Part shown: positions 1 through 64,000 of the stretch, in pieces | How the letters are laid out: each line of letters begins with the position of its first letter | How positions within the stretch are numbered: the stretch's first letter is position 1 | Assembly: GCA_905181785.1 (NCBI GenBank) | Contig: CAJIZC010000016.1 | Location: 1-64,000, forward strand | From: an uncultured Candidatus Poseidoniales archaeon | GTDB lineage: Archaea; Thermoplasmatota; Poseidoniia; Poseidoniales; Poseidoniaceae | Direction of reading: 5' to 3' | DNA length: 64,000 nt | Translations under genes and position numbers: made by a program | The notes under the pieces: model-generated | What the model saw: only the letters and a program-made list of their open reading frames with translations | The model's database searches: none | Told to the model about the DNA's origin: nothing

Positions 1-328
1 AGATTCCAATATCCAATAAAGGACCCCATTCCTCGAGAATAGTAGGAAAGAGGAGACCCTATATCCGACATGGCAATTCGTTAAAAACAGTCTATATTAG
101 AACTACGCCGGAAAAATTCACCAAGAACTCGTTTTGATCAATTCACGAAGTTCTTTCGAACGAGATGAAATCAGTCACGACGAACAAGAAGCGCCGCTCC
201 TAGCAAGCAAGCGCAGTGAGAAATCTGTTCATGGCGATACCATCTGCTGTGTGAGTATAATTCTTCGCCCGATGGACAAACTCCTACCTGACGACATGAG
301 TTTCGACTCATGAGGGTCCGAAGCTAAA
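1..328. other. Intergenic stretch, no supported gene
   Basis: No convincing gene is visible and the stretch is AT-richer than its surroundings. One plus-strand frame is open from the left edge to a stop at about 135-137 and would encode about 44 mostly basic residues. It could be the C-terminus of a gene entering from the left, but nothing in it is recognisable. All three minus-strand frames have stops by about position 99. Confidence 0.4.
295..312 (-). terminator. Hairpin downstream of pyrD-ccmE
   Basis: A perfect 6-bp inverted repeat (CATGAG, loop TTTCGA, CTCATG) begins 16 bp after the ccmE stop codon. It could stabilise or end the leftward transcript. It has no U-tract, and archaeal termination usually depends on U-runs rather than hairpins, so the role is uncertain. 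Confidence 0.25.
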
Positions 329-718
329 TCACTCATTTGGCTCTTCTTCATACTTCGAAGGGCAGGACGTTTTGATAATTTGAGCTTCCAGCACGTATTC
401 CCCATCAATCATTCGAAGAACACCTTGAGCATAGACGGTGCGGTTGTCACCTAGGCCGTTCGAAACGGAAGCATCTGAATAATCAATGATTAACTCGTGT
501 GTCATGCCATGAAGGATGAACACAAAGGTGGAATTGTCAATGCTTCCGTCCCTCACTTCGCCACGGACGGCGATTTCCTGATCGACATAGGTAGAGGGAT
601 CGTCCATCAATTCATCCACTGCCCGGGTGGGCTCGGGTGCCTGAAGTAAAATTACGCCAAGCAATCCGATGGTGACCACCGCTCCGAGCAGGAGGTAGCG
701 AGTGCGGCGCGTGTACAT
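329..718 (-). CDS. ccmE: Cytochrome c maturation heme chaperone CcmE, CxxxY type
   Basis: CcmE covalently holds heme on the outer face of the membrane and passes it to apocytochrome c. The 129-residue protein has one N-terminal membrane anchor (YLLLGAVVTIGLLGVILLQ) and then a small beta-rich OB-like domain with the typical VRGEVRDGS stretch. It ends with CPSKY (about residues 119-123) where well-studied bacterial CcmE proteins have HxxxY. A CxxxY form is known from archaea and some sulfate reducers. The ATG at 718 is preferred over a GTG at 727 because GGGTGG lies about 6 nt upstream of it. The gene follows pyrD by about 20 nt in the same direction and is probably co-transcribed. No other ccm gene lies in the window. 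Confidence 0.85.
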   Translation of the reverse strand: MYTRRTRYLLLGAVVTIGLLGVILLQAPEPTRAVDELMDDPSTYVDQEIAVRGEVRDGSIDNSTFVFILHGMTHELIIDYSDASVSNGLGDNRTVYAQGVLRMIDGEYVLEAQIIKTSCPSKYEEEPNE

Positions 719-738
719 CAAAACCACCCAATCTTAGC

Positions 739-1878
739 TCATTCATCAACCCGTGGGCTCTGCCTGTGGGAAAAGCCAACGGCTTCATCGAGTGTTGTAA
801 ATTGACTCTGTTTGAGTTTTTTATTCAGTCCGTTCACCACGGATTTGGTTAAAGAAGGGCCTTCGAAGACAAATCCACTGTACGCCTGCAATAAGCAAGC
901 ACCAGCACCAATTTTCTCCCAGGCGTCCTCAGCATTGCTGATCCCGCCAACCCCAACGATTGGCCATTCACCGTTGGTTAATTCATAGATTCGATGAATC
1001 ATCGCGGTTGAACGAGCAGCCACGGGTGCGCCGCTCAGACCTCCTGCTTCAGCAAATACCGTTTGATCTCGAGCGTTGTTCGTTTCTGGCCGTTCAATGG
1101 TTGTGTTCGTGGCGACAATGCCGTCGCAGCCTGCTTCTCTGGCCGTTTTGACTACAGCCACAAGTTGGTCATCGCTCAAATCCGGTGCAATCTTGACAAG
1201 CAAGGGTTTTGCATCAACCCCCAACTGTTGAGATTGTTGTTGATTAACGGTGTTGCAAGCAGCCACGATGTTAGCGAGAGCATCATCATGCTGGAGTTCC
1301 CTCAGGTTTGGTGTGTTCGGTGATGAGACGTTAATCACAAAAACATCACAGTAAGGATAGAGTCGTTCCATGGTGGTCGCGTAGTCCGCTGGGGCTTCAG
1401 TCAGAGGCGTGATTTTGGATTTCCCGAGGTTTGCCCAAAGTGGAACTTTAGGGCGACCATACCGAGCAAAGTGGCGTTTAAGCTGAATCGCCATGTTGGC
1501 GGATCCTGGATTATTAAAGCCCATTCGATTGATGAGGGCCTTCGAACCACCAGAGCGAAACATGCGTGGCTTAGGGTTCCCAAGTTGTTCTTCGGCCGTG
1601 ACACCACCAATCTCAATGAAACCAAGGCCCAAAGTCGTCCAGCCACGCAACGCTTCTGCGCGCTTGTCCATGCCTGCGGCTAATCCAAACGGATTTGGGT
1701 ACTGTGCGCCAAACCTTGTCACCTTGAGCGATTGAGGACCGTAAGAGAGGTTGAGGGCTGTGCGTGTAATTGGGTTTGAACACATCAGTTTGAGACCAAG
1801 GATGGCACGAGCATGTGCCTTTTCTGAGTCTTGCAACCCAAGCATAGGACGGCTTACCAACCTGTAACCCAATCCCAT
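739..1878 (-). CDS. pyrD: Dihydroorotate dehydrogenase, quinone-type (class 2)
   Basis: This FMN enzyme oxidises dihydroorotate to orotate in pyrimidine synthesis; class 2 enzymes pass electrons to membrane quinones. The 379-residue product starts MGLGYRLVSRPML and has the class 2 N-terminal helical extension, the FGLAAGMDK and IEIGGVT segments, the catalytic serine region NVSSPNTPNLRELQ, and the C-terminal FMN phosphate-binding GVGGI stretch. The open frame extends upstream to 2100, but that part lacks family similarity and overlaps a divergent gene, so the start at 1878 is chosen. It precedes ccmE. Use of a quinone-linked enzyme fits the respiratory lifestyle suggested by ccmE and mqnC. Confidence 0.93.
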   Translation of the reverse strand: MGLGYRLVSRPMLGLQDSEKAHARAILGLKLMCSNPITRTALNLSYGPQSLKVTRFGAQYPNPFGLAAGMDKRAEALRGWTTLGLGFIEIGGVTAEEQLGNPKPRMFRSGGSKALINRMGFNNPGSANMAIQLKRHFARYGRPKVPLWANLGKSKITPLTEAPADYATTMERLYPYCDVFVINVSSPNTPNLRELQHDDALANIVAACNTVNQQQSQQLGVDAKPLLVKIAPDLSDDQLVAVVKTAREAGCDGIVATNTTIERPETNNARDQTVFAEAGGLSGAPVAARSTAMIHRIYELTNGEWPIVGVGGISNAEDAWEKIGAGACLLQAYSGFVFEGPSLTKSVVNGLNKKLKQSQFTTLDEAVGFSHRQSPRVDE

Positions 1879-1880
1879 GT

Positions 1881-2384
1881 GTGCTGGTTTGGACCGACAA
1901 CCTTCAACACTTCGGCTTGTTGGGACCAAATGTGCGAATTGATGACCCGATGTGGCCAACCGTGCGGGAAGCCGCTCGACGGATTCTTCGCCTTCATGGT
2001 ATGACGGCACGATGCCCTCAGCGATTCGCATCGAACCTTGATCAATTAATCCTCGAGATGGGTGACGCTCAGCCCTCCCGCCTCGAGTTCCCCACCACAC
2101 TCGAACATGATTTGGAGTCGATTGATTTCAGCCTTGCAAATCCAATAGAAGGGCTTTCGGAACATGTTGTTCGTGTTGGGGGGCTTGAACCGGAAGCGAG
2201 TGCATGCTGGTTGCCGTGGAGCATCGATGTGGCATGGCCCACGGTCCTCGATGCTTGTCAAGAGCTCTTAGCGGCAGGATACCCCGGGTGCGTTGGTTGC
2301 GGTGGGCCAAACAGCGAAATGCCGTGGGATGAGAAAAAATCCAGAGAAATTTGGGCCTTGAAACATTCTAAAAATTCGAAATAG
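1881..2384 (+). CDS. Hypothetical protein, divergent from pyrD
   Basis: I do not recognise this 167-residue product. The GTG start at 1881 would leave only 2 bp to the divergent pyrD start. An ATG at 1950 (MWPTVREAARRILRLHG) is a plausible alternative and would leave room for promoters. The protein is acidic in its middle, is fairly rich in tryptophan, and has a C-terminal CVGCGG segment with two cysteines that might bind a metal, although no second pair is obvious. No membrane segment or signal peptide is seen. It is kept as a gene because of its balanced composition and because pyrD and topoisomerase frame it; it could still be spurious. Confidence 0.5.
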   Translation: MLVWTDNLQHFGLLGPNVRIDDPMWPTVREAARRILRLHGMTARCPQRFASNLDQLILEMGDAQPSRLEFPTTLEHDLESIDFSLANPIEGLSEHVVRVGGLEPEASACWLPWSIDVAWPTVLDACQELLAAGYPGCVGCGGPNSEMPWDEKKSREIWALKHSKNSK

Positions 2385-2402
2385 AATTTTGGCTTTTCTC
2401 TT

Positions 2403-2422
2403 ACAGATACTAGAGTATCTGT
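2403..2422. promoter_or_regulatory. Perfect 20-bp palindrome upstream of topoisomerase gene
   Basis: The halves ACAGATACT and AGTATCTGT are exact reverse complements separated by AG. The site lies 18 bp after the preceding stop codon and 56 bp before the topoisomerase start. Its short spacer and perfect symmetry suit a dimeric DNA-binding regulator better than an RNA hairpin, though a transcript hairpin is possible. No bound factor can be named. Confidence 0.4.
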
Positions 2423-2478
2423 GCTCACGGATGGACTTAGAGAGAGTTCAAGTAGCCTCGGCGATGCGCTGTTAATCG

Positions 2479-5226
2479 ATGACGATTGTAATTCTGGCCG
2501 AGAAACCAAGCGTTGCCAACGACATCGCCAATGTGCTCGGAGTGAAAGGAAAGCACGAAACTCACTGGGAAGGCAACGGTATGGTTGTCACCTGGGCCAT
2601 CGGTCATTTGCTTCAATTGAAGTACATGGATGATTACGATGCGGACTTCAAAGATTGGAGAAAAACCGTTGACCGCTTGCCTTTTGTTCCTGAAACATTT
2701 GAGTACAAACCGATCGGTGGACGAGGCAAAAAACAACTGACGGCCGTTTCTAAACTCATCAAAGACAAATCCGTTACTGAAATTGTCAACGCATGTGACG
2801 CAGCCCGAGAAGGTGAACTCATCTTCCGCACCATCGTTCAACACACCAAATCGAAAGTCAAGACATCTCGTATGTGGTTGCAATCGATGACCAAAGATGC
2901 CATCAACACAGCCTACTCCGGACGCAAAGACGGTTTGGATTACAACGCATTGATGGACGCAGCCTACGCTCGTTCCGAAGCCGATTGGATCATTGGTATG
3001 AACGGTTCTCGTATCGCAAATTCATTTTTACCACGAAAGCGAAATGAGCGAGCAGCCATTTCACTCGGAAGGGTTCAAACGGCCACCCTGGCTATGGTCG
3101 TAGACCATGAACTTGAGGTTCTTGGCCACAAACCGCTCCCTTATTGGCAACTCAATGCTGACTTTAAAGCCGGCGAAGCTTCATGGAATGCACGCTGGGA
3201 ACGCACCAACCACGTCGACAACCCAGACGAACCCGACTACAAGCCACACAGGATCGTCGAACAAGCAGAACACGACCGGCTCAAAGCTATGGTTGAATCT
3301 GGTAAACAAGCTGACGTTACAGAAACAAAGCGTGATGCATCTGAAAAACCACCGCTGAGTTTTGATTTGACCAGCCTCCAGCGTGAGGCGAACAACCTCT
3401 GGTCGTGGTCCGCAAAACGAACGCTCGGCATTGCACAGAACCTCTACGCCGATCTCAAGGTAACCACCTACCCGAGAACCGATTCTCGCCACCTTCCAAC
3501 CGATATGAAGGAAGAAGTATCAAAAATTATTCGACAATTAGGAGCCCAAGATGACCTCCAACCTCACAGCGCTCGATTGATCTCGGATGGATTGAAAAAC
3601 ACCGGTCGAAATTTCGATGATGCGAAAGTAAGCGATCACTTTGCCATCATACCAACAGGGAAAATCCCTGACGGGTTCCCCAGCAACGACCACCAGAAAC
3701 TCTACGACTTGATTGCAAGAACCTTCCTCGCATCATGGCACCCACCTGCCGTATGGGATGTGCAAAAGCGAACTGCTCTAGTCGATAAGGAGCGCTTTCT
3801 CAAGGAAGTTCGAACCCTCAAAACACCTGGTTGGCGAGCCGTACGACCAAAGAAGCAAGACCTTCCAGAAGGTTGGAACACGCTACCAGAAAACCCATGC
3901 AAGGCTGACATCAGTGAATTTGAGTTCAAAGAAGAACGTTCGAAACCAAAAGGCCGGCTCAAGGAAGCCGGTTTGTTGCGCCTGATGGAGCACGCTGGAA
4001 AGCACATCGAAGACGAAGATTTGGCAGCCGTCATGAAGGAAAAAGGACTCGGAACACCGGCCACCCGTGCTGACACCATCGAGAAGTTGGTCGATCGAGG
4101 CTACATTTTGAGAGCAAGGGGCGGAAGCATCAGTGCAGCAGCCCACGGCATTCGAATCATTGACGTCCTTCGACGTATTCCTGTAGAATGGATTACATCG
4201 GCTGAACTCACTGGTGAAATGGAAGCATCTTTGCTGCGAGTGCAGCGTGGTGATGATCCAAAATCAACGTACATGAACGCTATTGTCGAGCAAACAACCA
4301 CCATGGTGGAGCGAATAAAGAACCACGACCGAGCGGAATTGTACCTCAAGGAGGCACCAATCGGCGACTGCCCTGCATGTTCGGCATCCATTCAAGAGAC
4401 CACCCTTTCGTACCAGTGCGAGAAGAACGAAGGTCGCGACAAGGGATGCTCCTTCGTGTTCTGGAAAGACACAAGCGGTCGCTGGTTCGACCGGGTGACT
4501 GCGGCACGCCTGCTCCAGCAACGAGAACTCACAGATCTGCACGGATTCTTTAGCCGTTCAGGCGAGGGTTATGTCGCAACTGTGAAACTCACCGATGAAG
4601 GGCGGGTTGAATTTGTTGGCGGTGGACAATCATCAACCGACGAAAACGACGAGGAATTATGCCCCTGCCCGGCATGCGACCACGGAACCATCCGAATTGG
4701 CCAAACGATGTACGCTTGTGACCATGCAGAATGTAAATTCAGAGGGCTTTCGAAAGAGATGTGCAAGCGCTTCATTACACCAGAAGAAGCAAAAGTCATC
4801 ATGGAAAAGGGCAAATCGGAATTGTTGGAAGACTTCACCTCAAAACGTGGCCGTCCATTCAAGGCGTTCTTAGTGATTGAAAACACCCGCGTGAAATTTG
4901 ATTTCCCACCGCGAGAAGCTGCTGCTGACGCAAAGCGATTCCCAGTTGTCGAAGGCGTAGTCGGGGTTTGCCCCACCCACAAGGTCAACATTGTGGAAAC
5001 TGAAACTCATTACCAACCAGAGGAAGGATCAACGGGATGTAAATTACAAATCGCACGGGAAATCTCGAAGCGAGAAATCACCCGTGAGGAGGCCAAAGTT
5101 CTCATCGAGAAGAAGGAAATCGGACCTTTCGATAATTGGAAGGCAAAAAAGACTGGAAAGGATTTCGCGTCTTCGATTTACATTAAGAAAAACGAGAGCA
5201 TTGGCTATAAATTCGCCAAAAAGTGA
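2479..5226 (+). CDS. topB: DNA topoisomerase IA (topoisomerase III/TopA-like) with C-terminal zinc fingers
   Basis: Type IA topoisomerases relax or decatenate DNA through a transient 5'-phosphotyrosine link. The 915-residue protein starts with a TOPRIM domain (MTIVILAEKPSVANDIANVL), continues with SLGRVQTATL in the core, and has the catalytic tyrosine Y331 in TTYPRTDSRHLP. The LGTPATRADTIEKLVDRGYI region is also typical. After about residue 625 come cysteine-rich segments, CPAC at 631 with later cysteines and CPCPAC at 728 with CDHAEC, plus a third weaker one with CPTH, followed by a lysine-rich end. The order resembles topoisomerase III more than bacterial TopA; the exact subfamily is uncertain. 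The start is fixed by the conserved TOPRIM N-terminus. A perfect palindrome lies just upstream. Confidence 0.93.
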   Translation: MTIVILAEKPSVANDIANVLGVKGKHETHWEGNGMVVTWAIGHLLQLKYMDDYDADFKDWRKTVDRLPFVPETFEYKPIGGRGKKQLTAVSKLIKDKSVTEIVNACDAAREGELIFRTIVQHTKSKVKTSRMWLQSMTKDAINTAYSGRKDGLDYNALMDAAYARSEADWIIGMNGSRIANSFLPRKRNERAAISLGRVQTATLAMVVDHELEVLGHKPLPYWQLNADFKAGEASWNARWERTNHVDNPDEPDYKPHRIVEQAEHDRLKAMVESGKQADVTETKRDASEKPPLSFDLTSLQREANNLWSWSAKRTLGIAQNLYADLKVTTYPRTDSRHLPTDMKEEVSKIIRQLGAQDDLQPHSARLISDGLKNTGRNFDDAKVSDHFAIIPTGKIPDGFPSNDHQKLYDLIARTFLASWHPPAVWDVQKRTALVDKERFLKEVRTLKTPGWRAVRPKKQDLPEGWNTLPENPCKADISEFEFKEERSKPKGRLKEAGLLRLMEHAGKHIEDEDLAAVMKEKGLGTPATRADTIEKLVDRGYILRARGGSISAAAHGIRIIDVLRRIPVEWITSAELTGEMEASLLRVQRGDDPKSTYMNAIVEQTTTMVERIKNHDRAELYLKEAPIGDCPACSASIQETTLSYQCEKNEGRDKGCSFVFWKDTSGRWFDRVTAARLLQQRELTDLHGFFSRSGEGYVATVKLTDEGRVEFVGGGQSSTDENDEELCPCPACDHGTIRIGQTMYACDHAECKFRGLSKEMCKRFITPEEAKVIMEKGKSELLEDFTSKRGRPFKAFLVIENTRVKFDFPPREAAADAKRFPVVEGVVGVCPTHKVNIVETETHYQPEEGSTGCKLQIAREISKREITREEAKVLIEKKEIGPFDNWKAKKTGKDFASSIYIKKNESIGYKFAKK

Positions 5227-5227
5227 A

Positions 5228-5265
5228 CCTCAATAATGAGGGTCATCTGCTCGCTTTCTAAGCGA
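5228..5265 (+). terminator. Two small hairpins after topoisomerase gene
   Basis: The first hairpin (CCTCA, loop ATAA, TGAGG; 5228-5241) starts 1 bp after the stop codon. The second (TCGCTT, loop TCT, AAGCGA; 5251-5265) follows 9 bp later. They fill the 71-bp gap before the next co-directional gene and could end or process the transcript. No long U-tract follows. Confidence 0.3.
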
Positions 5266-5297
5266 AGATTCATGGGCACCCCTCCATTGTTCAACAC

Positions 5298-6512
5298 ATG
5301 GTGGCGACCAAGTGGGATGTAATCATCGTCGGCGCCGGTCCAACTGGTGGTCGAACCGCGACCCACCTTGCATCACTTGGCCACTCCGTTTTGATGCTTG
5401 AAGAGCACAAAGAAATTGGAAGGCCTTTCCAATGTGCTGGCCTTGTCACTCCGAAAGCCATGCACGAAGTTGGCCTGTATGACTCTGTTCTCCAAGACAT
5501 CGACGGCGCCCGCATCCATGGTCCTGATGGAACCCTCGTACCTGTGGGAACCGATGGAAAATTACGAACGTATGTTGTATGCAGAAAGCAATTCGACCAA
5601 GGCGTGGTTCAACAAGCCATGCAAGCCGGGGCCACACTCAGCCTCGATTCAACCCCTGTTGACGCAACAGCAAAAGAAGATGGCGTCGATGTTCAAGTGA
5701 GGATCGGAACAGAGACCGTAGAGATGACCACCAAATTACTCATCGGTTGCGATGGAGCGCACAGCTGGACGAGGAGGCATTTCAAGATGGGGCGTCCAAA
5801 TGAAATGATGATTGGATTCCAAACCGAAGTGCATGGCTATGATGGGAAACCACGCTGGTTGGAAATGTACAGCGGTTCAGCGATTGCACCCGGCTTCTTC
5901 GCCTGGGTCATTCCTTCTGGGTTTGGCAGCCATCGAATTGGAGTGTGGTCAACGCCGGACCGTCTTGATGGAAAAAGCGTCGAGCAGTGCTATGAGGATT
6001 TGCTGAATCATCCGCTATGGAAAGACCGATTCAAAAACATTACAGAAACAGCGAGGTATTGTGGCCCCATTCCTAGCGGGATGGTCAAAAAAACCGTATC
6101 CAATCGAGTGATGCTGCTCGGCGATGCTGCTGGCATGGCCAAGCCGACCACTGGGGGTGGAATCGGGCCGGGGTTCAGGCAAATCAAAGGCATTCTGAAA
6201 CCCCTTTCCGCTGCGATTACCAATGATGAACTCACCGAAAAGAACCTTCACAAAATTTCTGCCAAGCACTTTGCAGCAATGAAGAAAGATCAGGACAAGG
6301 CACGAACATTGAGGAACTTGCTCGTTTCAGACACGACCGATACTGAATTGAACAAGCATTTCACCAACTTCGCTAAGGAAGAGGTTCTGGAATTAATCAA
6401 TGAAATCGGCGACATCGAAAAACCAGTGCCCTTAGGTCTTGCACTCATCAAAAAAGTACCAGCCTTCAGAAGGCTCGCACTCAAGGCCGGAACGCGGTTG
6501 ATGTTTCGATAG
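5298..6512 (+). CDS. Geranylgeranyl-reductase-family flavoprotein
   Basis: Enzymes of this family use FAD to saturate isoprenoid chains of archaeal ether lipids and are usually annotated as digeranylgeranylglycerophospholipid reductase. The 404-residue protein opens with the FAD-binding VIIVGAGPTGGRTATHLASLG Rossmann motif, followed by the family-typical PFQCAGLVTPKA. GCDGAHSWTRR and the second FAD site LLGDAAGMAKPTTGGGIGPG are also present. The length is normal. The reading frame starts at an ATG 71 bp after the topoisomerase stop. An 11-bp gap to the next gene suggests they form one transcript. The exact substrate, lipid precursor or a quinone or chlorophyll-like side chain, cannot be decided here; lipid saturation is the expected role in an archaeon. 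Confidence 0.85.
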   Translation: MVATKWDVIIVGAGPTGGRTATHLASLGHSVLMLEEHKEIGRPFQCAGLVTPKAMHEVGLYDSVLQDIDGARIHGPDGTLVPVGTDGKLRTYVVCRKQFDQGVVQQAMQAGATLSLDSTPVDATAKEDGVDVQVRIGTETVEMTTKLLIGCDGAHSWTRRHFKMGRPNEMMIGFQTEVHGYDGKPRWLEMYSGSAIAPGFFAWVIPSGFGSHRIGVWSTPDRLDGKSVEQCYEDLLNHPLWKDRFKNITETARYCGPIPSGMVKKTVSNRVMLLGDAAGMAKPTTGGGIGPGFRQIKGILKPLSAAITNDELTEKNLHKISAKHFAAMKKDQDKARTLRNLLVSDTTDTELNKHFTNFAKEEVLELINEIGDIEKPVPLGLALIKKVPAFRRLALKAGTRLMFR

Positions 6513-6523
6513 GGTGGGATTCA

Positions 6524-7672
6524 GTGGTTAAGATTCAAATGGAACAAAGGGTGCGATACCCCCCGTTTGAACCAGGCCGTTTTGAACCCAAGTCCTTGCC
6601 CATTGCCACACTAAAAACCACGTTGGATGTCGATGTTCATGCCGATGAACTGGTCGCAGTCCTTGAGGAAAAAACACCGAGTTTCCGACTTGGCAATGAG
6701 GACGGATGGCTTATTGAACAGCGCTACATCTACCAAGGTGAAATCTATGATGACACAAACATCCATCGCAAATCTTCATTGGTGGAAACCGGGAAAATCC
6801 CACGCATTGTGAAGCTGCATCGCCGAGGATGGTACCTCACTCCCAATCCTGTTCACAGTGCGGTTCGGAAATTTCTTTCATTTTCCGTGACTGTCCTGCT
6901 TTTGGCTCTTGGCTACCTGTTCATTGAACCGCTCTTGAGCGCTGCGGGTATTCCGGGAGTTGGGACGGGAACTGTACGTATTGGGTTGCTTGATTACCCC
7001 GCATTAACAATTATTGTTGTGCCCCTGCTGTTTGCTCCACTGATCCTACGCATGGGTGCTAATTTCCTTGATTTGAGTTCCCAGCGTTCCTTCCTTAGAT
7101 CTGCACCAAAGCCGCCAATCATCGAATGCCTCGACACCCCAAGAGCAGGCCAACCACTGAGGCTCAAAGTCAGCCTTCAAGAGCAGCCTGAAGGATGGAG
7201 CAACATCGAAGTGATGTGGCGAGTTGGTGTACTAGCACCCGCAAGGGAAGAAGTATTTTCATCACTCGGTCGGTCAAAAGACGCTCAACCGCCACCTGGG
7301 CTCACCACAGCATTACCGCATCACTGGGAAGTAGGACAAGACGATGGGACTGGTGGAGGCGAAGAAGCCCCAATGGAGCATCAGCAAGTCGAAGGGGGCC
7401 TGTTCCTCCGACCGATGCGCGTGATGGAATTCGGTGGACGAGTTGACCTCACAGATCAGGAAATGATCCTTGATGCACCCCCTAACACATGGCCTGGTAC
7501 TGTTTCCTCTCCGTTGATTCGAGTTCATTGGGAAATCCTCATCCGGATTGAAAGAGTCCGCGGTGGGTCTCTGATGTTCGTCAAACCGCTTGCTGTTGGA
7601 CACCCATCTCGGCCCGTCAACATTGAAAAATTACCAACCAATGACGGTCGATCGGAATCAGACCACTTGTAA
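6524..7672 (+). CDS. Hypothetical two-helix membrane protein
   Basis: I do not recognise this 382-residue product. It has a soluble N-terminal part of about 115 residues, two predicted membrane helices at about 118-139 and 158-178, and a soluble C-terminal domain of about 200 residues that looks beta-rich (for example PLRLKVSLQEQPEGWSNIEV) and has a glycine/acid-rich loop near residue 275. A GTG start (MVKIQMEQ) 11 bp after the upstream reductase gene is used. The helix pair with a large extra-membrane domain suggests surface or envelope attachment, but no function can be assigned. Confidence 0.7.
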   Translation: MVKIQMEQRVRYPPFEPGRFEPKSLPIATLKTTLDVDVHADELVAVLEEKTPSFRLGNEDGWLIEQRYIYQGEIYDDTNIHRKSSLVETGKIPRIVKLHRRGWYLTPNPVHSAVRKFLSFSVTVLLLALGYLFIEPLLSAAGIPGVGTGTVRIGLLDYPALTIIVVPLLFAPLILRMGANFLDLSSQRSFLRSAPKPPIIECLDTPRAGQPLRLKVSLQEQPEGWSNIEVMWRVGVLAPAREEVFSSLGRSKDAQPPPGLTTALPHHWEVGQDDGTGGGEEAPMEHQQVEGGLFLRPMRVMEFGGRVDLTDQEMILDAPPNTWPGTVSSPLIRVHWEILIRIERVRGGSLMFVKPLAVGHPSRPVNIEKLPTNDGRSESDHL

Positions 7673-7712
7673 GCAACAACACATTCAAAGACGGCCAACA
7701 CCAACAAACAAC

Positions 7713-10700
7713 ATGAATCGCCCGGTGACCACTGCTGTGTTGCTCGTCGCACTGCTCGGAATTGCAGGCTGCTTTGGTGCAGTGGACCCTGTTGAGGAAG
7801 AACAAATCAACGATCCTGTGGTTCTTGAGGCACCACTTATTGAGTGGAGTGCACCAATAGAAACCATTCAACTTGATGGGACTCCAATCGTGCTCCAAGT
7901 GCGCTATTCTGGCGAAGGTTGGGACCTTATGCCGTCTGTTCTCAATCCCGATTACGAGGCGCTAAGCGCCTATGGATGGAGTTCAAGCCCGATTGGCTAT
8001 GCTTTGGAATTTATCCCATCAATGTTGGGCACTTACACCATCGCTGTGGGCATTGAAGCGGTCGATTCTTTGGCTCTAGCACCAGAAGTTGCGGACTTAA
8101 CCCACGAGATTGTCGTCACCCCACCAACAGAATTAGCGCCCATTATCCAAGCACCTAGCAGAGAAATGCTTGAAGAACCAAACTTGTTATGGTTCGAAGG
8201 TGTTGTGATTCACGATGAACTTGATTCTTGTGTGCTTGAATATTCAATTTCCGATGGGTCCTCCGGAGAGATCACCTTGAAGCAAGACGGCTCGTGGAAG
8301 GTTTTACTCGATTTCACTGAAATTGAAACGAGCATGATCATCACCACGCAGGCCACCTGCGGGGTGTTTTCGACCCTAAGCGACACGGTTGAAACAACGG
8401 TTATTCTCGAAGGTGGAGGCGCTGACGCAGATGGCGACAGTGTACTCGATACCGCTGACCGTTGCCCTGAAGGGATTGGAGAATCAGAAGGTTGGAAATC
8501 AAATCCAAACTCCGATAAAGACGGTGATGGCTGCCGCGATAACGATGAGGATGACGATGATGACAACGATGGAGTCCTTGATTTGCATGACCTGTGCCCG
8601 GAATCTTTTGGATGGGTAAGCACCCCAGATGCTGATTTTGATTCAGATGGCTGCCATGACACCGACGAAGATGACGACGATGACAACGATGGCGTCTTGG
8701 ACACCAATGACGCTTGCCCCAACGGCAGAGTCGGTTGGAGTTCCACCCTGTACAGCGATTGGGATGGAGATGGTTGTTTAGATCTGGATGAAGATGAAGA
8801 TGATGACAATGATTTAGCCCTCGATGTCAATGACCTATGCCCGAAAGGGTTTGCTTCTTGGGTTCGAGATGTGAACACTGACTTTGATGACGATGGTTGC
8901 GCCGATGCAACCGAGGATGACGATGATGATAACGATCAGGTTCCCGATGTCAACGCAACCGGTGACCAATTGGACCGATGCCCACAAACTCCACTCAACG
9001 CAACAGATGTGGATGAACGAGGCTGTGCGGCAGTTCAACGGGACACCGACATGGATGGCGTCAGCGATGACATTGATTTGTGTGAAGGAACACCAGTAGG
9101 GCTCACGGTGAACGAAGTTGGTTGTGCTGATTTGGACGATGATGGAGTCTCAGCAAACATCGACCTGTGTCCTGATTCCCCTGCTCGATGGACCATCGAT
9201 GAAGTTGGGTGCGCTGTGGTCCAGTCCCCTGTCGCATGGACGACTGCTTCGAGCATGAACGGACCAATGCAAATTGTCCCTCACTTTTCGGTACCCACGC
9301 TTGATGGCACCTTTTACTTCCAGCAAGAATGGACTGGGTTCGATGTATACTATTTCCTCTTCAAGTACACCGATTCTTCTGGCAATTCCAACGCAGGAAC
9401 GTGGGGTCAAAGCCCTGGGCCATTCATCCGTGGTCTACCGGACAACGTGCATTTGTTCTTCGGATCTTTTGACACCACCTACCATACCGACGTCATCAAC
9501 AGAAAAGCCGCAGTGGATAACGCCCTCAACCCGGATGAAGAAGCTCAATGGGAAGATCGCATCCACTACATCGATCAGCAGGCAGGAAGCATCTCTGGTG
9601 GCCTTGGGGATATGATCACCAGTTTCAACAACCCGAGGTACATGGGAATCGATCGCTTGCAACAGGCACGCGAAACCGGTTCATTGTACGCTTGGACTTC
9701 CCAAACCAACGATGCAATGCATTTGGTTCACGAGCCTCACCAGTGGAACGCTGAGTTCCCTGTCGAAATCCGCAGGCATGACCCTGCCGTACACGAGGTA
9801 ACGGTTTGGGACTTCGACCGCCACACTGGTGGTTGGGGTGGAGGTTTTACTTCCTCCCAAACTGCTTTGTTTCCTTCTAACCTTACGGCCTACGACACAC
9901 TGGAAGTCTACCACGAACATGCATGTTACGAACGAGCCAACCGCTACCAAAATTCAGACGGAAGTTACGGTGGTTGCCATGAATGGGATTATGAAGCAAA
10001 CTTGCGGATTTGCGACCGTGACAACGCCTCATCCTGTGGCACTGAATTCATGCGTTGGATCACAACCTATGGTCGAGAAGGGAAGTGGCTGACCGATGTT
10101 TCACCGTACTTGTTCATGCTCGACAACGATGACAATCGAACCTTCAAGTATCGAGGTGCGAACAAAGGCGACCTCACCGTGTCCTTCCTGTTCAGCGATT
10201 GGGGATCTGGAATCAGAGGCGAAGATGCTACCTTCGCTTTCACAGGAGGCCAATTCGATGGAACCTACAACAATGAGTCAATCTACAACAGGCACCTCAA
10301 CTTTACCGTTCCTTCTTGGGCATCTAAGGTTGAAATTGTTGCTACAATCACCGGCCACGGGTTTGGCAAGGATAACGCCAACTGCGCTGAGTTTTGCGAC
10401 CACCAGCATCACTACTACATGAATGGACAATCAACTTACGAGTGGCACCCACTTGTCTATTCCAATGAAGGTTGTGAAAATGAAGTGCAGAACGGGGTCG
10501 TTGCCAACCAGTTTGGATCATGGCCATATGGACGTGCAGGTTGGTGCGCTGGGCAAGATGTCAAGCAGTGGACCTACGACATTACCTCTTGGAGCGACAT
10601 GACCGGCGGCAACAATCACTTGTCATACAAGGGCTTGTTCAACGGTCAAGAATACGTTCCATCCGATGGAATTGGAAATGGACAACGTAACATTCACGCA

Positions 10701-10742
10701 GAGATATGGGTTGTGTATTACAACACAACAAACGTTGCGTGA
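7713..10742 (+). CDS. Surface lipoprotein with TSP3-like repeats and PNGase F-like C-terminal region
   Basis: PNGase F hydrolyses the bond between N-linked glycans and asparagine. The chosen ATG gives a 1009-residue protein with a lipoprotein-type signal peptide ending LLGIAGC; upstream starts lack it. Residues about 235-505 hold Asp-rich calcium-binding repeats. The C-terminal part (from about residue 690) resembles the two jelly-roll domains of PNGase F: GCHEWDYEANLRI matches the bacterial CDEWDRYANVYV segment, aligning D759 with catalytic Asp60. NCAEFCDHQHHYYMNG matches the CAEWC segment, aligning E893 with Glu206, and PYGRAGWCAGQDV matches the DRAGWCPG segment. The position of bacterial Glu118 falls in FLFSDWGSG and is not clearly conserved. 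I recall these motifs from the Elizabethkingia enzyme and did not align them by computation. True glycosidase activity is unproven; a copper monooxygenase-like relative sharing the fold is the alternative. Confidence 0.75.
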   Translation: MNRPVTTAVLLVALLGIAGCFGAVDPVEEEQINDPVVLEAPLIEWSAPIETIQLDGTPIVLQVRYSGEGWDLMPSVLNPDYEALSAYGWSSSPIGYALEFIPSMLGTYTIAVGIEAVDSLALAPEVADLTHEIVVTPPTELAPIIQAPSREMLEEPNLLWFEGVVIHDELDSCVLEYSISDGSSGEITLKQDGSWKVLLDFTEIETSMIITTQATCGVFSTLSDTVETTVILEGGGADADGDSVLDTADRCPEGIGESEGWKSNPNSDKDGDGCRDNDEDDDDDNDGVLDLHDLCPESFGWVSTPDADFDSDGCHDTDEDDDDDNDGVLDTNDACPNGRVGWSSTLYSDWDGDGCLDLDEDEDDDNDLALDVNDLCPKGFASWVRDVNTDFDDDGCADATEDDDDDNDQVPDVNATGDQLDRCPQTPLNATDVDERGCAAVQRDTDMDGVSDDIDLCEGTPVGLTVNEVGCADLDDDGVSANIDLCPDSPARWTIDEVGCAVVQSPVAWTTASSMNGPMQIVPHFSVPTLDGTFYFQQEWTGFDVYYFLFKYTDSSGNSNAGTWGQSPGPFIRGLPDNVHLFFGSFDTTYHTDVINRKAAVDNALNPDEEAQWEDRIHYIDQQAGSISGGLGDMITSFNNPRYMGIDRLQQARETGSLYAWTSQTNDAMHLVHEPHQWNAEFPVEIRRHDPAVHEVTVWDFDRHTGGWGGGFTSSQTALFPSNLTAYDTLEVYHEHACYERANRYQNSDGSYGGCHEWDYEANLRICDRDNASSCGTEFMRWITTYGREGKWLTDVSPYLFMLDNDDNRTFKYRGANKGDLTVSFLFSDWGSGIRGEDATFAFTGGQFDGTYNNESIYNRHLNFTVPSWASKVEIVATITGHGFGKDNANCAEFCDHQHHYYMNGQSTYEWHPLVYSNEGCENEVQNGVVANQFGSWPYGRAGWCAGQDVKQWTYDITSWSDMTGGNNHLSYKGLFNGQEYVPSDGIGNGQRNIHAEIWVVYYNTTNVA
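8412..9230 (+). repeat. Coding repeats: Asp-rich thrombospondin type 3-like units
   Basis: Within the lipoprotein gene, about seven units share a DxDxDG and C-P pattern. Four near-identical acidic blocks of the form DEDDDDDNDGVLD recur about every 40 residues, each followed by a DLCP-like cysteine. Such repeats bind calcium and form a rigid stalk in known thrombospondin-type proteins. Here they separate the N-terminal domain from the PNGase F-like region. Confidence 0.85.
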
Positions 10743-11927
10743 TCAAGCTTGAAGCGGGATTGGGGCGGGAACTTCGCTCTGGTTCTCGCTTAGGGCAGGC
10801 GTCTCTAACAGCACGTAATCGCTGTCCCGGCGTTGAGGGGTAAAACCTGCTCGCGTGATGACATGTTGCAACTCCATCTCACTCGCACTGAACTTGGTTG
10901 TGCCCGAGGCTGAAACGACATTCTCTTCCATCATTGTTGAACCGACGTCGTTCGCTCCGCCAAACAGAGCCATTTGAGCCGTTTTGATGCCCATGGTCGG
11001 CCAAGAAGATTGGATGCTTGGAATGGAATCCAAAAACAAACGAGAAACTGCAACGTGACGCAGGTATTCGGAGGACCCTGCTCCCAACGTCACCTTGTTC
11101 TGGCCTTTGTTTCGGCGGCCAAAACTGTTGGTCTCGAGTTGCACAGGCCAGGCAATGAAAGACGTAAACCCAATTCCGTATGTGCTGAGGGACTGGTCTT
11201 GAAGAAGGCGCAAACGACGCATGTGTTCAATTCGTTGAGCGTTCGTTTCTCCGAAACCAATCACATTGGTGGCACTTGTTGTCAAATTGAGGCTTTGTGC
11301 TTCTTCCATCACGCGGAGCCAATTTGCAGGGAGGCCTTTCTTTGGCGACACATCTTTTCGAACGTCATCGACGAGCATCTCAGCACCCCCGCCGGGGAGA
11401 CCGTGCATTCCTGCTTTCTTGAGGCGGGTGAGAACTTGGAGTGTCGTTTGTTTACTTACTTCTGCAATCCCTTCAATTTCAATTGGACTGAAGCAATCAA
11501 GGGCAATCGTCGGGTGATTTGTGCGAATGTGGGTGATCAATTCTTCATACCACTCAAAGGGCAGGTCAGGATTAACGCCTCCTTGCATTAAAATTCGGGC
11601 CCCACCTATTTCTTCAAGCGCTGCGATTCGACCTGAAATCTCGTCAAAGGTTTGTGTGTACGTTTCATCGTGGCCAGGAGGGCGGTAGAATGAGCAAAAT
11701 TGGCAATTTATCGTGCAGACATTGGTGTAGTTGATGTTCCGATCGACGAGGTAAGTGACTCGGCTTGGCCCATGCATAGCAATTCGGCGTTGGTGGGCGG
11801 CGGTCATCAATTCGTGGAGAGGTGCCTCATCGTACAACACGAGCGCATCTTCGACTGACATCCTAAGTGCAGTTGCTCCTTCGGGCGTCCAGAGTGACTG
11901 TTGGGCTAGGATGGATTGCCAAGACAT
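10743..11927 (-). CDS. mqnC: Radical SAM enzyme, cyclic dehypoxanthinyl futalosine synthase-like
   Basis: MqnC cyclises dehypoxanthine futalosine in the futalosine route to menaquinone. The 394-residue protein has the radical SAM cluster motif C71-x3-C75-x2-C78 inside DRNINYTNVCTINCQFCSFY, which closely matches MqnC. HGLPGGGAEMLVDDVR, the ATNVIGFGET segment and the FIAWPVQLETN segment are also typical. The sister families CofG, CofH and MqnE share the fold; the DRNINYTNVC opening favours MqnC. It lies 9 bp after pepP on the same strand, so the two may be co-transcribed. No other menaquinone gene is in the window. A menaquinone pathway would fit the quinone-dependent PyrD. Confidence 0.8.
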   Translation of the reverse strand: MSWQSILAQQSLWTPEGATALRMSVEDALVLYDEAPLHELMTAAHQRRIAMHGPSRVTYLVDRNINYTNVCTINCQFCSFYRPPGHDETYTQTFDEISGRIAALEEIGGARILMQGGVNPDLPFEWYEELITHIRTNHPTIALDCFSPIEIEGIAEVSKQTTLQVLTRLKKAGMHGLPGGGAEMLVDDVRKDVSPKKGLPANWLRVMEEAQSLNLTTSATNVIGFGETNAQRIEHMRRLRLLQDQSLSTYGIGFTSFIAWPVQLETNSFGRRNKGQNKVTLGAGSSEYLRHVAVSRLFLDSIPSIQSSWPTMGIKTAQMALFGGANDVGSTMMEENVVSASGTTKFSASEMELQHVITRAGFTPQRRDSDYVLLETPALSENQSEVPAPIPLQA

Positions 11928-11936
11928 GTGGAAGCC

Positions 11937-13313
11937 TCAGAAGGGTGTACCGGTGATGCTTTCAATATCCTCAATGGTTTTGGGACAGGTTGAAGTCAAC
12001 ACATCGGGATCGCCGGATGTGACCAGCACATCGTCTTCAATTCGAATCCCTAGATTCGCATACCTAGGAGGGCAATCCACATCGGGGCGCCATGCACCAA
12101 AGTACAGGCCAGGTTCGACGGTGAGCACCATTCCTTCTTCGAGCAACCTAGGTTCCCCGTTTGGTTTGTAGACCCCAACATCATGGACGTCGAGACCGAT
12201 CCAGTGACCTGTGTTGTGCATGTACCACTTTTTCAAATCACCAGAGTCCATGTCAAGGGCTTCTTCGACTGTTTGGGTGATGACACCAAGTTTAACCAGC
12301 CCTTCCGCCAAAACTCGGCGTGCTTCATCGTGAGGTGCGTTGTAGGGAAGGCCGGGGCGACACTTGTCAATAGCAGCTAATTGCGAGTCCAAGACGAGTT
12401 GATAGATTTCTTTCTGAGCTTCGCTAAATGTTCCACTGATTGGCCAAGAGCGTGTGATGTCAGCGGCGTATCCTCTGTATTCAGCACCGGCATCGATTAA
12501 GATAACTTCACCATCTTCACAGACATCGTTGTTTTCATGATAGTGCAAAACAGTAGCGTTATCGCCACAGCCTACAATGGAGGGGTAAGCCCAGCCGGAG
12601 GTTCCAGCGTATGCGAAGAAGCCCTCAATGGTGGCTTGAAGTTGATACTCCATTCGCCCCGGTTTGGTGTTCCGCATTGCTGCGACATGGGCGATGCTAC
12701 TGACTTCTGACGCAAAGCGCATTTGTTCGATTTCTGCGGCGGATTTTCTTAAGCGCAATTCGGCAATACGAGCGCTCGGATCTTCCATGGTAACGGGTCC
12801 TGTGCCAAAGTGCTGGCGTGCACGATCCCTTCGTTCCATGGCGTCAACCACAATTGCATCAATTTCAGGGCGAATGCCAGTTCGAAGCAGGACTCGCGAC
12901 GAAGCTGATAGCATTGTGGACAGTTGAGAATGAAGGTCATGAGTCGAATGCGCTTCGTCGATGGCCCATCCTTTCAATGCCCCTTCAATACCGGGTCGCC
13001 GTCCTTCCCATATTTCCTTAAGTGTGTCTTTGGGCTGGACGAAAAGGGTCGTAATCCAATCGTCTTCCCCTCGATGAACGGTCAGAACAGCATCAGGCTC
13101 ATCCCAGCCGACGAGGTAAAGCATGTCGCTTTGAGTGCGGTATGGATACTTGACGTCATTTGAGTGCACAGCCATTGCCGCAGCGGGGACAATGAGAAGA
13201 TCACCCGGTCGAAGTTGCGAGGTTAAACGATTGACCCTTCGCCTGTATTCGTCCGTAGAAATTGGTTTGGGTTTTGCCCCAATTAATTCCAAGGCAGCGT
13301 CGTACATGCCCAT
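11937..13313 (-). CDS. pepP: Xaa-Pro aminopeptidase (M24B)
   Basis: The enzyme removes the N-terminal residue from peptides with proline in second position. The 458-residue protein has an N-terminal AMP_N-type domain (about 15-150) and a pita-bread metallopeptidase domain. All five metal ligands are visible: D274 (LIDAG), D285 (YAADITRSW), H370 (NTGHWIGLDVHDVG), E400 (TVEPGLY) and E426 (IRIEDD). Length matches bacterial PepP. There is no signal peptide, so it acts in the cytoplasm on imported or internally produced peptides. It is upstream of mqnC by 9 bp. With the proline dehydrogenase further along, it suggests use of proline-containing peptides. Confidence 0.93.
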   Translation of the reverse strand: MGMYDAALELIGAKPKPISTDEYRRRVNRLTSQLRPGDLLIVPAAAMAVHSNDVKYPYRTQSDMLYLVGWDEPDAVLTVHRGEDDWITTLFVQPKDTLKEIWEGRRPGIEGALKGWAIDEAHSTHDLHSQLSTMLSASSRVLLRTGIRPEIDAIVVDAMERRDRARQHFGTGPVTMEDPSARIAELRLRKSAAEIEQMRFASEVSSIAHVAAMRNTKPGRMEYQLQATIEGFFAYAGTSGWAYPSIVGCGDNATVLHYHENNDVCEDGEVILIDAGAEYRGYAADITRSWPISGTFSEAQKEIYQLVLDSQLAAIDKCRPGLPYNAPHDEARRVLAEGLVKLGVITQTVEEALDMDSGDLKKWYMHNTGHWIGLDVHDVGVYKPNGEPRLLEEGMVLTVEPGLYFGAWRPDVDCPPRYANLGIRIEDDVLVTSGDPDVLTSTCPKTIEDIESITGTPF

Positions 13314-13393
13314 ACCAAGCGGCGGCCCGTCTTCAACCGTTGCCCTAAAGTGCCATACAATTTATTGCCCTTCATGGGACAAGAATACGCAGA

Positions 13394-14953
13394 CTACTCC
13401 TTTTTCCTTTGCCATTTTGGAAGGGATTCCTTAGGAGGTGTGGTGCCCATTCGAACCACGAGAAGCAATGAGAGAACTAAAACAATCACCAGTGCGAGGG
13501 TGAAGCTGTTTGCTCCAAGCAGACCTTGTGAACCATCCATTGAATCAACTTGGGAGGTTACTGAAAATGTAACTTCGCTTGAGGCTCCGTCATCATCAGT
13601 CACAACGAGCTTCATCGATTGCGTTGCTTTTGAATTAAAGGAACCCTGCTCCATCAATCGAAGGACTTCTTCGCCCTGAAGGGAGCCCCCAGTCTGAATC
13701 ACAACATTATCGAGGTACCACGTGTAGGTCAAACCCGGCTTGTCGTTTGCGGTATCTGCACTTTGGTTGGCGCTCATCAACCAAGAATCACCGGCAGGTA
13801 GCATCACAGAATCGCCGTCATTGACACGTAGACCGTCCAATGTCAGAACCGCTGTTGGTTCTAGATTCTCAACCATGATGGAAGAAGTGGAACGAACAAG
13901 GTGGCCGGCAGAATCCCTCACGAGGAGAATAATGATCCATTCACCAGCTTCATCCGGGACAAGAGAAACACTGGAGTCCGAAATATACGACGCATCAGCA
14001 AACGCTGATTGGCTTCCAGATGGAGACGTTTTCGACCACGTAAGGACCTCACTGGCACCGGCATACCCATCAGAAACCTCTGCGATGAAGAAAATTTCTG
14101 TGTGCTCTTCTGACGTCGGTACGGTCAAATCAGTCATCGCCGTTTCATTTTGACCCTGTGTGTTGGTTGAAAGAGTGTGGGAGAGCAAAACGCTGGGTGC
14201 TTGACGATCGAGGTGAATGGTAAAATTCACTTGGTTGGATGGCTTTAGCGTTCGATCTTCCATTTCAACCATGAACCGCCAAAACCCATCTGGAAGTGAA
14301 AGTTCTATTGCATCCATGGAGATTTGGATATAATCGTTGTAAGTCGCAGACAATTCAAAAGGCACTGACTCGACTAAACAAACGGAGGAAGGTGCTTCAC
14401 ACACCGTTGCAGAGATCATCGAACCGTTCAATGATCCATCAGGTGTAACCGCATCCAGTCGAAGATGCAGCATGCCCGTCGTGAACAGGTGCAATCCCTG
14501 CTCGGGTGGACTCAACACTGGGCGATGAGTTCCAAGATCTTGACCTAAGTACACAATGAGCGAGGCAGGCTGATCTTCTTGCAACTCATCGAGGAACACT
14601 TCAACCACACATGTGCAATCCACGTCAGCTACATCGATTGAAAGCATCCATGACCAACGGTCTTCACCAGAAGGGATCACGCTCGACAAAAAATCTCCAC
14701 TTACAATGACTTCAGACTGCTCCAAGAGGCTGATGTTCACCACTTGCCACGTTACATTCTGCAGCGATGCACTCGATGTCCCATTGACCGTTAGGATTTC
14801 TTCGAAGTGGTCGCCATTTGTTTGGAAAAAGTGAAACAAGGTTTGTGGTTCATCTGGCCCTTGTGCACCTACATCCACTGATGTGACTGGCAGGAGCAGA
14901 AGCATCAGCACAACGGCGAAGAGGGTTGCTCTCGACCGAATGAGGGTGCTCAT
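13394..14953 (-). CDS. Secreted, C-terminally anchored protein with Ig/PKD-like domains
   Basis: The function is unknown. The start at 14953 gives 519 residues and places a signal peptide at the N-terminus (ATLFAVVLMLLLLPVTSVDVGA); the longer frame from 15040 would bury it. The body is beta-rich, and a segment around residues 370-460 (PTAVLTLDGLRVNDGDSVML then LTYTWYLDN and VTDDDGASSEVTFSVT) looks like a PKD-type domain. A C-terminal helix (FTLALVIVLVLSLLLVV) and a basic tail form a stop-transfer anchor, so most of the protein should face outside. It lies 62 bp downstream of the DTDGDG-repeat protein on the same strand and may form a surface pair with it. Confidence 0.75.
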   Translation of the reverse strand: MSTLIRSRATLFAVVLMLLLLPVTSVDVGAQGPDEPQTLFHFFQTNGDHFEEILTVNGTSSASLQNVTWQVVNISLLEQSEVIVSGDFLSSVIPSGEDRWSWMLSIDVADVDCTCVVEVFLDELQEDQPASLIVYLGQDLGTHRPVLSPPEQGLHLFTTGMLHLRLDAVTPDGSLNGSMISATVCEAPSSVCLVESVPFELSATYNDYIQISMDAIELSLPDGFWRFMVEMEDRTLKPSNQVNFTIHLDRQAPSVLLSHTLSTNTQGQNETAMTDLTVPTSEEHTEIFFIAEVSDGYAGASEVLTWSKTSPSGSQSAFADASYISDSSVSLVPDEAGEWIIILLVRDSAGHLVRSTSSIMVENLEPTAVLTLDGLRVNDGDSVMLPAGDSWLMSANQSADTANDKPGLTYTWYLDNVVIQTGGSLQGEEVLRLMEQGSFNSKATQSMKLVVTDDDGASSEVTFSVTSQVDSMDGSQGLLGANSFTLALVIVLVLSLLLVVRMGTTPPKESLPKWQRKKE

Positions 14954-15015
14954 GTGTTGAACACGCCCTGAGTCAGTGATGAATCTTGGGCCGTTTTGAC
15001 CTCTAGGAGGGTCAA

Positions 15016-18000
15016 TCAATCTGTTGCGAAGGGATCGCACAATTCACCTTGTCCTGGGAAACTTGTCGGATCTCGGGGGTTTGTATCCCACTTGTATTCG
15101 CAATAATTGACGTGTCCATCACCGTCTTGATCGACCATTCGGTCAGCAGCGTCTTCGGGGTCAAACTGGAAGTGGAATTCCCAACCTGTTGCCATTCCGT
15201 CACCGTCGCCATCTTGGTAGTAGACTTCCGGTCCATCGTTCCAATCATCGCCATCAGTGTCGTTCGTGATTGGGTTGGTTCCATTTTCAAATTCTTCAAA
15301 GTTTGTGTAATTCTCAAGGTTGTCATAGAACCGCTTGCCGTCAGGGGAATCGGGATCAATGTTGCACTCTGAGTTGGTTGTATCATTGTAGCCAGGGCAG
15401 TATTTCTTAATCAGACCGGTTCTGTTCAAACCGTCGAGATCAGGGTCTTCCAGACCGTCTTCAATACCGTCAAGGTCACTGTCAGGCATGGATGGATCAA
15501 GAACACCACGTGCTCCGTATGCGCTCACGGTAGCGTTGTCGACAAGACCTGCCTCAAGCGCAAGGCCAGAGTAGTACACTTCCCAGCCGTCAGGGAGCAT
15601 GTCCGAATCGGTGTCATCATCCACTGGGTTCGTGTTCCATTTGTCTGGAGCTTCCGCCCCGTTTGCAAGCGAGTCGTTATCGATGTCAAAGGTATCGTCC
15701 TTGAGTGAATCAAGCGAGGGATCCAACGCCCAACGACCGTTACAAGAACAGAAATCATTGACCGGCATTGCAAATCCTGTGAGGTTCATTTCCGCAACAG
15801 TGAACATTGGTTCAATCACAAAGCCGCCAAGGTTGTTTTGCCACACATATCCGCCTGCTTGCATCGAACAGTCATTTGTTTGCGAAGCGACGCATCCTGG
15901 TCGAGTCCATGTAGAGGTCACAACCCATAGGCTGTGTGAATTGGTGTTCTCTTCAGCAGATTTCACTTGCATTTCCCATCCATCCAGCATGCCGTCGCCA
16001 TCGGTGTCGTTGATGAGTGGATTTGTTGGGTTTTGATATGGGCGAGGCACAAACAATACTTCGTTCCCATCGATCAGACTGTCGTTATCTGTGTCGGAGT
16101 TGTTTGCGTGGGTGAGGAAGTTGTCCTTTCCAGCAATTACTTCTTCACCGTCTTCCAAACCATCGTTATCTGTGTCAAACATACAAGGGCTGGTGAAGTA
16201 AGCGATTCCTTCCCATGAGAACCCAGAAAGGGCCTCTGTTTGATCGCCCAAGCCGTCTCCATCAGTGTCTGGGTTGGAGGCGTTTGAACCACCTGTGCAG
16301 ACCGTGGCAAATTCGTTGTAATCGGAAAGGCCGTCTTCATCGGTATCAAACAATCCTGGATCGGAAGTGACCCATGTGCGAATAACACCGTTGTTGACAA
16401 CAAGGATCTCCCAACCCATTACTTCAATCCCATCGATGAGTCCATCACCGTCGGTGTCAGGGTTGAGGGGGTCAGTCGAACGCCCGTCGATGATTCCATC
16501 TCCGTCACGATCACGTGCATTGTATTCCATCAGGTTGGTGAATTGTTCTTCCGGTTCGACAATTTCCATCCAAGTGAAAAGACGCGATTCAACAGCTTGC
16601 CCAATGGAAACGTGGATTTCATAGACATAGCCGGAAACAGGAGCAACCATCGGAATGGTTTGCTTATTACCACCAGCGAGTGTGATTTGAGCACGCGCAA
16701 CTGTGGAATTGGCTTCGACCCACTGGTCTTCGATGACATCGATGCCGATGACTACAGCGGTGTATTCGAGGGTCTCGTAACGCACAGCCCCATCGCCATC
16801 TGCGTCCCATCCGTCGTGGTCAGGGTCGAGGTCGCCATTTGCACCGTCCCTTGGATGGAGTCCATTGGTGGCTTCCCATCCGTCGGGCATGCCATCCAAA
16901 TCGGTGTCCATGCGCCAAGGTGAAGTGAAGTTCGTTGGACCGAAAATGTTGGCAACTTGATACTCCTCGTAGTTGTTCATTCCGTCTTCGTCCCAGTCAC
17001 CGTACCCATCGGAAGCGTTCGCAGGGTTGAGCGTCTCGAGAGCGTTGTTCATTGGTTGATCAGCGACGTTGGAATAGCAGTACTCAAATCCGTCTGGCAT
17101 ACCATCGCCGTCGGTGTCCCAGTCTGAAGGACCGTTGAGCAATCCATCGTTATCCATGTCCATCATGAACCAAGATCGTTCTTGGTTCTGGAACGGAGCG
17201 GTGCGGGTGATCGGGTCGAGCAATGGAATGTTGCATGATTCACCAACTCCAATAAAGAGGCCAACGGAGGTGTTAGAAACTTCAACAATATCATCAATCA
17301 AGTCCATGTCGGAATCACGGGCTGTAGGATTTGTACCAAATGCTTCTTCTTCGAAGTTAGCGAGTCCGTCATCGTCGGTGTCAAGGACCATGTCACATGA
17401 ATGGGCACCGATTGAATTTCCTAGATCGTCCCAATCAGCAGCGCCGCCTTCCCCGTTGTATCGGGTGGACAGTGTGTCCTCCATGGCTTGGTCGAGCAAG
17501 AGGCAATCCCAGTTGCCGTTGAGTGGGTTGAACAACGTCACATCGCCACCAGGTGTTTGAACAGTCATGGTGTAAAGCGACTCCCAACGGTCATTGAGAC
17601 CGTCATTGTCTGTGTCGCTTCGTTGAGGGTCTGTACCGAGTTCTTCTTCGATTTTGTTGATGAGTCCGTCGCGGTCAGGATCGCCATTTGGTCCTTGACT
17701 TGGGTCAGGCCATGAATCAGATTCATTGGCGATATTTGCGTCGTCGGTATCTGCTTCGCCGGGGTCTTGGAGCAGGTCTTCGGATTCGCCGTTATCCAGC
17801 GGATTGAGACCATGGTCAACTTCCCAACCATCGCTCATTCCGTCTTTATCGGTGTCCGGATCTTCCGGATCGGTACCGTATTGAGTGTTTTCCAACACAT
17901 CAGACAGGCCGTCGCCGTCGGTGTCTGTGGCGATACCGAGGGTGGTACCTCCACCTCGCAAATCATCATCGGCTGCGCTCTCGAATCCACCCAAGCCTTC

Positions 18001-18099
18001 GCTGGTTTGGAAGTAGCCGGAAAGTCCGACGAATATAGAGCCAAAAATCAAGGTTGAAACAATAGCAGCGTAGGCCATCTGGTTGTGATTGAGCGACAT
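15016..18099 (-). CDS. N-terminally anchored surface protein with many DTDGDG calcium-binding repeats
   Basis: The 1027-residue product has one N-terminal hydrophobic segment (residues about 8-30, MAYAAIVSTLIFGSIFVGLSG) serving as signal or anchor. It then has some twenty DxDxDGxxDxxE-type repeats (for example ATDTDGDGLSDVLE, DTDKDGMSDGWEV, DTDGDGLIDGIEV), characteristic of thrombospondin type 3 and bacterial adhesion stalks. A few longer non-repeat insertions occur, including one near residues 455-520 with the sequence VVIGIDVIEDQWVEANSTV. No C-terminal anchor is seen. The role is structural or adhesive by inference. An alternative ATG lies 18 nt upstream. Composition is very acidic compared with neighbours. 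Confidence 0.8.
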   Translation of the reverse strand: MSLNHNQMAYAAIVSTLIFGSIFVGLSGYFQTSEGLGGFESAADDDLRGGGTTLGIATDTDGDGLSDVLENTQYGTDPEDPDTDKDGMSDGWEVDHGLNPLDNGESEDLLQDPGEADTDDANIANESDSWPDPSQGPNGDPDRDGLINKIEEELGTDPQRSDTDNDGLNDRWESLYTMTVQTPGGDVTLFNPLNGNWDCLLLDQAMEDTLSTRYNGEGGAADWDDLGNSIGAHSCDMVLDTDDDGLANFEEEAFGTNPTARDSDMDLIDDIVEVSNTSVGLFIGVGESCNIPLLDPITRTAPFQNQERSWFMMDMDNDGLLNGPSDWDTDGDGMPDGFEYCYSNVADQPMNNALETLNPANASDGYGDWDEDGMNNYEEYQVANIFGPTNFTSPWRMDTDLDGMPDGWEATNGLHPRDGANGDLDPDHDGWDADGDGAVRYETLEYTAVVIGIDVIEDQWVEANSTVARAQITLAGGNKQTIPMVAPVSGYVYEIHVSIGQAVESRLFTWMEIVEPEEQFTNLMEYNARDRDGDGIIDGRSTDPLNPDTDGDGLIDGIEVMGWEILVVNNGVIRTWVTSDPGLFDTDEDGLSDYNEFATVCTGGSNASNPDTDGDGLGDQTEALSGFSWEGIAYFTSPCMFDTDNDGLEDGEEVIAGKDNFLTHANNSDTDNDSLIDGNEVLFVPRPYQNPTNPLINDTDGDGMLDGWEMQVKSAEENTNSHSLWVVTSTWTRPGCVASQTNDCSMQAGGYVWQNNLGGFVIEPMFTVAEMNLTGFAMPVNDFCSCNGRWALDPSLDSLKDDTFDIDNDSLANGAEAPDKWNTNPVDDDTDSDMLPDGWEVYYSGLALEAGLVDNATVSAYGARGVLDPSMPDSDLDGIEDGLEDPDLDGLNRTGLIKKYCPGYNDTTNSECNIDPDSPDGKRFYDNLENYTNFEEFENGTNPITNDTDGDDWNDGPEVYYQDGDGDGMATGWEFHFQFDPEDAADRMVDQDGDGHVNYCEYKWDTNPRDPTSFPGQGELCDPFATD

Positions 18100-18214
18100 A
18101 AAGAACACCATGCACATCTGTGCAAGTTTCCCGAGTCCATGCAGTGGTTATAGTCCTTAACCATAGATGGGCGGATTTCGTGTGTTGCCTAGCGCTGAAT
18201 CGCCTCACAGGACC

Positions 18215-19288
18215 TTAGTTGTAAGCAAGCCTTGAGTCCACTTCTAAGTGCCAACAATCCTCGTTGCAAACAAGTGTGAATTTGGAGGCTTTTCCGTGAC
18301 CTCGTTCCCACATAGCAACAAGCCATCCAACAAGAAATGGAAACGTTGCCCCAGATCTCAAGGTAAAGCGCACACCATGCTTGGATTCTAGTGCCTCGAT
18401 GCATGTTGGCTGGCCCCACCCGTTCGCTGCGAGATAATGTTGAATCAGAGCGTCCCAGCTTGCTTGACTTTCGATGTAAATGGGGCGCTCACCGTTGTTG
18501 ACCAGCGAAGCCATTGAAGCAACAACCATGAGCAAGACTGACCGTTCTCCACCGTCTAAGCCTGGGGTCTGCCATGCGTCGTCTCGTTCTTGCGACACGG
18601 TATTTGCGTACGCTCTGCAGGTGTGGAACAGTCGGGTGAATGCGTCTGCTGGAAAGAGGCAAACCGCTTCTCCACCAATCTCAAGGCCCGACCCTTCATC
18701 TGTTAACTCTGCAAAAATCGGGGGCGTAGAGAATCCTACCTCCGCAGGTGCGCTCCATGCTAGGCTTGGGGGGGGTGGTGCTGTTGGTAGAACATGAGCA
18801 TCGGGTTTAAGCTCGAATCGGATGATGTTTTGGCTCAATTGATGCCATTCTATTTTTTGACGGTGATCGTTTAGAATTTCATTCGTGGCCAAGGCGATGC
18901 CAGAAACCATTGGGGCAAAAACCAGTGATTGTGCGGTTTGCTTCTCGATTGAATAGCGACCCCAGCCGTATTTTTTCCAACGATGGTCAAGGTGAGCCTG
19001 TTGACGCTTGGCTTTGCGGAACCAACCCTTCGGAAGTGGATTGTCGCCTTTTAGCATGTATTCCTCTTGATCAGCGCAGGCGTTCATTAATTTTCGGCCC
19101 AGGGGGGTTTGGCATTGCCCCTCGAACGAATGCCACCATGCATAGAGATCGGTGGTGTTCCACAAAATCCATTCTCGCACTGCACCATCAACAATGGTCC
19201 CATGGGTGCTGCTAAATTCTGCACGCAACTCATTCAACGTTGTGCTTCCGTGGCCTTCGGTGCCATTAGAACGGTCCATAGAATCCAC
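18215..19288 (-). CDS. Hypothetical protein downstream of glyA
   Basis: I do not recognise this 357-residue protein. It has no signal peptide or clear membrane helix and is rich in tryptophan and histidine. The C-terminal third (about 240-357) has alternating hydrophobic strands with a CNEDCWHLEVDSRL end. Its start codon directly abuts the glyA stop, so the two are almost surely one transcript. A second ATG (MDRSNGTEG) is 9 nt inside. The coupling to glyA says little about function. Confidence 0.7.
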   Translation of the reverse strand: MDSMDRSNGTEGHGSTTLNELRAEFSSTHGTIVDGAVREWILWNTTDLYAWWHSFEGQCQTPLGRKLMNACADQEEYMLKGDNPLPKGWFRKAKRQQAHLDHRWKKYGWGRYSIEKQTAQSLVFAPMVSGIALATNEILNDHRQKIEWHQLSQNIIRFELKPDAHVLPTAPPPPSLAWSAPAEVGFSTPPIFAELTDEGSGLEIGGEAVCLFPADAFTRLFHTCRAYANTVSQERDDAWQTPGLDGGERSVLLMVVASMASLVNNGERPIYIESQASWDALIQHYLAANGWGQPTCIEALESKHGVRFTLRSGATFPFLVGWLVAMWERGHGKASKFTLVCNEDCWHLEVDSRLAYN

Positions 19289-20617
19289 TCAAAGAGGGTA
19301 ACCACTTTGGTTTTCTTCATTGAAGCAGTAGCGAATGATTTGATGGTTGGATTTCAAATCTGCAACATCGTTTTTGACTGACGAGGGATCTTCCCCGTGA
19401 ATGAGAACGCGAGCATAAAGACGAGCAACTTCTTCCATCTCCCCCGGGCCCATTCCAACACGTGTAAGTTCTTGGACGCCAAGACGCAACCCGGAAGGTG
19501 TGAGTGCTTTGGTGTCACCAGGAAGCATGTTCATGTTCGTGATAATGCCAGCGTCTTCAAGCAAACGAGCCGCTTTTGCTCCCGCACCTGAATCCTTGCC
19601 TCCATGGCGAGTCAAGACTTGGTGGGAAGCGGTGTAGCCACGGCTTTCAGCCAGCACATCGAAACCTTCTGCGGCAAGAGCAGAGGCGAAATGCTTGGCA
19701 TTTTGAACGATGTCTTTGGCATAGGCTTCTCCGTATTCTTCAAATTCTGCTAATGCGATGACCTTACCAGCAACATGGTGGAGATGGTAGGAAGAACAAA
19801 CGCCAGGGAAAACAGCATTGTTAAGCCGCTTTTGAAAGGCAGGGTCCTCGCTGCTTGACAGCAAAAACCCTCCTTGCGGACCAGGGAATGTTTTGTGAGA
19901 AGAGCCAGTGATGACGTCAGCACCTTCTCTAAGTGGATCTTGAAACACTCCACCAGCAATCAGACCGAGCACGTGCGCACCGTCGTACATGACTTTGGCA
20001 CCGACTTCATGAGCAGCATCTGCAATTTCCTTTAGCGGGGTAGGGAACAGGAACACAGATTGACCAATGAGGGCCACCTTTGGTTCAACAGAACGAATCA
20101 ATTCGCATGCTCCGTCGATGTCCGGTTCCATGCGTTCTTCGTTCCAAGGGTAGGTGGACAGATTAAGATCACGCAAACCCACTGCACCCATCCTAGCGTG
20201 AGAGATGTGTCCACCATCGGCCGTTGAAACAGCCGTTATGTCATCGCCTGGTTGAGCGAGTGCTTTGAGGGCGGCAATGTTCGAAACCGTCCCGGAGGTC
20301 GATTGTATGTTAGCGAACGGAGCGTTGAAGACAGACCGAGCCAACTCAATCCCAATGCTTTCGATTGTATCAAAATCATCGCAACCTTGGTAGTAACGCT
20401 TACCGGGCATACCTTCTGCGTAGCGTCCGTGTAAATCGCTTGCTATTATGTTCTGAACCATCGGTGAGATGATGTTTTCTGAAGCGATCATACCGAGTCC
20501 ATTGCGATAGAGATTGCCACTTTGTGCAGCGGCATCCATCACAGTTTGCGCCTTTGTCAATGTGGATGAATCGGGTGTCCATGCGCCACGCTTGTTGGTC
20601 ATGCATCGTCCATTCAT
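19289..20617 (-). CDS. glyA: Serine hydroxymethyltransferase
   Basis: This PLP enzyme interconverts serine and glycine with transfer of a one-carbon unit to a folate or archaeal pterin carrier. The 442-residue product has the MIASENIISP opening, GRYAEGMPGKRYYQGC, the STADGGHISH segment and the PLP lysine K242 in TGSSHKTFPGPQGG. The active-site tyrosines of the YAEG and YYQG segments are present. ATG at 20602 (MTNKRGAW) is an alternative start. It is followed without gap by a hypothetical gene and is preceded 45 bp upstream by the stop of a large membrane protein gene on the same strand. Confidence 0.95.
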   Translation of the reverse strand: MNGRCMTNKRGAWTPDSSTLTKAQTVMDAAAQSGNLYRNGLGMIASENIISPMVQNIIASDLHGRYAEGMPGKRYYQGCDDFDTIESIGIELARSVFNAPFANIQSTSGTVSNIAALKALAQPGDDITAVSTADGGHISHARMGAVGLRDLNLSTYPWNEERMEPDIDGACELIRSVEPKVALIGQSVFLFPTPLKEIADAAHEVGAKVMYDGAHVLGLIAGGVFQDPLREGADVITGSSHKTFPGPQGGFLLSSSEDPAFQKRLNNAVFPGVCSSYHLHHVAGKVIALAEFEEYGEAYAKDIVQNAKHFASALAAEGFDVLAESRGYTASHQVLTRHGGKDSGAGAKAARLLEDAGIITNMNMLPGDTKALTPSGLRLGVQELTRVGMGPGEMEEVARLYARVLIHGEDPSSVKNDVADLKSNHQIIRYCFNEENQSGYPL

Positions 20618-20662
20618 CGGTCGGTCTTTGAACTCATTGATGGCGTCACCATCCCTTGTGTT

Positions 20663-23600
20663 TCAACTGAAATCAACGCTATCATCGGATGTCGGCCCAC
20701 CCGGGCGAACATTTGGACCGGTCGGTTTGCTTCCTACTACTACGTTCGAAGGTTTTCGAGGGGTTTGCACGCGTTCAGAGACCCGTGTGTTGGTTGGTAT
20801 TTCCCTCTGATCAAGGTCCATGTTTGTCACGCGTTTTGAATTGGAACTCGTTGAAGCTGCAGGCATTTGACCTTTCTTTCCTTTCTTTTTGTTCTGTTGT
20901 TGCTGGCGACCTCTGTACGCAGCCTGACCAATGAGTCGTTCCAAAGCAGGTATTTCCGATCCCTCTTCCTTTGGACGCTTGAGCCACCATCCACCGCCGA
21001 GGGGTTGCAAACGAGGCGGCCTTGCCTTTGAAATGCTCTTGGATTGACGTTTCAACCTCGACTTGACTGCTTTATCTGTATCGCTGGGCAGCCGTTCGCT
21101 GAGCCAGCCAGGCAATCCGAGGTCGAGCACTACCCCATTGATGGTGACAAGCATACCAGAGAGAAGCATATGTGTGCCGACCGGAATATTCCCTCGTTCA
21201 GGGCTGACCTTGAACCGTTTCATGCGCCGAGCGTAAGCCACCATCGCTTTTTGGTCACGGTGACGAATAACCCTACGCTGCTGTCTTGAGAAACGTCGTG
21301 ATCCAATATGCAGGAACAGCAAGGTGACAAAAACCAGAGAACCGGCCAGATTTCCTTCCTCGCCGTAAGCCAAGATGCCCAAGACGACCCATAATGGGCC
21401 AAGAACGAGGTAATTGAAACCAATGTTAAGCAATCCAAATGAAAACCTTGGAGGCATGCCACGTCGAGTCGCTTCGTGCGCTGCGATGAGAACGTTAGCG
21501 CTAATGGCTTCATCCATGCCACCTTTGACCACAAGACCCGCAACTGCATTGACGGGTGCTTCATTGATCCACTTTCGAAGCTTCTTTCCATCACCAATGG
21601 CCAGTGATACTTCCATTTCTTCTTCATCGACGGTTTGACCAAGAATCGCGGCAAGTGCAAGAACCCGCGGGTCATTTCCATCGCTGACTTTTAGTTCTGA
21701 AAGGATGGACCGAGCGCTGTGCCAGTCACCTTTGTCCACGAGGCACAAGGCCACTGCGATGCGAGGACGAACACCCAAGGGATCGCTTCGAACCAGTTGG
21801 AGCGAGAGTTCAAGCGCCTCATCATGACGGCGTTGTGCCCGCATTAGGCTGACCATGGAGAGTTGAGCGACGCGAGTGAGTCGATCGGTGTGAATGACTT
21901 GATCGGTGGGGGATGGTTGCCACCCACGCAACATTCGCATGAGGATTTGTAAATGATCGATGCATGAGTTATTTTCCCAATCCCAGAAATCATCTTCCTC
22001 AACCTTTCCTTGCCAAGGGTCAAGCCATTCACAAACAAAGGCAAGCAATTCAGGTTCGTCGTAACCTTCTGGTTGTTGGAGGCCGTGAAGAGCTTCTCTT
22101 GCTGCGTCCAAACGTCGAGAGGCCATGTGTCCAGCGGCGATGATCATTCTGCAAATGTCATCGTCACCACCTGCTTGAGCAAGTACTTTTTTGGCTTCCT
22201 CAATCGCTCGCGGCCAAAGGCCGCGCAAGGCCATTTCCCACATGTGAGCGCGGGCTTTTTCATGGCGTATCAAGGAAGGGTCACCAGTGATCGAGCGCCT
22301 TTGGAATTCAATCAAGGCGTCCAAATCTTCAGAAATTGCTGCTTCTTCGACAAGCGTCCGCATCCAGTCACCTTCAGCGAATTTTACCGCACCGTCCCTT
22401 CGCTCATCCGGGTTCAAGTCAAACCGAAGGTTTCTGAGGGCTCGGAAACGGAAAATGGAGAGCCCCCAAGTGAACATAAAGACGGCTTGACCTAAGGCAA
22501 TAAACATCCACGTGGCTTCCAGCCTTGCTCGTTCATCAAATCCAAACCTGTCGGCTTCAAGCATGCTTGTGAAAGGCATGAGACTACCAAATTCCTTGTA
22601 ACACACTAAAATCAATAACAACACAGTGTAGCCGGAAAAACCTGCAAAGGCGAATGTGAGTTGCCTCGACTGAGCTTCGACTTCCGTACGAATTTCCCTC
22701 GGAGAATCAAGCGTCACACCAAATAACCCACCAAATGATTGACCACCCAAAACCAGGTTTCGTGTGAGTTCAAAGATGAAGGCTAGGCCAACGATGGCGA
22801 TGTTAAGCGACAAGTAAAGCGACAAAAATTGAGGAAGTTCCTTGATGAATTGCCATTCGAACAAAATTTTTGCAATCAGGTCCACGCGTTCGAACACCAT
22901 GTATCCCAAAACGCCACCATAATTCAAAATCAAGAACGCCTTATCTTCAGATACATCATTGAACAGAATATGGTACACCGTGATGACTCCGTTGAGAGCG
23001 GTCAGCGGCATGGTCAACAAAAACAGAACCAGAACCAATGAGAATAAGCGATTGACGAATTTTGGTTTATCGGGGTCAATCGGATTTGGTCGTCCGTTGG
23101 CCGTGCGCCATTTATTGATCAAGATCATGTTCCAAGACGCACCCATGATGCGCCCATATGCGAAAATGGTCGGAGACATGAATGTCAACAAAGCTGCTGC
23201 AACCCAGATGGGTTGGATGAAAGCTGCACCTGTTGATTGGGTGCTGCCGTAAAACGCAACAGCAAAAGTAGCGCCAAGGAGAATGAAGAGGGTCATGAAA
23301 CGGCGAACAAGTTTGACGTAGACTTTCGACTTTGAACTTCCCTTCCGAGTCCCTACAAGTTGCGCGTTGAGGGTTTCCCAAGGTGAAATGAACACGGGTA
23401 TCATCACGAGAACTCCAATCAAGAAGAGATTAGGAAGATAATACACGTCAGGGTTGAACAGCAGTTCCGTAATCAGCAACAAAACCCCGGTCATGCCCAT
23501 GACATACAGGCCAATACCGAACGCTGTACCACCTTCTTGGAGCAAGGCCCGAGCATCTTCGACGTCCTTGGTGATCCGGTGAACTTCGTACAAATCATCA

Positions 23601-23818
23601 TCAATTTCGAACGCCACCTGCAGGTTTGCGAGTTGATTGGGAATAAACCAGCGCCAAACGGGTATTGCTACTGCAAAGGCTACGACAACTGGATAAAAAT
23701 ATTCCAACCTAAAATCCGAGACATCAGAAACCGTTGATGCTGAAGCAAGCGGCAAAAAAACAATCGAGATAATGCACCCTAGTAAGGCGAGTCGTGTCCT
23801 ACCAACGAGCCCATGCAT
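20663..23818 (-). CDS. Large multi-pass membrane protein with helical-repeat cytosolic region
   Basis: Unrecognised 1051-residue protein. The N-terminus (LALLGCIISIVFLPLASAS) may be a signal or first helix, followed by about ten hydrophobic helices to about residue 470. Residues about 490-780 form a soluble helical region with TPR-like pairs (ALRGLWPRAIEEAKKVLAQ, RRHDEALELSLQLVRSDPLG, CLVDKGDWHSARSILSELK). Two further helices (LGPLWVVLGILAYG and NLAGSLVFVTLLFLHIG) follow, then a basic, low-complexity tail with glutamine and lysine runs. The layout suggests a membrane scaffold or a rhomboid-like arrangement, but no catalytic motif was found. The start lies 30 bp after the aminotransferase stop, suggesting one transcript. 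Confidence 0.75.
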   Translation of the reverse strand: MHGLVGRTRLALLGCIISIVFLPLASASTVSDVSDFRLEYFYPVVVAFAVAIPVWRWFIPNQLANLQVAFEIDDDLYEVHRITKDVEDARALLQEGGTAFGIGLYVMGMTGVLLLITELLFNPDVYYLPNLFLIGVLVMIPVFISPWETLNAQLVGTRKGSSKSKVYVKLVRRFMTLFILLGATFAVAFYGSTQSTGAAFIQPIWVAAALLTFMSPTIFAYGRIMGASWNMILINKWRTANGRPNPIDPDKPKFVNRLFSLVLVLFLLTMPLTALNGVITVYHILFNDVSEDKAFLILNYGGVLGYMVFERVDLIAKILFEWQFIKELPQFLSLYLSLNIAIVGLAFIFELTRNLVLGGQSFGGLFGVTLDSPREIRTEVEAQSRQLTFAFAGFSGYTVLLLILVCYKEFGSLMPFTSMLEADRFGFDERARLEATWMFIALGQAVFMFTWGLSIFRFRALRNLRFDLNPDERRDGAVKFAEGDWMRTLVEEAAISEDLDALIEFQRRSITGDPSLIRHEKARAHMWEMALRGLWPRAIEEAKKVLAQAGGDDDICRMIIAAGHMASRRLDAAREALHGLQQPEGYDEPELLAFVCEWLDPWQGKVEEDDFWDWENNSCIDHLQILMRMLRGWQPSPTDQVIHTDRLTRVAQLSMVSLMRAQRRHDEALELSLQLVRSDPLGVRPRIAVALCLVDKGDWHSARSILSELKVSDGNDPRVLALAAILGQTVDEEEMEVSLAIGDGKKLRKWINEAPVNAVAGLVVKGGMDEAISANVLIAAHEATRRGMPPRFSFGLLNIGFNYLVLGPLWVVLGILAYGEEGNLAGSLVFVTLLFLHIGSRRFSRQQRRVIRHRDQKAMVAYARRMKRFKVSPERGNIPVGTHMLLSGMLVTINGVVLDLGLPGWLSERLPSDTDKAVKSRLKRQSKSISKARPPRLQPLGGGWWLKRPKEEGSEIPALERLIGQAAYRGRQQQQNKKKGKKGQMPAASTSSNSKRVTNMDLDQREIPTNTRVSERVQTPRKPSNVVVGSKPTGPNVRPGGPTSDDSVDFS

Positions 23819-23848
23819 GTGCGACCCTCACGGAACTTAAACATCAAT

Positions 23849-25075
23849 TCATCGGCGAACAGATTCGCGATGGCGGGCTAAAAAGCGGTCGATTCTGTCA
23901 AATGCTTGGTTCAATACATCAACATCCGGTAGGTAGACCAATCGGAAATGCCCGCGGCCCAGTTCAGGTGAGAAGCCGCTGCCATGCACCACTAAAACAT
24001 GCTCTTCATGAAGAAGGTCGAGAACAAATTGTTTGTCATCTGCAGCCCATTTTGGGTCGGTTAATTTGACAAACATGTAAAATGCACCACCAGAGGATTG
24101 AACTTCGAGGCCCTCGATAGATTGAATGCGTTCAACGCAAACGTTCCGTTGCTCCACAACCTTCGCAGCGTAGCCTTCCATCCATGAACGATCGGATTCA
24201 AGACCAGCAAGGTAACCAAGTTGCGCAGGTGTCGAGGCGCAGAGGCGGGAACGGAGCATCCTTTCGATGCCGTCACGAACAAGAACCAATCGATCTTTTG
24301 GATCGTGAATGGCCATGTAACCAATCCTCCAGCCCGGGGCATAATAGACCTTAGAAACGCCGTTGAGAGCAATCACCGGCACGTCTTTGGAACACTTTGC
24401 TACGCTAACCTGCTCACCTGTAAAATCGAGCCCATCATAGATTTCATCTGCAACTATCATGCAGTTTGGATAGGAACGTGCGATGTCTAAGACGGCAAGA
24501 ATCTCTCGTTCGGTAGCAACGCTTCCACACGGGTTGTTGGGATTAATCAAGACCAAAAGTCGAACTGAATCGTCCATTTTTGATTTAATGTCGTCAAGAT
24601 CAAGCCGCCAACCGTCGTCCGGCTTGAGCCGGTATTCGACGGTCGTGGCACCGTACATCTGGGGGTAAGCCATGTAGGGCGGATAATGGGGGCCGGGAGC
24701 AAGAACTTTGTCACCATCGCAAAGCACTGAAGCAAACAGAATTTGTAACGCTTCGGTTACGCCATGGCATACATAAATGTCCTCTGAGCGAGCTGCCCAC
24801 CCTTTTGATTGCTCATCGGCAGCAATTGCAGCGCGAAGGGCCGGCAAGCCATACGAGGGTGAGTAGCCATTGTGACCGTCGCGAAGGGCTTGCACATACG
24901 CTTCCACCATGTGCTCAGGGGTCGGAAGTCCAGGGTAGGCAATTGGATCTCCAATGTTTAATTTCAGAATGGTGTGGCCTTGCGCTTCGAGCTGGGTTGC
25001 AGGAACAACCACATCGCGAATGGCGTATTCGATGTTGGCAGCTCGTGGTGCAACTGGAATCTGGTCTTCCGTCAT
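23849..25075 (-). CDS. Class I/II aminotransferase, alanine/aspartate type
   Basis: The 408-residue PLP enzyme should transfer amino groups between an amino acid and a 2-oxoacid. It has the KLNIGDPIAYPGLPTPEHM opening, NGYSPSYGLPALRAAIA, the LVLINPNNPCGSV segment with the PLP-contacting Asn, the IVADEIYDGL aspartate and the PLP lysine in LNGVSKVYYAPGWRIGYM. The C-terminal arginine region GRGHFRLVYLP should bind the substrate carboxylate. The closest named relatives are AlaA-type alanine and AspC-type aspartate aminotransferases; the substrate is not resolved from the sequence. It is upstream of the large membrane protein by 30 bp. Confidence 0.88.
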   Translation of the reverse strand: MTEDQIPVAPRAANIEYAIRDVVVPATQLEAQGHTILKLNIGDPIAYPGLPTPEHMVEAYVQALRDGHNGYSPSYGLPALRAAIAADEQSKGWAARSEDIYVCHGVTEALQILFASVLCDGDKVLAPGPHYPPYMAYPQMYGATTVEYRLKPDDGWRLDLDDIKSKMDDSVRLLVLINPNNPCGSVATEREILAVLDIARSYPNCMIVADEIYDGLDFTGEQVSVAKCSKDVPVIALNGVSKVYYAPGWRIGYMAIHDPKDRLVLVRDGIERMLRSRLCASTPAQLGYLAGLESDRSWMEGYAAKVVEQRNVCVERIQSIEGLEVQSSGGAFYMFVKLTDPKWAADDKQFVLDLLHEEHVLVVHGSGFSPELGRGHFRLVYLPDVDVLNQAFDRIDRFLARHRESVRR

Positions 25076-25120
25076 TGCCTCACCGTTTGATGCTTGAAGG
25101 GTCTGTTCATGAAGGTTGAG

Positions 25121-25597
25121 TTACAAATCGCTTCGGCTCAATCCACCCATGGACAAAATTGTATCGAAATCTTGGAGTTCTACTGGTTGAATCGAAAGCC
25201 GTTGTCCTCGGCGAATCAGAAGCATGTTTTCACACGCTGGATTGTCCCGTACGGCTTGAAGAGGAACTGTCGTTTTCAGGGCGCAAACTGGCTCCAAGTC
25301 CACCATGAACCAACGGGGGTTCTCAGGGGTCGATTTGGGGTCGTGATACTTGCTGCTGGAATCCCATGATGTGTGATCAGGATAACCCTCTTTGCACACT
25401 CGGGCGACACCAGCGACATGGGGGGGTTTGAAATTCGAATGGTAATACAAGACGAGGTCGCCGATTTTCATGTCGTCGCGCATCATGTTTCTTGCCTGAT
25501 AATTCCTTACCCCGTCCCAATGGGTTGAACCCTCAGTTTCCAGTTGTTCGTAAGGATAAACATCTGGTTCGGATTTCATCAGCCAGTGGTTGACCAT
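25121..25597 (-). CDS. EVE domain protein
   Basis: EVE domains share the PUA/YTH fold and probably recognise modified nucleotides in DNA or RNA. The 158-residue protein is a stand-alone domain starting WLMKSEPDVYPYEQL. It contains THWDGVRNYQARNMMRDDMKIGDLVLYYHSN and the HVAGVARVCKEGYPD segment, all typical of the family related to human thymocyte nuclear protein 1. It lies 35 bp after the RND transporter start region and 45 bp before the aminotransferase in a leftward series. No restriction or methylation genes are adjacent, so a housekeeping or RNA role is more likely than defence. Confidence 0.9.
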   Translation of the reverse strand: MVNHWLMKSEPDVYPYEQLETEGSTHWDGVRNYQARNMMRDDMKIGDLVLYYHSNFKPPHVAGVARVCKEGYPDHTSWDSSSKYHDPKSTPENPRWFMVDLEPVCALKTTVPLQAVRDNPACENMLLIRRGQRLSIQPVELQDFDTILSMGGLSRSDL

Positions 25598-25632
25598 GAA
25601 TCACCCAAGAGGTGACGCTTCTTTGATGTTGC

Positions 25633-28600
25633 TCACCAAGCGTCAATAACATCGTCGAGCAGCGCTGCATCCAAGACATCAACATCGATTGCTTTCGGTC
25701 CTCCAAGACCGAGTCGTTTGGCCATGGTTGTACGCCCACCAACTGCCCCCAAGCCTGCCTTTTCAAGGGTGACGAATATTGCGGGGAGGAGGATCAAAGC
25801 ACTCGCTGCTGCTACCCAAAGCAAAATCAGAATTACGGTCACGAAGGGTTTAATTTCTGGAATTGGAATGTTATAGGCAGTAAGCATACCTAATGTCGTG
25901 ACCACTGCGGCTTCAAACAGGGACATACCTGTCCCGATAGCGGCGCTCCGAATTGCATCGATGCCACCACCCAATTCGCGTATACGGTTGGAAATGTGGA
26001 TGGAAAAGTCAACGCCTACACCAACCAAGATCGACCCAATCATCACCGTAACCAGTGAGAGTGGGACATCCAGTTGCCACATGACAAGCCATTGCATAGC
26101 CACTGTAGCAATGACTGGAGAGGTCGTCCATATCGAATATTGAACGTCACGGAACACGACTGCAAGCGTAATCAGCGTAAGAACGACTGCGAAGAGAAGG
26201 GAGGTCCATTGTGAACCAACAATCATCTCGTTCACTTCAATCGCTGTTGAGGCTACACCGGCAAGCGGATTTGCCTTGTCATTCATGCTGGTTCCTTCGA
26301 AACTATTTACGTATTCATCCACATCAGTAACCATCTCGCTTGTTGCTGCGACTGGTAGGTATGGCATATCGACATAGATCAGATTCCGACTGAAATCCTT
26401 GTTGATGAATATTTCACGCGTCTCATCGGTAATGGAAGCGTAGAACACATTGAGAAGGAAAATTTCGCTATCGGAGCCACCAGGCAACCCAAAGTCATCA
26501 GGTGCCATCAAAAGGTCCCAGAACGAAGCGTCTTGCGTGACAGTGCTGTCGAGTAAAATGGCTGCAGTGTCTTTGACCTCCTGTGGTATGAACGGGGCGG
26601 CTTGCACGATTTCATTGCAGCCAACGCATGCAATTGTGGGGGCAATACCAGTTGATTTCATCAAGAACACAATCGATACAGCGGTTGTATTGTCGACGGT
26701 GTTCAAAAGCCCCTCTAATTCATCAATCGCTTGTAGATTTCCAGCAGGATCATCGTTTGTTTGATCGTTGTCTTGGGTGTCTCCAGAGATGTTTGCTTCA
26801 ACGAGGACCATCCCGATTTGGCCTGAACTAAATTCCCTGCTGTAGTCTTTCATCTTACGGACTGCTTCATAATCGGGATTTTCTGGATCATTTGGGTCGT
26901 CAGGAGCCATGCCCAGCAAGTCGATGTTCTCTTCGACATTGACTCGCCCAATGGTGGCTGAGAAAAGAATGAGGAGCACAAAGACCGTGATAACGCCAAC
27001 ATTGCGCTTAACTGGAATATCAACGAGAATTTCAAACGCCTTGAGCGGTGGATGTTTTGGTTTGCGTAAATCAAGAAGCAGTGTAAGATTAGGCACCATA
27101 AACATCGTCAACACATAGACCACAACAATCCCACCAGAAAGTGCGATGCCCACCGTTTGAATTGGTGCCATTGGAGTAAAAACCAGAGAGATGAACCCGA
27201 TTACTGTTGTGACTGCTGATAAGAAAACTGCCTTTCCTGTTGAACTCAGTGATGCTTTCATTTTCTCTGCCTTTGTTCCAGCTTCCTCTGCATACCTGTT
27301 CGTAATGTGCAGTCCGTATGAGACCCCCAACGCGAGCAGGATCGGCCCCACAATGATGACTGTCATCGTTACTTCATAATTCGTCCACCCAATGATCCCA
27401 AGCGTCCAAAAAATAGCACATAACGTCGGGAGCCCAGATATGATGACCACTTTGATTCCTTGAATTGGGCGGATTCCTGTGAGCCCTGCTTGCAACAAAT
27501 CAGAGTGAAAGACGAAGAGACCAATGGCTACAAGCACCACAGCCATAGGGAAGATATCCCAAAACAAGGTGAACGACAATTCGGTCACCGAATTGGTAAT
27601 CGGGACAGGGCCTGTGAGGGCCATTGTTAAGTTAAGAGATTTGGTTCCGTCAACCCCTTGCCAGGTGCACATATCCAAGGTCGCTGCTGTGCCATCGGGG
27701 TTAAACTCGCATGGTCGTGGCGTGCTGGAAATTCTATCGAGGGTTTCCTTTGTGTTCTGGATGATTTCTTTTGTCGTCTTCTCTTCACTGACAGCAATGG
27801 CCATAATGGCACGATCCAGCCTTCCATCTGGTCCATCTGGCCCATCAATGTCACGGGCCAACTTGTCAAGTCCTGGTGTGGGCGTACCGTCTTCTTCATA
27901 CATTTCGCCGATGATTAAATCAATGGTTGTCTGTGAAGGTATTTCATAACCCCCTTCAAAATCAGAAGTGGTGTCGTCGAGAACGCTGTTAAGTGCATCC
28001 GTCAAGGCAGCAGAAGTGCAGTCGTCCTGCTGGACACCGCATCCCAATTGACCGATTTGGTCGATGAACGCTTTACGAATACGAGGGGCGCTGGAATTGA
28101 CTTCCTTCAAAACAGTCGAGATAGAAAGAATGTAAATGACATCGTCACTTGGGTCCGAAAGTTCAGGATTGAGTGTATTTTCCACATAACTGATCTCCTG
28201 GAGCAAGCGTACGTCGGTGATGTTCCGTTGTTCGCTTTCGATGTAAATGACCATGACATTTGTCGTCCAATCCTCTTCCACCTTAGCGAGGAGTTCTGCG
28301 ATTTTTGATCCGTCTGGCAAATAGACTTCCAAATCTCCATTCACGTTGAGTGCGGGTTCATCCAAATTGTCATCGAAACGAGTGTTGTCAAGGAACCCGG
28401 ATTGTGTGACAAAGAAGGCTGTCATCAATAAAAAAACAACAACGGTGGTCAAAGGGAATTTCGTAATCGCCCCGGTGGCTCCGGTTTTTTGCCACTCGCG
28501 TTTGAAACGATCAGGGGCATCAAGCACGGCATCCAAGGCTTCCTTGGGTTTGAATTCCTTTACTCTCGCCGTTAAATCGACTGCGCTGGTCTTCAACTGA

Positions 28601-28689
28601 GTTCGGCTAAAATCAGCCAGGTTCGAAACTCGTTGTGAAAAGCGGTCTGCTTGCTTATCGGGGCTTTTGGATGAATCTGCGCTCGACAT
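25633..28689 (-). CDS. RND superfamily (MMPL/patched-like) membrane transporter
   Basis: The 1018-residue protein has the two-fold RND layout: a first helix (PLTTVVVFLLMTAFFVTQ), a large external loop of about 230 residues, a block of five helices, then the same pattern again. Diagnostic segments are GVSYGLHITNRYAEEAGT in the first half and GVGVDFSIHISNRIRELGG in the second half, each carrying the intramembrane acidic or polar residue position of MMPL/SSD proteins. A charged cytosolic stretch of about 85 residues precedes the first helix. The substrate is unknown; lipids or hydrophobic compounds are moved by relatives. Start at ATG 28689 follows a G-run that could serve as ribosome binding site. 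Confidence 0.88.
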   Translation of the reverse strand: MSSADSSKSPDKQADRFSQRVSNLADFSRTQLKTSAVDLTARVKEFKPKEALDAVLDAPDRFKREWQKTGATGAITKFPLTTVVVFLLMTAFFVTQSGFLDNTRFDDNLDEPALNVNGDLEVYLPDGSKIAELLAKVEEDWTTNVMVIYIESEQRNITDVRLLQEISYVENTLNPELSDPSDDVIYILSISTVLKEVNSSAPRIRKAFIDQIGQLGCGVQQDDCTSAALTDALNSVLDDTTSDFEGGYEIPSQTTIDLIIGEMYEEDGTPTPGLDKLARDIDGPDGPDGRLDRAIMAIAVSEEKTTKEIIQNTKETLDRISSTPRPCEFNPDGTAATLDMCTWQGVDGTKSLNLTMALTGPVPITNSVTELSFTLFWDIFPMAVVLVAIGLFVFHSDLLQAGLTGIRPIQGIKVVIISGLPTLCAIFWTLGIIGWTNYEVTMTVIIVGPILLALGVSYGLHITNRYAEEAGTKAEKMKASLSSTGKAVFLSAVTTVIGFISLVFTPMAPIQTVGIALSGGIVVVYVLTMFMVPNLTLLLDLRKPKHPPLKAFEILVDIPVKRNVGVITVFVLLILFSATIGRVNVEENIDLLGMAPDDPNDPENPDYEAVRKMKDYSREFSSGQIGMVLVEANISGDTQDNDQTNDDPAGNLQAIDELEGLLNTVDNTTAVSIVFLMKSTGIAPTIACVGCNEIVQAAPFIPQEVKDTAAILLDSTVTQDASFWDLLMAPDDFGLPGGSDSEIFLLNVFYASITDETREIFINKDFSRNLIYVDMPYLPVAATSEMVTDVDEYVNSFEGTSMNDKANPLAGVASTAIEVNEMIVGSQWTSLLFAVVLTLITLAVVFRDVQYSIWTTSPVIATVAMQWLVMWQLDVPLSLVTVMIGSILVGVGVDFSIHISNRIRELGGGIDAIRSAAIGTGMSLFEAAVVTTLGMLTAYNIPIPEIKPFVTVILILLWVAAASALILLPAIFVTLEKAGLGAVGGRTTMAKRLGLGGPKAIDVDVLDAALLDDVIDAW

Positions 28690-28693
28690 GCTT

Positions 28694-28717
28694 CCCCCCC
28701 TCTCATTATTCGGGGGG
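28694..28717 (-). promoter_or_regulatory. G/C-run hairpin at the start of the RND gene
   Basis: Seven C and six G residues face each other across an 11-bp spacer, and the minus-strand G-run ends 5 nt before the transporter ATG. Transcribed leftward, the RNA could form a strong stem that hides the putative G-rich ribosome binding site. This could limit translation, or it may be just a GC-rich Shine-Dalgarno region. Confidence 0.3.
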
Positions 28718-28876
28718 CGAACCCCTTCAAAGCCCTACCTACGAATTGGTTCGTTCGGGCCATTCCCTCGAAGGCACCGCTTGGCGCATCAATGAGAACC
28801 CGTTGGTTTGAAAGGTGAACCCTGTCAGCGTCAAATGGACCCGCATCATTGATGTGTGTGGGGCCAGGTGAGGCAC

Positions 28877-31369
28877 ATGCCAGCCCCGACATTAAACGAC
28901 AAACGATGGTCAATCGACCTAGAGAAGCGAATCCAAGAAGCTCATGCAGAAGACCCGCAGGTCTATGCGCGAAGGTACGCCTTCAATCCTGAAAGCGGCA
29001 AAGAATTCTTTGTCATCGACACACCACCACCCTATCCATCAGGAACTTGGCACATCGGAGCCGTCGCTCAATATTCCATGATCGACGTAATTGCACGCTC
29101 ACAACGACTGCTTGGCAAGGAAGTGTACTTCCCATGGGGCGTTGATCGCAACGGCATCAACATTGAGTTTACCGTCGAGAAGAACACCAAGAGGAAGATG
29201 AAAACCTATGATCGAGCAGAATTCTTAGAATTGTGCAAAACCACGATTGAAACCTTCACTCAAGCCATGCGAAAAACTGCACGCAGGGTTGGCCTTTCAT
29301 GCGACTTTGATCGTGAATATTTGACCGACTCACCGGAATACCGAACCATCACTCAATCAATTTTCATTGAACTGTTCAAAAATGGCTCGATTATCGAAGA
29401 CCTAAGGCCAAACATCTACGACCCTGTCGAAGGAACAACCATCGCCGATGCCGAGGTTGAACGGCTCCCAAGGCGCACAAACTTAGTTGATGTCAAGTGG
29501 ACATGCGATGACGGAACCACCATCGAAATCTCAACCACCCGCCCGGAACTGATCTGTGCATGTGGTGTTGTTGTTGTTCATCCTGATGACGAGCGATACA
29601 CGCACCTTGTTGGGAAGCGAATCCAACTTCCTTTACCGGTCAACGGACGTGAAACCAGTGTCGAAATCATGACCCACCCCTCTGTGAAGTCCGAATTCGG
29701 TTCAGGTGTTCTAATGGTTTGTTCCTTTGGAGATCAAAACGACGTGGCTGTGTTCAGAGACCTCGGGCTTACGCCCTTCCAGGCCATCAACCTTGAAGGC
29801 AGAATGACCGACCTTGCAGGTCCCTTCGCTGGTCAAACGGTCATTGAAGCGAGGAAAAGCGCTCTGGAGCATTTGGAAAATGAAGGACTCATCATCAATA
29901 ATGTTGTACGGGAGCAAGAGATTCCGGTTTCGGAACGTGGAAAGAATCCGGTTGAAATTATCCTTCTCAAGGAGTGGTATGTTCGTCAAACTCACACGCA
30001 AGATCGAATTAGAGAACACGCTGATGCAATTGACTTCCACCCACCACGCAACAAGCAATTTTTGCTGGATTGGATGGACAACATCAGCATCGATTGGCCG
30101 ATCTCTCGACGACGTTGGTACCACACCGAAATTCCGATTTGGTACTGCGATGATGAAACCAAGATCATTGTTCCACCGACCGGAATGTACGTCCAACCTT
30201 GGTGTCAATCGCCTCCCGCTGGAAGCGAAGTTTTGGACAGGGAAAGCCGAAAAGTTATCGGCACCTTCGAAGATTTAAAAGCGAGCCTCGGAACCATCAG
30301 TGGAGAAGAAAAGGTGTTTGATACTTGGATGGACTCCTCCAATTCGAACCTCTTCGTAAGCGGATACCTCAACCAACCGGATGTGTTCAAAGACGCCTTC
30401 CCTACTGCACTGAGGCCTCAAGGCAAAGAAATTGTTCGAACTTGGCTGTATTACACCTTACTCAAATCAACATTGTTGCTCGACCAACCAGGGTTCAAGC
30501 ACGTCTGGATTGACGGACTCGGCATGGATCCTTGGGGGCGAAAAATGAGCAAATCCCTTGGCAACGGAATCGATGCAGACTCTGTGCTCGAATGCGGTGC
30601 AGGTGGACGCACTGGATCATGGAAGGTCAAAGGACCAGACAAGACCGTTAGCCTTCGAGCAAACAAGATTGGCAGCGAATGCTTCCGTTTGTGGAAAGCG
30701 TGCGATGCTCAAGTCGGAGACGACTTTCACATCAACCCGGAAGAAATTGAAAAGAAATACTTCGGTGTGCTGACAAAACTGTTCAATGTAGCCAGATTTG
30801 CATCTCAATTTGAAGTTCCAGAAGATCTTGAGACTGCACCAGAAAACCTTGCCATTGAAGATGAGTGGATCTTGGCTGAGTTCCAAACGACCATGGACGC
30901 TGTGAAAAACGCTTGGACAAACTTGGATATCTACACTGCGACTCAAGCGCTGAAGACCTTTGGCACTGGCGTTCTTCCAAGCCATTATTTGGAGATGGTT
31001 AAATCCCGTTTGTACGATGATGATGTGGCTGCAGCCTGGACACTGCACAGGGTTGTGCGTGATTTCATGTCGGCATTCACCCCTGTGTGCCCCTTCTTCA
31101 CCCACCATATTTCCTCGACCATCTATGGCGCCTCCGCAGTGGATGTGGATGCGTTTCCCAAACCAGCACATTCCAATGTCGCTTCGGGGACAGAACATGG
31201 AGATCATCTCAGAAGCCTTTCGTCCGAGATTCAAACCTTCAACGGCGACACGTGGAGCCACAAAAAGGAGCAAGGTATCTCCCTCAATCAACCGGTTACC
31301 GGCATCGCTATTCCTGAACAACTCGAAGCGTTTACAGCAATCTTAACTCGAATGCACCATCTCGAGTGA
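28877..31369 (+). CDS. valS: Valyl-tRNA synthetase, archaeal class I type
   Basis: The enzyme charges tRNA-Val. The 830-residue product (start MPAPTLND, with AGGTGAGG 5-12 nt upstream) opens with VIDTPPPYPSGTWHIGA, where the usual HIGH signature reads HIGA. Editing domain residues (STTRPELICACGVVVVHPDD) and KMSKS (GRKMSKSLGNGIDADSVLE) are present. The FDTWMDSS segment and the GDDFHINPEEIEKKYFGVLTKLFNVARF region point to ValRS rather than IleRS, but the two families are close. Length is typical of archaeal ValRS. The gene stands alone and its stop is 1 bp from the convergent dinB stop. Confidence 0.85.
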   Translation: MPAPTLNDKRWSIDLEKRIQEAHAEDPQVYARRYAFNPESGKEFFVIDTPPPYPSGTWHIGAVAQYSMIDVIARSQRLLGKEVYFPWGVDRNGINIEFTVEKNTKRKMKTYDRAEFLELCKTTIETFTQAMRKTARRVGLSCDFDREYLTDSPEYRTITQSIFIELFKNGSIIEDLRPNIYDPVEGTTIADAEVERLPRRTNLVDVKWTCDDGTTIEISTTRPELICACGVVVVHPDDERYTHLVGKRIQLPLPVNGRETSVEIMTHPSVKSEFGSGVLMVCSFGDQNDVAVFRDLGLTPFQAINLEGRMTDLAGPFAGQTVIEARKSALEHLENEGLIINNVVREQEIPVSERGKNPVEIILLKEWYVRQTHTQDRIREHADAIDFHPPRNKQFLLDWMDNISIDWPISRRRWYHTEIPIWYCDDETKIIVPPTGMYVQPWCQSPPAGSEVLDRESRKVIGTFEDLKASLGTISGEEKVFDTWMDSSNSNLFVSGYLNQPDVFKDAFPTALRPQGKEIVRTWLYYTLLKSTLLLDQPGFKHVWIDGLGMDPWGRKMSKSLGNGIDADSVLECGAGGRTGSWKVKGPDKTVSLRANKIGSECFRLWKACDAQVGDDFHINPEEIEKKYFGVLTKLFNVARFASQFEVPEDLETAPENLAIEDEWILAEFQTTMDAVKNAWTNLDIYTATQALKTFGTGVLPSHYLEMVKSRLYDDDVAAAWTLHRVVRDFMSAFTPVCPFFTHHISSTIYGASAVDVDAFPKPAHSNVASGTEHGDHLRSLSSEIQTFNGDTWSHKKEQGISLNQPVTGIAIPEQLEAFTAILTRMHHLE

Positions 31370-31370
31370 T

Positions 31371-32504
31371 TTATTCTTCCTCAAGCAACAATTTGGCTTG
31401 TCGAGTGCTTGGCATGTCCAACTGACCAAGACGGAAACCAATCAAACGAATTGGACGGCCATGTTCGACGTTAAGGGCAAACAACCGTTCAGCAAGACGC
31501 GAAAACACGTCGATGTCATCCATTGCAACCGGAATTGAACGGCCATGCGTATGGGTCTCAAACCCTGTGTACCTAATTTTCACTTCACATAAACGACCAG
31601 AAACGCCGATTTCCTTTGCCTTCCCCATCACATGTTGAACCAAGTGCTTCAAATGTTCAAGCACCCTTTCCTGATCGTTTTGATCGTTCGAGAACGTGTT
31701 CTCCTTGCCGATGGATTTCCGGCTACGGAGGGGACTTACTTCTCGACTGGTCGTGCCGTCGACAACACGGATCAGCCATGAAGCAAACCGATCACCAGCA
31801 ATTCGCCCCAATGCGATTTCACCGATCTCATAGGCTTCATCGACCGTATTGAAACCCCACTCAGCCAGTTGTGTGGCTCTTTTTGGACCAATGCCCGGTA
31901 CATCACGAAGGGAACGTTCCGTAAAGAAATCCAGGGTCTCATCGGGAAGCAAACGAAAAATTCCTTTTGGCTTGTTTATTTCACTCGACATTTTGGCCAG
32001 GATGCGAGTGGGTGCAATGCCGAATGAGGCAGTCAAACCAACCTCGGATTCGATTGACTCTTGCAACGTACGACACAACGCATAGGCAGCGTCCCAATCA
32101 CCGTCGACCGCTTTGGTAACATCGAGGTAGGCCTCATCGATGCCTGCTTTTTCAAAATGTTCTGCTGGCTTGCGTAAAACGGCCATAACCTTGCGTGAAG
32201 CACGGCTGTAAAGCCCACGGGTGCCGTTGATGTAGTGACCGGGGCCAAATGGTGCACCAGGGCAACGGCGCCAAGCCTCGCCAATCGGCATTGCTGAGCG
32301 TATGCCATAGGTTCGAGCTGCATAATTGCACGTGGAAACAATGCCCCGACCTCGCCCTCCTTTGGGATCTGAACCAATAATCAAGGGGCGTTCAGGGTCC
32401 AAATCGCGATGAAGGATTTCCACTGAAGCAAAAAATGCATCCAAGTCACAGTGAATCAGGATCCGCTCTTGCTCGTTTGCGGGTGGTGCTTGCTCCCCCG
32501 ACAT
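31371..32504 (-). CDS. dinB: DNA polymerase IV (Y-family, DinB)
   Basis: Y-family polymerases copy past damaged template bases. The 377-residue protein has the catalytic HCDLDAFFASVE motif (D20 here), VSTCNYAARTYGIRSAMPI, KAGIDEAYLDVT with the second catalytic Asp-Glu pair, and a helix-hairpin-helix (LRDVPGIGPKRATQLAEWG). The little-finger domain follows with SRKSIGKENTF. ATG at 32504 is chosen because the preceding ten codons lack similarity; 32534 is possible. No PIP-box-like C-terminus is certain (RQAKLLLEEE). A 114-bp gap separates it from the divergent RecA-like ATPase, allowing shared regulation. Confidence 0.93.
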   Translation of the reverse strand: MSGEQAPPANEQERILIHCDLDAFFASVEILHRDLDPERPLIIGSDPKGGRGRGIVSTCNYAARTYGIRSAMPIGEAWRRCPGAPFGPGHYINGTRGLYSRASRKVMAVLRKPAEHFEKAGIDEAYLDVTKAVDGDWDAAYALCRTLQESIESEVGLTASFGIAPTRILAKMSSEINKPKGIFRLLPDETLDFFTERSLRDVPGIGPKRATQLAEWGFNTVDEAYEIGEIALGRIAGDRFASWLIRVVDGTTSREVSPLRSRKSIGKENTFSNDQNDQERVLEHLKHLVQHVMGKAKEIGVSGRLCEVKIRYTGFETHTHGRSIPVAMDDIDVFSRLAERLFALNVEHGRPIRLIGFRLGQLDMPSTRQAKLLLEEE

Positions 32505-32618
32505 ACAATCCAATTTCTGTCCACGGTGCTTCAAGTTGATGATGCTGGCAAACGACTTTCACTTTCATTTGAAGGGTCTAACAAAGGAAGGTAGGCCGAC
32601 TTCACAACCTTCCGAGGT

Positions 32619-33371
32619 ATGTCCATCCAACGAGCGGTTCAACGCTCAATCAAGACCCTCGATCTTGCCCTTATTGCACCTCAAAGAGGCGAAGTGTACC
32701 ATCTACGTGGCCAGGGGTACGCCGGAAAAAGCATGAGGAAATACGCTGAATCATGGACAGCAACAGCATTGAGGGCTGGACAAAATGTTCACTGGATTGA
32801 TGGGGCTTCACGAATCAACCCTGCCAGAATATTAGATCATTTTCCTCCAACCGAGCCCGCAGCGCACGAACACCTGCATCGCTTATTCATTGGACGAGGC
32901 TTTACGGTTCACCAATTGGCCTCCTTAATCGAACGTTTGGCAAGAGAAGTATCGATAACAGACGCACCGTTGGTGATTGTTGATGCACCCATTGCCATGC
33001 ACCTTGACAAGCAAGTTGGCGATCATGAAGCACGATGCTTGATGCGTCGATTGATGTTTGAAGTGAAGTCGATTGCTCAAAATCAAAACGTGGCTGTGCT
33101 TCTGATCACAAGCCACCAAGCCAAATCAAAACGCCATCAACAACTTTTGACAATGGTTGAGCGCCAATCTTCCCGCCAATTGGTCGAGCGGCGTGAAAAG
33201 GGGGGCAAGAACGCCCGTCGATGGCTCACTCACAGCCCGAGTGGATTGAGTGGAACCTGGCCGAATCCATTCGGTCCGATGACCCTTACCCGCACCATTG
33301 AACGATTGGAAACGATCAACCAACAGGAGTCTTCCCCTCTTTGTGAGCTGGATGGGCAGTGCTCACGGTGA
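32619..33371 (+). CDS. Small RecA/RadB-like ATPase
   Basis: The 250-residue protein has a Walker A motif GQGYAGKS at residues 31-38 and a Walker B-like LVIVDAP ending at D122. Between them, GQNVHWIDGASRINPARILDHF resembles the RadB/RecA segment that reads out a bound DNA-recombinase core. After the core, VAVLLITSHQAKS is typical of the RecA-family sensor strand. It lacks an obvious DNA-binding helix-hairpin-helix domain and is shorter than RadA. It is probably a RadB-like or KaiC-like paralogue. Divergent from dinB and convergent with the PolB gene, it may act in damage tolerance in a way comparable to bacterial ImuA. The function is inferred from context. Confidence 0.65.
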   Translation: MSIQRAVQRSIKTLDLALIAPQRGEVYHLRGQGYAGKSMRKYAESWTATALRAGQNVHWIDGASRINPARILDHFPPTEPAAHEHLHRLFIGRGFTVHQLASLIERLAREVSITDAPLVIVDAPIAMHLDKQVGDHEARCLMRRLMFEVKSIAQNQNVAVLLITSHQAKSKRHQQLLTMVERQSSRQLVERREKGGKNARRWLTHSPSGLSGTWPNPFGPMTLTRTIERLETINQQESSPLCELDGQCSR

Positions 33372-33420
33372 AACGGCTCAGGTTCGTTTTCCGACGGTGC
33401 GGCTGCGAAGGCATTTTTCC

Positions 33421-35835
33421 TCATAGGTAATTCTGCAGCGTAATTCTCCGATGACCAATCGTAATTTCTTCCTCATCCCATCCAAAAGGTGCTAAAATGG
33501 CCCAAATGGCGCGCAAAGCCAACGCTCTGTAATGTTCGACATTGGCACGCTCCGAGCGCACGGTTTTGTGGAGAAGTTCTTCCAACAGAATTACCCGTTC
33601 ATGTTGAACCGTTCCGGTTGAAGCAATCACAGCAAAGCGCACCTTACCGCCCGGTGGGATGGTGACGCCATGGAGTCGCCCACGCAACAATGCAGCATGC
33701 GCTAAAGTAGCCACATCGAATTCGCTCAAATCGCGATTGATTCGGCGGGCTACAACAAGGTCCTCTAAGGGCACTTTGTGTTGCTCCAATCGGTGAATCT
33801 GTTCCTCCAAGATCATGATGATAGCGCGCTGAGCGTCTAGGCCGGGAACTCCGACTTCGTCGCAGGAATGGTTCACAAGGGCCTGAAGCGCAGAGCGCTG
33901 CAAATCAGCAACCCATTTGCAGGTGGAATGCTGCCGTTCTTCAATGCCTCGAACCTTCAAACCGTGTTGTCCAAAAGCCCAGTATTTGGTGAGTGAACCT
34001 GCACCGTGAACTCGGCTTGGAACGAAGCCAATAAAACGGTAAATGTCTTCGTACTCGAGAGGAATCCCTACATGCTCTGTGACTCGTTGAGCAAAAGCAT
34101 GAGCGTCCTTGACACGTTGGTCTGGTGTTCGTTGTCGCCGATCTTGAATCCATACGCAATCGACGATGGCGTGGAGCACTTCCCACCCGTCTTCTTCGGC
34201 CATGCTGATCGTATCGAGGAGAATATCACGGGCCCATGCACAAATCGCTTCATGGGCTTCAATGCGTCCAAATCGGGCGTTCTTGTACCCTGTGTAACCA
34301 AAGCAAGTTACCAGCAACCATTTGAGTGCATTTTGTTGTTGATCAAACGCGTCTCCTTTGCGTACAATCTGGCCTTTCAATTGCCGCCGCCGTTCGATCA
34401 GTGGCGCTACAATCCGGCCGAGAAAGCCGTGCACACGGCCACATGTGTGAGAAGTTAAACCCGGCACTGGCAACGCGTGGGCTGAAGGAATGGGGAACAA
34501 ACCTGCTCCGAAATGACGTCGAGCATGCCGTTCAGCGAAGACCCGTCCTGCTTCATCGGGAGGAAGGGGTACGAAGGCAGTGGATTCGGAAGTCGTTTTG
34601 GCTTGACAGCACGGGCAATTGAGCGTTTCAGTTGAGATGTTGCGTGTGGCAATGATGCTCGGAAAGAGGCTTGCAAAATCCAGTTCGATGACATGGCTGT
34701 ACACGCCAGGCTGGCTGTCAAGGTACAACCCGCCACGATCTGCGTGCAGCAGCGCCCACGCAGTTTTCGTGTCTTCAGGGCGGTTTTTCTTCCACGGCAC
34801 CAGCACCCCGTCTTCCATCGCAGTGCGCATTTGAATCGCACTGATGACGGAACCCGGTGAAAGCCGAGAGATGTCTTGAGGGGATTGCTGAGAATGCTTG
34901 GCCAGTTCAAACAAGCCCAAAAGCCCCCCTTCCCGGACAATGAAACTTCCATTCCGGTCGATGTGAAGGCGCCCATAAAGCGGAATGTACCCGTCCTTGT
35001 GTAGCGTTTCACCGTAAGAATGGATGGTGCGTGCTGAAGTTCTGGCCTGCAATGGACGCCCATCTCGACTCAAGGATACAGTGATGTTTGATGCTTCAGC
35101 CATACGGATAAGCGCAGGGAAATGCAGGCCGTCTCCCCCGTGGGTGATCACCACATCGGGATCTAATTCAGCCATGAGGTGTTCCAATTGATGTAAGAAA
35201 GTACGAGCGTCCTCACCCAATGGACCTTGAATGGTATGCAGCGGTGGTTGGTCGAGGTCATAGGTTCCAGCCGGCGTGCACCCTCGAAGTTGAACAGATT
35301 TGATCCGAGCTGCATCTGTGTGAAAGCCATCGTTGGTATGATAATCGACAGCCATGTGCACCACCACCAATTTGGGCGGTTCTAAACACGCAGTCGCGTC
35401 GAAAGATGACCCATTCCAGTGCACCTGTTGAAAGGGAGTCACGTTAAATTCCACTAAAAAACGCTGTGCCAAATGAGCATCTACGGAGTATAAAGTGTAG
35501 TGGTCATAGCGGCCTCGTGCTTCGATGTGAGCGGCAAGTTTACGCACGCTCCAGCTGTTGTGAACATCGATTTCCAAAACCTCATCCACTTCGGAAACAT
35601 CCAGTGAAAGACGGGAGCGATGCATTCGCATCAAGCCAACACCAAACCGATCTCGGATTTCTGGCTGTTCCAACCACGCCCACAAGTGAATCAAGCGTTG
35701 CTTCGTGGCATGGACATGAAGTGAAGGCGACCATGGGATGTTGACCTTCCTTGCTCTTTGTGATTGATCAACCAGCCACACATCCATTGACGCACCGTTT
35801 TTTGCGGCTTGAACATCAAGAATCAACCCGTTCAT
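33421..35835 (-). CDS. Family B DNA polymerase, PolB2-like, with degenerate exonuclease motifs
   Basis: The 804-residue protein has polymerase motif A ELDFASLFPSIIATRN (about residues 383-398), a variant motif B LLVTCFGYTGYKNARFG (about 510-525), and motif C AIVDCVW near 556 where most family B enzymes have YxDTDS; only the second Asp, the metal ligand in known structures, remains. The 3'-5' exonuclease motifs look lost: the DIE position reads MAV (161-163) and the NxxxFD region reads HGGDGLHFP. I recall the CFGYxGYxNARFG motif from the PolB2-like group found in archaea and some bacteria. It is therefore probably a repair or translesion polymerase rather than the replicase. It overlaps a small upstream gene by 20 bp. 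Confidence 0.85.
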   Translation of the reverse strand: MNGLILDVQAAKNGASMDVWLVDQSQRARKVNIPWSPSLHVHATKQRLIHLWAWLEQPEIRDRFGVGLMRMHRSRLSLDVSEVDEVLEIDVHNSWSVRKLAAHIEARGRYDHYTLYSVDAHLAQRFLVEFNVTPFQQVHWNGSSFDATACLEPPKLVVVHMAVDYHTNDGFHTDAARIKSVQLRGCTPAGTYDLDQPPLHTIQGPLGEDARTFLHQLEHLMAELDPDVVITHGGDGLHFPALIRMAEASNITVSLSRDGRPLQARTSARTIHSYGETLHKDGYIPLYGRLHIDRNGSFIVREGGLLGLFELAKHSQQSPQDISRLSPGSVISAIQMRTAMEDGVLVPWKKNRPEDTKTAWALLHADRGGLYLDSQPGVYSHVIELDFASLFPSIIATRNISTETLNCPCCQAKTTSESTAFVPLPPDEAGRVFAERHARRHFGAGLFPIPSAHALPVPGLTSHTCGRVHGFLGRIVAPLIERRRQLKGQIVRKGDAFDQQQNALKWLLVTCFGYTGYKNARFGRIEAHEAICAWARDILLDTISMAEEDGWEVLHAIVDCVWIQDRRQRTPDQRVKDAHAFAQRVTEHVGIPLEYEDIYRFIGFVPSRVHGAGSLTKYWAFGQHGLKVRGIEERQHSTCKWVADLQRSALQALVNHSCDEVGVPGLDAQRAIIMILEEQIHRLEQHKVPLEDLVVARRINRDLSEFDVATLAHAALLRGRLHGVTIPPGGKVRFAVIASTGTVQHERVILLEELLHKTVRSERANVEHYRALALRAIWAILAPFGWDEEEITIGHRRITLQNYL

Positions 35836-36103
35836 CGCTCACCACCCCAGCGTTCTCAAGAACCTGTAGACGACGTTCCAGTTTCGAATTCTGCACCATC
35901 ACTTCGATCAACATGGACAGCAACATCGGCTTCCACACATCATGCGATGGCAACATGCCTCCCGCCGTTCGACGATGGCGCACGCCTTTCGCAAGTGTGT
36001 CCAACAAGTCTTTTTCAGTCGAGGGTAAGGCTCGGCGGAACGCTTCCAACGATTTGAGTTCATCTTCAATTCGTGTGCGCCATGTTGGTACGGTTCGTCC
36101 CAT
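35816..36103 (-). CDS. Small helical protein co-encoded with PolB
   Basis: The 95-residue product is almost wholly helical by composition, with a likely coiled-coil C-terminal segment (EVMVQNSKLERRLQVLEN). It has a conserved-looking basic patch GVRHRRTAGGMLP in the middle. The gene overlaps the polymerase start by 20 bp in the same direction, which strongly suggests translational coupling and a direct link to the polymerase, perhaps as an accessory subunit. No similarity to a named family is recognised. Confidence 0.65.
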   Translation of the reverse strand: MGRTVPTWRTRIEDELKSLEAFRRALPSTEKDLLDTLAKGVRHRRTAGGMLPSHDVWKPMLLSMLIEVMVQNSKLERRLQVLENAGVVSDERVDS

Positions 36104-36169
36104 GCCATAGGTTTTGAACGGCGATTGACCATCTTGCGGGAGACCCGAAGTGGTTCAAGTGAAAGTGAA

Positions 36170-37156
36170 TCACTTCAAGAGATGAGCGTTGACGGTGGTT
36201 TCGCAAACACCGCCATTGAGCACAGTCATGATGGCATGAGCGATGTCTCGACCAACCCTTGCTTGCGCTTCCATGGTCGCTGCCCCAATGTGTGGGGTAC
36301 CGTGGAAGTGTTCATGCTGAAGAAGCGACGAATCAGAAGGAACCGGCTCGATCTCAAACACATCCAAAGCCGCTGATGCGACTTGACCTGATTGGAGAGC
36401 GTCCAACAGAGCGGTTTCATCAATGATCCCACCTCGGGCGCAGTTGACAATGTGGTTGCCGCAGTTGATCCCGTCGTTTGAACGGCCAGGCATAAGGGCC
36501 ATGCGTTCAGCGTTGACCAAATGGTGTGTCTCATCGTTGAGGTTGCAATGGATCGAAATATGCGTGCAGTTCGAAAACAAAGTTTCGACTTTTTTGTGCA
36601 AGGTGGTGTTCTGTGCTTTAGCCACCTTCGGCGGCAAATAAGGATCGAAGGTGTGAACGGTCATGCCGAGCGCTTGGGCAATGGCCCCGACCCCTTGTGC
36701 GATGCGTCCGAACCCGATGAGGCCGAGGTTTTTTCCGGCCAATTCAGTCCCTTTCATGATTTTCTTCTCCCACTTCCCGTTGCGTAAACCACGGTCTGCG
36801 CGGGGAATGTGGCGAAGGGAAGCAAGCAGATGACCAATGGTCAGTTCGACAACAGATTGGGTTGAGGCTCGAGGGGCGTTTACAACTGGAATCCCCGCAG
36901 TGGCTGCAGCTCCGATATCGATGTTATCCACGCCGACTCCAGCCCGACCGATGACCGCTAAACGGTCGCCTGAAGCAGCGATGGTGGCAGCGGGAAGTTT
37001 GGTTGCACTTCGAACGACAATTGCATCGAAATCCTTCAAGGCTCCGTTGGAAAGAAGTTCGGGTTCAATGAATCCCAAGACCACCTCATGACCGGCTTGT
37101 TTGAGCAATTCCACTGCATCATTAGCCATCCCGTCGGTCACTGCAATTCTTGCCAT
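36170..37156 (-). CDS. serA: D-3-phosphoglycerate dehydrogenase-like, short form
   Basis: The NAD-dependent enzyme oxidises 3-phosphoglycerate in serine synthesis. The 328-residue protein starts MARIAVTDGMANDAVELL; upstream in-frame ATGs at 37165 and 37183 are possible. Features are the GRAGVGVDNIDIGAA segment, the Rossmann loop LGLIGFGRIAQGVG, catalytic Arg in NCARGGIIDE, and the His in PHIGAATMEAQ. It ends at TVNAHLLK, without the C-terminal regulatory ACT domain of many SerA proteins. A related 2-hydroxyacid dehydrogenase of different specificity cannot be excluded. With glyA it could supply serine and glycine. It is divergent from a membrane protein gene. Confidence 0.85.
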   Translation of the reverse strand: MARIAVTDGMANDAVELLKQAGHEVVLGFIEPELLSNGALKDFDAIVVRSATKLPAATIAASGDRLAVIGRAGVGVDNIDIGAAATAGIPVVNAPRASTQSVVELTIGHLLASLRHIPRADRGLRNGKWEKKIMKGTELAGKNLGLIGFGRIAQGVGAIAQALGMTVHTFDPYLPPKVAKAQNTTLHKKVETLFSNCTHISIHCNLNDETHHLVNAERMALMPGRSNDGINCGNHIVNCARGGIIDETALLDALQSGQVASAALDVFEIEPVPSDSSLLQHEHFHGTPHIGAATMEAQARVGRDIAHAIMTVLNGGVCETTVNAHLLK

Positions 37157-37257
37157 GCTCTGCATGGGTTGGACGAGGGTCATGAATCTTAGGCTTGGCA
37201 CCGGATGCCTCCCAATGATTGAAACCGTTCCTCTCGTTGGGCACATTTGAGGGTAGC

Positions 37258-38403
37258 ATGGCTGAAGTGGATGTCAATGCCCTTTTGTGGGCGCTTGGTT
37301 TGCTTTCCATCCCGCTTATCCTCGCTTTGCCAATGCGAATTGCATGGCGAGTGTTTACGGGTGCTGGCCATGAAGAATCACAGTATCGGAACACGGTACT
37401 GCAAATCATCGATGCCGGGCGTCAGGTGGCACCGTTCCGGGCTACACTCGATGATGTAGCAAGAAGCCTCCACATTCAGCCCAGCCAGCAACGCGTCATT
37501 GAAGCGGATTTATTTCATCCGTTGACATTGTCCCATTTCTTGCTGCTTCCAACCATCCTCATTTTCCCGCTTGCAGCCATCATGGCTTTGCCGGTAATTT
37601 TGCTTGGCCTACCGGTTTTGATTCTTATTGAAACATTGATGATTCGACAGCGCCTCCTCGTAAGGGGATTGACAACCATCGAGAAGATCATGCACTGGCA
37701 AATCATTCACATCCCAAAACCTCACAGAGGCGTGACCACGACAAGCACAAAACTCAACGAATTTTCGCATCACGTCATCCACTTTAATCACGTACCACAA
37801 GGTGCTTTCCTCGGTCTTTTTGCCTGGCTCATTGTTCATTGGACGTTCAACTCCGATTCTTGGGGGATTGAACTTGCCTTTTCCACTGGGTTGTACATCA
37901 TTCTGCTCGGAGCATTGAGCGTGATGAACACCGCCTTTGAATCAGACTTGGTGTTTGTTGACCCCGCAAAAGGTCGACTGGTGCCGGTTGATCAATGGCT
38001 TGAAAGCATCTTAAAGCCGCTTGTTGGGATTGGATTGGTGTTCCTTATTGGGCGAAACTTACTGGACGAATCCCGTTCAGGGAACGCCGTTCTCTTTGCG
38101 ACCTCTATCTTGATGATTCTCTACGGCGCTGCCGTGGTGGGTATCGCCTTCCGCTGGGGGTATTCGTTATGGCGGGGAACCCGAGTCAAGGATAATTTCG
38201 AAAAGCAAATCATCGAGGCATTGAATCCACTGTCGTACGACTTAACGAGGACCAAAGGGCGCATCGAATTCCACGTCCGCATGGAAATGAAGGAACGACT
38301 GGACAGCCTCAATGAAGCACCACCAGATCAACTCACGTTCGCCGACCTGCAAGCATTGCCGGCTTCTGAACACAAAGGGACAATCCCAGAGAACCCATTG
38401 TGA
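37258..38403 (+). CDS. Hypothetical multi-pass membrane protein
   Basis: Unrecognised 381-residue protein with about seven hydrophobic segments, for example LLWALGLLSIPLILALPM, LLLPTILIFPLAAIMALPVI, AFLGLFAWLIVHW, TGLYIILLGALSV and ATSILMILYGAAVVGIAF. A soluble loop of about 70 residues lies between the first two, and a soluble acidic tail ends the protein. ATG at 37258 is preferred over the frame start at 37219 because GAGGGT lies 5 nt before it. It is convergent with, and 2 bp from, the subtilase gene stop. The 101-bp gap to serA must hold both promoters. Confidence 0.7.
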   Translation: MAEVDVNALLWALGLLSIPLILALPMRIAWRVFTGAGHEESQYRNTVLQIIDAGRQVAPFRATLDDVARSLHIQPSQQRVIEADLFHPLTLSHFLLLPTILIFPLAAIMALPVILLGLPVLILIETLMIRQRLLVRGLTTIEKIMHWQIIHIPKPHRGVTTTSTKLNEFSHHVIHFNHVPQGAFLGLFAWLIVHWTFNSDSWGIELAFSTGLYIILLGALSVMNTAFESDLVFVDPAKGRLVPVDQWLESILKPLVGIGLVFLIGRNLLDESRSGNAVLFATSILMILYGAAVVGIAFRWGYSLWRGTRVKDNFEKQIIEALNPLSYDLTRTKGRIEFHVRMEMKERLDSLNEAPPDQLTFADLQALPASEHKGTIPENPL

Positions 38404-38405
38404 AC

Positions 38406-40922
38406 TCAATCTTCAAGTTCAGCGTCAACAGCATCCATGCTGAGCAACATCGGTTCATCTTCACGGCTGTTGCGAACAACATAGCCGACGCCGAGTGCAC
38501 AAAGCATGACGAAGAGTGCAAACAGCGTCGAAGCACCCTTGTATTGAGAAAAGACATCACCAAGCGCTCCAAAGAAGGAACTTGGTTCTTCTTCGACCAT
38601 CGCTTTCGGCAAAATTTGTTCCATGAGGGCTGACTGGTTGTAGACTTCTCGAGTGAACGTCAATTGCCCCATGAAAGCGTCATCCCAAGCATCGGATTGG
38701 GTGGTTGGATCCAAATCTGAATAGAAATCTGGCCGTTGGGGGATGGTGATGTCCACTGGTGTGGCCAAATCGAGGGTGAGAACAACATCCACTGTGTAAG
38801 GGATGCTGGCCTCGAAGAACTCAGGATCTTCAAAGACACCAAGGAAGGCCATTGCTTGGCCGGTTACGTCAAAGTGTGCCCAAGCGTTCCAATGGGACGA
38901 ATCAACATCAAGATCGTAAATCCAGGTGTCTGAAACGCGGGTCCCTTCACCTTGTGCATCGTTGGAACCGTCTTCACCAAGGTCAATTTCCATCTGAAGG
39001 TTTCCGACTTGCGCAGTTTCCACATCCACTTCTGTGGGTGCGAACTGTACGTTCATGTTGTAAGTTCCATTTGGAATCCAAACATAGTGAGAGTCTTCGG
39101 TGTAATAGACTGCACCGCTTGCGCCGTTGTTGAAATGGTTCCAGTCGCCTTTCCATGCGTGGCGAACTCGGTCAGTGTCAACCACAATTGACTCTTCTGT
39201 TCGCAATGCATCGTAAATTTCAAACGCGTCCCATACGTTGTATTCAGGATGGTCGATGATGCCATCGTCGTTCTGGTCTCGCATTAACTGCAAGGTGCGA
39301 GCAAGCGCCACTGCAGCGTCCACATCGGTGAGTCCGTGACCCACACGCCAGTCGTGGCAGCGCCCGGTAGCGGAGCGGTAACATTCGGTCGGAATGTCAT
39401 TGCAAGCATCATCGTCGTTTCCAGCCTCGCATGAGTTTTGCATGCCTTCGTAGGTAGCGGTTAATTCGAGGATGAGTTCTATTTCATGCACTCTGGAGTA
39501 ATTTGCTTCATTCCAATCATCAAATTGACCGTATGCAGCTGCACCTTCCCCACCGACCAAAGCGTCGCCCTCATCGTGATCTTCACGGTGATAGTCGGCA
39601 ACGGTCAATGATGGGGCTGCGTTGAGCAACAAGCCAGCCATACCTCCAACGTGAGGTGTTGCCATGCTGGTACCAGAGATGGCCATGTAGTAGAGGTCAC
39701 CTTGTAATTTCGTTGATGCATCGATGGCGGTGCCACGAGGGGCTGTGGCCCAAATGTCTCGACCAGGGGCACCAACATCTGGCCATGTGTGCATTTGATT
39801 CATGCAGCCACGGCTGGAAAAGGAAGTGACTGCAGTTCCATCGTGCGTGAGGGCAGCCACAGAAATGGCAGAGGGTGTGTTGGCGTAGACGTTGGTTTTC
39901 AGCCCACTTGCGCATTCCCCACCGTTGCCTCCTGAATTGGAAGCAGCGAAGATGACGGCAACTCCGTTTTCATAAGTCAGCATCTCTGTGAGTTGGGCTA
40001 CAGCGCCGTTTGGATCGTAGTCGCCATCGGTCCCCCAGGAATTGGAAACGACTCGAATATGGTATTCATTCTGACCAGGCATGGAATGCTGATAGGTCCA
40101 TTCAAGGCCCTGCTCTGCTGCGAAAATCGAGGCACCGTCACCGGTTCCAAGGGCCACCAGTTGGCCACCCTTCGCCACACCAGCACGACGGCCTGCAGAG
40201 GCATCACCGTTTCCAGCGATCGTACCGCCGACGTGGGTTCCGTGTCCTGAAGATGTGTCTGAGTTGCGGGTTTCTGTCCATACCCCGTCCCACTTGGCGG
40301 AATACAGCGTCTTATCGCCGGTCCAGGGAGCGAGGTAATCATAGTCGGGGTGACCTGCGTCAACGCCAGTGTCCAAATCCACAATGGCCGTACCGTCTCC
40401 GTCCCATTCCGTGAACGCCATATCCGTTTCAAAAGCCACGGTTCCATCGGTGTTGATGATTGCACGGTGCCATGAAGTGGTGGCGTTGACGACCTGTGTC
40501 GTTTCATGCATCATGATGCCGGGAGCGGGCTCACCGCCCCATTCAGATGGAAGGTAAAAGAATTCCAATTCTCGATTCAGTTCGAGGTATTCAGTGCGCG
40601 ACCATTCACTGATGACCCGTACATCCGTCGCGGATGCCTCGATGAGTCCGCCGTCGATCAGGGGTGCATCCCCAAGGATGGACGCTCCGTGGTCTTCGAG
40701 CCAATTTCGATCTTCAACAGTGACTTCGCTGTTCAGCTGGAAGATGACAGAAAGAGTTGCATCGAATTCCGAAGCCTCGAGGGCTTCTTCAAGAAACACA
40801 TCCATTTTTTCAGCATCCCCTGCAGGATTCAATGAGGACATTAGAGGGGCTGCAGAGGCCCCGACCAACAGCAATTGCAGGCTGAAAACGATGAGTAACC
40901 CGCGTGCAGAGGAGGAGCGCAT
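38406..40922 (-). CDS. Secreted subtilisin-like serine protease (S8), C-terminally anchored
   Basis: Extracellular endopeptidase of 838 residues. It starts with a signal peptide (LLIVFSLQLLLVGASAAP), then a propeptide-like inhibitor region to about residue 140. The catalytic triad is visible: D184 in VDLDTGVDAGHPD, H227 in SGHGTHVGG and S419 in SGTSMATPHVGG; the oxyanion Asn is in AASNSGGNGG. Beyond about residue 500 comes a beta-rich domain with NGTYNMNVQFAPTEVDVE, then a C-terminal helix (TLFALFVMLCALGVGYVV) with a short acidic tail, so the enzyme is probably held on the cell surface. Such peptidases fit a lifestyle of degrading dissolved or particulate protein. Confidence 0.92.
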   Translation of the reverse strand: MRSSSARGLLIVFSLQLLLVGASAAPLMSSLNPAGDAEKMDVFLEEALEASEFDATLSVIFQLNSEVTVEDRNWLEDHGASILGDAPLIDGGLIEASATDVRVISEWSRTEYLELNRELEFFYLPSEWGGEPAPGIMMHETTQVVNATTSWHRAIINTDGTVAFETDMAFTEWDGDGTAIVDLDTGVDAGHPDYDYLAPWTGDKTLYSAKWDGVWTETRNSDTSSGHGTHVGGTIAGNGDASAGRRAGVAKGGQLVALGTGDGASIFAAEQGLEWTYQHSMPGQNEYHIRVVSNSWGTDGDYDPNGAVAQLTEMLTYENGVAVIFAASNSGGNGGECASGLKTNVYANTPSAISVAALTHDGTAVTSFSSRGCMNQMHTWPDVGAPGRDIWATAPRGTAIDASTKLQGDLYYMAISGTSMATPHVGGMAGLLLNAAPSLTVADYHREDHDEGDALVGGEGAAAYGQFDDWNEANYSRVHEIELILELTATYEGMQNSCEAGNDDDACNDIPTECYRSATGRCHDWRVGHGLTDVDAAVALARTLQLMRDQNDDGIIDHPEYNVWDAFEIYDALRTEESIVVDTDRVRHAWKGDWNHFNNGASGAVYYTEDSHYVWIPNGTYNMNVQFAPTEVDVETAQVGNLQMEIDLGEDGSNDAQGEGTRVSDTWIYDLDVDSSHWNAWAHFDVTGQAMAFLGVFEDPEFFEASIPYTVDVVLTLDLATPVDITIPQRPDFYSDLDPTTQSDAWDDAFMGQLTFTREVYNQSALMEQILPKAMVEEEPSSFFGALGDVFSQYKGASTLFALFVMLCALGVGYVVRNSREDEPMLLSMDAVDAELED

Positions 40923-41002
40923 GGCTGGTGGCTAACATCGCCCTTCAAAGGCATTCGCATTTCTTGCGCAGACAAATTCCGGCCTTCGAGGGTTCCATGG
41001 GC

Positions 41003-41716
41003 TTATTCATCAAGCCAAGGAATATGTTCCGGGATTTCAGCAAATAGGTTCGCAGGAACCGCTGTTTTAATTTTAGAAACGGAACCGAGTCCTGCACTGA
41101 CTTCAATTTGCCAAGCCTCGTATTCCTCATAGGTCGACATGTTGAGCACAGGGTTGTTGCTGCGGTTCCATTCTAAGGATTGCATTTCTGTGCCTGGAGG
41201 ATCATGGCCCGTGCACACGACGAGGTGCCCTTCGAGGCGATCGAGAACGTTCAGTGCTGCCCAATGGACGTGGATACGACCGCTCGGCAAATCATCTCTG
41301 CCAACACCCCCCTCACCAGTGAACAAAAAATCACCCGTCATGACATGAGTGTCGGTTTCGATCAGCATGCTGTCGTTGGTATGGCCCGGCGCATGGTGGA
41401 ACCTAAATCGAACCCCATCCATTTGGATAACCTCCCCGTCATCGACGTATGTTGTAACGCCGAGGCATGCTGTGGAGTGCCACATGACGTATTCACATCC
41501 AAGCCGTTCTTTGAGGGTAAAACAGGCCGTGATGTGGTCGGCGTGGGTGTGGGTTGCCATTGCATAAGCAAGCGTTAGGCCGCGAGATTCCAAAACTTCC
41601 AGGTAGTGTTCAATAAAATCGAAAACAGGATCGATGAGGGTCGCTTTTTTCGAGCCTTCATCCCACACAAGGTACGTCTTGGCCCAACCAGCCGTGTTCA
41701 ATTGAGCAAAGCCCAT
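41003..41716 (-). CDS. Persulfide dioxygenase-like metallo-beta-lactamase protein (ETHE1 type)
   Basis: ETHE1-type enzymes oxidise glutathione or other persulfides to sulfite. The 237-residue protein starts MGFAQLNTAGWAKTYLV; the frame extends to 41764 but without similarity. It has the metal motif THTHADH (H56 to H61), AxGHTNDSM-like HAPGHTNDSM, TGDFLFTGEGGVGRDD and CTGHDPPG. The GVGRDD region with one mononuclear iron site is characteristic of this branch rather than glyoxalase II. The nearby desulfurase is 8 kb away, so no operon link exists. It is divergent from the Nudix gene with 53 bp between starts. Confidence 0.8.
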   Translation of the reverse strand: MGFAQLNTAGWAKTYLVWDEGSKKATLIDPVFDFIEHYLEVLESRGLTLAYAMATHTHADHITACFTLKERLGCEYVMWHSTACLGVTTYVDDGEVIQMDGVRFRFHHAPGHTNDSMLIETDTHVMTGDFLFTGEGGVGRDDLPSGRIHVHWAALNVLDRLEGHLVVCTGHDPPGTEMQSLEWNRSNNPVLNMSTYEEYEAWQIEVSAGLGSVSKIKTAVPANLFAEIPEHIPWLDE

Positions 41717-41769
41717 ATCACTGCGAAAAAGTAGCACTACTTGAAGGAGCGTGAATTGATTCAACTCAG

Positions 41770-42543
41770 ATGCCTATGCTAAAACGGATACGAGCATTCA
41801 TGTGGCATGGAAGAGACCCACGCCGTATGCATCCAGTCGAAGTTGTTCATCTAGAACACGATGGCAGGGTTTTGTTGGTCGATGAAACAGGGAAAGGACC
41901 TTGCCTTCCAAAACCCGGAAGAGTCACTTTGGAAGGCACCATTCGGTTACCGACTGTTGACGAAGTGTTGGCGATGGGCATCCCTTGGGACCAAGTCGGA
42001 CGAGCGCAATTCGACCTCTCTGGACAACTCGTCACCGTTCTCAAGGGGTATCCAAACATCGCTTGGCCACGGCACTGGGCGCTCAAGGACGACCTCATCA
42101 GCGATAATTCGGTTCATCCAGTTGCGAGGGAAGCCATTTACCGCTCTGTTCATCGCCTTGTGTCCAAGGTTATGATCTGCAACGATGCTAATCAAGTGCT
42201 TATGGGAAGGGTCGAACGGGGTCATTTCCGTGGATATTGGACCCTACCAGGTGGGTACATGGACCACAACGAACACCCAAAGACAGGTTGCGTGCGTGAG
42301 ACCAAAGAAGAACTGGGTCTGGACATCGAACTCACCGATGACCAACCGGTGGTCACACAAAGTGTGTTCACTGAAGAAGGCATTTCCTTCGTTTCTTTCA
42401 CCTATCGAGCCGTTTGGAACGGTGATTTGGATACCCTAACTGTTCAAACTGAGGAAATCGCTGAGGTCCAATGGTTTGATCTAAATGAAGCAAGGACGAT
42501 TGCGGTCTCTCACTTCGACCGAGAAGCACTGCAGTCAATTTAA
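41770..42543 (+). CDS. Nudix hydrolase with N-terminal extension
   Basis: Nudix proteins hydrolyse nucleoside diphosphate-linked compounds. The 257-residue protein has a full Nudix box, G-x5-E-x7-RE-T-KEE-x-G-L, in GGYMDHNEHPKTGCVRETKEELGLD. The Nudix fold occupies about residues 125-257; the first 120 residues are a separate region with LVDETGKGPCLPKPGRVTLEG and a W-rich PRHWALKDD that I cannot name. Substrate unknown. The stop codon overlaps the convergent alaS stop by 4 bp. Confidence 0.88.
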   Translation: MPMLKRIRAFMWHGRDPRRMHPVEVVHLEHDGRVLLVDETGKGPCLPKPGRVTLEGTIRLPTVDEVLAMGIPWDQVGRAQFDLSGQLVTVLKGYPNIAWPRHWALKDDLISDNSVHPVAREAIYRSVHRLVSKVMICNDANQVLMGRVERGHFRGYWTLPGGYMDHNEHPKTGCVRETKEELGLDIELTDDQPVVTQSVFTEEGISFVSFTYRAVWNGDLDTLTVQTEEIAEVQWFDLNEARTIAVSHFDREALQSI

Positions 42544-45395
42544 TTTGAAATTCCAACCGAGGTGCGTGCTGCATCGAGTGCTGCATCCAAACCATCAGCG
42601 TTTGAACCACCGCCTTGGGCTAAGGTCGGGCGGCCACCGCCACCGCCGTTGATGTGGGGTGCGATTTCCCTCAAGAGCACAACTGCGTCATAGCGTTCTG
42701 AAGCAACGGTGTTTTCCGTTACAGCAATCATCAATTTGCCACCACCTTCCCTTGAGCCGAGGACGGCAAGGGTTGGTTGTTGACGGTCAAGGGTTAATTC
42801 CTTGAGCATTTTTGTCATCTTTTTCAAATTACCATGAGCTTCCATGATCACGATTCGAACGCCGTCTATTTCTTGCGAATCTGATCCGCCACCCGTGGTT
42901 CTCAAGCGAACAATCTCTGCTTCAAGTTGTTCGATGCGTTTTCTCTGTTCCTTCCATTCGTTGTAGAACCGTTCAGAAGTGCGTGGAAGATCTGCGCTTG
43001 GTATGCCATACAATTCACATGCTTCACGAAGCAATGCGTCTTGTTGCCGTGCATAATTTAGAGCCGCCTGCCCTGCAACAATGTGCAACCGTTCAACACC
43101 GTCCTGAACAGCAGCCGAACGAACGATACGAATGGAGCCAATTTGTCCAGGTTCATCGTGATGTGTACCACCGCATGCTTGAATATCATGATCTGCAATT
43201 CGCAAGATTCGGATTGAACTTCCCTTGGGCGCTCCACCTTGATACAAATCAAAACCGTACTTTTTGTCAGCATCTTTGCGATTCAATTCAGTTTTCTCCG
43301 TACGCTGCACTTGACCAAGAACCTCATTCGCCAATGCTTCGATGGCATCGAGATCGTCACGGGTCAGTCGGTGGAAATGGGTGATGTCCAATCGGGCCAT
43401 ATCGACTGATTTATTGGCACCTGCTTGGTAGATATGAGGCCCAAGAACACGGCGTGCTGCACCACCAACAATGTGGACAGCGGTGTGATGGTCCATCAAT
43501 TGCTTCCGCCTTTTCCAGTCAAGGCTACCGTGGACAAGATCACCCTTGTCAAAGGGACCGTCGGTGAGGTGCAAGACATGAGGCCCTACCTTTCGCGTGT
43601 CTAAAACCGTGCAGTGTATGGAATCGGTCGACAACACTCCATGGTCGCCTTCCTGACCCCCACCTTCCGGGTAGAAGCAGGTTTTGTCCATGACAATGGC
43701 GTGGGTCGCACCGTCTGGCACATCTTCGCCAATAAGGGGAAGGCACGCCAAAACCGAAGCATCGAATTGCTGTTGTTGGACATCGTCGTAATACAAAGCC
43801 TGAGTTGCAGGAACCGTTAGTTGCTCTGCAACGAGTGGTTGCACTTCCACCGCTTGAGCGGCTTGTTTTGCCAGCGTAGCATGCCGTTCTGCCATCTCGG
43901 CGGCAAAGCCGGTTCGAACTGAAACTGATGACCACCCTGCGCGACGAGCAAGGCTGACCGCCATGTCTGGCGCTAATCCGTGGGAATCGTTCATGTTGAA
44001 CAGGATTTCATCGGGAATACGGACTGCGTCTTTTGGAAGTGATTTTAATTGGGTGTTGATGACGTTGCCACCTTTGCGCAGCATTTCCCCATAGCGCGCT
44101 TCTTCGAGTTCTAAAATACCAAGCAACCCATCGTGTGTTTGCTTCATTGTAGCCCCACCAAGGTTGACTTCAATGTGGTGCATGGCTAATTCTGCAAGTG
44201 AAACTGTGATGTTCAGTTCGTCGCGTAAACGGAGCGTGCGGCGTGCGAGCATACGAGCAAGATAGCCGGCCTTAGCGTTTGATGGAACCAGCCCGTCACC
44301 GAGCATGTTGCAGAGGGCGTGGAGGTGATCTGGAATGGCGTAAATCTTCGCAAGCGGTTCGGTTATGGCCGAAAATTGTTCACCCGTCACATCAATACCG
44401 CGCTCCGACAACCTTCGTAGGAAGGTCGAGCGAAGTTCCTCGGCATCGACCCCGGGTTCAATGTTCATGATGCCGTTCAATCGACTCATTTCTCCAAGCA
44501 GGGCATCGAGGTCTAGCGTTGGCCATTGTGAAGAGATCGAACTGAAATTTGAGAGTTCTTTCAACCACGAGGTTGACTCAGGGTAAATCGATTCGTAAAT
44601 CGTCGGGGTGCCAGCAGCTGCCCAACAGAACCGTTCCAAACCATATCCAGTGTCAATGATTTGAAGCGGCATTTCTCTGTAGCGGTCTCCTTTGAGCTCC
44701 ACATCGCCATCAGGGTGTTCTTCCATGTTCATGAACACAAGCGTTGCCAATTCCAAACCGCCAACGATGACTTCCACAGCGGCCCCGGCATTGCCACCGC
44801 CGCACCAAGGGTTCTCGACGTAGGTGATTTCATCGGGATTGATTCCAAGTGCATCGGTCATGAGGTCATGGCAAAAGCGAACACACTCTTCCATCCAGTA
44901 GAACATTCGGCCTTCATCAGGACGATTGAACACGTGATGGGCCATCATCTCAAAGGTGGTCAAATGCCGCCCAGAGCGGCCCACAGCATCGACGTCTGTC
45001 AGGCGAATGCAAGGTTGTGAAATCGTCAAAGGGTTGGCGGGAGGTTCAACCTCCCCTGAGGTGACGTGAGGTTGAAAATCAGCAATCGAAGCGATGGTCA
45101 AGTGAATGTCATCCCGCCAGCGTGCAAGAACCGGGTAAGGAGCAACCCTTGTGTGGTCTTGGGCTTCGAAGAAGTTCAAAAAAGTCTCTCGCATGGCGTC
45201 TTTCAACGCTTTTCCTCGCATTGGATAGCCTTGAATCAGAGGAGCGCCAATGAATGTGTACTCATCTTCAGTCGTATCTCCGCATGTGGTTCTTGTTTGA
45301 TCGGTGGTCCAGAACCAAAGGTCAGTGATGCGGCATTGCTTACGAACGAACCCGTTCTCATGGAACACAGCCAAATCAATTGGTGGCATACTCAT
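42540..45395 (-). CDS. alaS: Alanyl-tRNA synthetase, archaeal type
   Basis: Charges tRNA-Ala and edits mischarged serine and glycine. The 951-residue protein begins with an archaeal-type N-terminal extension rich in Cys and His (QCRITDLWFWTTDQTRTTCGD), then the class II core with VGRSGRHLTTFEMMAHHVF. The WCGGGNAGAAVEV and GYGLERFCWAAAGTPTIYES segments are typical of archaeal AlaRS. Editing-domain zinc ligands are in MDHHTAVHIVGG and ACGGTHHDEPGQI. The C-terminal region has a coiled coil and ends with the GGGGGRPTLAQGGG motif of the C-Ala domain. It is divergent from rtcB with 118 bp between. Confidence 0.95.
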   Translation of the reverse strand: MSMPPIDLAVFHENGFVRKQCRITDLWFWTTDQTRTTCGDTTEDEYTFIGAPLIQGYPMRGKALKDAMRETFLNFFEAQDHTRVAPYPVLARWRDDIHLTIASIADFQPHVTSGEVEPPANPLTISQPCIRLTDVDAVGRSGRHLTTFEMMAHHVFNRPDEGRMFYWMEECVRFCHDLMTDALGINPDEITYVENPWCGGGNAGAAVEVIVGGLELATLVFMNMEEHPDGDVELKGDRYREMPLQIIDTGYGLERFCWAAAGTPTIYESIYPESTSWLKELSNFSSISSQWPTLDLDALLGEMSRLNGIMNIEPGVDAEELRSTFLRRLSERGIDVTGEQFSAITEPLAKIYAIPDHLHALCNMLGDGLVPSNAKAGYLARMLARRTLRLRDELNITVSLAELAMHHIEVNLGGATMKQTHDGLLGILELEEARYGEMLRKGGNVINTQLKSLPKDAVRIPDEILFNMNDSHGLAPDMAVSLARRAGWSSVSVRTGFAAEMAERHATLAKQAAQAVEVQPLVAEQLTVPATQALYYDDVQQQQFDASVLACLPLIGEDVPDGATHAIVMDKTCFYPEGGGQEGDHGVLSTDSIHCTVLDTRKVGPHVLHLTDGPFDKGDLVHGSLDWKRRKQLMDHHTAVHIVGGAARRVLGPHIYQAGANKSVDMARLDITHFHRLTRDDLDAIEALANEVLGQVQRTEKTELNRKDADKKYGFDLYQGGAPKGSSIRILRIADHDIQACGGTHHDEPGQIGSIRIVRSAAVQDGVERLHIVAGQAALNYARQQDALLREACELYGIPSADLPRTSERFYNEWKEQRKRIEQLEAEIVRLRTTGGGSDSQEIDGVRIVIMEAHGNLKKMTKMLKELTLDRQQPTLAVLGSREGGGKLMIAVTENTVASERYDAVVLLREIAPHINGGGGGRPTLAQGGGSNADGLDAALDAARTSVGISN

Positions 45396-45411
45396 AACAA
45401 CACACCCGGAG

Positions 45412-45427
45412 AGGAACGAGTGTTCCT
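45412..45427. promoter_or_regulatory. Inverted repeat between alaS and rtcB starts
   Basis: AGGAAC and GTTCCT are exact reverse complements across a 4-bp GAGT spacer. The site is 17-32 bp upstream of the alaS start, inside the 118-bp divergent region, where an operator could influence alaS and possibly rtcB. A chance hairpin cannot be excluded. Confidence 0.25.
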
Positions 45428-45513
45428 GTGACGCCTCCCCCTTGAAACCTGTGCTGTGGATTCATACAAATGACTTGAACAACGCTCAAAGGTAATTCAC
45501 CCGAGGCCGGACT

Positions 45514-46989
45514 ATGGGCGAAGATTGGCGCAATCACCTCGTTGACGAGGGTGACGGCACCATGCGCATCAAGGCCCACGGCCGTATGAAGGTCGACGCA
45601 CGCCTTGTGACCGATAGGGCTCACTTGGACAAACACGCCGATGATCGTGGACCGGAGCAACTTGTCAATGCTGCTGCTTTGCCTGGTATTGTTGGCGAAG
45701 CATGGGCCATGGCAGACTGGCATTACGGCTACGGATTGCCAATAGGCGGCGTGATTGCAACCGATACTGAAGCGGGCGAACTGGGTGGAGCAATATCCCC
45801 TGGAGGCGTTGGTTTTGACATCAACTGCGGCGTGCGAATGTTGGCATTGGATGCGACTGAATCAGACATCCCTAATCTCAAGAAGTTAGCAGGGCGTCTC
45901 GCTGGACGAATTCCTGCTGGAGCGTCTGGCAAGGGCGGCCTTGATATCAACGCACAGCAATTGGATGATTTGATCAATGGTGGCGCTCATGCTGCAGCCG
46001 AACTGGGTTTTGGTTACCATGAGGACTTGCCTCACATTGAATCAAACGGTCGCCTCACAACAGAACACGCATCTATTTCTCAAAGAGCGAGGGAACGAGG
46101 GTTGAGAGCGCTTGGGACGCTTGGCAGTGGGAATCACTTCCTCGAATTGCAAACGGTTGGAAAAACAGTCGACGCAAACACCGCTGAAGCGTGGGGCCTC
46201 TACGAAGGTCAACTCGTTGCCATGATTCACTCTGGCTCAAGGGGCCTCGGCCATCAGGTCTGCAGCGACCATGTTCGTGCCCTCGAAGGCCGGTACAAAT
46301 CGAGAGGTTCAACGTGGGTCGAAGAGGAATGGGGCTATACCCTCACCGATCGACAACTGGCGTCAGCCCCTTTCCACAGCAAAGAAGGACAAGCCTACTA
46401 TGATGCAATGAACGCAGCCGCCAATTTTGCCTTTGCCAATCGAAGTGCGCTCGCCCATCGTCTTCGCGAAGTGTTACGGCTCGAACTTGGCGTTGATGGC
46501 GAAGCGCGTCTCCTCTACGATGTTGCTCATAACATTGCTAAAGTCGAAAATCACACGATTCATGGCGCTGATTGCACGTGTCTTGTTCACAGAAAAGGAG
46601 CAACTCGAGCCTTTGGTGGCGACCATCAAGACATCGGTAAGGCCTACAGGAGCAGTGGCCAACCAGTTTTGGTTCCGGGTGACATGGGGACAGGATCGTG
46701 GTTGATGGCAGGACCACAGGCTGGAACAAACAGAGCCTTCGGGTCTTCGTGCCATGGAGCAGGTCGGGCGCTTTCACGGACACAGGCAAAGAAAACCATT
46801 GACGGTAAAAACCTCAAGCGCATGCTCGAGTCACAAGGGATTCGTATTCACGCATCTACGCCAAATGTGTTAGCTGAAGAAGCACCTGATGCGTACAAAG
46901 ACGTAGACGAAGTTATCGCATTAACAGACGCAGCTGGATTAGCAAGGCCTGTGGCTCGATTGAGCCCACTGGCCGTGATCAAAGGCTGA
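45514..46989 (+). CDS. rtcB: RNA-splicing ligase RtcB
   Basis: RtcB joins RNA ends with 2',3'-cyclic phosphate and 5'-OH, completing tRNA splicing in archaea. The 491-residue protein has ALPGIVGEAWAMADWHYGYGLPIGG, the metal-site segment GGVGFDINCGVRML, and GTLGSGNHFLELQ. The guanylated-histidine region is in SSCHGAGRALSR. Length is typical. It is divergent from alaS and precedes the tRNA cluster; this placement near tRNA genes fits its role. No intein is present. Confidence 0.95.
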   Translation: MGEDWRNHLVDEGDGTMRIKAHGRMKVDARLVTDRAHLDKHADDRGPEQLVNAAALPGIVGEAWAMADWHYGYGLPIGGVIATDTEAGELGGAISPGGVGFDINCGVRMLALDATESDIPNLKKLAGRLAGRIPAGASGKGGLDINAQQLDDLINGGAHAAAELGFGYHEDLPHIESNGRLTTEHASISQRARERGLRALGTLGSGNHFLELQTVGKTVDANTAEAWGLYEGQLVAMIHSGSRGLGHQVCSDHVRALEGRYKSRGSTWVEEEWGYTLTDRQLASAPFHSKEGQAYYDAMNAAANFAFANRSALAHRLREVLRLELGVDGEARLLYDVAHNIAKVENHTIHGADCTCLVHRKGATRAFGGDHQDIGKAYRSSGQPVLVPGDMGTGSWLMAGPQAGTNRAFGSSCHGAGRALSRTQAKKTIDGKNLKRMLESQGIRIHASTPNVLAEEAPDAYKDVDEVIALTDAAGLARPVARLSPLAVIKG

Positions 46990-46991
46990 CC

Positions 46992-47189
46992 TTACATGCA
47001 GTAATTATTCGCTGGTTGACCGGGAATGGTCGGTGCAGCACCGCTGTGCACACCGTCCGGTTCCTCGCAAATCACGCTTAACAACGTGTTCACGAGGTCT
47101 TTCAATTCATCTACCTGGCTCTGGAGATCTCGCACCCTTTGGCGCATCTCCGTTTTTGTTTCAAGCTCCCGCTGCATATTCAATCCCAT
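46992..47189 (-). CDS. Small coiled-coil protein
   Basis: Probable short gene whose 65-residue product is mainly one coiled coil (TEMRQRVRDLQSQVDELKDLVNTLL), followed by a proline-rich tail (GAAPTIPGQPANNYCM). The frame extends upstream to 47339, but that part overlaps the tRNA-Thr region and looks non-coding. ATG at 47189 or 47177 is plausible. Its stop lies 2 bp from the convergent rtcB stop. Function unknown; it may be a small structural or adaptor protein. The amphipathic heptads are the main evidence that it is real. Confidence 0.5.
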   Translation of the reverse strand: MGLNMQRELETKTEMRQRVRDLQSQVDELKDLVNTLLSVICEEPDGVHSGAAPTIPGQPANNYCM

Positions 47190-47302
47190 CCAGAGAAGTT
47201 GCCTTCTCCAAGAAAACATGAGTAAAAATCGCCTTATAGCCTTTGAGGCAAACACTACGGCGACATGATGCATTTTGAGATGGTGCATGCGACGCGAAGC
47301 GG

Positions 47303-47309
47303 TTATATT
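47303..47309 (+). promoter_or_regulatory. Putative TATA box for tRNA-Thr
   Basis: TTATATT is centred about 29 bp upstream of the first base of tRNA-Thr, near the usual archaeal TATA-box distance of about 26 bp from the transcription start. It is the most TATA-like element in the gap. Confidence 0.45.
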
Positions 47310-47334
47310 GGTCCGGTAAGTCGCTTCGACTACT

Positions 47335-47409
47335 GCCACCGTGGCTTAGCGGTATAGCACCTCATTGGTAATGAGGAGGTCGCGAGTTCAATTCTCGCCG
47401 GTGGCTCCA
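47335..47409 (+). tRNA. tRNA-Thr (anticodon GGT)
   Basis: A complete cloverleaf is visible: acceptor GCCACCG with CGGTGGC, D-arm GCT with AGC, anticodon stem CCTCA with TGAGG around loop TTGGTAA, variable AGGTC, and T-arm GCGAG/CTCGC with loop TTCAATT. The discriminator is T, and CCA is encoded at 47407-47409. Anticodon GGT reads ACC and ACU threonine codons. No intron is seen. Confidence 0.95.
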
Positions 47410-47418
47410 CCAATCGCA

Positions 47419-47438
47419 CTCATGGACATGGCCATGAG
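47419..47438. other. Hairpin after tRNA-Thr
   Basis: A perfect 7-bp inverted repeat (CTCATGG, loop ACATGG, CCATGAG) starts 9 bp after the encoded CCA. It could act in 3'-end processing or termination of the tRNA-Thr transcript, or be unrelated. The remaining sequence to 47491 shows no other signal. Confidence 0.3.
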
Positions 47439-47491
47439 CCCAATGATGAATTCACTTCTCCCAAGCACGCGTGGACCCCTTTAGCGAAAAA

Positions 47492-47723
47492 GCGCCGGGA
47501 GGGAGATTTGAATCCGACGTGCTTCACAATCAGCATTCTTCAGCGAAGCATTAGGCGAAAAGCTCTCCTTTCGGCCCGTTAAATTCAGTCTTCACTGATC
47601 GAAAGAGGCGCCGGGAGAGAGATTTGAATCCGACATGCTTCACAATCAGCATTCTTCAGCGAAGCATTAGGCGAAAAGCTCTCCTTTCGGCCCGTTAAAT
47701 TTAGTCTTCACTGATCGAAAGAG
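47492..47723 (-). repeat. Two 116-bp tandem repeats carrying the tRNA-Ser 3' end
   Basis: Unit 1 (47492-47607) and unit 2 (47608-47723) differ at only 3 positions. Each begins on the plus strand with the same 21 bp as the 3' end of the adjacent minus-strand tRNA-Ser (one mismatch), which itself starts exactly one period further at 47724. The rest of each unit does not match the tRNA. Read on the minus strand, a unit can form a stem of GCCG and GGAGAG (separated by AAA) with CTCTCC-CGGC in unit 2, plus an internal ATGCTTC/GAAGCAT stem in unit 2. A canonical tRNA cannot be folded from it. Possible origins are repeated duplication at a tRNA 3' end, remnants of integrated elements, or tandem structured RNAs. 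Confidence 0.85.
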
Positions 47724-47724
47724 G

Positions 47725-47807
47725 CGCCGAGAGAGAGATTTGAACTCCCGAATCCAAAGGAAACACGATTTCCAGTCGCGCGCAATACCAGGCTATGCGA
47801 TCTCGGC
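47725..47807 (-). tRNA. tRNA-Ser (anticodon GGA)
   Basis: On the minus strand: acceptor GCCGAGA with TCTCGGC, D-arm GCA with TGC around a loop that includes GG, anticodon stem CGCGA with TCGTG around loop CTGGAAA, a long variable arm of about 14 nt as expected for serine, T-arm GGGAG/CTCTC with loop TTCAAAT, and discriminator G. CCA is not encoded. Anticodon GGA reads UCC and UCU. Two tandem repeats containing its 3' end follow it directly. Confidence 0.93.
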
Positions 47808-47834
47808 TTGTAAACCGGCGACTGGCCTCCTGCG

Positions 47835-47840
47835 TTTAAT
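47835..47840 (-). promoter_or_regulatory. Putative TATA-like element for tRNA-Ser
   Basis: On the minus strand ATTAAA lies about 30 bp upstream of the mature 5' end of tRNA-Ser, the expected place for an archaeal TATA box. Weak match; no other AT-rich element is nearby. Confidence 0.3.
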
Positions 47841-47916
47841 GCTCACTGCGCAATTCCTAGGTTGTTCGGAAACTGAACGGGCAAAAGAACTCATATGGTG
47901 ACCCCATGGGCGAGGC

Positions 47917-49074
47917 ATGAGCGAGGAGGGAAGTCCTGACGCCATGATTGTGAGTTCACCGACCTCACAAGATGGCGGTCACGACGAGATGCCGTTTCGC
48001 TTAAGGGATTTTGACCCATTTTTTTCGTTTGCGAACCTTCACCCAATCGCTAAACCTCTGGACACCCTCCAGTGCGAAGTGAAATTCCAAACTCGCCTAG
48101 CGCTTCATGAATGGGAGCGTAGGCATTGGGTCACCATAGCCCTTGGAGCGGTCGCGTTTCTGCTCGGCGCCCTTTCGCCGGAAATCATGAACGGAGGCGA
48201 CCCGATGGCGATTGGTACTGAAGGGATTCAGTCGGTTTCAAGCATCGTGTTCCTTCAGATGCTCGTGTCTCTGGTTCTTTGGGCCTGGTTTGCTATGCAA
48301 ATTTGGAGCATGTTCCCGATCATGCGCACGCACGCTATTTCCCTCCTTGTGTTTTGGAATCTATTCGTCTTGTCGCAAGTCCTTTACCACCAAACGAACC
48401 CGGATTTCCCCCGGAATTTAGTCTTGGCAGATACCATGTTCGGTACGTTAATCGTTCTTGTTGTTCTCTTTTTCATCTACTTCTTTTGGAAAGCAGTGAC
48501 CGAAACACGGGACCTCCACATAGAAGAATATCATCTTCATGAAGATGTGCGATTAATGGAAATGGAGATGGCCGAACACTCCCTTCGTGCATGGGGCTTC
48601 ATGCTGGTGGCTTGGACGTCAACAACCATTTTCTCAGCATGGGCAGGCACTCATTTCATCGCCGATCGTGCAGGCACAGGCATCACCCCTCTCTTGCTCC
48701 ACATTGGTTCGGGTCTGGTGTCCATACCCGTTTTCATGCTGATAATTTGGTACCCTCAACGTATGTTAGGCCAGGACACAGTGGTTCGAACCCGTGCAGC
48801 AATTGCAGCTGAAGCCGAATTGGCAGGGGACGGCGATGACCGATCACAACGTGTTGGATCGTTGTGCCCGGAATGTGAAGAAGGGGTGCCAATCACACGA
48901 AGCGCAACGGGCGCCATTGAATTGCCTTGCCAAACAGAGGGATGCTCAAAGACATCCACGGTTGGTAAAGCCTGCAAAAGTTGCAAAGCCGCTGCTCCAA
49001 CCCGCTATGATTGCCCTTCGTGTGGCATCAATGCACCCATATTGGACTTTTTATCGGACGTGGAGGTGTGGTGA
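47917..49074 (+). CDS. Multi-pass membrane protein with C-terminal zinc ribbons
   Basis: Unrecognised 385-residue protein. After about 65 soluble residues it has six hydrophobic helices, including VTIALGAVAFLLGALSP, FLQMLVSLVLWAWFAMQI, LLVFWNLFVLSQVLYH, LIVLVVLFFIYFFWKAV and LLLHIGSGLVSIPVFMLIIW. The C-terminus carries two cysteine-rich zinc-ribbon-like units: CPECEEGVPITRSATG with a later PCQTEGC, and CKSCKAAAPTRYDCPSCG. The stop overlaps the next gene's start by one base, so it is translationally coupled to the cysteine desulfurase. The combination suggests a metal- or sulfur-related membrane role, but that is inference from context. Confidence 0.75.
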   Translation: MSEEGSPDAMIVSSPTSQDGGHDEMPFRLRDFDPFFSFANLHPIAKPLDTLQCEVKFQTRLALHEWERRHWVTIALGAVAFLLGALSPEIMNGGDPMAIGTEGIQSVSSIVFLQMLVSLVLWAWFAMQIWSMFPIMRTHAISLLVFWNLFVLSQVLYHQTNPDFPRNLVLADTMFGTLIVLVVLFFIYFFWKAVTETRDLHIEEYHLHEDVRLMEMEMAEHSLRAWGFMLVAWTSTTIFSAWAGTHFIADRAGTGITPLLLHIGSGLVSIPVFMLIIWYPQRMLGQDTVVRTRAAIAAEAELAGDGDDRSQRVGSLCPECEEGVPITRSATGAIELPCQTEGCSKTSTVGKACKSCKAAAPTRYDCPSCGINAPILDFLSDVEVW

Positions 49075-50291
49075 TGGATTTACAAAAGCTTCGCAATGAT
49101 TTCCCGACCCTTCGCCAAGAAGACGCTCCAGCCTATCTCGACAACGCTTGCGTTACGCTAAGACCCGACAGCGTCGTTCAAGCGATTCATGAGTATTACA
49201 CAACTGGACCCGGTTGCGGTGGTCGTTCAGTTCACAGGTATGGAACCAAAATATCTCGACAATCTTCTGCTTCGAGGCACAAATTGGCCAAATTCATCAA
49301 TGCGGAAAACAGCAAAGAAGTTGTTTTTACTCGAAACGCAACTCAGTCCCTCAATCAAGTGGCGCATGGGCTGTCGTGGAACAAAGGCGACATCGTGCTC
49401 ACTTCTGATCGAGAACACAACTCCAATTTGATCCCATGGCTCCAATTGGAACAGGAGCAAGGCATCGACCACCGGGTTGTCGCTTCTCGACCAGACAACA
49501 CGTTTGATTTGGAAGCCTTTGAGGCAGCGTGTGGTGAAGCCGGCAAGGATTTGAAACTTGTATCGATGAGCCACATCGGGAACCTCGATGGCGTTGCACT
49601 TCCGGTCAAAGAAATTGCTAAAATCACCCACGACCATGGCGCTCTCATCTGCATCGATGGCGCTCAATCTACGCCCCATATGAACGTCGATGTGCAAAAT
49701 TTGGACATCGATTTTCTAGCCTTTTCCATTCACAAAATGCTTGGCCCTTCTGGGATGGGCGGGCTGTGGGGGAAGTACGAACTTCTCGATGGCCTACGCA
49801 CCATACAAGCCGGTGGTCAAACCGTTCGGAATTCGAGTTATGACGCCTTTGAATGGGCCGCACCCCCGGCGCGGTTTGAAGGCGGACTCGGGCACTTTGC
49901 CGGCATGGTCGCAACTGGAGCAGCGGTCGATTACCTCTCTGCCCTTGACATGGATGCCGTCCAAGAACACGAAATCAAACTGAATCGGATCATGAGTAAA
50001 ACCGTAAGTGGAATCAATGGCGTGGATATTATTGGCCCTGCTGATGCATCTCAACGAAGCGGAATTTGTTCCATCCTGATGCATGATTTACCCGCTCACG
50101 ACATTGCTCTTCTGCTCGATGAAGCAGCGGGCGTCATGGTAAGAAGCGGGCAACATTGTGTCCATTCTTGGTTCAATGAAAGAGGGCATCAAAATGGTTC
50201 CCTACGCGCTTCTGCGTACTTCTACAACACTGAAGAAGAAGTCAAGCTCTTTGCCGATACATTTGAAGAAGCAGTTCAAGCCTTTAGTTGA
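49074..50291 (+). CDS. Cysteine desulfurase, SufS/CsdA type
   Basis: The PLP enzyme takes sulfur from cysteine as persulfide for iron-sulfur cluster or thio-nucleoside synthesis. The 405-residue protein starts MDLQKLRNDFP and has PAYLDNACVTLRP, the FTRNATQSLNQVAHGL segment and DREHNSNLIPW with the catalytic His. PLP-binding features are the CIDGAQSTPH aspartate, and the lysine in AFSIHKMLGPSGMGG. The persulfide-carrying cysteine is in RSGQHCVHSWF. The start at 49074 overlaps the upstream stop. No SufBCD or scaffold gene is adjacent, so the sulfur acceptor is unknown. Confidence 0.92.
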   Translation: MDLQKLRNDFPTLRQEDAPAYLDNACVTLRPDSVVQAIHEYYTTGPGCGGRSVHRYGTKISRQSSASRHKLAKFINAENSKEVVFTRNATQSLNQVAHGLSWNKGDIVLTSDREHNSNLIPWLQLEQEQGIDHRVVASRPDNTFDLEAFEAACGEAGKDLKLVSMSHIGNLDGVALPVKEIAKITHDHGALICIDGAQSTPHMNVDVQNLDIDFLAFSIHKMLGPSGMGGLWGKYELLDGLRTIQAGGQTVRNSSYDAFEWAAPPARFEGGLGHFAGMVATGAAVDYLSALDMDAVQEHEIKLNRIMSKTVSGINGVDIIGPADASQRSGICSILMHDLPAHDIALLLDEAAGVMVRSGQHCVHSWFNERGHQNGSLRASAYFYNTEEEVKLFADTFEEAVQAFS

Positions 50292-50296
50292 TTATT

Positions 50297-51550
50297 ATGG
50301 ATGATGGATTTACCTGGGATGACGCCGAAGCATCGGTTTTGGAACCTGTGCACTCAGAAGTACCACCCCTTCAAGGAATACCAGGAAACTCAATTCACGG
50401 GGATTCATCCACCTTCGCAGACGAGCGTAAAATTGACTCAACAAGTCAACACCTCGACCAAGACATCCAATTTGCCAAACGCATCGTAAGTTTTAGCTTG
50501 GCACTTGTGATGATTGCAAGTCTTGCTTATGTTGGTTTTGTCCTGTTTGATGGTGGTGAACTCACAGGATACCGCCCCGGTGATGCGGCATTGGAATCTC
50601 AAGAAATTTACGAAGACATGATTCAAGCCGATAAGGTAAGCCTGAGTGGAAAAGGAGTCACGGTTTGTATTGTGGATTCAGGGTTGAACGCCAACCATCA
50701 AGATTTAGAAAATTTACGCGTGACAAAATGGAAGGATTTTGTAGGCACTTCCACCAAACCATACGATGACCACGGGCACGGAACAAGCATGGCAGGAATC
50801 TTAGTCGCAGATGGGTGGATGAAAGGCATCGCCCCGGACGTCAACCTCTTGGTCGCCAAAGCCTTGGCTGAAAATGGGTCAGGTGATGATACGGTTGTTG
50901 CTGAAGCGATTGATTGGTGCGCGGAACAAGGCGCTCACATCATTTCATTGTCCCTCGGCGGCGCACCGGGAATCTTGCCGTTCAACTTCGGTGGAGGCCG
51001 TTCTTCGGCTCAAGCAGCGGAAGAAGCCGCTGAATCAGGAATTTTTGTAATTGCTGCAGCCGGCAACGATGGTGGGGAGGGTGATGACGGAGATGTTGCC
51101 ACGCCCTGCAGTGAGACCGCTGTCATATGTGTCGGAGGCGTCACGCAGTCTGGAACACACTGGGAAGGCTCCTCCATAGGTGACAACAACGGAAGATTGT
51201 GGCCACTGCCAATCCTTGCTCCAAGGTCGGACCCCCACAAAAAACCTGAAATTGTTGCACCAGCACAAGGTGTTGCAGTGATCAACAAGGAGGGAACATG
51301 GTCGCTTAGCGATGGGACAAGTGCCGCTACAGTCTACGTGACTGGTGCCATTGCCTTGCTTTTGCAAAGCAACCCTGAACTCGCTGCCAACGGTTCACAA
51401 GGCAGCATCGCCAGCATTAATCAAGTCAAGGAATGGATCGAGCAAACCTCCCTCAAAAAGGCGAACCAAGACGGTCATGACAACGAATACGGGTACGGCC
51501 TGTTGCAAATTCAAGATTTGATTGAGGCCGCTAACCAAGAACCTGAATGA
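50297..51550 (+). CDS. Membrane-anchored subtilisin-like protease
   Basis: The 417-residue protein has an N-terminal acidic region of about 60 residues, one membrane helix (IVSFSLALVMIASLAYVGFVLF) at about residues 62-85, then a compact S8 domain. The triad is D127 in VDSGLNANHQDL, H161 in DDHGHGTSMAG and S342 in SDGTSAATVYVTG; the oxyanion Asn is in AAAGNDGGEG. With a cytosolic N-terminus the catalytic domain should face outside. ATG at 50297, 5 bp after the desulfurase stop, is preferred over a TTG at 50288. Unlike the larger protease at 38-41 kb it has no signal peptide or C-terminal domain, suggesting a processing rather than nutritional role. Confidence 0.88.
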   Translation: MDDGFTWDDAEASVLEPVHSEVPPLQGIPGNSIHGDSSTFADERKIDSTSQHLDQDIQFAKRIVSFSLALVMIASLAYVGFVLFDGGELTGYRPGDAALESQEIYEDMIQADKVSLSGKGVTVCIVDSGLNANHQDLENLRVTKWKDFVGTSTKPYDDHGHGTSMAGILVADGWMKGIAPDVNLLVAKALAENGSGDDTVVAEAIDWCAEQGAHIISLSLGGAPGILPFNFGGGRSSAQAAEEAAESGIFVIAAAGNDGGEGDDGDVATPCSETAVICVGGVTQSGTHWEGSSIGDNNGRLWPLPILAPRSDPHKKPEIVAPAQGVAVINKEGTWSLSDGTSAATVYVTGAIALLLQSNPELAANGSQGSIASINQVKEWIEQTSLKKANQDGHDNEYGYGLLQIQDLIEAANQEPE

Positions 51551-51551
51551 T

Positions 51552-52295
51552 TCAGCGTTGAATCATAGCGACGAGGGTGCCACCAAACAATGGCATGAAT
51601 CCGACATGGTGAGTTTCATTGCACGACTGAATCAATTTGATCCATTCATTAAAGCCTTCAACCAAAGCCATTCCGTGTTCATCATCCGCATCAACATCCC
51701 CAACCGGCATGTCGGGTTCCATAGTGAAGAGAACGCCACCCGGCGCTAAGAATGGCAGCATCATCTCGACGTTCTTTGCCCGTACAGCTGAAACACCGTC
51801 AACGATGATGGCATCGGCCTCGGCCTGAATCGGTGCTTCACCTACTTCTAAACCGGTTGAAGAAGCAGCCTGCCAGGCCAATGTTTCTCCGACCAGAGCA
51901 TCGAGGACGCCGACTACGATTTTCGTGTAAGATTCAGCCTTGAATCGGGTCATAAGCCGGTGGATAATCACGGCGAATTTCGCACCATTCTCGATGATGT
52001 CATATCGTTCTGGGGTGAATTCATCAACTGTGAATAAATCATAAATCCAAGCGGATCGATGGCCGATGCCGCCTCCAACCTCGATGATTCGGTTCGGCTT
52101 GAGGCGGCCAAGAGCGTCCCTCAAGCGGCGGTGAGCAGAAATGGACCATGTTGATAGGCCCATGTGCTGAAGTTGTGCACCAATGTTCCCTGCAATTTCA
52201 GGTTCGTTTCTGTTTCGCAATGGGTCCGCTGTGAGCAGTTGAGCAAGGACGGCTTCCTTGTCAACCACGGGTGTCGGACCTTCGGCACTTGCCAT
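51552..52295 (-). CDS. SAM-dependent methyltransferase-like protein
   Basis: The 247-residue protein starts MASAEGPTPVVDKEAVL. It has a Rossmann glycine loop (RIIEVGGGIGHRSAW) and later acidic strands (AEADAIIVDGVSAV and LAPGGVLFTMEPDMP) in the order of a class I methyltransferase fold such as the O-methyltransferase-like branch. The substrate is unknown, and the catalytic motif is not specific. The longer frame from 52466 overlaps the divergent zinc-finger gene and lacks similarity. Stop lies 1 bp from the convergent protease stop. Confidence 0.7.
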   Translation of the reverse strand: MASAEGPTPVVDKEAVLAQLLTADPLRNRNEPEIAGNIGAQLQHMGLSTWSISAHRRLRDALGRLKPNRIIEVGGGIGHRSAWIYDLFTVDEFTPERYDIIENGAKFAVIIHRLMTRFKAESYTKIVVGVLDALVGETLAWQAASSTGLEVGEAPIQAEADAIIVDGVSAVRAKNVEMMLPFLAPGGVLFTMEPDMPVGDVDADDEHGMALVEGFNEWIKLIQSCNETHHVGFMPLFGGTLVAMIQR

Positions 52296-52397
52296 GATTA
52301 CGCCTCTCACGGCACCCCCTTGAAGCCTCGCATTCAACCAAGTGGAGGCCGGTGACTTCAAACGAGAGTGATTCCGCGCAAGGCATGGGGAAGCAAC

Positions 52398-53174
52398 ATG
52401 GATGAACCTGAAGCAATGGATGATTTTTATGAAGAAGAGGAAATCTTCTTGGAAAACGCCGTCCACTGCCCCGTTTGCGACGATTTAACCGGCCACGAGA
52501 TCCTCACAGAGAAGAAAAAAGGCACCGGTATGGACTATTTGCTCAAGTGCATTGACTGCAGCAAGGTCCACACGGTACACCTTCGACCCCCACCGCTTGT
52601 GGAAATCCCGTTCATATTGACTGAAGGCCCTTCGTCAAGCACCTCGAAACTCGAACTTGATGCCGATGAAATGATTGAACTCGAAGATGTGTTCAAAGAC
52701 GGAGACAAACTCTGGAAAATCAACCAAATCGAACTTAAGAATGGCAAAAAAGCAAAACGAGCAGAAGCGACTCTCATCGCACGGGCATCTGCGCTCCGCT
52801 CTGACATGGTTCGCGTCAAACTCACAATGACCCGGGGTGAGGACTCAGAAGCAGATGTGTTGGTTGTCCCTGAAGAGACCAAATACACCGCCAGTCACCT
52901 TATCGACCTCGATGGGAAAACATGGAGAATTCGAGCCATCCACACCGGCCGTGGCCGAACACTTCGAGGCACCGTTGACGCCCCTGATATCAAGCGCATG
53001 TACCTGCATGAGCCACCAAATCCAGAGCACTTTGAACCCCGAACCCCTCGGGAACGTCGCCAAGCATGGAAAGAAGGACGGTTGGGATTCAATCCAAATC
53101 CAGTTCTACCGAAAGAAATCATCAAAAAAGGCGTCAAGCCGGACAACAAGCGGAAGAAAAAGGCTCGGCGTTGA
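52398..53174 (+). CDS. HVO_0476-like archaeal zinc-finger protein
   Basis: The 258-residue protein has an acidic N-terminus (MDEPEAMDDFYEEEE) and a four-cysteine zinc finger, C24-x2-C27 and C51-x2-C54, in HCPVCDDL and KCIDCSKVH. The remainder is a soluble beta-rich region with DVFKDGDKLWKINQIE, ending in a strongly basic tail (KEIIKKGVKPDNKRKKKARR). The layout matches archaeal proteins named after HVO_0476, thought to be nucleic-acid or translation related; function is not established. ATG at 52398 is chosen; an in-frame start at 52368 adds ten residues. It ends 1 bp before the convergent proline dehydrogenase stop. Confidence 0.75.
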   Translation: MDEPEAMDDFYEEEEIFLENAVHCPVCDDLTGHEILTEKKKGTGMDYLLKCIDCSKVHTVHLRPPPLVEIPFILTEGPSSSTSKLELDADEMIELEDVFKDGDKLWKINQIELKNGKKAKRAEATLIARASALRSDMVRVKLTMTRGEDSEADVLVVPEETKYTASHLIDLDGKTWRIRAIHTGRGRTLRGTVDAPDIKRMYLHEPPNPEHFEPRTPRERRQAWKEGRLGFNPNPVLPKEIIKKGVKPDNKRKKKARR

Positions 53175-54152
53175 TCATGGACGGTTGGTCCATGGCATGA
53201 TGAAAGCCTTGGCCACTTGAGCCCCTACTGTTGGGTTTTCCTTCAAACGACGAATGCTGTATTCATACCATTTCTCGCCGTACGGAATGTACACCCGAGT
53301 CCGATGGCCTGCAGCAGCGAGTTTACGCCGAAGCGGTCCCCGCACACCGAGCAGCATTTGGAATTCATACCCCGGTCCTTTGAAGGAACGAGCGGGACCA
53401 GCGTTCGAGCGAGGATCCTCGATGCCAGGGCCCATCCCATGAGCCTCCAGCGCTGCCTTGGCGTGATTGATAACTGGAAGGTCATGGCTGGCAATGGAGC
53501 AGTAAGAACCAGCTGCGAGCATTCGATCAATGCAAGCATTGGTTGAATCCACAATGTCTTGGTAACCTGTGTAGGAAATTGCCTCTGGTTCCAAATAAAT
53601 CCCTTTGCAGATTCTGTAGTCGGCAGAAGGTCCCAATTTTACTTCCAAGTCGTTGATGTCATCAAGCGTTCGGAAAAGACGGCCTTGGAGAACGGTTCCG
53701 ACGTTTTCAAGCCCCTTTTTATGAAGGTCGATTACAATCTGTATGGTGTCGGTTGTGACGCGATGATCTTCCATGTCCAAACGGACAAACATGTCCTGTT
53801 CATGAGCCATTTGAACCAACTTTTCGATGTTCTTCATGGCTGCTTTTTTATCCACAAGCAACCCAAATGCAGTCGGTTTGATTGACAAGTTCGCATCGAG
53901 TTTATTCAGCGAAAGGGCCTCTACCACCCTCACATACTCATCAAAGAAGTATTGCGCTTGGTCCATTGTGGTGATCTCTTCACCCAAAACATCGACTGTG
54001 AAGCAAGCGCCTTCATCGCTCAAACGCTGCATAACTCGCACTGCATCGTCGAGGGTTGGACCAGCAACATAGCGGCGTGAAACCCAGCCGACAAACCATT
54101 TCGGCATCCGCACTGTGGCTGCGACCACGGTACGAGAAAACAGTCCAACCAT
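53175..54152 (-). CDS. putA: Proline dehydrogenase, monofunctional
   Basis: This FAD enzyme oxidises proline to pyrroline-5-carboxylate, feeding electrons to quinone. The 325-residue protein has ACFTVDVLGEEI, SIKPTAFGL, VRLDMEDHRVTTDT, GTVLQGRLFRTLDDI and the substrate-binding end VYIPYGEKWYEYSIRRLKENP. The start at 54152 is favoured by GGTGA about 7 nt upstream; the frame also has an ATG at 54167. The P5C dehydrogenase that completes the pathway is not in the window. It fits the peptide- and proline-using profile. Confidence 0.92.
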   Translation of the reverse strand: MVGLFSRTVVAATVRMPKWFVGWVSRRYVAGPTLDDAVRVMQRLSDEGACFTVDVLGEEITTMDQAQYFFDEYVRVVEALSLNKLDANLSIKPTAFGLLVDKKAAMKNIEKLVQMAHEQDMFVRLDMEDHRVTTDTIQIVIDLHKKGLENVGTVLQGRLFRTLDDINDLEVKLGPSADYRICKGIYLEPEAISYTGYQDIVDSTNACIDRMLAAGSYCSIASHDLPVINHAKAALEAHGMGPGIEDPRSNAGPARSFKGPGYEFQMLLGVRGPLRRKLAAAGHRTRVYIPYGEKWYEYSIRRLKENPTVGAQVAKAFIMPWTNRP

Positions 54153-54214
54153 GACTTCACCCAACACTCCCTCAGCAGAGGGGATTCTTAGGGCTTGTTG
54201 CTCAGAGGACTGAG

Positions 54215-55186
54215 TCAGGCTGAGCGTTGGACGAGATCCAGAACGCCTTGCCGCTTCAACAACGGAGCACCGAGGTCTTCAAGATGCGAGCGAATGGCTT
54301 GCCTTTGCCATCCTTTGAACGCTTTTTTATCCATCGAGAAGACAACGTTTCCGTTTGGGAATGCCAGTTGAGTGGAACGGTATGCTGCGGTGATGGATTG
54401 CTGCCAAAGCCCCGTGGCCAACTGACCGTCCTCGGGTTGCCCGTCAAACGGAAGCGCATAGGTCGCAAGCATGTGGCCAAGCCAAATCCCAGATTCGGCT
54501 GCTGTCAAGTTCCCACGTGGTGCATAATGGCCACCTCCGAGCGTAATTAAAACCGGTTCATCGGCGTTCAATGCAGCGTCCCAAGCCCCTAACCCAGCGC
54601 TTCCGTCCAAACCAAGCCCTTGATGGATGAGCTGGCCAAGAAGTTGGGCTGCGCCGAGGTGGCCCCAAGTGGCCGAGGTGGAACCGACTTCGATGAACAG
54701 GCAAGGGACTTCCAGCCAAGGGCCGTGGTGTGTCACCTCGAGTGAAATATCGAAATGTTCTCCGAGATCGGTCTCCTTGGACCTCGTTAAGAGGGAACGC
54801 CACCATGCTGCGAGGCGCGTTGATGGCGGGGGGGCATCGCCTGCTTTGCCCCCGTATGGAGGCACTTCTTCAGCACCGAGTTGCATAACACCAATCGGAT
54901 GAAGCGTCAAGCATGCTCGCCCACTTTTTGCTGCGTGCCTTGATGGGAACACGACTTCCGCCACACGCTCACCTGTTGCAGAATACCATCGTTTATCGAT
55001 GTCATCTTCCCATAGGACGCCGTCAGGGAAAACCCACATCCGAACATTTTGGCAAGCATAGGATGGAAAGCCTTCGACCTTCTTTATCGAATTCCAATCG
55101 GCGAGGGTGCGGACCACATCTGCCTGGTTGACAGAAGCGATGTCACCACCGCTCACGACGATGAGGATGATGCCCTTCGCTACCAT
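54215..55186 (-). CDS. dtdA: D-aminoacyl-tRNA deacylase, DtdA (archaeal type)
   Basis: DtdA removes D-amino acids mistakenly attached to tRNA. The 323-residue protein starts MVAKGIILIVVSGGDIAS and has LTLHPIGVM, SLEVTHHGPWLEVPCLFIEVGST and the C-terminal GGGHYAPRGNLTAAE, characteristic of the DTD2/GEK1 family found in archaea and plants. Length is near the family norm. It stands apart from tRNA synthetases here. The 76-bp gap to the next divergent gene holds its promoter. Confidence 0.88.
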   Translation of the reverse strand: MVAKGIILIVVSGGDIASVNQADVVRTLADWNSIKKVEGFPSYACQNVRMWVFPDGVLWEDDIDKRWYSATGERVAEVVFPSRHAAKSGRACLTLHPIGVMQLGAEEVPPYGGKAGDAPPPSTRLAAWWRSLLTRSKETDLGEHFDISLEVTHHGPWLEVPCLFIEVGSTSATWGHLGAAQLLGQLIHQGLGLDGSAGLGAWDAALNADEPVLITLGGGHYAPRGNLTAAESGIWLGHMLATYALPFDGQPEDGQLATGLWQQSITAAYRSTQLAFPNGNVVFSMDKKAFKGWQRQAIRSHLEDLGAPLLKRQGVLDLVQRSA

Positions 55187-55262
55187 GCTTGAAGGAGGTT
55201 CACTCCGCTTTTTTAGTGTGTGGCGTGGGAGGATTGACAAAGCACGCCCCTAAGGGTGCATC

Positions 55263-56189
55263 ATGACGGTCTCACTACCGACGAAGGTTCCGTTCCACCC
55301 ACTCACCATTGAACGGCACAGCCAAGGCTACTTAGCCGTAGGAATCGATGGAGAGTTTCTCCAACTCGATGAGGATTTAGAACCAATTGGTGAAGTCCGC
55401 AAACCATTCCCCATGAGCGTGCGTCAGACCTGCCTCGCAGATGGGGTTTTTGTTGGAACTTGGATTGACCATGAATTGCTGATGGCACGCATGGCAGCCT
55501 TTGATTGCACCAAACCTATGCTTGATGGTCCTGAAAAAGGGGACTTGCGAACCCGAACAACAATCGAGGCTGCTCAACATCCACAAGGCTCAATCTGGTC
55601 GCATGTGTTGGACGCCGAACCATTGGCACTGTGCGGTCACAAGGAGGGATTCGCTTTTGTGCTTTACAAGAAGGGGATTTATGCCATGGGAAACGACGCT
55701 GGAGAACATTGGAGGGTTGAACTTCCAAATTGGCCTGAATTGAAGAAATTGCCTCGCGCCAACGAAGTCATTGCTGCGAGGTTTGATCGAACGCTGCTCA
55801 AGGTGTGGTCCCGTGGAGGAGGAACCAAATCCTATGACGCCAAAAACGGTGATCTCGTATCGACTGGTGTGTTTCAATACGATGGAGTCCTTACGAATGT
55901 GTACCACGAAGCTGGCCAAGAACTGATGGTTTACGATAATGGATCGATCGTTTGGCTCTGTGATGACTTGAAGATCGCAGAAGGGATTCTTGCTGGCCCG
56001 GTCCAACATGCTCGCTGGGACGTTGAAGAGGCGGCTTGGAGAATGGCTGGATGGAGGGAAGAAATCCACCTCTCCGAAAGCGGGTTTAAGCGGGCCAAAA
56101 TGGATGAAATCCCAGTGCACGTGATCTGCATGAACAACACCACTTACATTTTGCTTAACAACGGCGAATGGATGGTATCAAACTTCTGA
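55263..56189 (+). CDS. Hypothetical protein, possible beta-propeller
   Basis: Unrecognised 308-residue protein without signal peptide or membrane helix. It is made of repeated short strands with G-W/D turns (for example YLAVGIDGEFLQLD, GFAFVLYKKGIYAMGNDAG, GQELMVYDNGSIVWLCDD), suggesting a propeller-like fold. No catalytic motif is seen. It stands between dtdA (divergent) and the convergent ribosomal operon, alone on its strand. Confidence 0.65.
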   Translation: MTVSLPTKVPFHPLTIERHSQGYLAVGIDGEFLQLDEDLEPIGEVRKPFPMSVRQTCLADGVFVGTWIDHELLMARMAAFDCTKPMLDGPEKGDLRTRTTIEAAQHPQGSIWSHVLDAEPLALCGHKEGFAFVLYKKGIYAMGNDAGEHWRVELPNWPELKKLPRANEVIAARFDRTLLKVWSRGGGTKSYDAKNGDLVSTGVFQYDGVLTNVYHEAGQELMVYDNGSIVWLCDDLKIAEGILAGPVQHARWDVEEAAWRMAGWREEIHLSESGFKRAKMDEIPVHVICMNNTTYILLNNGEWMVSNF

Positions 56190-56242
56190 ACCAATCCCAA
56201 TGACGGCTTGTCAGCGAAGAGAGCAAAACGCTCGTTTGAGCA

Positions 56243-56416
56243 TCACTCGTTGGTCACGGTGTGGCCACAGCGGCCACATGACTTGCGATCCTTGTGAACG
56301 CCGAGGAAAACTCCAGGGCCGCATTCAGGACAGAACTCTGCGTTGCGGGTCAAGGTACCATCTTCACCGACGGTGTACTTGGACCACTTTGCACCAGATT
56401 TAGGACCGTCGCCCAT
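56243..56416 (-). CDS. rps27ae: Small ribosomal subunit protein S27ae
   Basis: The 57-residue protein is below common size cut-offs but clear: basic N-terminus, then a zinc ribbon with C29-x2-C32 and C47-x2-C50 in FCPECGPG and SCGRCGHT, ending TVTNE. It is the archaeal form of eS31 without the ubiquitin part. Its ATG overlaps the rps24e stop by one base, indicating tight translational coupling. It is the last gene of the rpoE1-spt4-rps24e-rps27ae operon. Confidence 0.93.
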
Positions 56417-56742
56417 CACTCGTCACCTCCTTCGGAGGATTCTTCAGCTTCTGGGGCCTTAGCGGTCCAGAATTGTTCATGTCGCTTGTGAATGTATTCA
56501 GGTTCGACGTTCATTGATTCAACATCACCGTAAATGAATGCGGTTCCCGTGGTCAGAGGCTGGCCAAAGCGAGTGTTGCAATCTTTGACAACGATGCAAT
56601 CAGGATTGGATCCCGGTTCAAGGGTTCGAACAAGGTCCATGACTTCCTTTCTTGATGGTGTGGCCTTGCCGATGTGTTGCCAGCGGAAAGTGATTTCCAC
56701 ACGGTTGAGTAGTTTGTTTTCGATTCTGTTGGTTTTTTCCAT
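56416..56742 (-). CDS. rps24e: Small ribosomal subunit protein S24e
   Basis: The 108-residue protein has [28 protein letters not shown], and [21 protein letters not shown], all typical of eS24, followed by an acidic tail. AAGGAG lies about 9 nt before the ATG at 56742, which favours it over an in-frame ATG at 56751. It sits between spt4 and rps27ae in the canonical archaeal order; a DUF359-type gene found between spt4 and rps24e in many archaea is absent here. Confidence 0.93.
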
Positions 56743-56755
56743 GCTGTTCATCTCC

Positions 56756-56959
56756 TTATCGGTTGCTTACTTTGAGTGCGTACTTCCCGGGTTGTTCGAC
56801 TTCTAATTTCTTAGCGATGTCGGAACGGTGAGGGTTGATGATGATGACGTAGCCTTGGTGATCTGTTGAAACTTGAGCCGAGGGGTGGCGAGGGCATTGT
56901 TCGATACCATCGTCCAAAACAAGGTGGCATTCTGCGCATGCAAAGGGATTCTTGACCAT
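56756..56959 (-). CDS. spt4: Transcription elongation factor Spt4
   Basis: Spt4 pairs with Spt5 on elongating RNA polymerase. The 67-residue protein has a zinc site C8, C11 and C22, with His (H25) where most homologues have the fourth Cys (CPRH). The C-terminal YVIIINPHRSDIAKKL and QPGKYALKV are family hallmarks. GAGGTGA is positioned 6-12 nt before the ATG. It is second in the operon, 11 bp after rpoE1. Confidence 0.9.
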   Translation of the reverse strand: MVKNPFACAECHLVLDDGIEQCPRHPSAQVSTDHQGYVIIINPHRSDIAKKLEVEQPGKYALKVSNR

Positions 56960-56970
56960 ACTTGTTCACC

Positions 56971-57522
56971 TCATTCGTTGTCTTCGTCGAGCCATTCGTG
57001 GCAGCCGAGACCTGGTTGCTTGCTCGTCAAACCAATCTTGGAGCGGCGAGGGTCAGAGGTGTCTGGTGAGAGTGAAACAATTCGTGCACGCACTGAGTTT
57101 CCGACACCAATGCGTCGGCCGCTTTGACGACCTTCAATCCAGCCCATACCGACGTTGGCGTCAACGTGGTCTTCCATGATTTGTGACTTGTGAAGAAGAG
57201 CTTCCATAGGTCCGATACGAACGAATGCTCCGAATTCGTTGACTTCAGAAACTGCGCCTTCGACGACTTCGTAATCTTCCATGCAGAACAAAACTGCATC
57301 GAAACGAACTCGCTGGTAAATTGCGCCATCGCCGTGAATAATTCGTCCACGGCCGAGGGGCTCGTGGTTTGTCGTCAGCAAGATGAATCTGTTTTCTTCA
57401 TCGAAGCGCCCTTCGAAGGCTGTCATTGACAAACGGTCGATGTGGTCGTTCAGCGATGCGCCTTTGCGCATGTACTCCGCGGGGATACGGATTGTGTCTT
57501 CCCTTGTTACAATTTTGTACAT
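56971..57522 (-). CDS. rpoE1: DNA-directed RNA polymerase subunit E' (Rpo7)
   Basis: Rpo7 forms the polymerase stalk with Rpo4. The 183-residue protein starts MYKIVTREDTIRIPAEYM; GAGGTGA lies 5-11 nt before this ATG, so the longer frame to 57546 is rejected. The N-terminal tip domain runs to about residue 80 (YQRVRFDAVLF), followed by an S1 domain (VEGAVSEVNEFGAFVRIGPMEALLHKSQI). First gene of the operon, with the promoter presumably in the 281-bp gap upstream. Confidence 0.93.
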   Translation of the reverse strand: MYKIVTREDTIRIPAEYMRKGASLNDHIDRLSMTAFEGRFDEENRFILLTTNHEPLGRGRIIHGDGAIYQRVRFDAVLFCMEDYEVVEGAVSEVNEFGAFVRIGPMEALLHKSQIMEDHVDANVGMGWIEGRQSGRRIGVGNSVRARIVSLSPDTSDPRRSKIGLTSKQPGLGCHEWLDEDNE

Positions 57523-57651
57523 CGTGTTCACCTCTGCAGTCAACAACTCAGAAACGATGTGTGAAGGGGAGTGGGAAACCCATTCCGTCCTTCACCGGCA
57601 TCCGCCTCTGGAGAGAAGTCGACCGTAGTCATTCTCGCCACCGACGACCTC

Positions 57652-57659
57652 TATTTAAT
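57652..57659. promoter_or_regulatory. TATA-like element in the rpoE1/surface-protein gap
   Basis: TATTTAAT is the only strong AT-rich element in the 281 bp between the divergent starts. It is nearly symmetric, lies about 130 bp from rpoE1 and 145 bp from the surface-protein start, and could serve either gene with a long leader. No gene is supported in the rest of this gap. Confidence 0.3.
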
Positions 57660-57803
57660 GCACTCGCCTCAAGCAGGGGCCACTGGATGGTTAAGAAAGA
57701 GCAATGTGGTGCGTTTTGGGTGGTTCCGTGAACCCTTAGAATGGCATGTTTTGGAACCATACCGCCATAACCCATAACAACCCCCGGAACCTGCTTTGCA
57801 ATC

Positions 57804-60800
57804 ATGACCGGTAAAACGCAAGACAGCGGAGGCAAATCTGCCTCTGCATTGTTGCCGGTTTTGATGTTCCTTTTGGCATCCATATCCCCGATGATGGCGC
57901 ACCACATTGGCGAACCACTTCTCACAGACGAACCCAACCTACAGTGGAGCGATTCAGGAGATCCATGGACTGGCTTAGAACAACCGTGGGGCCAATTTGG
58001 ACGCGCACCAACCCACAACGCAACAATGCCACTCCACGGGCCGGATGGGGGTCCAGGTGAAGGCGAGGTGACCGAGGGCGCCATGCTTGGTACCATCGAT
58101 AAGCCCGGTGTGAATTGGGCTGCTTTAGATGACAGCGACGGCGCCGATGCCTACGGTTCAATCATCGCTGACTTTTCCAACAGCATCACGGCACCTCCTG
58201 CAGCGCTTGAACGGTGCGCTGACGAAGATTTGTTTGCGGTGCTTGTCCACAGCGACACGACCGATACATACCTCAGCCTCGTAGCCGGTGACGATGCAAA
58301 AATAGCATGGCAGGTCAACATTGGCGAAACCAGAGATGTTCGATCGACCCCAAGCATCGTTGACGTGGACCAAGATGGGCGCCAAGAAATTGTTCTGGTG
58401 TATGACACACAGAACGCACTGAACATCGAAATCTGGTCACCTGAACTTTCCTGCAGCGAATCGGGCTGGGACAAATCCGGGCATGAAAACGAACAACTTT
58501 GGAGCTACACCGATGTTGATTATCGCATTGGTATCGCCAGCCCTCATACACCAACCGCTCAAAGCAATCATTTGTCCGTCACCCAACCTTTGATCGCTGA
58601 CCTTTCGCTGGATGGCTCACCAGAATTGGTGCTTGCTGTCGTGGATGAAACCTCAAGCGACCCAACGGTTTTGGCATTCAGCCTCACCACCAGTGCACCA
58701 TCACAAGCTGATTGGGAAGTGGCATTGGACCGTGGAACACACCCCTCATCTCCAGCATGGGCTGCGCTCGATGCAAGCACAACTGCCATTGTCCTGACCA
58801 CGATTGATTCCAATGGAGGTTCAATGTGGATTTGGCGAATTGATGGCGCCTCTGGCTCGCTTGATTGGGAACGCGTTGCCGTTCAAGGGACCGATGTGGA
58901 TGACGATGCACCACGCCTTCGCTTACCCGGTCCCGTCATTGCGCAACTCGATGATGATGAAGCTCCTGAGATGATCCTCACCGTCCCAACCGACGCCAAC
59001 GGGCGCACTTCGGGCCTTGGTGCACGGTACATTGGTATGGAAATGACTTCGACGAGTGAAATTTTCAATTTCCGAGCACCTAACGGTTACGCCGATGCCG
59101 AACCACTGGTCATCGATACCACCGGCGATGGCTTGGATGACAGGTTGTGCTGGGTCACATGGTACTCGGATTCCCAATTCTCCTTCGACCGCAAAGGCAT
59201 GGCCGGATGCCACGACATCAGCGATGACACACCCTTCAAAGAATGGTCACGCGATCTGCAACGTGGCAACGGAAACGACAACGACGAAATCGCAGTTGCT
59301 TCTCCAATTTGGTTGGACATCGACGGCAGCGGTGCACCAGAACTCATCGTTCCATTCGGCATGCGTTTGTGGGCGTTCGACGGTGCCACGGGCGCTTCTG
59401 CAGACATCAACAACGCATGGTCTTCAGCTCTCGCAATGCCTCACCGAGTGTGGGCGAGCCCCGCTGCGGCAGACATGGACGGGGATGGAACAATCGATCT
59501 TTTGATTGGTGATACGCTTGTGTCCCAATTGTCCACAGACTTAGCACCGCTCGCTGATGGCCGAGGCATCAGCTTCAATCCAGCCAGCCCAGACCCTGGC
59601 GTTCAGGTCACAGTCACGGGGCAATTCTCTAACATTGGAACCATGGACAATGAGGACAACGTCGATGCAGTTTTGTTGATGAACGGGAATGAGATTGCAA
59701 GGGAGCGGTTTTCCGACGTCGAACCTGTTTCCCCCAGTGGCGAAGGTGGACCACTCACTTTTAGCGCAACGTTCATCGCTGAACTTGGAGAGCACGAATT
59801 TAAAATGGTTCTGGACGTAAATAACAACCTCACTGAAGCACGGAAGGATAACAACAACGCCACCGCATCGCTCACGATTGTCAACCCCCACGTCGCTCGC
59901 ATTGACCCGCCTTTGGACCCGATTCGGACCCCTCCCGGCGCAACAGAAACCGTGGCATTAAGCCTCGTAGCAACGGGGTCTCGCACCGCTGATTGGACCC
60001 TTACCATCAACGACGAATCGCTTCCTGAAGGATGGTCCTTCACCCCAATCGCCGGCACAAATCTAGGATTGTCGTTGGCACCGAATGCACCGGTAAGCCT
60101 CTCCTTCGATGTTGCCATTCCAACCAACGCTTTGGGGGATGAAAACTCCTATGTCGACCTGACCCTCAGTCTTGATGAAGATGCTGAAATTTCCTCAACA
60201 TTGCGCCTTCCTTTGGAAGTGCTTCGAACACGAGGTTTGTCCGTTGTTGGACCCTCCGGCTTAGGCGAGTCATTGGGCATAGGTCGGCCGAACCATGACG
60301 CGAGCGCCTGGCTCGTGGTCGAGAACCTAGGCAATGCACAAGAAAGCACCACATCGATCGATTGGACCGCTCCCTCATGGGGTGGAACCCCTGCACTTTA
60401 CACGGCTGACGGAACCGAGGTGTTCTCACTGACGCTTGGACCGAACCAAGACACAGAATTGTTCGCGACGCTCCCTGTCCCAGCAAACGCTGCCCTTGGT
60501 ACCACAAGCACCAGCATGCTCACCATCTGCATTGGCAGCGGTGAAGAGACACTTTGCCAAGATCTCGAAGTCACCTTCCTGGCAAGTGAACTGCAAACCA
60601 CACCATCGCATACACGCACCCTCCCAAACAGCACGCTCAGTTGGTCCTTCGATGCAAACCTCCCATCCAACGGTATTCTGTCGTGGAACATGGCAGGCGC
60701 TCAAATGGTTCACACCGACTGGGAGTGGAGCGCAACGGGGGATTTAGCAGTCAACGGTACCACCCTCGAACTTTCAGGAACACCAGACACAACAGCTTCC

Positions 60801-63530
60801 GGTATGCTCCACCTCAACCTGCCCGTTAATGCAGTTCCACAACGTCATGTGTTTTCGGTTGAAGAATCAACCGAGGCCAACCACCAACTCAACTTCTCGC
60901 TTCATGTGTTGCAAATCTTCCGTTCTGCAGCCACCATCCTCGAGCCGATTGCGGCAGAGCCCGGGAATGCGGTATCCCTTACAGTCAATGAAACGGAATC
61001 GATCCTCCTGCGACTTGAAAACCCGGGGAACGGTGAAGACACATTCATACTATCCGGTGTTTCAGTGAAGGGTGCGTCGATGACAATGGACCCAGAGGTG
61101 GAATTTACAATTTACAACCCAATGCGAACCCTTGGACCCTTGGCGTCGACAATTGCCACCGTTGATGTGGTGTTGGCAGAGGACACACCGGCCTTGGTGC
61201 CATTCGAACTTGTCTTCACATGGACGTCGCAGGGTACGAGCAATGTGGCATCCACAGCAACGCTCCTCGTCCGAGCTGAACCAGACCACCAATGGTCAAT
61301 TGACGGTATTTTTACCCCTACGAACGAGATCTTACCGCAGGAAGAGGTCACCATTAATTTCAACATCACAAACATCGGGAATACACCCGATGTGCTCACC
61401 GTCATACCGACCTTTGATGTTGAACATGCAGGAAATGACAGTTCTGTTTGGTCCAGTGACTCGGTCACCACCCAAACCGTGGAGGTGAACGGAACGCGAA
61501 GCATCAGCATGACGTTCACCGTTCCAAATGATGCATGGTACACAACAGAGGCGGTATTGAAACTGAATCTCTATTCGGGTTCCATCTCAGTCAACAATGC
61601 AACGATTGAATTCACGGTTGGGCATGCTTCAGCATGGCGGTTCAACCTCTCTGAAACCTCCCTCACCATAGCCCCCGGCGGAGAAAACCTCACACTGAAA
61701 GTCGATCAACTTGGCAACCATCCAGAAGCTCCTTGGTTCACCAAAGCAGGCCAGGGATGGGCGATCGCACTGCCGAGCAACGGGGCTGTTGTCAATCCAA
61801 GTGAATCATCATCCGTAACGGTCTTTGTGACCCCGCCCGAATCAGCACTTGCAGGTGAAGTAGGGGTTCTGCGAATCAGAATTTCAGACGCAAATGGTGC
61901 GGGGCAAATTGTCCAAGAAATACCGGTCCGAGTCGGAGAAGAAGCCAACATTAGCGTGAATCACAGAGGCACGTGGAAAGTAAACGAGGATGGAGGCATG
62001 CCGACAGCATGGATTGAAAACCACGGTAACGATGTCGCAGTGATGCAAATCGCAGTGGCTGGTTTACCAAGCGGCTGGGTATTGAACGGGTCGAGCCAAG
62101 TGGTGGTCGCTCCGGGCCAAATGCTTGGGATTCCATGGATGTTAACGCCCGACGCTGCGTGGAACGAACAGCGATTCATGGTTACGCTCGATGTAACACA
62201 CCCGACCCTCGGGCTCATTTCCCACGACATCGAGGTTGAACAAGGGACGCATACATTCCACAGCACACCGGTCCACCACGCTCGTTCGGGCTCCGTGATG
62301 ACCATCGAATTTGGTCAGCCAGTCGATGGAGGGTTGACGAGCACAGATAACGTGGAATTCCTTGAACGGTCAATCGAAGTCACCATTGGCTCGGTGACCA
62401 ACGAATTGCTGCTGGCATCGAACGTGGATGAAACAAACAGAATGTCGATTTATATTTCAGGCTATGACCTCCCCTCCGTCAGCGTGAACTGCGACCTCAC
62501 TCCACAATCATTTGCTGCCCTTGGTCGGGTTGAATTGGACGGTAAGGTGGGCGATTGTAGTGTCATTGCATCGGATGCTGAAGAGCTTCGAGCCACCCTG
62601 GTCCTCGTCACTGATCAAGGCGAAACTGTCCAGTTGCGCAATAGCCAAATTGTACTGTCACCAGGTGCAAACGCCACCTATGAGGTGAACGTAACGGGTT
62701 GGAAACCATCGGTAGGCCAACGAACAGTTTCCGTCATGGTTGTAGACTCGTATGGAAGAATCCTCGAGGAGCACTCGATTGAAACGGTATCCCGTGCCTC
62801 AGGATGGAATGTAGGCATCTTCTCGTTCAAGGCTGATGAGGATTTGACCGTCAGTGTCCAGCGAACGGGTTGGACCGTCCTCGAAGACGTGAATTGCCAC
62901 GTTTCCGTGAGAAGCGTCGACAGCGGATGGAGCACAGTGAGGGTGATTGATATCGCAGGCAGTGATTTCCCACCTGTTGTGACCATCCCAGCTCCAGACG
63001 GCATGAAGCAGGATGAGGAACTCGAAGCAACCCTTCGTTGCGATGCCCCATACGACATCGATGATGATGCAACAGACGACATAAAAACGGCCTTCTACAA
63101 CGCTCCAGAACAACCATTGGTCGAAGGCAGTGAAATTATTGTCAGCCTTGGTGTGGCGTTCATTCTCTTGGTGGTGGCTTTCCTGGCAGGTGCGACACGC
63201 ACAGGACCAAGCAACAAAATGTCCAAACCGGTTCAAACAAAATCTGAACCTAGACCTCAAGATGGTAAGGAGATTCAGCAAGAACCCTCGGTCGAAGAGG
63301 AAGTGGATGAGTTTTCGTTTGTCCCTGTTGACGAAGCACCAGAAATAGGCACCGAAACCGTCGACACAACGCACGCCTTAGTGGAAGCCATTGAAGTCAT
63401 TGAGATGCCAGAAGAGGAAGACGCTTCACCGTCTGGCCGATTGGCATCAATGAGAGACGAACTTACAGACGATGGGCCGTCGCCCGAAGGACGACAAGAT
63501 CGATTGCGTCAATTCTTCGGCGACGAGTGA
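57804..63530 (+). CDS. Giant surface protein, FG-GAP-like and CARDB/NPCBM-like repeats, C-terminal anchor
   Basis: The 1908-residue product has a signal peptide (SASALLPVLMFLLASISPMMAHH). Residues about 150-580 contain FG-GAP/VCBS-like calcium-binding blades (PSIVDVDQDGRQEIVLV, PLVIDTTGDGLDDRLCW, ASPAAADMDGDGTIDLLI), suggesting a propeller. From about 595 follow many beta-sandwich domains, the first a CARDB-like unit (RGISFNPASPDPGVQVTVTG), then NEW3-like units with GNAQEST, GNGEDTF and GNTPDVL segments. A membrane helix near residue 1775-1795 (IIVSLGVAFILLVVAFLAGA) is followed by an acidic cytosolic tail of about 110 residues that ends DRLRQFFGDE. The tail may contact cell-inside partners. 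The next gene overlaps its stop. Confidence 0.85.
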   Translation: MTGKTQDSGGKSASALLPVLMFLLASISPMMAHHIGEPLLTDEPNLQWSDSGDPWTGLEQPWGQFGRAPTHNATMPLHGPDGGPGEGEVTEGAMLGTIDKPGVNWAALDDSDGADAYGSIIADFSNSITAPPAALERCADEDLFAVLVHSDTTDTYLSLVAGDDAKIAWQVNIGETRDVRSTPSIVDVDQDGRQEIVLVYDTQNALNIEIWSPELSCSESGWDKSGHENEQLWSYTDVDYRIGIASPHTPTAQSNHLSVTQPLIADLSLDGSPELVLAVVDETSSDPTVLAFSLTTSAPSQADWEVALDRGTHPSSPAWAALDASTTAIVLTTIDSNGGSMWIWRIDGASGSLDWERVAVQGTDVDDDAPRLRLPGPVIAQLDDDEAPEMILTVPTDANGRTSGLGARYIGMEMTSTSEIFNFRAPNGYADAEPLVIDTTGDGLDDRLCWVTWYSDSQFSFDRKGMAGCHDISDDTPFKEWSRDLQRGNGNDNDEIAVASPIWLDIDGSGAPELIVPFGMRLWAFDGATGASADINNAWSSALAMPHRVWASPAAADMDGDGTIDLLIGDTLVSQLSTDLAPLADGRGISFNPASPDPGVQVTVTGQFSNIGTMDNEDNVDAVLLMNGNEIARERFSDVEPVSPSGEGGPLTFSATFIAELGEHEFKMVLDVNNNLTEARKDNNNATASLTIVNPHVARIDPPLDPIRTPPGATETVALSLVATGSRTADWTLTINDESLPEGWSFTPIAGTNLGLSLAPNAPVSLSFDVAIPTNALGDENSYVDLTLSLDEDAEISSTLRLPLEVLRTRGLSVVGPSGLGESLGIGRPNHDASAWLVVENLGNAQESTTSIDWTAPSWGGTPALYTADGTEVFSLTLGPNQDTELFATLPVPANAALGTTSTSMLTICIGSGEETLCQDLEVTFLASELQTTPSHTRTLPNSTLSWSFDANLPSNGILSWNMAGAQMVHTDWEWSATGDLAVNGTTLELSGTPDTTASGMLHLNLPVNAVPQRHVFSVEESTEANHQLNFSLHVLQIFRSAATILEPIAAEPGNAVSLTVNETESILLRLENPGNGEDTFILSGVSVKGASMTMDPEVEFTIYNPMRTLGPLASTIATVDVVLAEDTPALVPFELVFTWTSQGTSNVASTATLLVRAEPDHQWSIDGIFTPTNEILPQEEVTINFNITNIGNTPDVLTVIPTFDVEHAGNDSSVWSSDSVTTQTVEVNGTRSISMTFTVPNDAWYTTEAVLKLNLYSGSISVNNATIEFTVGHASAWRFNLSETSLTIAPGGENLTLKVDQLGNHPEAPWFTKAGQGWAIALPSNGAVVNPSESSSVTVFVTPPESALAGEVGVLRIRISDANGAGQIVQEIPVRVGEEANISVNHRGTWKVNEDGGMPTAWIENHGNDVAVMQIAVAGLPSGWVLNGSSQVVVAPGQMLGIPWMLTPDAAWNEQRFMVTLDVTHPTLGLISHDIEVEQGTHTFHSTPVHHARSGSVMTIEFGQPVDGGLTSTDNVEFLERSIEVTIGSVTNELLLASNVDETNRMSIYISGYDLPSVSVNCDLTPQSFAALGRVELDGKVGDCSVIASDAEELRATLVLVTDQGETVQLRNSQIVLSPGANATYEVNVTGWKPSVGQRTVSVMVVDSYGRILEEHSIETVSRASGWNVGIFSFKADEDLTVSVQRTGWTVLEDVNCHVSVRSVDSGWSTVRVIDIAGSDFPPVVTIPAPDGMKQDEELEATLRCDAPYDIDDDATDDIKTAFYNAPEQPLVEGSEIIVSLGVAFILLVVAFLAGATRTGPSNKMSKPVQTKSEPRPQDGKEIQQEPSVEEEVDEFSFVPVDEAPEIGTETVDTTHALVEAIEVIEMPEEEDASPSGRLASMRDELTDDGPSPEGRQDRLRQFFGDE

Positions 63531-64000
63531 AGCCTACCAACGCAAGCCCTTATGATGGACTGGTGGAAGCCGCAGGTATGGACCTCGATGGCTTGGACGG
63601 AGCAACAAGCCCATTCATCACACTCGATGCCTGCGATGGCGACTTGGTTGGGTTCTTGTTCCCCGCACTTGAGGCAAGTTATGCCGGTGATTCAAAGCCG
63701 TGGACTGACGCGTTGAAAGCGCACCCTCGGGTTGAGAAGAGGTTGCTGGAGCAAGGCATTGAAAGTCCAACAGACCGTTCAAGCATCGCATGGGACGACC
63801 CTACTCTTCTTTTCACCTCCACAGTGGCGTTGACTTCCGAAGGAAGAGCGGTCCCCCTTGGTGATGGCAAAGCGAGAGAGCGAATTGGTAGATTTCCACA
63901 CGGCGACGGATCCCCGATCACCTACATGATTGAATTTATGAGACCCAATAACAGAGGTGCGGCCATCACTCACCGAATGGGGTTGGAGGAAATCTTAGCC
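63527..64000 (+). CDS. Hypothetical protein, cut by window edge
   Basis: A GTG start overlaps the surface-protein stop by four bases (GTGA), and the frame stays open to the window end, giving at least 158 residues. The sequence begins KPTNASPYDGLVEAAGMDLD and contains ITLDACDGDLVGFLFPALEAS; no motif is recognised and no signal peptide is seen. The overlap implies translational coupling with the surface protein, so it could act on its cytosolic tail. The C-terminus is missing. Confidence 0.65.
   Translation, partial: MKPTNASPYDGLVEAAGMDLDGLDGATSPFITLDACDGDLVGFLFPALEASYAGDSKPWTDALKAHPRVEKRLLEQGIESPTDRSSIAWDDPTLLFTSTVALTSEGRAVPLGDGKARERIGRFPHGDGSPITYMIEFMRPNNRGAAITHRMGLEEILA

What the first reader, a model, noticed from the sequence alone, without database searches (positions are those of the whole stretch)
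7713..10742. PNGase F-like lipoprotein on a TSP3 calcium-binding stalk in an archaeon
Seen: a lipoprotein signal, a row of Asp-rich repeats, and a C-terminal region whose GCHEWDYEAN, NCAEFC and PYGRAGWCAG segments line up with PNGase F. D759 and E893 align with catalytic Asp60 and Glu206; the Glu118 position is not clearly kept. Known: PNGase F is a bacterial deglycosidase with a two-jelly-roll fold shared with copper monooxygenases. Inference: a surface enzyme that removes N-glycans from marine glycoproteins before proteolysis by the subtilases in this window, or a diverged glycan binder.
Basis: partly seen in the sequence, partly recalled or inferred. Interest (0 to 1): 0.75.

Follow-up and report, generated by a model that had tools for sequence, protein, structure and literature searches.

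The report
Fish-type glycan-removing enzyme in marine archaea
A common group of ocean archaea carries on its cell surface an enzyme of the kind that fish eggs use to strip sugar chains off proteins, held out on a long calcium-binding stalk; it probably bares marine glycoproteins for digestion, and its exact activity is untested.

Summary
Window 7713-10742 (+) encodes a 1009-residue lipoprotein of a Poseidoniaceae (Marine Group II) archaeon: lipobox, two Ig-like domains, an Asp/Cys-rich TSP3-like stalk and a C-terminal PNGase domain. By sequence it is zebrafish Ngly2, the fish acid PNGase published in November 2025 (E 8e-41, against 4e-7 for PNGase F). The archaeal protein also has Ngly2's redox-dead thioredoxin-like domain before the PNGase domain, but lacks the protease-associated (PA) domain that is inserted there in Ngly2 and overhangs its active site. 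Catalytic Asp and Glu (D759, E893), R941, H882 and four cysteine pairs are kept in essentially every complete relative examined. Missing Glu118 is no objection: active Ngly2 has Ala there, and type II PNGases have Gly, which makes room for core alpha-1,3-fucose. A predicted fold hits Ngly2 first (E 4.6e-23). The gene sits at the same place in both Poseidoniales families, is under strong purifying selection, and a divergent form occurs elsewhere in the class. I found no report of this enzyme family in archaea. Most likely it is an active, surface-tethered PNGase that opens glycoproteins for proteolysis. Activity, pH optimum and substrate remain untested.

The parts
7713..7772 (+). Signal peptide and lipobox (LLGIAGC, lipidated Cys20)
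   Evidence: lipobox-like motifs in relatives
7836..8120 (+). Ig-like beta-sandwich 1 (residues about 42-136)
   Evidence: AF2 model of residues 21-520, Foldseek hits to Ig-like tandems
8142..8408 (+). Ig-like beta-sandwich 2 (residues about 144-232)
8418..9215 (+). Asp/Cys-rich TSP3-like stalk (residues 236-501; 8 strict DxDxDG motifs, 14 Cys)
   Evidence: near-invariant Asp/Cys/Gly ladder in 49 aligned sequences; extended, pLDDT about 80
9267..9677 (+). Thioredoxin-like domain without cysteines, no PA insertion (residues about 519-655)
   Evidence: profile of 18 archaeal sequences hits only Ngly2 in the PDB, E 0.0013, at its Tx-like domain;
9714..9779 (+). Linker helix (residues about 668-689)
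   Evidence: AF2 model; Ngly2 has a helical linker at the same place
9786..10739 (+). PNGase domain, double jelly roll (residues 692-1009)
9984..9989 (+). W758-D759, equivalent to W59-D60 (PNGase F) and W420-D421 (Ngly2)
10356..10358 (+). H882, equivalent to Ngly2 H546 (W191 in PNGase F)
10389..10391 (+). E893, equivalent to E206 (PNGase F) and E555 (Ngly2)
10533..10535 (+). R941, equivalent to R248 (PNGase F)

Best explanation
It is a surface-anchored peptide:N-glycanase of the Ngly2 type. The lipidated cysteine fixes the protein to the outer face of the cell membrane. Two Ig-like domains and a calcium-rigidified TSP3-like stalk hold the catalytic head away from the cell surface. The head (thioredoxin-like scaffold plus double-jelly-roll PNGase domain) hydrolyses the Asn-GlcNAc amide bond of N-glycoproteins with D759 and E893, turning Asn into Asp and freeing the glycan. 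Because the PA domain that narrows the cleft of Ngly2 is absent, and no acidic residue is seen at the Glu118 position, it is predicted to accept less flexible substrates than Ngly2 and possibly core alpha-1,3-fucosylated glycans, as algae and invertebrates may carry. The benefit is most likely access to the protein, not the sugar: the deglycosylated protein is opened to the cell's extracellular peptidases. Shown here: domains, conservation of catalytic residues, predicted fold, distribution. Inferred: activity, calcium binding, specificity, ecological role.
For: Best solved relative is the biochemically proven Ngly2, whose D421A and E555A mutants are dead (PMC12753239); both residues are kept. 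Signature motifs are present in essentially all complete relatives. PNGase F Cys51/56, 204/208 and 231/252 positions are kept, plus the extra pair C767/C775 seen in Ngly2, Deinococcus and archaea but not PNGase F. Predicted fold: Ngly2 4.6e-23, PNGase F TM 0.64. dN/dS about 0.03 for the C-terminal half. No GH20 or GH92 in 58 family genomes; the GH38 of a few genera lacks a signal peptide in the one sequence read. The literature describes these archaea as extracellular protein degraders with few glycoside hydrolases (PMC6864105, PMC6336850).
Against: No activity is shown. The model has low confidence in the loops that hold D759 and R941, so pocket geometry is not established. Trp120/Trp480, which touches the inner sugars, is not evident in MGII. 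Extra MGII-only histidines (H734, H736, H756) near the active site are unexplained. H882, as in acid-active Ngly2, may not suit seawater pH. The gene's neighbours show no functional link. Self-deglycosylation is not excluded: the genome has an STT3 oligosaccharyltransferase.
Confidence: 0.75

Rival explanations
1. Active PNGase, but directed at the cell's own (or neighbouring archaea's) N-glycoproteins, as a surface remodelling or recycling enzyme rather than a feeding enzyme.
For: STT3/AglB-type oligosaccharyltransferase gene in the same genome; the enzyme is tethered to the cell, not released; near-core gene in the family (37 of 43 genomes sampled).
Against: PNGase F-type enzymes need a GlcNAc-type core; archaeal N-glycans often use other linking sugars (own knowledge). 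Many genomes of the sister family lack the gene, and whether STT3 tracks it was not tested.
Confidence: 0.13
2. Catalytically silent or altered relative: a glycan-binding adhesin that attaches cells to glycoprotein-rich particles.
For: Ig-like domains and long stalk resemble adhesins; Trp120 and Glu118 equivalents not kept; Tx-like domain is already redox-dead.
Against: D759, E893 and R941 kept in essentially all complete relatives over deep divergence; dN/dS lower in the catalytic half (0.027) than in the N-terminal half (0.078).
Confidence: 0.08
3. Copper- or other metal-dependent oxidase/monooxygenase built on the same double jelly roll as PHM.
For: PHM is the next fold neighbour; MGII proteins have extra histidines H734, H736, H756, H897 beside H899.
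Against: PHM match far weaker than Ngly2/PNGase F (1e-5 against 4.6e-23); H734, H736 and H756 absent from the related class members, Deinococcus and Ngly2; PNGase catalytic pair intact.
Confidence: 0.03

Closest known systems
Zebrafish Ngly2 (Si:dkey-256h2.1, PDB 9lwg; acid PNGase of fish and other aquatic animals, PMC12753239)
   Same: Thioredoxin-like domain without CxxC + linker helix + PNGase domain in that order; catalytic Asp/Glu, Trp420, His546, Arg604, extra Cys429/437 pair; best match by sequence and by predicted fold
   Different: Archaeal protein lacks the PA domain inserted in the Tx-like domain, has Tyr for His422, no clear Trp480, and sits on a lipid-anchored Ig + TSP3-like stalk; Ngly2 is lysosomal and dimeric
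Deinococcus radiodurans WP_010889584 (PNGase F-related lipoprotein, on plasmid 3 of isolate DRR11)
   Same: 36% identical PNGase domain, same extra cysteines, His at the Trp191 position, lipobox
   Different: Has a PA-like domain and no stalk; groups with Ngly2 rather than the MGII proteins (99/96 support); its Tx-like part is not detectable from the archaeal profile
PNGase F (Elizabethkingia meningoseptica, PDB 1pnf/1png)
   Same: Double jelly roll; D60, E206, R248, W59; three cysteine pairs
   Different: No Tx-like domain or stalk; Glu118, Trp191, Arg61, Trp207 not kept in the archaeal protein; only 4e-7 by sequence
Type II PNGases (PNGF-II 4r4x; Bacteroides plant-glycan PNGase 7zgn)
   Same: Double jelly roll; no Glu at the Glu118 position, which in type II admits core alpha-1,3-fucose (PMC9522356)
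   Different: Bowl-like N-terminal domain instead of Tx-like; about 10% identity by fold alignment

Membership tests
PNGase F superfamily (PF09112/PF09113) | Match to N-glycanase_C (PF09113) above curated cut-off | tested here: met
   74.3 against 25 bits; all 50 aligned members match
PNGase F superfamily (PF09112/PF09113) | Match to N-glycanase_N (PF09112) | tested here: inconclusive
   not listed for this protein at E<=1; 7 of 50 relatives match weakly, best 0.069
PNGase F superfamily (PF09112/PF09113) | Catalytic Asp60, Glu206 and active-site Arg248 | tested here: met
   D759, E893, R941 in all groups compared
PNGase F superfamily (PF09112/PF09113) | Double jelly-roll fold | tested here: met
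   AF2 model, pTM 0.66; Foldseek 9lwg 4.6e-23, 1png 1.4e-10
PNGase F superfamily (PF09112/PF09113) | Catalytic Asp and Glu in one pocket | not testable with these tools
   no coordinates returned; D759 loop below pLDDT 50
PNGase F superfamily (PF09112/PF09113) | Release of N-glycans | not testable with these tools
   needs assay
PNGase F proper (type I) | Glu118 and Trp191 | tested here: not met
   no acidic residue near that position by alignment; His882 at Trp191
Ngly2-type acid PNGase | Redox-dead thioredoxin-like domain before the PNGase domain | tested here: met
   no Cys in residues 516-690
Ngly2-type acid PNGase | PA domain inserted in the Tx-like domain | tested here: not met
   archaeal region is too short and resumes directly at 'GIDR'
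Ngly2-type acid PNGase | His422 and His546 near the active site | tested here: inconclusive
   H546 kept as H882; H422 replaced by Y760
Ngly2-type acid PNGase | Acid pH optimum | not testable with these tools
   needs assay
Thrombospondin type 3 repeats | Curated Pfam TSP_3 match | tested here: not met
   11.6 against 25 bits; motif ladder present, hence 'TSP3-like'
PHM-type copper monooxygenase | Conserved copper-ligand histidines and best fold match to PHM | tested here: not met
   PHM weaker than the PNGases; most extra His confined to MGII

The most novel reading that the evidence does not exclude
Poseidoniia archaea hold an independent, PA-less branch of the Ngly2 lineage, so the enzyme behind free N-glycans in fish eggs belongs to an older family shared between aquatic animals, bacteria and marine archaea. 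The archaeal form is a membrane-tethered deglycosylase tuned to marine (possibly alpha-1,3-fucosylated) N-glycoproteins, with an MGII-specific histidine set giving it a distinct chemistry or pH range.
Probability: 0.35. Interest if true: 0.75.

Novelty: new variant of a known kind. Interest (0 to 1): 0.58.

Why it matters
Marine Group II archaea are among the most abundant surface-ocean archaea, are uncultured, and are thought to live on proteins, yet they encode few glycoside hydrolases. PNGases are amidases, not glycoside hydrolases, so CAZyme-based surveys would not be expected to list them. A surface PNGase would explain how they reach glycosylated proteins and, as far as I could find, would be the first enzyme of this family reported from archaea. 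It also gives a PA-less natural variant of Ngly2, a direct test of the idea that the PA domain restricts that enzyme to flexible substrates, and a candidate reagent enzyme.

Tried and rejected
Viral contigs: two scans, no relative. Phage records: none. Plasmids: only Deinococcus, plus a weak Hymenobacter hit with the Deinococcus query. The one genome-contig scan, made with a single sequence, returned Poseidoniales plus one record titled as a bacterium (L037) that carries the archaeal locus, so the bacterial side of the family is undersampled here. Profile alignment of the archaeal Tx-like region with the Deinococcus N-terminus found nothing significant, so a Tx-like domain in Deinococcus is unproven by sequence. 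Idea that released sugars are digested outside the cell: no GH20 or GH92. Idea that PNGase and GH38 mannosidase exclude each other: rejected, they co-occur. Copper monooxygenase: rejected as above. dN/dS against more distant relatives was saturated. The tree leaves it open whether the two archaeal groups are each other's closest kin; PNGase F is too distant to root it.

Full report
What is there. Window 7713-10742 (+) encodes a 1009-residue protein. The window lies in a genome bin of 1.66 Mb, 80% complete. The closest public loci are Candidatus Poseidoniaceae / Marine Group II archaea (97% identical over the PNGase half in UBA9513; 88% in the MG-II chromosome CM001443). The order of parts is: lipobox signal peptide (1-20); two Ig-like domains (about 42-232); TSP3-like stalk (236-501; 8 strict DxDxDG motifs against 0.5 expected, 14 cysteines); cysteine-free thioredoxin-like domain (about 519-655); linker helix (668-689); PNGase domain (692-1009).

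The closest relative is Ngly2, not PNGase F. phmmer against all PDB chains gives zebrafish Ngly2 (9lwg) at 8.2e-41 and PNGase F at 3.8e-7. A profile of 50 archaeal sequences gives 1.4e-52 and about 4e-9, and matches Ngly2 in two collinear stretches, one of them its thioredoxin-like domain. A profile of the thioredoxin-like region alone, built from 18 sequences of three archaeal families, hits a single sequence in the PDB: Ngly2, E 0.0013, at chain residues 84-190 (59-165 in the paper's numbering; the Tx-like domain is 58-185 plus 319-343). The region that follows the PA insertion in Ngly2 ('FGID') lines up with the archaeal 'YGIDRFQ', at a score too low to count alone. The archaeal protein therefore has the Tx-like + PNGase core without the PA insertion.

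Active site. D759/E893 correspond to D60/E206 of PNGase F and D421/E555 of Ngly2; alanine mutants of the latter are inactive (PMC12753239). W758, R941, H899 and the cysteine pairs of PNGase F are kept. Features shared with Ngly2 and Deinococcus but not with PNGase F are the extra pair C767/C775, H882 at Trp191, F894 at Trp207 and G940 at Asp247. The signature is present in all complete relatives tested; the two failures are an ambiguous base (L111) and an interrupted reading frame (L026). Glu118: by the TETW/TAPW anchor, active Ngly2 has Ala478 there, and type II enzymes have Gly, which admits core alpha-1,3-fucose (PMC9522356). The MGII proteins have an invariant Gly-Ala stretch in this loop, but alignment there is uncertain, so fucose tolerance is a prediction. 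The Trp120/Trp480 position seems lost in MGII but a Trp is kept nearby in the more distant class members and Deinococcus.

Fold. The AF2 model of residues 516-1009 has mean pLDDT 68.6 and pTM 0.66. Foldseek ranks Ngly2 first (4.6e-23 over 644 columns), then PNGase F (TM 0.64 by target), type II PNGases, and at about 1e-5 the copper enzyme PHM. The loops with D759 and R941 are poorly modelled, so catalytic geometry was not measured.

Distribution and context. 108 relatives were confirmed in genome contigs. In 293 Thermoplasmatota genomes, 51 have PF09113, all in the same class: 37 of 43 in this family, 10 in the sister family, 4 in a third (probably Marine Group III, my inference). The neighbourhood topoisomerase / FAD reductase / membrane protein / PNGase / CofH-like / M24 peptidase is conserved in both Poseidoniales families but not in the third family, which points to vertical inheritance within the order. 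dN/dS against the nearest relative is 0.027 for the C-terminal half and 0.078 for the N-terminal half. Neighbours do not suggest an operon with a glycan function.

Role. Published work describes these archaea as extracellular protein degraders with few glycoside hydrolases (PMC6864105, PMC6336850). I found no GH20 or GH92 in 58 genomes of the family. GH38 is confined to a few genera and lacks a signal peptide in the one sequence I read. This favours deglycosylation for access to protein. The genome also has an STT3-type oligosaccharyltransferase, so action on its own glycoproteins remains possible.

Novelty. The paper on Ngly2 speaks of animals and bacteria and does not contain the string 'archae'; another paper calls PNGase F widespread in bacteria (PMC8812541). 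Three library searches for PNGase in these archaea found nothing relevant; the library lacks most subscription journals. I rate it a new variant of a known kind: known chemistry by all indications, new branch, new architecture, and a domain of life from which I found no report of the family.

Noticed in passing
window residues H734, H736, H756, H897 (nt 9912-9920, 9978-9980, 10401-10403): Histidines flanking the active-site motifs: H736, H756 and H897 invariant in the Poseidoniales rows compared, H734 in this family only; all but H897 absent from the related class members, and all absent from Deinococcus and Ngly2. Metal site or pH tuning cannot be told.
   Followed up: partly
window 15019-18117 (-): 1033-residue secreted-looking protein with many DxDxDG repeats (TSP3_bac), with matches of 69-93% identity in relatives of this family near the same locus; no catalytic domain seen.
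   Followed up: partly
L127, L128 (other Poseidoniaceae genera): A GH38 alpha-mannosidase limited to three genera (8 of 58 genomes); no signal peptide in the one read, possibly for mannosylglycerate.
   Followed up: partly
L105-L108: Divergent PNGase lipoproteins of another family of the class, with a long insertion after the WD motif and a different genomic context; the tree puts them nearer Ngly2/Deinococcus with moderate support (93/93).
   Followed up: partly
G000:C3:34807-35583 (L125): STT3 match lies in an open frame of 3186 residues, unusually long for an oligosaccharyltransferase.
   Followed up: no
L037 (CALDQY010000189.1): Record titled 'uncultured Rhodobiaceae bacterium' carries this archaeal gene at 72% identity; probably a misnamed or mixed bin.
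   Followed up: no
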